Assembly: GCA_902516825.1 (NCBI GenBank)
Contig: CABXZZ010000009.1
Coordinates: forward strand, 1-35,910
Length of the DNA stretch: 35,910 nt
Direction of reading: 5' to 3'
From: an uncultured SAR116 cluster alpha proteobacterium
Lineage (GTDB): Bacteria; Pseudomonadota; Alphaproteobacteria; Puniceispirillales; Puniceispirillaceae
Part shown: positions 1 to 35,910 of the stretch, piece by piece
How positions within the stretch are numbered: the first letter of the stretch is position 1
How the letters are laid out: each line of letters begins with the position of its first letter
Notes under the pieces: model-generated
Databases searched by the model: none
The model's input: only the letters and a program-made list of their open reading frames with translations
What the model was told of the DNA's origin: nothing
Made by a program: the position numbers and the translations under genes

Positions 1-1284
1 TTTAGCTTTTTTAATGAAATTCTAATTGGGGATAGATTAGTTGATACGTTTATAAAGCGTCTTGGGATAGGTGTTATTGAGAACTTTAACGGTTTTTTGC
101 AAGAAATTCTTGCTTTTGAAAAAGCAGGAAATATAGAGCTAAGCCAATTTGTAAGATCTTTCAGAGACAGTCAAGGCATATTAAAGCGCGATAATAGCGC
201 TACCGCCTACCCTCAGGTAAGATTGCTAACAATACACGGCTCCAAGGGACTTGAAGCGCCTATAATATATTTGCCCGATATGTTAACTGCTAAAAAACCC
301 TCAGATACGCTTATATTTTCCGAAGAATGGATTTACTGGACAGAGAACAGCAATTTTGCACCTTCTTCTATTTTAGATATTAGAGGCCAAGAAAAAGAAA
401 AAATTAAAATGGAGGATGACCGCTTATTATATGTCGCTCTAACTAGAGCAAAACAGGCTCTTATCATTGCAGGATGGGAGGCGCCTGTAAGGCGGTTTAT
501 TAAAAATAGTTGGTATGAATTATTGAAGGACATCATATCCAAAGACCCTGCATGTATGAATATCGATGGTATATTAAAGCTTCAATTAGCTCCATCAATA
601 AATACTCAAAAATTAGAAGAGCTATCCTTGGAGCAGGAGCAAACAATAGCTGTTCCAAATTGGTATGATGAACTCCCAGATAAATATATTGAGTTAAAAA
701 GCACAATTATTCATCCGTCCGAATGGCAATCAAATAAACAGCAGATTGTGCCTCAGAAAAAGGGCCAGCTAGAAGCGTTTGAACGGGGAAATCTAATTCA
801 TACATTACTTGAAAGGCTCCCCTCTCTTCACAAGTCTGACCAGGCGACATCAGCTATTCGATATATAAAAAAACAAATGCCAAAATTATCTACAGAAGAG
901 GTAAAAGTTTTGTTTGATGAAGTATATTCTATTCTGCATCATAAGGACTGCAGTGACCTGTTTTCTGAAGATTCATTGGCCGAGGCAGCTATAATCGGTA
1001 GAATTGGCAAGTTGGAAATATCTGGGCAGATAGACAGATTGATTGTTACTGACAGCTATATCAAACTAGCAGATTTCAAAACTGGACGGCCTTCTGCTAC
1101 TCCGCCTGAGGCTTATCTTCGTCAAATGGCGCTTTATATGGGATTGCTAAAACAACTCTATCCAGATAGGCCATTTTATGGTTTTCTCATCTGGACTCAA
1201 TCAGCAAAAATCATACCTCTTTTAAATGAGCAATTGAATGCTTATCTTGAAGACGTATCAGGTGTAAAAGCATTTAATAACTAA
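1..1284 (+). CDS. addA: AddA-type double-strand break repair helicase/nuclease, C-terminal part (5' truncated by window edge)
   Basis: Frame is open from base 1 (FSFFNEILIGDRLVDTFIKRLG...). UvrD-like motif VRLLTIHGSKGLEAPIIYLPD, LLYVALTRAKQALIIAG, and a C-terminal PD-(D/E)XK region GQIDRLIVTDSYIKLADFKTGR. Confidence 0.9.
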   Translation, partial: FSFFNEILIGDRLVDTFIKRLGIGVIENFNGFLQEILAFEKAGNIELSQFVRSFRDSQGILKRDNSATAYPQVRLLTIHGSKGLEAPIIYLPDMLTAKKPSDTLIFSEEWIYWTENSNFAPSSILDIRGQEKEKIKMEDDRLLYVALTRAKQALIIAGWEAPVRRFIKNSWYELLKDIISKDPACMNIDGILKLQLAPSINTQKLEELSLEQEQTIAVPNWYDELPDKYIELKSTIIHPSEWQSNKQQIVPQKKGQLEAFERGNLIHTLLERLPSLHKSDQATSAIRYIKKQMPKLSTEEVKVLFDEVYSILHHKDCSDLFSEDSLAEAAIIGRIGKLEISGQIDRLIVTDSYIKLADFKTGRPSATPPEAYLRQMALYMGLLKQLYPDRPFYGFLIWTQSAKIIPLLNEQLNAYLEDVSGVKAFNN

Positions 1285-1370
1285 CAGTAAAAAATAAAAT
1301 AAAAATTACTTACCAACAGGCCTATTTATTACTAACTTTGAGAATTATTATTAAAAATAAAGGAATTAGC

Positions 1371-1691
1371 ATGGCTACTAAACACTCAACCGATTCTAAT
1401 TTTGATACTGATGTCATAAAAGCAGCTGGACCAATAGTTGTAGATTTTTGGGCTGAATGGTGTGGGCCTTGCCGCGCTATTAGTCCTGCGCTGGAAGAGA
1501 TTTCAAATTCACTCGAAGGTCAAGTTGATATCGTCAAGGTAAATATTGATGATAATCCAGTAACTCCGCAAAGCTATGGGGTGCGAGGGATTCCAACTCT
1601 ATTAATGTTTAAGAATGGCGAAGTTGTTGCTGAGAAAATTGGAGCATTACCAAAATCCCAATTAGAGCAATGGGTCAAAGAAAACCTATAG
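1371..1691 (+). CDS. trxA: Thioredoxin
   Basis: WAEWCGPCRAISPALEEI active site and GVRGIPTLLMFKNGE. The ATG at 1371 follows an AGGA-type RBS; the listed 1338 start is an upstream TTG and less likely. Confidence 0.95.
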   Translation: MATKHSTDSNFDTDVIKAAGPIVVDFWAEWCGPCRAISPALEEISNSLEGQVDIVKVNIDDNPVTPQSYGVRGIPTLLMFKNGEVVAEKIGALPKSQLEQWVKENL

Positions 1692-1744
1692 TCTTCTGCA
1701 TTGCACTCAATCGTAATCTGGAATAGTTTCAGTTTATCCAAATA

Positions 1745-3112
1745 TTATTCTGGCAGGGTATCATTTAAAAGTAATGCGTGCCCTGCTAGATATAACGAGC
1801 CGCAAATCACTACAAATTCACTTTCACTTGTGGCAGAGAGTGCTACGCTTAGGCTTGATTTTGCGTTCGCTTTAATTCCTAAATCCTGACAACTATCTGA
1901 CAGCTCTAGGGCTGATAGGCTTGCCGGCTGTCCTGGTATAGTTATAGTAAATATTTCGCTGATGATGCTTTTTAATGGCATAAAAACGTCATCTGGTTTT
2001 CGTGTGTTTAGCATCCCTGCAATGAGTGTCCATTTCTTATCGTTTATTTGTGCAAGAGAGGCCGCAAGAGCCGTTGCACCATGTGAATTATGTGCGCCAT
2101 CAATCCATATTGGTCTTGCATCACGGTAATTGAGTAATTTTCCCTGTTCGATGCATTGCACCCGTCCCGGCCATTTTGCGAACCCAATACCAGAAAATAA
2201 TCTATCATCCAAGGGATTGAAGTTTCCACTATATATTATAGATGCAGCCGCAAGGGCTGCATTCTGTATTTGATGGGGTCCGATTAGCGAGGGTTTTGGT
2301 AGTATAAAAACCCTATTTTTACATTCTAGTTTTACCTCTCCTGTGCTTATCTGCTCCCAGATGAAATCAACCCCTTCAAAAAAAATGGGTGCATCCATCT
2401 CTCTTGCTTTTGTGCTAAGAGTTTCCTCAACCTCCTTAGTTTGAGAGGCACTAATTACAGGCACATTTTTTTTGATTATACCTGCTTTTTCACCTGCTAT
2501 CTGTGTCAGCTCAGAGCCAAGAAAATGCTCATGATCTCGTGCAATAGGTGTAATAATAGACACTAATGGATTTTCGATTACATTTGTTGAGTCTAGCCTG
2601 CCACCAAGACCAGTTTCTAAAATAAGCAGGTCTGCAGGTATTCTTGCAAATGCCATAAATGCAGCAACCGTTGTGATTTCGTAAAATGTAATAGGCGCAT
2701 TCTGGTTAAGCTTTTCTACCTCATCCAAAACGTTCAAAAGCGCTTCATCATCGATTAGGTTATTTGCAATTCGAATTCGCTCATTAAATCTGCATAAATG
2801 TGGCGACGTATAACAATGTGTCTTAAGGCCAAGTTGCTTGGCGACAGAAAATAGATAGGCACTGACAGACCCTTTTCCGTTAGTTCCTGCTATATGAAAT
2901 ATAGGCGGTAGATTTTGGTGGGGACTTCCTGCCCTCTTAAGGAGTTTATTTGTTCGCTCTAGCCCCATATCAATAAGTTTAGGGTGAAGAAGTGCAAGCC
3001 TATCAAGGCTTTCTAACAACATACGCATCTCTTTCATATGTTTTGTATCTGTAAGTCTATTATTTTTTGCTATCCATGATTCAAAATAATTTAAATATTT
3101 TTTTTTCAGCAT
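1745..3112 (-). CDS. folC: Bifunctional folylpolyglutamate synthase/dihydrofolate synthase
   Basis: Mur-ligase P-loop HIAGTNGKGSVSAYL, ETGLGGRLDSTNV, WIDGAHNSHGA. The start is uncertain; ATG at 3112 is used here, and a later ATG is also possible. Confidence 0.88.
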   Translation of the reverse strand: MLKKKYLNYFESWIAKNNRLTDTKHMKEMRMLLESLDRLALLHPKLIDMGLERTNKLLKRAGSPHQNLPPIFHIAGTNGKGSVSAYLFSVAKQLGLKTHCYTSPHLCRFNERIRIANNLIDDEALLNVLDEVEKLNQNAPITFYEITTVAAFMAFARIPADLLILETGLGGRLDSTNVIENPLVSIITPIARDHEHFLGSELTQIAGEKAGIIKKNVPVISASQTKEVEETLSTKAREMDAPIFFEGVDFIWEQISTGEVKLECKNRVFILPKPSLIGPHQIQNAALAAASIIYSGNFNPLDDRLFSGIGFAKWPGRVQCIEQGKLLNYRDARPIWIDGAHNSHGATALAASLAQINDKKWTLIAGMLNTRKPDDVFMPLKSIISEIFTITIPGQPASLSALELSDSCQDLGIKANAKSSLSVALSATSESEFVVICGSLYLAGHALLLNDTLPE

Positions 3113-3929
3113 TATGGGAAGAGATCGCGTCAGCGAGTGATTTAGTATAATCACTTACTTTTTTTGCAGTTTCTTCAACTGATAGATTCTGTGCGTCAGA
3201 TTCTGCTATAATTTCCACCACTGCGGATCCCACAATAGCGCCATTCCCTAGTGAGGCAATATGTGCTGCCTGTTCTGCAGTTCTGATACCAAAACCAGTT
3301 ACAACAGGCAAATCGCTAACCTGCTTTATTCTATTTATGGCATTAGAGATAGACTCCATTTGAGCTGATTTTGTGCCAGTAATACCTGCAATTGACACGT
3401 AATAAATAAAACCAGACGCTTTTTCCAAAACGAATGGCAATCTATCGCCCAGTGTTGTTGGAGTGATTAGTCTAATGTAATCCATTTCAGAATTATGGCT
3501 TGGCTCACAAAGCTCTTTATCCTCTTCAGGGGGAAGATCCACGATGATAAGACCATCTGCACCAGCTGCTTGTGCATCCTCAAGAAACGGCTCGACACCG
3601 TATCGATAAATGGGGTTGTAATACCCCATCAAAATCAAGGGAATATCTGGATGTTTTTCACGGAATTGACAGGCAATTTCAAGACTTCCCTTGAGCGTCA
3701 TACCTGATTTGATAGCACGCAGGCTTGCTGCTTGAATGGCTGGTCCATCTGCCATTGGATCAGAAAATGGCATCCCAAGTTCTATCATATCCACACCAGA
3801 TTCAACCAAACCATCTAATATTTTTATGCTTGCATTGGCATCGGGGTCTCCTGCAGATACAAAAATACCCAAAATACCTCTGTTTTCTTGCTTCGCTTTT
3901 GCAAAGCTTGCGGCTAATCTACTGCTCAT
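3081..3929 (-). CDS. trpA: Tryptophan synthase alpha chain
   Basis: GDPDANASIKILDGLVESGVDMIELGMPFSDPMADGPAIQAA, LILMGYYNPIYRYG, VVTGFGIRTAEQAA. The internal Met at 3929 is the likely start. Confidence 0.95.
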   Translation of the reverse strand: MSSRLAASFAKAKQENRGILGIFVSAGDPDANASIKILDGLVESGVDMIELGMPFSDPMADGPAIQAASLRAIKSGMTLKGSLEIACQFREKHPDIPLILMGYYNPIYRYGVEPFLEDAQAAGADGLIIVDLPPEEDKELCEPSHNSEMDYIRLITPTTLGDRLPFVLEKASGFIYYVSIAGITGTKSAQMESISNAINRIKQVSDLPVVTGFGIRTAEQAAHIASLGNGAIVGSAVVEIIAESDAQNLSVEETAKKVSDYTKSLADAISSHNAEKKIFKLF

Positions 3930-3960
3930 TTTATTTGCTTCGACCTTTATTTGGAATTTC

Positions 3961-5184
3961 TTAAAGTAAACCGCGTTCATCCAGCTTAGGTAGCACTGCT
4001 TCAAGGTCTTTATCCCCACGACCGCACATATTAAGAATTACAATTTGTTCTTTATCCATCAATGGTAATTGTTTTGCTGCAAATGCAAGTGCATGTGACG
4101 GCTCAAGAGCAGGAATTATCCCTTCAACCCGTGAACATAAATGAAACTGAACTAAAGCTTCTTCATCTGTCGCACTAACATAATTAACACGTCCTATATC
4201 ATGAAGCCAGGAATGCTCTGGTCCAATGCCGGGATAATCAAGACCAGCGGATATAGAATGAGCATCCACTATCTGTCCATCATCATCTTGTAATAAATAG
4301 GTTCGATTGCCATGTAAAATGCCTGGTGTTCCGCCTGTAAGGCTCGCAGCATGCATTCCGCTATCGATTCCCATACCAGCAGCTTCAACGCCATAAATAG
4401 TAACATCAGTATCATCTAGAAATGGGTAAAACAGCCCAAGCGCGTTTGAGCCACCGCCAATACAAGCAATGAGTGCGTCTGGCAATCGCCCTTCAGCTTC
4501 GATTAATTGTTCTTTTGCTTCTTTTCCAATGACAGACTGGAAGTTTCGAACCATTTCAGGATAGGGATGCGGGCCTGCAACTGTGCCAATAATATAAAAA
4601 TGGGTATCAGGATGAGCCACCCAATATCGAAGTGCTTCGTTCATTGCGTCTTTTAATGTGGATGTGCCAGAGGTTACGGGGTGTACTGTAGCCCCTAGTA
4701 GACGCATCCTATCCACATTTGGCTTTTGACGTTTAACATCCTCAGCCCCCATAAACACCTCGCATTCCAGGTTAAATAATGCGCATGCCGTTGCTGTAGC
4801 TACTCCATGTTGTCCGGCCCCTGTTTCAGCAATGATTTTTGTTTTCCCCATCTTTTTTGCAAGTAGTGCCTGACCAAGCACATTATTAATTTTGTGAGCG
4901 CCAGTGTGATTTAGCTCGTCCCTTTTTAAGTATAATTTAGCTCCGCCATATTGCTCAGTGAGGCGTTCAGCAAAAAATAAAGGAGATGGTCTGCCAACAT
5001 AATGTTTCTGGAAATAAAGCAGTCGTTCATTAAAAACAGGGTCTATTTTTGCTTCATTATAAGCAGCTTCAACCTGTAATATTAAAGGCATTAATGTTTC
5101 TGCAACAAAGCGACCACCGTGAATACCAAAACGGCCATTCTCATCTGGCATTGTCTGAAAGGAATTTGGCTGTGTTTCGTTCAT
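3961..5184 (-). CDS. trpB: Tryptophan synthase beta chain
   Basis: [33 protein letters not shown] (PLP lysine), [27 protein letters not shown]. Confidence 0.97.
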
Positions 5185-5260
5185 CGCTAATAATACTCAC
5201 TTATATTGAATGATTAAAGACAAAGTTAAGGTACACGTCGTGTCCATAATTAATTAAAGA

Positions 5261-5908
5261 TTAGCCCATTTTTGCGGACTGCACAAAGGCTGAGATCAAT
5301 AACTCATCTTTTTTACCCGCGCTTTCTTCGACTCCTGATGAGACGTCAACACCATCTGGATTTGTCAGCGTAATTGCATTAACTACATTATTGGGATTTA
5401 GTCCGCCTGCTAGCATCCAAGGCAAACCACATTCATAATCCTCAAGAAGCGACCAACTAAAGCTCTTACCATTGCCGCCAGGCATTAAATCTGCGGACGC
5501 CGCAGCATCAAATAACAGCCAATCTGCCGAAACATTATATTGCTGACTAGCTTTAATATCTAACTTGGTTTTTACACGAATTGCTTTAATTATGGGTAGG
5601 CCAGATTTTTGTCTGATCTCCTCAACTCTTGCTGGCGATTCTGTGCCATGTAACTGTATAAAGTCAGGTTTTGATGCTGTCACAATTTCAGAAATATATT
5701 CATTAGTTGGGTTAACGCAAAGAGCAACTTTGTGTATCCCAGAATCAGAATAATTACTTGCATAATAATCTGATAATTCTGCTCCATTAGTAAAGCTGAG
5801 ATGTCTTGGTGATTTCTTGAAAAAAACAAATCCAATGAAATCTGCACCAGCAGTTATGCAATTATCTATGTCTGATCGCGTTTTTAAACCACAAATTTTA
5901 ACTTTCAT
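5261..5908 (-). CDS. trpF: Phosphoribosylanthranilate isomerase
   Basis: MKVKICGLKTRSDIDNCITAGADFIGFVFFKKSPR, FIQLHGTES, LAGGLNPNNV, GVDVSSGVEESAGKKD. Confidence 0.95.
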   Translation of the reverse strand: MKVKICGLKTRSDIDNCITAGADFIGFVFFKKSPRHLSFTNGAELSDYYASNYSDSGIHKVALCVNPTNEYISEIVTASKPDFIQLHGTESPARVEEIRQKSGLPIIKAIRVKTKLDIKASQQYNVSADWLLFDAAASADLMPGGNGKSFSWSLLEDYECGLPWMLAGGLNPNNVVNAITLTNPDGVDVSSGVEESAGKKDELLISAFVQSAKMG

Positions 5909-5910
5909 GA

Positions 5911-6303
5911 TTATGAGCCATGTGTAAATGCACTTTGGGTCTGTTTACCTTTTTCGCTATTAAAAGGTAGGTTGGTTGCTGTTTCGTCAAATAGCAGATG
6001 GCTGTCGTCTTCAATTGTTAACCTTTCGGAGGCATTGTTTTTTTTCTCCTTTTGTAATTGTCTTGCGGCACGATAAGATGCAATGGATCTAAGCCAAATC
6101 AATGAGGCCCCAATAATTAAGCCAGTACCAAAAGCTAATAAAATTGGCAGCCATAATGCTATAGTGAGCTGTCCAGAAATTGGCCATAAATGAAGTGTTG
6201 TCAGCTGTGAGTTAGAGGCTACTAGTGAAGTAATAAGAAGGCTAAATACCAAAAAAACCATTAGCCAGAATAATTTTGATATGAAATGGGAAATGCTGAA
6301 CAT
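5911..6303 (-). CDS. LapA-domain (DUF1049-like) small membrane protein
   Basis: Two TM helices (FWLMVFLVFSLLITSLVA, IALWLPILLAFGTGLIIGASLIWL) followed by a charged tail. It lies between ihfB and trpF, where lapA-like genes commonly sit in alphaproteobacteria. Confidence 0.7.
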   Translation of the reverse strand: MFSISHFISKLFWLMVFLVFSLLITSLVASNSQLTTLHLWPISGQLTIALWLPILLAFGTGLIIGASLIWLRSIASYRAARQLQKEKKNNASERLTIEDDSHLLFDETATNLPFNSEKGKQTQSAFTHGS

Positions 6304-6363
6304 TAAGTTTTGAACCTATTTTCAAGGTGGCAATAATATCAGCTTTAGTGACAAAATGCCAGA

Positions 6364-6642
6364 TTATTTATTTAATCTTTCACGCATTCCCTTACCCATT
6401 TTAAAATAAGGCACTTGTTTGCGCGCAACATCCACAGGCTCGCCAGTGCGCGGATTTCTTCCTTTTCTTGCACCATGTTCCCTTACAGAAAAAGCACCAA
6501 AGCCCCGCAACTCGATACGGTTACCATTTTCAAGTGAAATACTAATAGTCTCCAATATCGTATTAACGATTCTCTCAATATCTCTGTGATATAACTCGGG
6601 GTTTTCCGCTGCAAGCATATTTATCAACTCTGATTTGGTCAT
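6364..6642 (-). CDS. ihfB: Integration host factor subunit beta
   Basis: [34 protein letters not shown]...[31 protein letters not shown]. Confidence 0.93.
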
Positions 6643-6757
6643 GGTCACCTAACCCTTTTGTATTCAAAAAACTTCGCAGTTCATACTTATCTAAATTAAC
6701 TAAATCATTTTCATTTACAAATATATTAAAAGCGTACTTGAGGTTTTTCGAAATGGC

Positions 6758-6791
6758 AAAAAAAACCTCACTAAAAGCGAGGTTTTTTTTT
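6758..6791 (-). terminator. Rho-independent terminator downstream of rpsA
   Basis: Minus strand reads AAAAAAAACCTCGC-TTTTA-GTGAGGTTTTTTTT: a 6-bp stem with one G-U pair, flanked by A and T tracts, between the rpsA stop (6820) and ihfB. Confidence 0.8.
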
Positions 6792-6819
6792 GTTTTTACT
6801 AAATCTGATTAGTTTAACC

Positions 6820-8535
6820 CTATTGGGGGTCATTGTCATCTTTTTTTGCTAATGCTGCCCCAAGGATATCCCCCAAGCTTGCACCGCTATCAGAAGAGCC
6901 GAATTCTGCCATGGCTTGTTTTTCTTCAGCCATCTCACGTGCTTTAATAGATAGAGTTAGTTTATTGTTTTTCCCGTCTATTTGGGAAATTACAGCATCA
7001 ACCTTCTCATCAACGGCAAAACGTTCTACGCGCTGATCTGCTCTATCCCGTGCGAGGTCACCTCGTCTGATAAAGCCAGTAAGCGAATCCCCTACACGGA
7101 CTTCAAGGCCTTGTTCGGTTACAGCTGTAATTACACAGGTTACGGCATCTCCTTTGCGAACTTTTTCTGCAGCATCGGCAACAGGATTGCTTGATAATTG
7201 CTTGATTCCAAGCGAAATACGTTCTTTTTCAAGATCGATATCCAAAATTTTTGCTTCAACCTTGTCGCCTTTATTGAATCCTTCTAGCACTTCTTCGCTA
7301 GAAGATGACCAAGAAATATCAGATAGGTGCACCAGTCCATCTATTTCTTCTGTTAATCCTACAAATATTCCAAACTCAGTAATATTATTGATTTCACCCT
7401 CAATCACTTCTCCAATTTTATTGGTAGTTTCAAACTCTGCCCAAGGGTTGTCCGTTGCCTGTTTAAGGCCAAGTGATATTCGGCGCTTGGTTAAATCGAC
7501 GTCTAGAACAACCACTTCAACTTCCTGACTTGTTGAGACGATCTTGCCTGGGTGCACATTCTTTTTAGTCCAACTCATCTCGGAAACATGAACTAGACCT
7601 TCGACACCATCATCTAATTCAACAAACGCCCCATAATCAGTGATGTTCGTAACTCTGCCACTGAGACGAGTACCTGTTTTAAACTTCTCAATGGCATTTT
7701 CCCACGGGTCGCTTTGTAGCTGTTTCATTCCAAGAGAAATACGCTGAGTTTCCTGATTGAATCGAATTACTTGAACATCAACGGTTTGACCAACAGTGAG
7801 CGCTTCGGAAGGGTGATTGATCCTACGCCAAGCAATGTCAGTTACGTGCAGTAGTCCATCCACTCCTCCTAAATCTACAAACGCGCCGTAATCAGTAATA
7901 TTTTTAACGACACCTTTCAGGATTTGTCCTTCTACTAAATTAGAGACAAGTTCGCTACGTGCCTCGGCACGGGATTCTTCAAGAACAGCTCTACGAGATA
8001 CAACTATATTGCCACGTCGCCGGTCGATTTTTAATATTTGGAATGGTTGAGGTGCGCCCATTAGAGCGCTTACATCATTGATTGGGCGAATATCAACCTG
8101 ACTGCCGGGAAGGAACGCCGTCGCCCCCGACAGGTCTACAGTAAAGCCTCCTTTAACTCTGCCAAAAATCACACCTGTTACACGCTCTTGTGCTTCAAAT
8201 GCACGCTCTAAGATAACCCATGCTTCTTCTCTTCGGGCCTTCTCACGGCTTAGAAGTGCTTGCCCATCTTTATCCTCCATTCGCTCAACATAAACTTCAA
8301 CAGTGTCACCAACTTGCAATTCTGGGTCTTGGCCTGGTGCTGTGAATTCTTTCAGAGGAATGCGACCCTCTGATTTAAGACCAACGTCAATGATTGCATT
8401 ATCTGACTCTATAGCAATTATTGTTCCACGAACAACACTGCCTTCAACTGAAGTGCTCTCTGAAAAACTCTCTGCAAGCAAATCAGCAAAGTTCTCATTA
8501 ACGAGTAATTTCTCGTCATTTTTTTGGTTTGACAA
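6820..8535 (-). CDS. rpsA: 30S ribosomal protein S1
   Basis: Repeated S1 domains (GVVKNITDYGAFVDLGGVDGLLHVTDIAW, GRVTNITDYGAFVELDDGVEGLVHVSEMSW, GEINNITEFGIFVGLTEEIDGLVHLSDISW); 571 aa. Confidence 0.97.
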   Translation of the reverse strand: MSNQKNDEKLLVNENFADLLAESFSESTSVEGSVVRGTIIAIESDNAIIDVGLKSEGRIPLKEFTAPGQDPELQVGDTVEVYVERMEDKDGQALLSREKARREEAWVILERAFEAQERVTGVIFGRVKGGFTVDLSGATAFLPGSQVDIRPINDVSALMGAPQPFQILKIDRRRGNIVVSRRAVLEESRAEARSELVSNLVEGQILKGVVKNITDYGAFVDLGGVDGLLHVTDIAWRRINHPSEALTVGQTVDVQVIRFNQETQRISLGMKQLQSDPWENAIEKFKTGTRLSGRVTNITDYGAFVELDDGVEGLVHVSEMSWTKKNVHPGKIVSTSQEVEVVVLDVDLTKRRISLGLKQATDNPWAEFETTNKIGEVIEGEINNITEFGIFVGLTEEIDGLVHLSDISWSSSSEEVLEGFNKGDKVEAKILDIDLEKERISLGIKQLSSNPVADAAEKVRKGDAVTCVITAVTEQGLEVRVGDSLTGFIRRGDLARDRADQRVERFAVDEKVDAVISQIDGKNNKLTLSIKAREMAEEKQAMAEFGSSDSGASLGDILGAALAKKDDNDPQ

Positions 8536-8727
8536 TAAAAGTCTCCGTGGGATGCTATTTAGTTGGCATACAGACCAATTTTATCTTGGCTGGTTTCAAG
8601 ATTTTTTCTGTCTAAACAAATCAGATATTTTTCTGAGGCAGATTTTTTATAAATAGCAAACTAAATTTCCAGCTACAGTTATGTAAAAAAGTATGTCATC
8701 GTTTAGAATAATGACAAACTACGAGAA

Positions 8728-9399
8728 TTAGCCATTAATGTAATTTAGGGCAATTTGCAAGACTTCATCTGCATTTAATGAGGAACTATCAATAAAAATT
8801 GCATCTGAAAGACGTTTTAATGGGGCAAATTGTCTAGTGCTATCTGTTTTATCCCGCTCATTCAGTTCTTTAAGAATGGTTTCTTGCGTTTGATTTGATT
8901 TTGTATCTTTTAACTGCGCGAAACGCCTTTTTGCACGAATTTCAGGTTTTGCATCAATAAAGAACTTAAAATCTGCTTTTGGAAGTATTACCGAACCTAT
9001 ATCTCTTCCATCCAAGACAGCCCCTGAATTAGAGGGAGGAGAGTGGGCAAAATTTCTTTGTTTCTTAATAAGTGCCTGCCTGATCTCTGGCAAGCTTGCA
9101 ACTGCTGCGGCTAGACTTGAAATTTTCTGACTTCTTAGTTCAGGCGAATCCAGTATTGGTAGTGATAAACTAAGAGCAATGGTGGTTAGTTTAATAATGG
9201 TTGATCTCTTAATAGTTTCGTTCTGTGTTGGCTCTTTAATATTGTCCCCAAAACTAGTCATCCCGAGTTTTAATGCTTGTAGTGCAACAACTCGATAAAG
9301 TAATCCGGTGTCGAGATAATCGTACCCAAGGCTATTTGCAAGTCTTCTTGCTAGTGTACCTTTTCCAGATGCCGCAGTTCCATCGATGGCTATTTTCAT
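8728..9399 (-). CDS. cmk: Cytidylate kinase
   Basis: MKIAIDGTAASGKGTLARRLANSLGYDYLDTGLLYR, AVLDGRDIGSVILPKADFKFFIDA, ELNERDKTDSTR. Confidence 0.95.
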   Translation of the reverse strand: MKIAIDGTAASGKGTLARRLANSLGYDYLDTGLLYRVVALQALKLGMTSFGDNIKEPTQNETIKRSTIIKLTTIALSLSLPILDSPELRSQKISSLAAAVASLPEIRQALIKKQRNFAHSPPSNSGAVLDGRDIGSVILPKADFKFFIDAKPEIRAKRRFAQLKDTKSNQTQETILKELNERDKTDSTRQFAPLKRLSDAIFIDSSSLNADEVLQIALNYING

Positions 9400-9447
9400 G
9401 CTCTGCCTTTTTTTGTGACGCTAAATTCTACCAGTCTAACGGAAAAC

Positions 9448-10815
9448 TTATCTCCAGTGATTATTAACAGGGGAAATTCTTGCACCATGCTTATTCATTA
9501 ATTCAACAAAGCCTGGAAAGCTTGTATCAATTGTGGAAACGCCATCTACAATGATTCTATCAGTGCTCACGAAACCAAGGGTTAGAAAAGACATTGCAAC
9601 TCTATGGTCATGCTCTGAATAAATATTAAATCCACCTTTTATACAAGAATTGCCAGTCACGGTCTTAGTGCCGTATACCCGCATAGTGGTCTCAGTTTCA
9701 TCAACATTCACGCCTGCAAGGCGTAAACCTTTTGTCATAATTGCTATTCTATCTGCTTCTTTATGTCTTAACTCACCGATATTTGCCATCAACGTAGACC
9801 CTGTTGCCATTGCAGCCGCGATACACAAGATAGGGTATTCATCTATCATCGATGGTGCTCTATCAGCTGGTATGACAATTCCTTTCAATTGGCTTGAAGA
9901 AACCAGTATATCAGCAACCTGCTCGCCACCAACTTCGCGTTCATTTCTGATTTTTATCCTACCGCCCATTTCGCGAAGTGTGGTAATCAATCCAATACGC
10001 TCTGGGCTCATACCAATCATAGGTAAAAGAAGCTGGCTATTTTCAGTGATTAATCCGGCAACAATTAAAAAGGCAGCAGATGAGGGGTCACGCGGCACGA
10101 TAATATCATTTGCCTGCAGAGTAACGCCCCCTCTCACGCTAGCCCTATAACTGCCATCCAAATTGGTTTGAGTATCAACTTCAACTCCAAAATGTTTCAG
10201 CATACGCTCTGTATGATCACGCGATTTTGCTGGCTCAATTATAGATGTTACGCCTCTTGAATTTAACCCTGCAATTAAGATAGCGGATTTGATTTGCGCA
10301 GATGCTACGGGAGAAATGTAACTTATTGGAAGGGGACTCGATCGCCCAGTAATATTAACTGGTAGCAATCCGTCACCATTGTCGCTCACCTGAATCCCCA
10401 TTTGGCTGAGCGGTTCTGTAATACGTCGCATTGGTCTACTGGAAAGGGATTCATCTCCAATGAAAGTTGCGTTTATTTTTTGGCCAGCAACCAGACCCAT
10501 CAAAAGCCTCACGCCAGTTCCAGCATTTCCAAGGTCCAGTGGTTTTAGAGGCTCTTGCAGGCCATGCATGCCTACACCTATTACCTCTACTATATCATCT
10601 TCTAGTATAGAAATGCGGACACCTAGAGCGCAAATAGCGTTTAAAGTAGACTGAACATCTGAACTTTTTAGCATCCCCGATATCCTCGTTGTCCCCTCTG
10701 CAATCGAACTTAATATAAGCGACCTGTGTGAGATTGATTTATCCCCTGCAACAATACCGGTTCCTTGTAATCCAGAAATAGCTTCAGATGAAAGAGAGTC
10801 TGTATTATTATTCAT
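9448..10815 (-). CDS. aroA: 3-phosphoshikimate 1-carboxyvinyltransferase (EPSP synthase)
   Basis: GDKSISHRSLILSSIAEG, LGNAGTGVRLLMGLVAG, ASAQIKSAILIAGLN, LRHKEADRIAIMTKGLR, DHRVAMSF. Upstream of cmk-rpsA-ihfB as in many alphaproteobacteria. Confidence 0.96.
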   Translation of the reverse strand: MNNNTDSLSSEAISGLQGTGIVAGDKSISHRSLILSSIAEGTTRISGMLKSSDVQSTLNAICALGVRISILEDDIVEVIGVGMHGLQEPLKPLDLGNAGTGVRLLMGLVAGQKINATFIGDESLSSRPMRRITEPLSQMGIQVSDNGDGLLPVNITGRSSPLPISYISPVASAQIKSAILIAGLNSRGVTSIIEPAKSRDHTERMLKHFGVEVDTQTNLDGSYRASVRGGVTLQANDIIVPRDPSSAAFLIVAGLITENSQLLLPMIGMSPERIGLITTLREMGGRIKIRNEREVGGEQVADILVSSSQLKGIVIPADRAPSMIDEYPILCIAAAMATGSTLMANIGELRHKEADRIAIMTKGLRLAGVNVDETETTMRVYGTKTVTGNSCIKGGFNIYSEHDHRVAMSFLTLGFVSTDRIIVDGVSTIDTSFPGFVELMNKHGARISPVNNHWR

Positions 10816-11090
10816 TTCAAGCCTCAGATTGGAATGGACGTGACTATTCTACATGCGGTGCTTTCTCTCACAACAAATAAAAATTATCTAGGTTTAAATT
10901 TAGAAATAAAATTTTGCTTACCAAATAAACAAACGCTCAATCTTTCCAAAATTGGGGAGAAATAATAATTACGTTACAATTTAAACGTATTTTGAAAAAT
11001 ATTTAATGTTGACTAAAATTTACTTTGACATATGGATGTATTATTGTGTTATTCGCGGAGATGGCAGAAAAAAAACATCAAGGATTAGAC

Positions 11091-11537
11091 ATGAATGAGA
11101 TTGAACTGGGAGTTAAGAGACGTTGTATTAGCTGTGGCACAAAATTTTATGATTTTTTGAAATTCCCCATAACCTGCCCTAATTGCGGAGCAGAATTTGA
11201 TCCGGAACAGCTTCTCAAAAGTAGGAAAGGTAGAGTAACTGCCAAATCAACTATTGTTGAAGCTGCAAAAAAAGACACCGCCGAGAATGAGTTTCAAACA
11301 GAGCCACTACTTGCTGAAGCCGAAATTGAAACAGATATTGACGATGTAGAAGACGATGGATTGCCTGCAGACGACGAAAGCTATATTGCAGTAAGTTCAG
11401 ATGAAGATGAGACAAATGCACCAGCTACATTCGAGGATGATGAAGAGTTTATTGATGAATTAGCTGAAGACGTTGAAGAAGTTGATATGGATGCAGACGA
11501 AGCCTCGGGAACTCTTTCCGAGAAAGACGAAGAATAG
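11091..11537 (+). CDS. TIGR02300/FYDLN-acid family protein (zinc-ribbon-like N-terminus, acidic tail)
   Basis: GVKRRCISCGTKFYDFLKFPITCPNCGAEFDPE followed by a strongly Asp/Glu-rich tail. ATG at 11091 is the likely start. Confidence 0.88.
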   Translation: MNEIELGVKRRCISCGTKFYDFLKFPITCPNCGAEFDPEQLLKSRKGRVTAKSTIVEAAKKDTAENEFQTEPLLAEAEIETDIDDVEDDGLPADDESYIAVSSDEDETNAPATFEDDEEFIDELAEDVEEVDMDADEASGTLSEKDEE

Positions 11538-11547
11538 AAAGTTCTGA

Positions 11548-11576
11548 TTGACATTAGCTAATAGTTTACCTAGTAC
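11548..11576 (+). promoter_or_regulatory. Sigma70-like promoter for tRNA-Ala
   Basis: TTGACA (11548-11553), 17-nt spacer, TAGTAC (11571-11576), 24 nt before the tRNA 5' end. Confidence 0.6.
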
Positions 11577-11600
11577 CGATAATTATTAAAAATCTAATTC

Positions 11601-11676
<76 letters not shown>

Positions 11677-11910
11677 ACAATCGTTACTTTTCTTGGATGC
11701 CAGATAGCTTGATCCGCAACATAATAAGGGTTAGATCTCACGAATAATATCATAATTTAAAAATGGCACTTAACAATCCTAATGGCAACGATTATGTATT
11801 CAATATCTCCAAGTGTTTTTTTTAAATGATTATTTTTAAATTAAATCTATTTTATAGATGCTAGTCACTTATTGATATAGCTAGTGAACAGGATTGAAAG
11901 GAACTTTAAG

Positions 11911-12282
11911 ATGAAGACCTCAAGCTCTGAACTTCAAGCAGCTCACAAGATTATACCAAAAATCGACGTTGAGGTAGGTATTGAAAAACACAAAACTGGG
12001 AAGTCTGTATTCATCGATGTCCGTGATGGATTGGAAATAAACCAAACTGGTACAATAAAAGGCGCACTTCGCATTCCGAGGGGTTTTATAGAATTTGCAG
12101 CAGACCCTGAAACAGCATTTTATAACCAGGAGCTTCAGAAGGATGCTGATATCGTGCTTGTTTGCGGTGCCGGCGGAATGGCGGCTTTAACGGGTAAGAC
12201 ATTGGTTGAAATGGGGTTTCGGTCAGTTTCAAATGTCGGCGGATTTTCTAGCTGGAAAGAGGCTGGAGGCCCCATCGAATAA
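11911..12282 (+). CDS. Rhodanese-like domain protein
   Basis: SVFIDVRDGLEINQTGTIKGALRIPRG, DADIVLVCGAGGMAALTGKTLVEMGFRSVSNVGGFSSWKEAGGP, with catalytic-loop Cys in VCGAGGMAA. Confidence 0.88.
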   Translation: MKTSSSELQAAHKIIPKIDVEVGIEKHKTGKSVFIDVRDGLEINQTGTIKGALRIPRGFIEFAADPETAFYNQELQKDADIVLVCGAGGMAALTGKTLVEMGFRSVSNVGGFSSWKEAGGPIE

Positions 12283-12982
12283 AGCAGAATTGCGCGCAGT
12301 CGCGTAATCATTGGGCTTGTTATAACCGGAACATTTTCGTTTTTGGTGATTCTAATAGCTGGTGATATCTTGACGATGGAACCGGCCTTCCGCATTGGTG
12401 TAGATGGCCTGAGATGATGAAGCGGCGCCTAATTCAGGATAGGAAATATTATGTCGGACAGGGCTCTTGTACTCGAAGGACCGGGCCAGATGATGACTAC
12501 GTGAACGGATATCTTTTAAATAGGCGTTCAACTTTGCTATCTTGCATTCTTGCTTATTCACCTATTGACCATATGTTATAGATGCTTGTGCAATTAGCTT
12601 TAAATACCCCATTAACCTATCTGCAGCGAGAATTTGCGACCAGCTTCTTAGAAGCAGCTTCTGTAATCTTAACCATCAGAGCTGGCGCTTGGCACGATAG
12701 TGTCATCTCGTTGGTCATCAGTGTTTACCCGCCAATATTAGGAATGCGAGCAGATAACCGTGATTGGATTGGGTTTTATGATTAGATTGGCGGCGCTGAC
12801 GAGTCTCGCGCGCTTTGCGGGCTTCTTAAAGAGGCTTCAGCCATAAGCAAATTTCATTATTTTGGTACAAGTTCGATTTTAATCCCCTCTAATAAGGAAT
12901 CTATTCACTTGTAAGCAGAAAATCACCATAGATCTGGTGAAGAGATTGCCAAGTATATTTTGCGTTTAAAAAATTGATAGAA

Positions 12983-13771
12983 CTAAAAAGTAAAGCGTTT
13001 ACCCAAATACACTTCACGTACCCCTTGATGTTCAACAACTTGTTCTGGGCTGCCTTCCATTAATATAGCACCATCATGCAAGATATACGCCCTATCTACG
13101 ATATCTAATGTTTCCCTGACATTATGGTCAGTAATCAACACACCTAATCCACTCTCCTTCAAATGCGTTATGAGGTCTCTTACCTCTCCAATAGCAATAG
13201 GGTCAATGCCGGCTAATGGTTCGTCAAGAAGTAGAAATGTTGGTCTAGCGGCTAGCGCACGAGCTATTTCGAGTCTGCGTCTCTCGCCGCCAGAAAGATT
13301 GATAGCAGCTGTATTGCGTAAATGAGCAATGCTGAATTCAGCCATCAACTCCTCTAGCATACCATCACGAACATCTTTATCATTTTCAACAATTTCTAAA
13401 ACGGATCGAATATTTTGAGCAACGCTAAGGCCTCTAAAAACGCTTGATTCTTGTGGAAGGTATCCGAGCCCTAATCTTGCTCGATAAAACATAGGAGATT
13501 TGGTGACTTCAAGACCGTCCAGAAATACGCGGCCTTCGTCTGCTGCTAGTAACCCACATAGCATGTAAAAAGTAGTTGTTTTTCCAGCCCCGTTAGGGCC
13601 AAGAAGCCCAATCGCCTCACCTCGCTGAACACCAAAACTAACATTGCGGACAACGCGCCGTTTGTTGATATATTTCCCAAGACCATCAGCAACTAATCCA
13701 ACATTGCTATCAATCAATCTCAGGTGACTAGACCAACTATGTGCGTTTTCGTATGTTTCTTTATTTGTCAT
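12983..13771 (-). CDS. lptB: LPS export ABC transporter ATP-binding protein
   Basis: Walker A GLLGPNGAGKTTTFYM, signature INLSGGERRRLEIARALA, Walker B FLLLDEPLAGIDP; next to lptA and lptC. Confidence 0.95.
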   Translation of the reverse strand: MTNKETYENAHSWSSHLRLIDSNVGLVADGLGKYINKRRVVRNVSFGVQRGEAIGLLGPNGAGKTTTFYMLCGLLAADEGRVFLDGLEVTKSPMFYRARLGLGYLPQESSVFRGLSVAQNIRSVLEIVENDKDVRDGMLEELMAEFSIAHLRNTAAINLSGGERRRLEIARALAARPTFLLLDEPLAGIDPIAIGEVRDLITHLKESGLGVLITDHNVRETLDIVDRAYILHDGAILMEGSPEQVVEHQGVREVYLGKRFTF

Positions 13772-13841
13772 AAATTACGGCGCTTGTATAAGAATTTAAA
13801 CGAATAACCATTATCATAGGAAAAAACCTTGGAATATGCAA

Positions 13842-14630
13842 TCAATTTGATGCACCCAAAATCAATTTTCCAGTCACACGCTTGTTCTCATTCCCTGCTA
13901 GTATCTTACTATATCCTGTTTCCATGTTAATAATGGCTTTATCGCCGCGAAGCTGATTTTTGTCACCCAAAATCACAACCGAATCCGATAGTGTAACATT
14001 GCCACTTTCAACTTGGTAGAATGCGGAGCTTGAAAAAGCAACTCTGCCTGCTTCTTCGGTCAATTTTACATCCCCCTCAGCATTTATGGTATTTATGTCG
14101 CCATCGTCCGTCAGTTCAATTTTTAGCATCTGTGCCTCGATTTTTCTGGCTTCGGATATTGAAATCATAGCATCTTTTTGTAATAGTAATAAGCCGTTTA
14201 ATTCATCAAATTGAATTTGATGAGATGACTTGGCAATCAATTCTTCGGATTCGAAATAATTCTCATTTCCAGTAAGTGTAAAGGTCTGGGTGTTCATTTC
14301 ATAAATGAGCCTGTCTGAAAACCCAGAACCCGACACATCATTAAACTTCACCGAGCCTGTAGCTTCTATTCTAGTAATATTACGGTTTTCCTCGCTTTCA
14401 TAAAAAGCGATGATTTTGTCTGCATTAATGGTGCGCCTACCTTGGGTGGCAGTTGCATCTCCCATGGCGTTATATGATTTGTTCTCTTGGTTCCATTCAA
14501 GAAAACCAGATGCCTCAATTTCCAGGTTTTCTGCCAATAACGGCTTAAACAGAAATATAGATAACGCAAGTCCCAGAATATATATTTTATATTTCAATAT
14601 CTGTCTTGATGTTACATTCATTGCACGCAC
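13842..14630 (-). CDS. lptA: LPS transport periplasmic protein LptA/OstA-like
   Basis: Signal-like N-terminus; repeated OstA beta-repeat motifs (NADKIIAFYE, IEATGSVKF, INAEGDVKLTEEAG, LRGDKAIINMETGYSKI). Confidence 0.85.
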   Translation of the reverse strand: MRAMNVTSRQILKYKIYILGLALSIFLFKPLLAENLEIEASGFLEWNQENKSYNAMGDATATQGRRTINADKIIAFYESEENRNITRIEATGSVKFNDVSGSGFSDRLIYEMNTQTFTLTGNENYFESEELIAKSSHQIQFDELNGLLLLQKDAMISISEARKIEAQMLKIELTDDGDINTINAEGDVKLTEEAGRVAFSSSAFYQVESGNVTLSDSVVILGDKNQLRGDKAIINMETGYSKILAGNENKRVTGKLILGASN

Positions 14631-14659
14631 CCTTGTTCTTGCTTTCTCATATATTTTGG

Positions 14660-15346
14660 TTACTGGTTTGCCATTATAATAAGATTAGCATGACCGCCAA
14701 AATAGATAGTCCCGCTTTCTTGATTAATACTCATGTCTTCGCCGGTAATCTTCATATTTTCAGTTATAACAACGACCGGTTGATTACTGTGATAAATTTT
14801 GTTTACCAAATCTACAGATAATTCAGAGGTGTTGATATTTACCTTTGGCTGTGTTTGTTTTATCTCAACAGTTCCTTGAAATAGAGTTGTTTCCCTGGAC
14901 TGATCTAAAATAGCTTCGAATGAGTTTATTTTTATTATACTCCCATTTTTAGTCCAAATAGTACCATCCGGTTTGGAAAGATGAATAAGCCCTTGCTTTG
15001 GCATATTATCAATCGCCTGCTCGGCAGTTATTTCAAAATTTTCACCATCATTTGTTCTGCCTGAAAATCGAGCGCCAGTCATCTTAGTGTTACCTGCTTG
15101 AGATTGTGAAACCTGTTCAATGCTCACTTCAATATTTCCGGTCTGGTCTGCGAAATATAGCCACCAGATAACACCTATGCTAAAAAAAATAGAGGGAATT
15201 AACAAAAGATATGAGCGCTTAATTCCTTGCTTTTTAGACGTGCCTTCGATTTTTATTTTTGAGAGGATTGCTAAATTTTTTGCAAAGGCTCTGGTGTTTT
15301 CAGAAGTGCTGGTACTGCCATCAGAGCTAATGTTTTTTTTTATCAT
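14660..15346 (-). CDS. lptC: LPS export protein LptC
   Basis: Single N-terminal TM (SYLLLIPSIFFSIGVIWWLYF) then LptC-like beta-strands (GARFSGRTNDGENFEITAEQAIDNMPKQGLIHL); immediately upstream of lptA. Confidence 0.82.
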   Translation of the reverse strand: MIKKNISSDGSTSTSENTRAFAKNLAILSKIKIEGTSKKQGIKRSYLLLIPSIFFSIGVIWWLYFADQTGNIEVSIEQVSQSQAGNTKMTGARFSGRTNDGENFEITAEQAIDNMPKQGLIHLSKPDGTIWTKNGSIIKINSFEAILDQSRETTLFQGTVEIKQTQPKVNINTSELSVDLVNKIYHSNQPVVVITENMKITGEDMSINQESGTIYFGGHANLIIMANQ

Positions 15347-15433
15347 TTGTATTTTTTCTACCTAATTCTGGCACATTAAACTGATATTAAATATCGCTTT
15401 TATAGCTTGTTTCAAAAAGCGTCATCTACAACT

Positions 15434-16045
15434 CTAATGATGAAAAATATCTAAATCTTCAAATCCGTTTAGATCAAGAGCTATTCGATGCGTTAAAAAA
15501 TCGAAGCAATGATGGGCTAAATCTAACCTTCCCTCTTTAGTTAGTTGTTCATTTAATTTCGATTTTATCCTGTGCAAATACAAAACGTCACTTGCAGCAT
15601 ATTTTTTTTGAGCTTCGCTCAGTATCTCAGCTCCCCAGTCTGATGATTGTTGTTGTTTTGACAATTCAACAGATAGCAATTCTGAACATAAATCTTTCAA
15701 TCCGTGCCTCTCTGTATAGGTTCTAGATAGTTTTGATGCAATTTTTGTGCAATAAATAGGACCTGATACCATGCAGACATCTCGGGCTAAGACGGCTAAA
15801 TCAAATCTAGCGAAATGAAATAGCTTTTCAATTGTTTTGTCTTGCAGTAATGCTTCTAGGTTGGGTCTTTTTTGTCTTTCAGCACCGATTTGAACAAGAT
15901 GGGCATCTCCATTACCATCAGATAATTGAACTAGACAAAGCCTGTCTCTGGTTAATTTTAACCCTTTTGTTTCTGTATCAATCGCAACTGATTTTCCAAA
16001 GTGAATATAGCTGGGTAGGTCATGTTGATGAAGAAATACACTCAT
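15434..16045 (-). CDS. rnd: Ribonuclease D-like 3'-5' exonuclease (short form without HRDC)
   Basis: DEDD exonuclease motifs: VAIDTETKGLKL, FHFARFDLAVLARDV, YAASDVLYLHRI. Confidence 0.88.
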   Translation of the reverse strand: MSVFLHQHDLPSYIHFGKSVAIDTETKGLKLTRDRLCLVQLSDGNGDAHLVQIGAERQKRPNLEALLQDKTIEKLFHFARFDLAVLARDVCMVSGPIYCTKIASKLSRTYTERHGLKDLCSELLSVELSKQQQSSDWGAEILSEAQKKYAASDVLYLHRIKSKLNEQLTKEGRLDLAHHCFDFLTHRIALDLNGFEDLDIFHH

Positions 16046-17310
16046 TTTAATCTTTGGCCCTCCTTTATATCTAGTCCATATCTCAATGCGATCCGAGATA
16101 TATCAGGGCGATTTCGCTCATTTGGCTGTTTTGTTTTTGCGCCAATATAAATGAAGCCTGCTATTTTGTCAGTATCAGGATTTCCGCCAAGCGTAGTTAG
16201 CATTTTTTCATTGTAAGAATACCAATGCGTAACCCACTGCGCTCCATATCCGAGCGCAAGCGCGGCTGTAAGTAAATTCTGACAAACTGCTCCAGCAGAT
16301 AAATACATTTCCCATTTAGGTATCTTAGAGTGAATTACAGGTTTTGAAATTACGCATAAAACAGCACTAGCTTTTGTAAACCGTCTTTCTTCAAACTCTA
16401 GCATTACTTCAATTCTTTCTTGTATTTTTTCAGCCATCTCATTTCTACCCTGAGACATTAAGCTTTCGTAAGTTTTCTGAAGTGTCGCCGTCATTTTTTC
16501 TTGTTCAACAATTGTTTTTGTTGCAGCAACTTTTTCATTTATATAAAGCAACTTTGATTTTAATTTTTCGATTAATTCGACAGGAGCTTGTTGCAATATT
16601 TTGAGCAACTCGTCATTTGGCAATGACTTCGCGTCAACGCGTTCTATTTCTCCGTGACCAGGAATATTAATAATATTTTTAAAGTCTGGCAAATCTGTAA
16701 CCGTTGTAGAGCCAGCTGATTGGTCTGGCGCTCTGTTGAATGCTCTGTAAATTGTTTCTGTAAGGCCTCTTAAGAAAAAGAGCCCACCCAAAGTCACAAT
16801 GAAAGACGAGATACCGCTTTTTACGATTAACCAACCTTGAAACCAACCAAATGCCAGAGTAAAGCAAAGTGTAATTAAAAATGCACCTAGAGGAGAAACA
16901 TCCTCTATTCTTATCAGCGTTATTGTCTCTACATGAATACCTCCCTCAAAAGATATGTACGGAATAACAATAGCAAAACCCCAGCGTAATATGATAGCCA
17001 TCACACCAGCAGCAAAGCCCATCATAGAGCCAATGGAGAGATCAAATTCTCCTGAAATAATTAGTAATCCGGCTCCAATAGCTATGATACCTAGTTGAGC
17101 CACAACTCTGAAATTATTTCGGATGCCAAGAGCATTAAAGCCATCACCAGCAAAAGGATTGAAAGAAAACTCGCCTGCTGGAATTGAGAAATATCCAAGC
17201 ATTCCAAAAAGAAGCAACATGACCCCAATAGGTCCTATTTCTGGTCGCTTTATAAGTGAGGCAAACCAGCCAGTTTGTCCTAATCTATCTGATTCCGTCC
17301 GAGTATTCAT
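16042..17310 (-). CDS. Chimeric ORF: N-terminal part of a sugar (ribose/xylose-type) ABC permease joined to the C-terminal half of a nitroreductase
   Basis: Residues ~1-195 match BPD_transp_2-type sugar permeases (AQLGIIAIGAGLLIISGEFDLSIGSMMGFAAGVMA; GISSFIVTLGGLFFLRGLTE). Residues ~309-420 match the C-terminal half of nitroreductases (RRFTKASAVLCVISKP...IPKWEMYLSAGAVCQNLLTAALALGYGAQWVTHWYSYNEKM...IAGFIYIGAKTKQPNERNRPD). The joined region is hydrophilic and helical. The ORF overlaps the rnd start by 4 nt (ATGA). Confidence 0.8.
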   Translation of the reverse strand: MNTRTESDRLGQTGWFASLIKRPEIGPIGVMLLLFGMLGYFSIPAGEFSFNPFAGDGFNALGIRNNFRVVAQLGIIAIGAGLLIISGEFDLSIGSMMGFAAGVMAIILRWGFAIVIPYISFEGGIHVETITLIRIEDVSPLGAFLITLCFTLAFGWFQGWLIVKSGISSFIVTLGGLFFLRGLTETIYRAFNRAPDQSAGSTTVTDLPDFKNIINIPGHGEIERVDAKSLPNDELLKILQQAPVELIEKLKSKLLYINEKVAATKTIVEQEKMTATLQKTYESLMSQGRNEMAEKIQERIEVMLEFEERRFTKASAVLCVISKPVIHSKIPKWEMYLSAGAVCQNLLTAALALGYGAQWVTHWYSYNEKMLTTLGGNPDTDKIAGFIYIGAKTKQPNERNRPDISRIALRYGLDIKEGQRLK

Positions 17311-17362
17311 ATCATAGCCAATTCAATTGTATCAAAAACCAACAAAGCTTGTTTTCATTTAA

Positions 17363-17389
17363 AAATGGGAGGCACTTGGCCTCCCATTT
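17363..17389 (-). terminator. Strong intercistronic hairpin (attenuator or terminator) after the sugar-binding protein
   Basis: Perfect 11-bp stem AAATGGGAGGC/GCCTCCCATTT with a 5-nt loop, followed on the minus strand by a short T run; 16 nt past the 17406 stop. Confidence 0.7.
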
Positions 17390-17405
17390 ATTTTACAATC
17401 GAGTT

Positions 17406-18314
17406 TTATCTATCAATGCCCGCTAAAGCTGAAACAGCTGATGCGTTTGACTTATCAACAAATCCAGGCCCAGAAGGGATATTATCGCCAGGCAATAGGC
17501 CTGCTGAATTATTGTATAAGTGTAGAACAACGATTGGCATATAACCCTGTAATCTTTGCTGTTGATCAATAGTGAAAGCAACCTTACCAGCATTGATTAA
17601 GTCCATTAACTCTGGGCTTAAGTCAAAGCAGGAATGGTGCACGCTCATTCCAAGATCATCAAGTGCTTTAGCCGTACCGATGCAAGAAGTTGGCGAAACA
17701 GATAAAACGGCATTTACATCTGGGTTTGCTTGAAGCGCTGCAGTCGCTCGTGTCACGATTGTAGCAGCGTCGTGCGTTGTATCAACAGAGGACACAATGT
17801 TTACATTTTCGCCATAACCATTGCATCTGTCAGAGAGTGCGGTATTATATTGCTCTGGTGTCATACATAACGCTTTAGTTGCTCCTTCAGCGGCAGCTCT
17901 TTCACCTGCCTTTTGTCCAGCCAATGTTTCTGGCTGACCAATGTGCATTAATGCACCAACTTCTTTATAAGCCTCAAGGCCGGAGTTTATTGTGATAACT
18001 GGCACACCTGAATCAACAGCAGCGCGAATAGCATTACCAAGTGAGTCTGGGTCTGGTAAAGATACTACCATTCCGTCAGGCTGAGTAGCTGCAGCAGCCT
18101 GAATCGAACTCGCCATATCTGCCAAATCACCTGACGGATTGAAAATATATTCAAAATCCACACCCATTTGTGCTGCTGCATCTGCACCAGCTTTTTCAAC
18201 TACGGGCCAAAATGGATCTTTTCCTTCACCGTGTGTTACCATTACATAGCGTTCGGCATTTGCAGTTCCTGTCATAAGCATAATTGCCGACACTGCCAAA
18301 ACAAATTTCTTCAT
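17406..18314 (-). CDS. Sugar ABC transporter periplasmic substrate-binding protein (ribose/xylose-type, Peripla_BP_4)
   Basis: Signal peptide MKKFVLAVSAIMLMTGTANA; THGEGKDPFWPVVEKAGADAAAQMGV, DGMVVSLPDPDSLGNAIRAAVDSGVPVITINSG, TIDQQQRLQGYMPIVVL. Confidence 0.9.
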   Translation of the reverse strand: MKKFVLAVSAIMLMTGTANAERYVMVTHGEGKDPFWPVVEKAGADAAAQMGVDFEYIFNPSGDLADMASSIQAAAATQPDGMVVSLPDPDSLGNAIRAAVDSGVPVITINSGLEAYKEVGALMHIGQPETLAGQKAGERAAAEGATKALCMTPEQYNTALSDRCNGYGENVNIVSSVDTTHDAATIVTRATAALQANPDVNAVLSVSPTSCIGTAKALDDLGMSVHHSCFDLSPELMDLINAGKVAFTIDQQQRLQGYMPIVVLHLYNNSAGLLPGDNIPSGPGFVDKSNASAVSALAGIDR

Positions 18315-18653
18315 AATATTTCTCCCTTAAGAATTTATTTTATTCTCCTGATGAAAAATCAAAATAACAAAACAAAAAATATAGTTTTTTTGACTTTTAG
18401 TTTACAAGTTCCATTATTTTAAGCACTGCGCGATGTAAAGAAAATTCATAAAAGTGGGTAACTTTTTTTTTAAATTCGAAACTTTACCAATAAAAAGCCT
18501 AATTATTTTTGGATTTTTACCCAAAAAATAGAAAAATCAGTGAAAATTTTTTTGTAATTTTTATGATTCGATTTAATCTATTATCATCTTGTTATTTGAA
18601 CCCCTTTCACTTTTTTTAAATTAACCTGTGCTTTAAAATAGCCAGCCAGAAAG

Positions 18654-19649
18654 ATGCAAGCAATGAAACAAAGAATTCTTGGAAAAACTCATTATTCTGT
18701 TTCCGAAATTGGACTTGGATGTTGGCAGTTCGGAGGTGATTTTGGTCCAATTGAGGAGCCTAAAAAAACAGAAATATTAGCAACCGCACAATTACATAAC
18801 GTAAATTTTTTCGATACCGCAGATGTTTATGGAAATGGAAATTCAGAAACAATTATTGGCAATTTCTCTTCCGATAACCAAAAGTTCAAAAATAGGGTAG
18901 TCGCTACGAAAGTTGGGAGAAACTCAGATTTATACCCTAATAATTATCACTATGAGACTATAGAAAAATGCATAAGAGAAAGCGCTAATCGATTGCAGAT
19001 AAAATCAATTGATTTGGCTCAATTACATTGTGTGCCATCATCCATTCTTAAGAATGGAGTCATTTTTAAAATTATGGACGATCTAGTAAAACGTGGGCTT
19101 ATTAAAAGTTGGGGTGCCTCCGTAGAGACATTAGAGGAAGCACATATATGCCTAAAACAACCTGGGTGTAGTTCTTTGCAGATTATATTTAATTTGTTTC
19201 GCCAAGACCCTGTTTGGTCTCTATTTGAGGCAGCACAAGCTAACAATGTTGGCATAATTGTTAGATTGCCCCTTGTAAGTGGTATTCTAACTGGCAAATT
19301 CAACGCAACTCACCAATTTCACGAAACCGACCATCGGAATTTCAATAGAGATGGTTCTTTTTTCTCTGTTGGGGAAACTTTCTCTGGTATTGAACAAAAA
19401 AAGGCTATTGAATTAACGTCTCTTCTTAGAGGTTTTGTGCCAGAAGGATTGACTTTATCTGATTTTGCTTTGCGTTGGATTTTAGACCATGAAGCTGTTT
19501 CAACAGTTATTACAGGATGCTCTGACAAAACTCAAATCGCTCAAAATGTTAGAGCAAGCACGTTACCCTCACTACCTCTGATTACCCACACAAAATTACG
19601 GGAAATTTATCTCTCTGACATAAAACCTTATATTAGATGTCCAGTTTAA
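18654..19649 (+). CDS. Aldo/keto reductase
   Basis: SEIGLGCWQFGG, NFFDTADVYGNGNSETIIG, VVATKVGR, catalytic-region QLHCVP, SDFALRWILDHEAVSTVITGCSDKTQIAQN. Start may be 9 nt later. Confidence 0.9.
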   Translation: MQAMKQRILGKTHYSVSEIGLGCWQFGGDFGPIEEPKKTEILATAQLHNVNFFDTADVYGNGNSETIIGNFSSDNQKFKNRVVATKVGRNSDLYPNNYHYETIEKCIRESANRLQIKSIDLAQLHCVPSSILKNGVIFKIMDDLVKRGLIKSWGASVETLEEAHICLKQPGCSSLQIIFNLFRQDPVWSLFEAAQANNVGIIVRLPLVSGILTGKFNATHQFHETDHRNFNRDGSFFSVGETFSGIEQKKAIELTSLLRGFVPEGLTLSDFALRWILDHEAVSTVITGCSDKTQIAQNVRASTLPSLPLITHTKLREIYLSDIKPYIRCPV

Positions 19650-19662
19650 CATTAAAGTTGAA

Positions 19663-20991
19663 TTACATATATCGATTTACAATCATCTCATATAATTCTT
19701 GTTGTCCAGAATATGGTGTTGGTCTGATATCCTCTTCTAGAACCAAATCATGCAAAGATTGAAGCGAATGGGAACCATCTACAATATCTTTTCCCATCTT
19801 AGCTTCCCAACCCGCATATCTCAAATCAATTTTCGATATGAGAGCTCCCTCTTTAAGCATCGTTGCAGCGGTTTTCAATCCACGGGCGCAAACATCCATT
19901 GCACCTATATGCGCTATCAGCAAATCGTCTGGATTAATGGACTGTCTTCGAAGTTTTGCATCAAAATTTGTCCCACCAGTTTTAAAACCACCTTGCTTTA
20001 ATATCTCATAATAGGCGAGGGCGACTTCTGGAACGTTATTTGGAAATTGGTCCGTATCCCAGCCAGACTGGTAATCGTTTCTATTCATATCTATTGAGCC
20101 AAATATGCCTAGAGTAGATGCTAGCGCTATTTCATGCTCAAAAGAATGCCCTGCTAAAATTGCGTGTCCTTGTTCAATATTTACTTTCACCTCTCTCTCA
20201 AGACCATATCTGCATAAAAATCCATAGACTGTGGCAACATCAAAATCATATTGATGCTTCGTTGGCTCCTGCGGTTTTGGCTCAATCAATATAGTCCCCT
20301 TAAAGCCAATTTTATGCTTATACTCGACAACCATATTCATAAATCTTCCCAGATGGTCTAATTCTTTAGATAAGTTTGTATTTAAGAGCGTTTCATACCC
20401 TTCACGACCACCCCATAACACGTAATTTTCACCGCCTAGTTTAAAAGTGGAATCCATCACAGATTTTACAGTAGCTGCCGCATAAGCAAATACCTCTGGG
20501 TCAGGATTAGTAGCGGCACCAGACATAAATCTTTTATTTGAAAATAAATTAGAGGTACCCCATAAAAGACGTGTGTCTTGTTTGTTCATTTTCTCAGCAA
20601 AATAATCTGTTATCAGTTCTAAATTATAAAGGCTTTGTTTGAAACTATCTCCTTCTGGACGCACATCTGCGTCATGAAAGCAAAAGTATGGTACACCAAG
20701 CAACTTGAACATTTCAAATGCCACATCTGCTTTTGCTTTAGCATTGACGATATCTTCGCCAAACCAGGGCCGCTCGAAGGTCATGCCGCCAAACGGGTCT
20801 GTACCGGGCCAAACAAAATTATGCCAGTAGCAAGCAGCAAACCTGAGGTGTTCGGCAAGCGGTTTTCCAAAAACAAATTCTTCAGCATTGTAATATTTAT
20901 ACGAGAGCGGATTATCACTATCTTTCCCCTCGTATTTTATTGGTGTTTTGATAGAAAAAAAGTCTTGTTTGTTTTTAGGCGTTAACATCAA
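19663..20991 (-). CDS. xylA: Xylose isomerase
   Basis: [111 protein letters not shown]-type metal site [20 protein letters not shown]. Confidence 0.97.
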
Positions 20992-22438
20992 CTGCTCCCC
21001 TCGATAGCGAATGATAGATAGATTGCCATTTTAGGCGTCGGCTTTTATGAATTTCATTAGTGGTTTCTACTGGATTAAAAATACGCAGAATCTCTGGTTT
21101 ACTTAATATATCTTCTGGATCTCTTCCTGTTGCCAGCGCTGCTAAGCGAGCAGCGCCATTAGCACCCCCAAACTCTCCCTCTTTTGGTAAACTCACTGTG
21201 ACACCTGTACAGTCTGCGATTTGCTGCAACCAATGAAAATTTTTAGCTCCACCACCAACCGCCAGCAGGGTTTTTGGCTTTTGATCTGATTTTGAAATTA
21301 CATCCAGACAATCCGCTAAAGCATAGGTAATTCCTTCAAAAACAGAATAGGCCATATCTGCACGGCCATGGCTTCTAGAGAGACCAAAAAATCCACCCCG
21401 TGCTTTTGAGTCGTTATGAGGCGTTCTCTCTCCTGAGAGATACGGATGAAATAAAAGTGTAGAATTTTCTGCATTAACATTAGCGGCCGAATTGGCTAAT
21501 GATACAATAGAAGTCCCTGTTATTTCAGATAACCAGTTTAGCGAATCCGTAGCTGAAAGTGTTACCCCCATCTGGTGCCATAATTTAGGAAGTGCATGAC
21601 AGAACGCATGCGCGCCACTTGCCACCTCTGGGTAAAATTTTTCCGTTACTTTGAAAACAACACCTGATGTACCTAACGAGACAAACGCATCCCCTGGCAC
21701 TACCACACCTAATCCACATGCAGCAGCAGCGTTATCACCTGCACCACCAACAACCACTTTTGAAGATAAACCCCATTTATTGGCAAGTGATTTACGAACA
21801 ACCCCGGCAGGGTCAGAACCTTCTTTTAACGATGGCATCTGAGAGATATCCAAGCCGCAATGGGAAATTAGTGTTTCACTATATTCACGTTTTTCTACAT
21901 CAAGCCATAATGTCCCACTTGCATCTGACATATCTGAGAATTTTTCTCCCGTTAACCAGAATCTTACATAGTCTTTAGGCAACAGAATTGTTTTTATTTG
22001 TTTGAAGATTTCTTTTTCCTGCTCTGCCATCCATACTGCTTTAGGCGCAGTAAACCCTGCCATCACAGCATTCCCAGCAATTTTGCGAAAATCAGGAAAT
22101 TGCACATCTAACTTTTTTGCTTGTTCATCGCATCTCGCATCATTCCATAATATGGCGGGCCTAAGCACTATATCTGCTTTATCCATTGCAACTAAACCGT
22201 GCATTTGGCCAGAAAGCCCTATTGCCGAAAGCTGCGTAAATTCAGAGCCTACTCTATTTTTAATAGCTGAAATAACTATTTTGGTTGCTTCTATCCAATC
22301 TTGAGGGTTTTGCTCTGAATAGCCTTCCTTTGGCCTTGATACTGATAATGTAGCATTATGACTTGCTATTGTTTTACCATTTTGATTTTGCAATAATCCT
22401 TTTATAGATGATGTTCCAATGTCGAGTCCAAGGTACAT
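20975..22438 (-). CDS. xylB: Xylulokinase
   Basis: [83 protein letters not shown]. Overlaps the xylA start by 17 nt. Confidence 0.96.
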
Positions 22439-22628
22439 TCTTTTTCCTTAATAAAAGTCGAAATATACATAAAACTGTGCATATTTATTCGCGAAAGGAT
22501 AGTTTTTTTATTCTTTTTTCGGGTTGTCTCTTAAAATGGTGAGAGGCCTGATAATGGAAAAAATTTTAACTTTTACTCCGATTTTACTGATAGTAACGAA
22601 ACCAACATACATATAGATTAGTTTTAAC

Positions 22629-23906
22629 ATGACCCTAATACAAAACCCTAATGCCCCACTCATTCTTCGTAATCTTTTCGACCGAGCAGTAGCTGCTGCT
22701 GACCCAATGGAAACGATCTTCGAGCATCTTCCCAAAAAACCATCAGGGAGAGTTGTTATCATCGGTGCTGGAAAAGCTAGTGCGCGAATGGCAGAAGCCG
22801 TAGAGCGTATTTGGGGTGAATGCTCTGGCATTGTGATCACACGCTACGGTTATAAAAGGCCCTGTAAGGGAATAGAAATAGTAGAAGCGGCCCACCCTGT
22901 TCCAGATGAGGCAGGCGTTGAGGCGACAAAAAAAATGTTAGAGTTAATGCATGGCTTGAGTGAGGATGATTTCGTTCTCTGCTTAATTTCAGGAGGAGCT
23001 TCTGCCTTATTATGTTCGCCGTCGAGCGAAATAACACTGGCTGAAAAGCAGCAAATAAATCATAGCCTTCTGGAAAGCGGAGCACCCATCGACCAAATCA
23101 ATATAGTTCGAAAGCATTTAAGTGCTGTTAAGGGTGGTCAATTAGCTGCGGCTGCTTACCCTGCAAGAATGCTAAGCTTGATTCTATCAGATGTGCCAGG
23201 AGACGATATCCAGTTTATTGGATCTGGGCCTACGGTAGGTGATACTTCTACGTGCCAGCAGGCGCTTCAAATCATATATGATTACAATATTTCTGTTTCT
23301 TCCAACTTGATTAAGCACCTAGAAACTAAATCAGGTGTATTAGTGCCTCAAGATATCCGGCTTAGCAAAATACAGAATGTGATTTTTGCGGCCCCTTCTC
23401 AATCCCTACAGGCTGCAACAAAAATGGCTAATAACAACTATGGCTTTAAAGTAATAAATCTTGGCGATGCTTTACAAGGAGAAGCAAGAGAGGTTGCGCG
23501 TCAACAGGCTGAACAAGCAATTCAAATCCAAAATCAATTATCACATACAGATAATCCTGTATTATTACTTTCTGGTGGCGAATTAACAGTAACTAAAAAC
23601 GGAAATGGTGTTGGTGGTCCAAATGCTGAGTTTTGTCTTGCTCTTGCTATTTTTTTAGATCAGCAAGCCGGCATTTTTGGGTTGGCTGGAGATACTGACG
23701 GAGTTGATGGGGCAGACGAAATCGCGGGGGCGTATGTCACTCCCGATACGTTAGATCATGCCATAAAGGCAAATATATCGCCTAAAGAATCATTATTTCA
23801 AAATGACGCTCATAGTTTTTTTGGAACAATACGCAATCAAATTATAACAGGGCCTACATTCACAAATGTAAATGATTTCAGAGCTATATTGATTTATCCC
23901 AGCTAA
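22629..23906 (+). CDS. Glycerate 2-kinase (DUF4147/MOFRL family)
   Basis: VVIIGAGKASARMAEAVE, LCLISGGASALLCSP, LSDVPGDDIQFIGSGPTVGD, LLLSGGELTVT...GGPNAEFCLALA, GLAGDTDGVDGADEIAGAYV (MOFRL). Confidence 0.93.
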   Translation: MTLIQNPNAPLILRNLFDRAVAAADPMETIFEHLPKKPSGRVVIIGAGKASARMAEAVERIWGECSGIVITRYGYKRPCKGIEIVEAAHPVPDEAGVEATKKMLELMHGLSEDDFVLCLISGGASALLCSPSSEITLAEKQQINHSLLESGAPIDQINIVRKHLSAVKGGQLAAAAYPARMLSLILSDVPGDDIQFIGSGPTVGDTSTCQQALQIIYDYNISVSSNLIKHLETKSGVLVPQDIRLSKIQNVIFAAPSQSLQAATKMANNNYGFKVINLGDALQGEAREVARQQAEQAIQIQNQLSHTDNPVLLLSGGELTVTKNGNGVGGPNAEFCLALAIFLDQQAGIFGLAGDTDGVDGADEIAGAYVTPDTLDHAIKANISPKESLFQNDAHSFFGTIRNQIITGPTFTNVNDFRAILIYPS

Positions 23907-23972
23907 TTCCAAAACACCTTATCTGAATCACTTATTCATTATGTATGCTGAAAATGTATTGATCCTTAACAT

Positions 23973-26900
23973 CTATGGTGTTTGAAATTCGTCCGTTATT
24001 CTGGTCTTCTCACTTGATGCAAGCACCTGTTTACGTGCAAGAGATAATAATCCTGGTACAATGAATAAGGTTGCAACGGTGGATAACGCCAACCCTCCAA
24101 AAACAACAGTTCCAATGCCGCGATATAGCTCAGAGCCTGCCCCAGGAAAAATAACCAGCGGCACTAAACCAAAAAGAGAGGTAAGAGTAGACATGAAAAT
24201 AGGTCTTATCCTGTTTCGTGTCGCTTCAATAATGCTATCATCCACGCTCATACCTTCTTCGCGAATTTGAAGGCAAGTTTGCTCAACCATTAAAATAGCA
24301 TTATTAACAACTATTCCTGTAAGAATTACAAAACCCAGCATAGTCAACATATCAAGAGGTTGGCGAAAAAACAGATTAATAATGAACAAGCCTAGTATAC
24401 CGCCGGCCGCTGATATTGGGACAGCTAATATGATTATAAGAGGAAGAATAAAAGATCTAAGTAATATCACCAAAAGGAGAAATATAACACTTAGAGCAGT
24501 TAGCACATTTGCCTGCATAGCCTGCCATGTTTCCTCAAGCGCACTAGCAGCCCCGCTAACCGATATAGAGACCTCATTTTTCTGCGCAATTTCTGCCAAT
24601 TGCGGCAATACACTTTTATCGATAACGCTTATGGCTGTTTCAAGTGCTATTGCTTCTTGAGGGCGAACCTGAATCGTAAGGGACTGGTTGCCATTTAAAC
24701 GGCGTATTGTCTGCGGGGCGCTAATCATCTCAACATCAGCTACTTGATCAAGGCGAACCATCAAGCCTTGTCTATTGATGACAGGCAGCGCGGACAAATC
24801 ATCCATTCCCATTTCGCCGGCATCGTCACCTGTTAGTATCAACTCCATCAATTCTCCATTAATAGGGACATCTGCTATAGCAATACCATCATTCAGAATA
24901 TCCACTAGCGAGCTGAATTCACGCGCAGTAATGCCTATTTTTGCCAACTTCTGAGAATCAGGAGATATACGTATCTGAGGCGCGCCTGAATTTAAACTTG
25001 GAATAATTCGCACCTGATTTCCATTTCTAATCGGAAATGCTGTATCAAGAATTTGGGTTAGCTGCCTTGCTACTGAAACCAAACTTGATAGTGAAGGCCC
25101 TGTTAAGTCTACATTTATCGAACGTGAGCCTCCGACAGATCTACCAAATAATGAAGCTTGAAATACGAACGCACGAGCGCCTGGTTCGGAAAAAACAGGC
25201 CTCATCAATATTGGTCTGAGCTCGCTCACACGAGTGGGATCTGTTGCCGTTGCACCAGCAAATCCGCCACCATCAAAGGCAACAAAGAAAAAACGTTCAA
25301 TACCAGGGCCATCCCCCATCTTGTCTGATTTTTCCCACAGCGGCCGGGCTGAATCTTCCATTTTATTAGCTATTTTTTTGGTTTCCTCAATCGAATAACC
25401 AGGCGGCACAAAAATTCTGCCAAGCATAAAATTTGCGTTACCGTCAGGCAGATAATCTAGTTTTGGCATCATAAGAAAAATCAAAGTTATACTTGATGCA
25501 AGCAAGCTGATTACTGTCACAAAAGCGACTTTCTGATTCTTGGCAGTATAACCTGCAAATCTTACAATTTGCGAGCTAATGAAAGCAGCAAAATCATCAA
25601 GCCCCTTAATTGGCTTTCTCGCTTGAAACCTATCCTGCCTGCCTGCCAACAGCTTTGACGCTAATGCTGGAATAACAGTCACTGAAACAAGCACAGAGAT
25701 AAGAACAGATACAGATAAAGCAATACCAATATCACGAAATAGCTGTCCAACTGGCAAGTCTAGCAGGATTATGGGAACAAAAACTAGCACTGTTGTAAGA
25801 GCAGAACCTAAAATAGGAGCCCATACCTGACGCGCTCCCTGATAAGCGGCAGTCGGTGCATCTATGCCTCGCTGGCGCAATCTAAATATATTTTCAAGGG
25901 AAACAATAGATGCATCAACCACCATTCCAATTGCAAATGCCATTCCTGCCAGCGAAATCACATTGATTGATAATCCAAAGCCTGAAATGGCGACGAATGT
26001 GCCTACCACGGATATTGGGATTGCAACAAAAATTACCAAGGTTGGAAATAATGAACGGAGAAATAAAAGCAGTATGCCCAGTGCCAGCATACCACCTATC
26101 CAGATATTCTGTTGCACGAGCTCAATAGCTGAGCGAATATAAGCTGTCTCGTCATAAATAATATTTAACTGAAGCCCCTTTGGATTTAATGTTTTTTTAT
26201 TCAATTCATCAAGTGATTTTGCAAGCGTTTGCATAGTCAAAACTACATTCACCCCAGGCTCCCGCAATGCATTTATAATAATAGCATCTTGCCCATTTAG
26301 GCGCCTGAAACTTGTTCTTTTTTCTACGGAGAACTCTACTTCTGCGACATCTGATAATAAAACTGGAGAGATCTGACCATCTTCATTAAAATCTGCCCTC
26401 AAAATCGTGTTCAATGCTGATTGTGGTGTGTAGGCAATCGCTTCTGTTCTGACAGTGTAAACTCGCTTGCCTTGTTGTACTCTGCCAACTGATTGAAGAG
26501 TTGTTGCTGTTCGTAATGTATCAAGAACAATAGCTGTTGATAATCGGTAAAATGCTAGTTTCTCCGGATCAATGATAACCTTGAGCTGTTTTTTGCCCCC
26601 ACCATTAAATGTAATCTCTGCAACGCCAGGCGTTCTTGCCAGCAAATCTACAACTTTAGTTTCAACAAAACTACCAAGGCTTTCTAAATCCACATTTTGA
26701 TCTGGCAATGCGACTAATGCCATTCTTGCTATTGGACTATCATCCGAATTAGAGGTTTGAACTTGAGGTGCTGATGCCTCGCTTGGAAGGCCTGTAATTC
26801 CCGCAAGCTTGGAAAGTAAGATAGTTAATGCCTTATCCATATCTGTTGACAAAGAATAAGTAAGCGTAACCCTAGCTGAGCTATTTGAGGAGCGAGACAA

Positions 26901-27143
26901 AATTTCTTCAACACCGCTTAGACTGGAAAGTTCAGTTTCTAACCTGCTTACGATTTCCCTATCAACATCCTCTGGTGCCGCACCTGGCCAAGATACCCTG
27001 ATTTGGTAAATTGGTTTTTCAATATCAGGAGATAGTTGAATTGGAACTGTTCTCAAGGCAACCACGCCAAACAACACCACAAGCATCATCATTGCCATAA
27101 CAGCGACAGGACGCTCAATTGCGTTTCTAATAATAGCGTTCAT
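23973..27143 (-). CDS. RND-family (AcrB/MdtB-like) multidrug efflux inner-membrane transporter
   Basis: 1056 aa; MNAIIRNAIERPVAVMAMMMLVVLFGVVALRTVPIQLSPDIEKPIYQIRVSWPGAAPEDVDREI, GMAFAIGMVVDASIVSLENIFR, GFVILTGIVVNNAILMVE, RIRPIFMSTLTSLFGLVPLV. Confidence 0.95.
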   Translation of the reverse strand: MNAIIRNAIERPVAVMAMMMLVVLFGVVALRTVPIQLSPDIEKPIYQIRVSWPGAAPEDVDREIVSRLETELSSLSGVEEILSRSSNSSARVTLTYSLSTDMDKALTILLSKLAGITGLPSEASAPQVQTSNSDDSPIARMALVALPDQNVDLESLGSFVETKVVDLLARTPGVAEITFNGGGKKQLKVIIDPEKLAFYRLSTAIVLDTLRTATTLQSVGRVQQGKRVYTVRTEAIAYTPQSALNTILRADFNEDGQISPVLLSDVAEVEFSVEKRTSFRRLNGQDAIIINALREPGVNVVLTMQTLAKSLDELNKKTLNPKGLQLNIIYDETAYIRSAIELVQQNIWIGGMLALGILLLFLRSLFPTLVIFVAIPISVVGTFVAISGFGLSINVISLAGMAFAIGMVVDASIVSLENIFRLRQRGIDAPTAAYQGARQVWAPILGSALTTVLVFVPIILLDLPVGQLFRDIGIALSVSVLISVLVSVTVIPALASKLLAGRQDRFQARKPIKGLDDFAAFISSQIVRFAGYTAKNQKVAFVTVISLLASSITLIFLMMPKLDYLPDGNANFMLGRIFVPPGYSIEETKKIANKMEDSARPLWEKSDKMGDGPGIERFFFVAFDGGGFAGATATDPTRVSELRPILMRPVFSEPGARAFVFQASLFGRSVGGSRSINVDLTGPSLSSLVSVARQLTQILDTAFPIRNGNQVRIIPSLNSGAPQIRISPDSQKLAKIGITAREFSSLVDILNDGIAIADVPINGELMELILTGDDAGEMGMDDLSALPVINRQGLMVRLDQVADVEMISAPQTIRRLNGNQSLTIQVRPQEAIALETAISVIDKSVLPQLAEIAQKNEVSISVSGAASALEETWQAMQANVLTALSVIFLLLVILLRSFILPLIIILAVPISAAGGILGLFIINLFFRQPLDMLTMLGFVILTGIVVNNAILMVEQTCLQIREEGMSVDDSIIEATRNRIRPIFMSTLTSLFGLVPLVIFPGAGSELYRGIGTVVFGGLALSTVATLFIVPGLLSLARKQVLASSEKTRITDEFQTP

Positions 27144-27167
27144 AAAACTTAACTCTTTCCCTACAGC

Positions 27168-28742
27168 CTATTTAGCTGTGCCGGTCACGTCCATTTCAAC
27201 TTCTCTACCATTTGGCAATCCACTTAGTATTACAGTGCCATTAAGGGTATCATCAGCCGGGGTAAGCGCAAAAGAGAGTGTGACAATGCCAAATGGCAAT
27301 ACCAGTTCTGTATCAAAATAAACCAGGCCATCTTTGCGCGTAACTAATACAGGCTTGTTATTATATAGACTTGCCTTACTTGATAACTCTAATTCTGCAG
27401 ATTGCTCCCCACGCGATGTTTGCCACTTTAAAAGCCAGGTTTTGGCATCATCTGCAAGCTCCGTTGGGATTGGCTGCGGTGTATTTACCTGCTCTGAGCT
27501 ACCTTGCGCGTTAGGCACTTCTCTTTTTGCAATTTCGCCCTGCTTGACAGCTGCGCCATCATCCAACCCTTCATTACCTCTGGTTATAACAAGCTCTCCT
27601 GCCTGAAGCCCCGCAGTAACGATAATACGCTCGCCCAGCGCGCTGCCAAGGCGAACTGCCTGACGTTTAGCGATACCCTTATCAAATACGAATACAACAT
27701 GTCCGCCTGCTACAGGTACGACAGCATCCTGAGAGATTACAAGTAATTCTTGCCGTCCGGACCTTGGCACCAAAACATCAATTTGAGCCCCATTAGCGCG
27801 AACGCTATCAATAACATCCTCCTTAAAACTCAATCTGGTTAATCTTGATGCGGTTCTTCTATTCTCCTCAGGCAGAATTACTCGCAATGACAGCATAAAG
27901 CTATCACCTGTTTGGCTGCGAGCTCTCACTTGTTTAGCCGATTTCATAAACGGCAGATACTTAACAGGTAAATCCAATTCAACTTCATACCCCGTTTCGG
28001 TTAGGATACTGGCTATCATATCACCTTGGCGTGCAAATCCCGATTGCTCTGAGAATAGCGATATTATCTGCCCGTCAACAGGTGATTTAAGCGTAGCATC
28101 AGATATATCCTTCTCTAACTTATCAATCTGAAGCATTAGCCGCTCTTCGGTTCCAGATAGCTGCTTTATTGAGAAATTAAGTTCACTGAGTGTTTTATTG
28201 CGTGACAATGATTGTTGGCGCACGGCATTTAGAGCAATTTCTGCATTTTCAGCATTTTCGATGGAAATTGCGTTACTTTGAGCCAGCTTTTGTGCAAATT
28301 CTGAACGTTTTTTCAGTACTGCTAATTGCGCTTGAACCAGTAATAATAAAGATTCTTCATATTCAACATTAGCGGTGAGAGACGCTATTTCGTTCCGAGT
28401 AGCTTCAAGCTCTGATCGGTGAATTCGAAGCTGATGAATAATCTCAAGCGCATCTTGTTTGGCAACAACATCCCCAGCTTTCACCAAATCCCCAATTCGT
28501 AAATTTTTAAGTTCGACTTTAGCCGATAAACTAGCGGTGATAGCAAAAGGATTGCCCGCAACAACAGATCCACCGATTACCGAAAAATTCGGTGAGGACA
28601 TTTTCTCTACAGGTGATGTTTGAACAACTGCACCTCTGTTTTGCTGAGCCTGCACCGCACCGCACATTGCGAAAAAGAATAATCCAGAAATTACAGCTAT
28701 AAGGTAGACCCGCAATGAACCAGTATTATTTTGGGTAACCAT
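27168..28742 (-). CDS. RND efflux periplasmic adaptor (membrane fusion protein) with C-terminal extension
   Basis: VVAGNPFAITASLSAKVELKNLRIGDLVKAGDVVAKQD (lipoyl-like), coiled-coil hairpin, LKSPVDGQIISLFSEQSGFARQGDMIASI; directly upstream of the RND pump. Confidence 0.9.
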   Translation of the reverse strand: MVTQNNTGSLRVYLIAVISGLFFFAMCGAVQAQQNRGAVVQTSPVEKMSSPNFSVIGGSVVAGNPFAITASLSAKVELKNLRIGDLVKAGDVVAKQDALEIIHQLRIHRSELEATRNEIASLTANVEYEESLLLLVQAQLAVLKKRSEFAQKLAQSNAISIENAENAEIALNAVRQQSLSRNKTLSELNFSIKQLSGTEERLMLQIDKLEKDISDATLKSPVDGQIISLFSEQSGFARQGDMIASILTETGYEVELDLPVKYLPFMKSAKQVRARSQTGDSFMLSLRVILPEENRRTASRLTRLSFKEDVIDSVRANGAQIDVLVPRSGRQELLVISQDAVVPVAGGHVVFVFDKGIAKRQAVRLGSALGERIIVTAGLQAGELVITRGNEGLDDGAAVKQGEIAKREVPNAQGSSEQVNTPQPIPTELADDAKTWLLKWQTSRGEQSAELELSSKASLYNNKPVLVTRKDGLVYFDTELVLPFGIVTLSFALTPADDTLNGTVILSGLPNGREVEMDVTGTAK

Positions 28743-29020
28743 TCTCAGCTTCCTGTAAATTTAATTGAATTGACATCACGACATAATCTTATAAATGGTC
28801 GCATCCTTAAAATCTATCATAACCTAACTTAACGAGGATATCTTTCTTGTTTGCCATACCAATCAATCTCTATATAAACATAACAAAGTGCCCATTTATT
28901 TAATCCAAACCTCTCCAGAAATAGTAACTTATCTATGAATACATCTAACCAAAATCTGAATGGTACAACATCTAAACCGCAAACATAATTATTAACAAGA
29001 GGAAAGTATTTAAAAGTGAA

Positions 29021-30091
29021 ATGAAAATGATAGCAACAAAACCGACACTTGTTCTGACCAACTATTTTGGGAATTTATTTATACTTTGTCTTAGTCTTCT
29101 ATTCTCCCAATCAGCACTATCAGCAGACTATAATTTTAAATTTCATCATTTTCTTGGTGCGAACTCGTTTTGGCAAATGCAAATATTAGAGCCATGGGTA
29201 AAAAGGGTGGAACAAAATAGTAATGGACAGGTTTCAATTGAAATTTTTCCGTCAATGACACTTGGTGGCAGGCCACCCGAACTTGTTCAGCAAGCACGTG
29301 ATGGTGTTGTGGATATTATCTGGACGGTAAATGGATATACACCCGGAATGTTTCCGCGCTCAGAAGTATTTGAGCTTCCCACTATTTTTACCAATGATCC
29401 AGTTTCAGTAAATCTAGCCATAAATGACCTTTTTGAGACAGAATTAAAAGCAGATTATACAGGTCTAGAAGTCCTATTTTTGAGCGTGCATGCAGGAAAC
29501 GCTATTCATATGCGAAATATCCCTGTTAACTCTGCTGAAGATTTAATAGGAAAAAAAATCAGAACGCCCTCACGCACCGGCGCGTGGAGTATCGAGGCAT
29601 TGGGCGGCATTCCTGTTGCAATGCCAGTTCCAGCACTGCCACAATCCTTGCAAAAGGGGGTCGTGGATGGTGCTTTTGTGCCGTGGGAGATTATTCCAGC
29701 ATTACAGCTTCAACATCAAACAAAGTTCCAGATAGAGGGATATAATCAAGAACGTATAGGCTCTCTTATGTTCCAGACATCCATGAACAAAGCTAAGTGG
29801 GACAGCCTTCCAGAAAATATACAAAACGCTTTCAGACAAGCATCTGGCGCTGAATGGGGAGTTGAAATTGGTCAAAAACTGAAAGAAGGCGAAGCAGAGG
29901 GCTTAAAAATTGCCACAGATGGGGGTAATACTTATAGTGTGCTTAGCAAAGACGAAACACAACGTCTTACAAATATATTATCAAGCGTAGTTGATAGATG
30001 GATTGATAATGTAGCAGCAAAAAATATTGATGGTGAGGCGCTAGTTACCAAAGCACGCAAGGCAATTGCATCTCATCTTAGTGATTCATAA
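29021..30091 (+). CDS. dctP: TRAP transporter substrate-binding protein (DctP family)
   Basis: Signal peptide; FKFHHFLGANSFWQMQILEPWVKRVEQNSNGQVSIEIFPSMTLGG, GKKIRTPSRTGAWSIEALGGIPVAMPVPALPQSLQKGVVDGAFVPW. Followed by dctQ and dctM. Confidence 0.92.
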   Translation: MKMIATKPTLVLTNYFGNLFILCLSLLFSQSALSADYNFKFHHFLGANSFWQMQILEPWVKRVEQNSNGQVSIEIFPSMTLGGRPPELVQQARDGVVDIIWTVNGYTPGMFPRSEVFELPTIFTNDPVSVNLAINDLFETELKADYTGLEVLFLSVHAGNAIHMRNIPVNSAEDLIGKKIRTPSRTGAWSIEALGGIPVAMPVPALPQSLQKGVVDGAFVPWEIIPALQLQHQTKFQIEGYNQERIGSLMFQTSMNKAKWDSLPENIQNAFRQASGAEWGVEIGQKLKEGEAEGLKIATDGGNTYSVLSKDETQRLTNILSSVVDRWIDNVAAKNIDGEALVTKARKAIASHLSDS

Positions 30092-30103
30092 CAAAGGCTG
30101 ACA

Positions 30104-30628
30104 ATGCCCAATTTTCGATTGTTAACTCAATTAGGGGAAAAGCTAATTAGTGTCTGGGCACTTGTTGGTGGCTTGTTTTTGTTATCCGTGGTTATCCTTA
30201 ATATAGGCTCTATAATAGGCAGTATTGTGCTAATCAATGTGCCAGGCGATTTCGAGCTGACACAAATTGGGGTGGCGGTCGCTATTTTTTGTTTTCTACC
30301 ATACTGCCAGTTACACAGGTATAATGTGAGTGCTGATATCTTCACGTTTTGGGCAAATAACAATACGATTCTACTACTTCGAATTGGTGGTGCAGGCGTT
30401 GCCCTGTTGTTTTCAATTTTACTTTTATGGCGCATGACTGATGGCATGCTTGATCAAAAAAAATATGACTATACCACCGCCATTCTGCAATTTCCTGTTT
30501 GGATAGCTTTTATACCAATTCTGATTTCACTATGCCTTTTGGCGATGGCAAGTATCATGACAATTATTCAGGAATTTTCTTCTGATAGAGACAGTGTTAT
30601 TCCTAACGATTTTGGGCACAGACCATGA
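30104..30628 (+). CDS. dctQ: TRAP transporter small permease (DctQ family)
   Basis: Four-TM small membrane protein with GDFELTQIGVAVAIFCFLPYCQL; between dctP and dctM and overlapping dctM by 4 nt. Confidence 0.88.
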   Translation: MPNFRLLTQLGEKLISVWALVGGLFLLSVVILNIGSIIGSIVLINVPGDFELTQIGVAVAIFCFLPYCQLHRYNVSADIFTFWANNNTILLLRIGGAGVALLFSILLLWRMTDGMLDQKKYDYTTAILQFPVWIAFIPILISLCLLAMASIMTIIQEFSSDRDSVIPNDFGHRP

Positions 30629-31983
30629 TTGATTCTGTTCTATTGGGTATAAGCTCTCTTGGGTTTCTAATCCTTCTGATTATGTTAAGAATGCCAGTTG
30701 CCTATGCAATGATATTGGTAGGGAGTCTTGGAATTATGAGCGTAAATGGCATTAGTCCAGTTTTTAATCAGCTCAAAACCCTAGCCTACGGGCAATTCTC
30801 AATTTATGATTTATCTGTAGTTCCTTTGTTCATTCTGATGGGGGCGTTAGCTTCTAGAACAGGTCTAAGTGCTGCATTATTCAGGGCAGCAAATGCTTGG
30901 CTTGGATGGCTGCGGGGCGGCAGTGCGATGGCGGCGATTTCTGCTTGTGCGGGTTTTGGTGCTATTTGCGGCTCTTCTATAGCAACCGCATCTACAATGG
31001 GGCGCGTTGCATTACCTGAATTACGCAAGAATAATTATTCCGCATCCCTTTCTACCGGCGTTCTGGCTGCTGGCGGCGTGCTTGGGATTTTAATACCTCC
31101 ATCTGTTGTGCTTATTATCTATGCCCTTATCGTGGAGGTAAATATCGTATCCATGTTCGCGGCTGCCCTGATGCCTGGTATATTAGCAATATCCCTTTTT
31201 TTAGTAACAATAGCTATATTTGTTGCTATCTGGCCTAATGCTGCCCCACAAACACATAAGACTGACAAAGCAGAAAAAAGGCAGGCGTTAATCGGGATTC
31301 TGCCCATTCTTTTTGTATTCATAGTCGTGCTAGGCGGCTTATATGCCGGGTTTTTTAATCCAACTCCCGCCGCTTCGGTAGGAGTTGGACTTGTTATGTT
31401 ACTTGGATTTATCCAAAAAACACTAAGCATCAAAGATATCAAAGAGGCTCTTTTAGAAACAGCTGGTACCTCTGGAATGATATATTTAATTTTGTTTGGT
31501 GCAGAATTAATGAAAATTTACATGAGCCGAATTGGACTCCCTCAAGCTACGGCAGAGTGGATATTGGCTTCCGGTTTTGAACCGATGGCTGTTTTAATTG
31601 TATTGCTGTTAGGAATGATATTGCTTGGCTGCTTGTTGGATAGCCTTTCAATGATATTACTGGTAATCCCTTTTTTTTGGCCTGTACTAGTAGAGCTTAA
31701 TGGCGGTTTATATATTACAGCAGATGCTGCAGGCTATGGAATGAGCACACAAGATTTAAAAATCTGGTTTGGCATTCTTGCTCTAATTGTGGTTGAAGTT
31801 GGTCTTATCACACCCCCTGTTGGAATGAATGTTTTCGTAATTGCCTCTCTTGCAGATGATATTGACATGAGAGAAATATTCAAAGGTGTTGCTCCATTCT
31901 GTTTAGCAGAACTAATTCGAATATCTATTTTATTCTCATTACCTGTTTTAGCATTATGGCTACCTTCTATATTGTCAGGATAG
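30625..31983 (+). CDS. dctM: TRAP transporter large permease (DctM family)
   Basis: MLRMPVAYAMILVG, GFGAICGSSIATASTMGRVALPELRKNNYSASLSTGVLAAGGVLGILIPPSVVLIIYA, GLITPPVGMNVFVIASLA. Confidence 0.95.
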   Translation: MIDSVLLGISSLGFLILLIMLRMPVAYAMILVGSLGIMSVNGISPVFNQLKTLAYGQFSIYDLSVVPLFILMGALASRTGLSAALFRAANAWLGWLRGGSAMAAISACAGFGAICGSSIATASTMGRVALPELRKNNYSASLSTGVLAAGGVLGILIPPSVVLIIYALIVEVNIVSMFAAALMPGILAISLFLVTIAIFVAIWPNAAPQTHKTDKAEKRQALIGILPILFVFIVVLGGLYAGFFNPTPAASVGVGLVMLLGFIQKTLSIKDIKEALLETAGTSGMIYLILFGAELMKIYMSRIGLPQATAEWILASGFEPMAVLIVLLLGMILLGCLLDSLSMILLVIPFFWPVLVELNGGLYITADAAGYGMSTQDLKIWFGILALIVVEVGLITPPVGMNVFVIASLADDIDMREIFKGVAPFCLAELIRISILFSLPVLALWLPSILSG

Positions 31984-32030
31984 CTGATTTCGCTTTAGTA
32001 TTCATCTTTACTACAAAAATTAGGGTTTTT

Positions 32031-32474
32031 ATGAAAATCATCTGTAAATATAGTAACAACTTTATCATAGTATTATTATTAAGCCTATTACCTTCACTGA
32101 TACATGCATCAGAAAAAAGCCGAGTTTTGACGTATCTATGCACTGATAACGAAATCATCCTCCCCTCATCCACGCTGCAAGAAAAAATCACGACAACAAA
32201 AGACTTAATCGCACATTCATCCTTATTGGTCACAGATGGAGACCGGCTCTACTTCAAGCGCCTATTTAAAAACAAGGGGTTATTTTATAGCCCTGTTACG
32301 GATATGGGGGATAGTCGATTTGACGTCGTAACGTTCGAGAATTTAGTTTTAGCCATAAGCACAAAAATTGGAGATGAAATTCAAAATGAGCGTTATTTGT
32401 GCGAGCGTCATGATGAATTAACAACTATTATTGGCAAGCAAGGCTCTGATTGGCCAGCTTACCTGACACAATGA
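32031..32474 (+). CDS. Small secreted protein of unknown function
   Basis: ATG at 32031; signal peptide MKIICKYSNNFIIVLLLSLLPSLIHA, mature region ~120 aa with two Cys (YLCTDNE, YLCERHD). No family recognised. Confidence 0.6.
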   Translation: MKIICKYSNNFIIVLLLSLLPSLIHASEKSRVLTYLCTDNEIILPSSTLQEKITTTKDLIAHSSLLVTDGDRLYFKRLFKNKGLFYSPVTDMGDSRFDVVTFENLVLAISTKIGDEIQNERYLCERHDELTTIIGKQGSDWPAYLTQ

Positions 32475-32496
32475 TAAGGCTAATTGGGATTGAAGG

Positions 32497-34113
32497 CTAT
32501 TTATGGGGGCTTTCCGAGCCTGTTTTTTGAGTTTTGAAATGCTTGATAAAATGAGCTATCTGCTTTATTTCTACATCGTTTAATTTCAGACCAAGACGCG
32601 TTCTGCGCCACAGAAAATCATCTGCATTTTGAGTCCACTCATTCCTGATTGACCAGCTTAATTCTTGTTCAGTAATATAACAGCCAAATTGTTTTCCCAA
32701 ATCACTTGCCGTTTTACTATTTTTTAAAATATCCCACGCCTCGGTGCCATATAAGCGGATAAGTCGTCTTGCCCATTCAAAAGATAAATAAGAATAATTT
32801 TGCATTAATTTTTCTATTAAACCAGGAAATTCGGCTACTTCAAAATCCCCGCCTGGCAGGGATGTATGCGCAGTCCAGGGCTTATCTGGAATTTCAAAAA
32901 ATGGGGTGATTTTGCTTAATGAACTCTCTGCTAATTTTCGGTATGTTGTGATTTTCCCGCCAAAGATCGTTACTATAGGCGCAGATGAGCTATCTACTTT
33001 TATGACATAATCGCGTGTTGCAGATGCGGCTGCATTTGCACCATCTTCATAAAGAGGGCGAACACCTGAATAACGCCAGATAATATCATCGCTTATGATT
33101 GGGTTTTTGAAATATTCACTTGCAAATTTAAGCAAATATTTTTGCTCTTCATCTGTGCAGATAGGTTTTGTATGCACCAGTTCATGGTCAACATCTGTTG
33201 TCCCTATCAAGGTAAAATCCTGCTCATACGGGATAACAAATATAATACGGCCATCTTTGCCTTGAAAAAAATAGGCTTTATCATGCTCATACAGCCTTTT
33301 AACAACAAGGTGGCTTCCACGAACAAGTCTAACAGAATCAGCTACATTAAGCCTTAATTTTTCGCCTAAAATATCCTGAACCCATGGCCCTGCTGCATTA
33401 ACAAGATAGCGTGCATCTTGTTGCCATTTCTTGCCTGTAGTTTGATCCTGCAATGATAATACCCAATACTTATCTCCCCGCTCCGCAGCGATAAGTTTTA
33501 CCCTTGGCAAAATGGTTGCCCCTCGTTTTTGGGCATCTCTGGCATTTAAAATAACAAGCCGGGAATCCTCCACCCAGCAATCTGAATATTCTAATGCGCG
33601 TTTAAATTTTGCATTAAGAGGTGCTCCCTCCTCAGAGTTTTCTATATTTAATGATTTAGTTGGCGGTAATATTTTTCGGCCACCAAGAGTGTCATAACAG
33701 AATAGTCCAAGGCGAATTAACCAAAACGGCCTTCGCGATTTTAACCATGGCATTATGTAATTCAGCCATTTCGTGGCAGGTGTTAACACATCAAACCGCA
33801 TTGATTTATCAAATGGAAGAACAAATCGAAGAGGCCAGCTAATATGTGGCATTGAGCAAAGCAATATTTCTCTTTCGATTAACGACTCACGCACAAGCCT
33901 GAATTTAAAATATTCTAGATATCGCAAGCCCCCATGTACTAACTTAGTAGACGCAGAAGAAGTCGCACCTCCCAAATCATCCATCTCAACTAAGGTTACT
34001 GACAGGCCTCTGCCAGCAGCATCACGTGCAATACCGCATCCGTTCACACCGCCTCCTATAATCATAAGATCGGTTATAATATGTCCTGTTTCTGGGTTAA
34101 CCGACATGTTCAT
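32497..34113 (-). CDS. glpD: Aerobic glycerol-3-phosphate dehydrogenase
   Basis: DLMIIGGGVNGCGIARDAAGRGLSVTLVEMDDLGGATSSASTKLVHGGLRYLEYFKFRLVRESL, YLVNAAGPWV, PYEQDFTLIGTTDVDH, IWRYSGVRPL. Confidence 0.95.
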   Translation of the reverse strand: MNMSVNPETGHIITDLMIIGGGVNGCGIARDAAGRGLSVTLVEMDDLGGATSSASTKLVHGGLRYLEYFKFRLVRESLIEREILLCSMPHISWPLRFVLPFDKSMRFDVLTPATKWLNYIMPWLKSRRPFWLIRLGLFCYDTLGGRKILPPTKSLNIENSEEGAPLNAKFKRALEYSDCWVEDSRLVILNARDAQKRGATILPRVKLIAAERGDKYWVLSLQDQTTGKKWQQDARYLVNAAGPWVQDILGEKLRLNVADSVRLVRGSHLVVKRLYEHDKAYFFQGKDGRIIFVIPYEQDFTLIGTTDVDHELVHTKPICTDEEQKYLLKFASEYFKNPIISDDIIWRYSGVRPLYEDGANAAASATRDYVIKVDSSSAPIVTIFGGKITTYRKLAESSLSKITPFFEIPDKPWTAHTSLPGGDFEVAEFPGLIEKLMQNYSYLSFEWARRLIRLYGTEAWDILKNSKTASDLGKQFGCYITEQELSWSIRNEWTQNADDFLWRRTRLGLKLNDVEIKQIAHFIKHFKTQKTGSESPHK

Positions 34114-34293
34114 TCAACTTCTAGAGTAGTGAGAATTCATGCAAATAATGAGCGTTTAAGCTATGTGCATTCTAACAAAAGATAGCAAGAAAAAAAAACC
34201 TATTATAAGCAAGCTAAACATCAAAACACTTATTCATCAGCATCCATTTTTTCTAAATTCTAATAGCGCTAGATTATGAATTTGAAGTTAGGA

Positions 34294-35910
34294 TTAACGT
34301 TGGCTATTTTCCCAATCAGGATGAATGAAATTATCTTGATTAGAGGGTGCAAGCATTTCACCCCCAAGAATGTGATCTGCTGCTTTCTCAGCAACCATAA
34401 TCGTCGGTGCATTTAAATTTCCATTTGTGATTCTAGGAAAAATGGATGAATCAGCTACTCGCAACCCATCTACATTATGCACCCTACATTCACTATCAAC
34501 TACTGCCATTGGGTCATTTGCCTGCCCCATACGCAGTGTCCCACATGGATGATAGGCACTTTCCACATTTTGTCTGATAAAACTATCTATCTGCTCGTCA
34601 CTCAGAATTATCTCGCTCGGTTGAATTTCCTTACCTTTAAATGATGACATGGCTGGCATATTTATAATTTCCCTGCTGAGCCTGATACACTGTCTAAATT
34701 GTGCCCAATCATCTTCATGGCTCATATAATTAAATTTTATATGAGGAGCTGTTTTTGGGTCAGCAGAGGTCACATGCACAAACCCCCTAGAATGAGAGCG
34801 CATTGGGCCGACATGCAACTGGAACCCATCTTTGGGGGATGCAGATTTTCCGTCATACCTTATAGCGGCTGGCAGGAAATGAAACTGAATATCAGGATAG
34901 GAAATGCCTGCTTGTGAGCGAATAAATCCAAGCGTTTCAAATTGATTAGATGCACCTATTCCATTTTTAAATAGCAACCATTGCGCTCCAATCAGTGCCT
35001 TAGATAGCGGATTTAAATATCTGTTTAAGGTGATATTCTTCAAGCATTCTATTTGAAAATAAACCTCCAGATGATCTTGAAGATTAGCGCCAACACCAGC
35101 AAGGTCTTTATAAGGCTTTAAGCCTATCGATTTCAAAAGCTTAAAATCGCCGATAGACGACCTCTGTAAAATTTGCGGTGAATTTATTGCGCCTGCCGCA
35201 AGAATAATTTCGGCATTTGCCGTTACGATAAATTTTTGGCTGCCTTTGAAAAATATGACACCAACGGCCCGATTATCTTGAAAAATTATTTTATCTACCA
35301 GTGCTCCTTTTTCCAGCTTTACGTTTCCTCGTTTTAATGCCGGCCGTAAATATGCATTTGCAGCAGACCAACGCCTGCCCTTCCAAACTGTCATATCAGC
35401 AGCGCCAAACCCCTCCTGTTGATAACCATTATAATCTTTTGTATGAGCATATCCTGCCTGACATGCAGCATCTACAAAAGCGTGATGAAGTGGATTATCG
35501 CGGGGACCACGTGTTACGTGCAAAGGACCACTATTTCCGCGCAGTTCAGATTCGCCAAAATGGGCATTTTCCATCCTTTTGAAATAGGGAAGAACATCTG
35601 TATATCGCCATCCATTAGCGCCCATTTCTGCCCAATGATCAAAATCGTTTGCATGACCACGAACATAAATCATACCATTGATAGAACTAGAACCGCCAAG
35701 AACTCTTCCGCGAGGACACGCAAGAGCACGCCCATCCAGTGTATCTTCTGGTTCAGCTACATATCCCCAATCATAGCGTTTCATATTCATCGGATAAGAC
35801 AAAGCAGCAGGCATTTGAATAAATGGGCCAGCATCGCTTCCCCCGAACTCAAGCACCAGAATTGAGTATTTTTTATTCTCTCCCAGACGATAAGCAAGTG
35901 CAGACCCAGC
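34294..35910 (-). CDS. betA: GMC-family oxidoreductase, choline dehydrogenase-like (5' end beyond window)
   Basis: Frame is open to the window end ([26 protein letters not shown]). [92 protein letters not shown]. Confidence 0.88.

Follow-up and report, generated by a model that had tools for sequence, protein, structure and literature searches.

In the products of phi29 MDA, a chimeric junction occurs roughly every 22 kb. Most of these are nearby inversions, and 127 of 475 chimeras joined segments more than 10 kb apart, these mostly with few or no complementary bases (PMC1855051). In a benchmark of marine single-cell genomes, recovery averaged 60%, undefined bases were absent and misassemblies numbered 1.5 per 100 kb; such workflows retain contigs >2,000 bp (PMC6122165; the same cut in PMC10224968).

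The window analysed here is a stretch of 35,910 nucleotides, free of N, which makes up the entire contig C9 of a 1.47-Mb, 92-contig, 61.96%-complete SAR116-clade genome. On its minus strand, from 17310 to 16042, one open frame of 422 codons combines pieces of two protein families. Residues 1-300 are the N-terminal part of a BPD_transp_2 sugar permease of about 530 aa, and residues 303-422 correspond to the last 120 residues of a YdjA-like nitroreductase of 200 aa. This fused ORF is almost certainly an artefact, and no new kind of protein. Very probably it is a chimeric join of two unlinked loci, most likely produced during MDA of a single marine SAR116-clade cell and kept by the assembler. The features of the locus are as follows.

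12983..16045, minus strand: rnd-lptC-lptA-lptB, native downstream neighbours of the nitroreductase
16042..17310, minus strand: fused ORF, 422 codons (open frame and Pfam)
16042..16404, minus strand: nitroreductase part, C-terminal 120 codons (303-422) and stop, without the first ~80 codons
16402..16411, minus strand: join, with about 10 bases of uncertainty, GAAG being common to both relatives' sequences (alignment of relatives)
16411..17310, minus strand: permease part, N-terminal 300 codons, including the first part of the native helical insert, without the 3' part
16411-16700: first part of the helical insert of the SAR116-clade sugar permease (intact homolog at L033:5974-7569)
17406..18314, minus strand: periplasmic sugar-binding protein (Peripla_BP_4), native upstream neighbour of the permease
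18654..23906: carbohydrate block, with an aldo-keto reductase (plus), xylA-like gene (minus), FGGY sugar kinase, xylB-like (minus), and glycerate-kinase-like DUF4147/MOFRL gene (plus)

Pfam matches the fused ORF to BPD_transp_2 at aa 67-210 (profile positions 6-125 of 269, E 3e-10) and to Nitroreductase at aa 285-390 (profile positions 61-166 of 167, E 9e-8). A preliminary description of this DNA had read a single 422-aa permease/nitroreductase ORF, set between rnd-lptC-lptA-lptB and a carbohydrate block, that had lost the C-terminal helices of the permease and the RRS-bearing N-terminus of the nitroreductase. The open frame, the two Pfam matches and the flanking genes agree with this reading, and both ends are absent by Pfam. 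The hydrophilic helical linker that it had placed at the junction did not hold up. This stretch (about aa 205-300) aligns with the first part of an insert native to the intact ~530-aa permeases, and its interpretation as a new linker is rejected, since they carry the same insert.

Intact homologous permeases of the SAR116 clade are 526-550 aa long, and ordinary RbsC-type permeases are about 200 aa shorter. The homologs match BPD_transp_2 in two pieces, the latter half of the profile falling on residues 364-516, and an insert of about 150 residues, largely helical, lies between the two halves in 10 of the 10 homologs aligned. An AlphaFold model of an intact homolog has a mean pLDDT of 52 overall, its insert (about 220-330) being mostly helical at 67-81; phmmer retrieved no solved structure matching the insert at E 0.01. 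Residues 1-300 of the fused ORF are 61-69% identical to these BPD_transp_2 (PF02653) permeases, the first part of the insert included. In contrast to them, it ends without the C-terminal ~230 residues that carry the second profile half, so that the membrane domain is incomplete. The transporter set is incomplete as well: the binding protein gene lies upstream, and the ATPase gene, which follows the permease in nearly all relatives whose contig continues, is absent from the locus. One relative (L009, G034:C71) has a long permease open frame of only 429 aa, against ~530 in the others.

The other part matches the C-terminal 120 residues of YdjA-like nitroreductases (PF00881; PDB 3k6h, 3bm1), and 110 of these 120 residues are identical in the nitroreductase of the congener G007. 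The C-terminal half of the domain is thus present, whereas the first ~80 residues are missing, with profile positions 1-60 and the N-terminal RRS segment that binds the FMN phosphate (RRSV, residues 11-14, in the intact G007 enzyme). Against G007, dN/dS is 0.08 for the nitroreductase half, compared with 0.09 for rnd, 0.20 for lptC, 0.18 for lptA and 0.04 for lptB. Judged by these ratios, the half gene is under ordinary purifying selection and shows no decay. Such a low value indicates that it belonged to a functional enzyme until very recently, or still does so in the cell.

Alignment with ten intact permeases and seven intact nitroreductases places the end of permease likeness at I300 and the beginning of nitroreductase likeness at M303, so that the join falls at codons 301-302. 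At this point the window reads ATT GAA GTA ATG, the nearest permease relative ATT GAA GCT, and the G007 nitroreductase ACA GAA GCT ATG. The join was placed at 16402-16411 because the relatives' codons diverge from the window there. At the DNA level, the match between the left part of the window and the G007 locus is 82-85% and extends to about base 16410. The sequence common to both sources is about 4 nt (GAAG). Repeat-mediated misassembly is disfavoured by so short a shared sequence and by the lack of N. No G+C step is visible at the join, which is uninformative, as both halves fit the same clade.

No such fusion was found among the roughly 85 relatives searched, which keep the permease and nitroreductase genes apart. 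The searches covered 61 genomes of the genus, family and order, an overlapping family search of 61 genomes, and a scan of genome contigs that brought in SAR116-cluster and other uncultured marine Alphaproteobacteria. In the relatives' matches, the permease part stops at aa 300-303 and the nitroreductase part starts at 288-307, and none runs across the join. The same architecture in more than one genome, which would mark an established gene fusion, was therefore not seen.

Gene order in related genomes, which the preliminary description had proposed to compare for intact permease-ATPase and nitroreductase-rnd pairs, gave both. The nitroreductase is intact in seven congeners (G001, G002, G003, G005, G007, G008, G009), where it heads the rnd-lptCAB operon. 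Upstream of it, as far as contigs reach, come the gene of an Irr-type regulator in divergent orientation, katG and gap. In sister species, the block of glycerate kinase, xylB and sugar transporter is on a contig other than that of the nitroreductase. From the glycerate-kinase-like gene (22658) to the contig end, the window is 91% identical to G007 contig C32 along 13 kb, and its left part matches another G007 contig, C18. G007 has the glycerate kinase followed by xylB and a sugar ABC transporter, an order which implies that the surroundings of the window's right half are conserved as far as the break. The single 2.75 Mb contig of G015 has the permease at 288 kb and the nitroreductase at 2714 kb; in G010 they are at 67 and 844 kb of one contig.

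The missing continuations were sought in the assembly. The 5' half of the nitroreductase, irr and katG have no match in the assembly, and the gap region has a short 68% match on C36. Neither does the 3' half of the permease have a match, only distant paralogs being present on C72. The G007 stretch lying 17-37 kb beyond the nitroreductase, with gltB, thrS, infC, rplT and pheS, is likewise without match. The family search also failed to find thrS in the assembly, the only signal coming from a weak paralog on C29, whose level is reached by a paralog in G007 too, and the positive controls, G007 and all 14 control genomes, were above cut-off. As a living cell has thrS, infC, rplT and pheS, the region must be unrecovered. 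With both continuations unrecovered, the join marks the ends of two recovered islands. In a synteny comparison with G007, three 20-kb stretches taken from other contigs were broken up by accessory islands and contig ends. About 10 kb of the largest contig (L095, G000:C1, about 10037-20000) is without DNA match in G007, and may be an accessory island or another join.

This situation is much like that of phi29 MDA chimeras in single-cell genomes (PMC1855051), in which distant segments likewise meet abruptly, share a few bases at most and border on unrecovered regions. Here too the two loci are separate in relatives and share at most a short sequence. We infer that the genome is a single-amplified genome, because the profile of the assembly fits marine SAG assemblies: the shortest contig seen is 2002 bp, the sampled contigs fit a numbering by decreasing size, the window has no N, and completeness is 62%. 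At the benchmark rate of 1.5 per 100 kb, a contig of 36 kb would be expected to hold about half an error. The join would have formed in vitro, a displaced 3' end from the permease gene re-priming inside the nitroreductase gene, or the reverse, near GAAG. Strand and frame would have matched by luck, giving one open frame across the join, and in the cell itself both pairs, permease-ATPase and nitroreductase-rnd, would be intact. Some points count against an amplification chimera. Most MDA chimeras are nearby inversions, whereas the fused ORF, known here from the assembly alone, joins loci on separate sister-genome contigs; direct joins over a long distance make up the smaller share. That the frames match is mildly coincidental, as a random join would match strand and frame in about 1 case in 6.

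Alternatively, a real and recent chromosomal inversion or translocation could have joined and broken both genes, leaving the fused ORF as a non-functional by-product. The continuous open frame without N would suit such an event, and sister genomes do differ in gene content at the sugar locus. However, no reciprocal junction or leftover halves were found elsewhere in the genome, the junction is in no relative, the nitroreductase half is without decay, and both break points lie just where unrecovered DNA begins. We consider this unlikely, and somewhat less likely again that a very recent event of this kind, in one SAR116-clade lineage, gave rise to an expressed membrane protein whose in-frame tail is half a nitroreductase. 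The preliminary description had named two possibilities, a deletion and an assembly join. An artificial join has good support from the occurrence in one assembly only, the two missing continuations, the separate sister contigs and the absence of decay. A simple deletion from the permease 3' end through the nitroreductase 5' end is very improbable: it would fit the absence from the assembly of both missing ends and of the sister-order flank, but in the sister gene order it would span the indispensable thrS, infC, rplT and pheS and would therefore be lethal. This argument rests on the lineage having kept the G007 order, which around the nitroreductase is shared by the congeners examined and from thrS to pheS was read in G007 only. 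In family members with better assemblies, 300-800 kb separate the two loci. A functional family of membrane-tethered nitroreductase-like fusion proteins is scarcely credible and is rejected, since despite the intact frame and the conserved sequence of both halves no second member was found, and the fused ORF lacks half of the permease helices as well as the N-terminal part of the nitroreductase that binds FMN. The membrane-tethered half-nitroreductase suggested earlier found no supporting evidence, and the structure prediction proposed for it, run on the fused ORF as a single-sequence fold, gave a mean pLDDT of 41.5, weak evidence either way.

If the join is an amplification chimera, assemblies without N and with zero estimated contamination may carry in-frame chimeric genes that resemble new domain architectures. 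A quick check would be to ask whether both true continuations, and the indispensable genes beyond them, are absent from the assembly.

The transporter gene beside the glycerate-kinase-like gene and xylB varies between genomes (window 16411-22438 versus L087 and L088). The window carries xylA and a permease of the long type there, G007 a different sugar ABC transporter, with a binding protein 47% identical and a permease of 353 aa, and G006 has no sugar ABC transporter at this place. On sequence comparison, the sugar locus looks like a site of swapped transporter cassettes.
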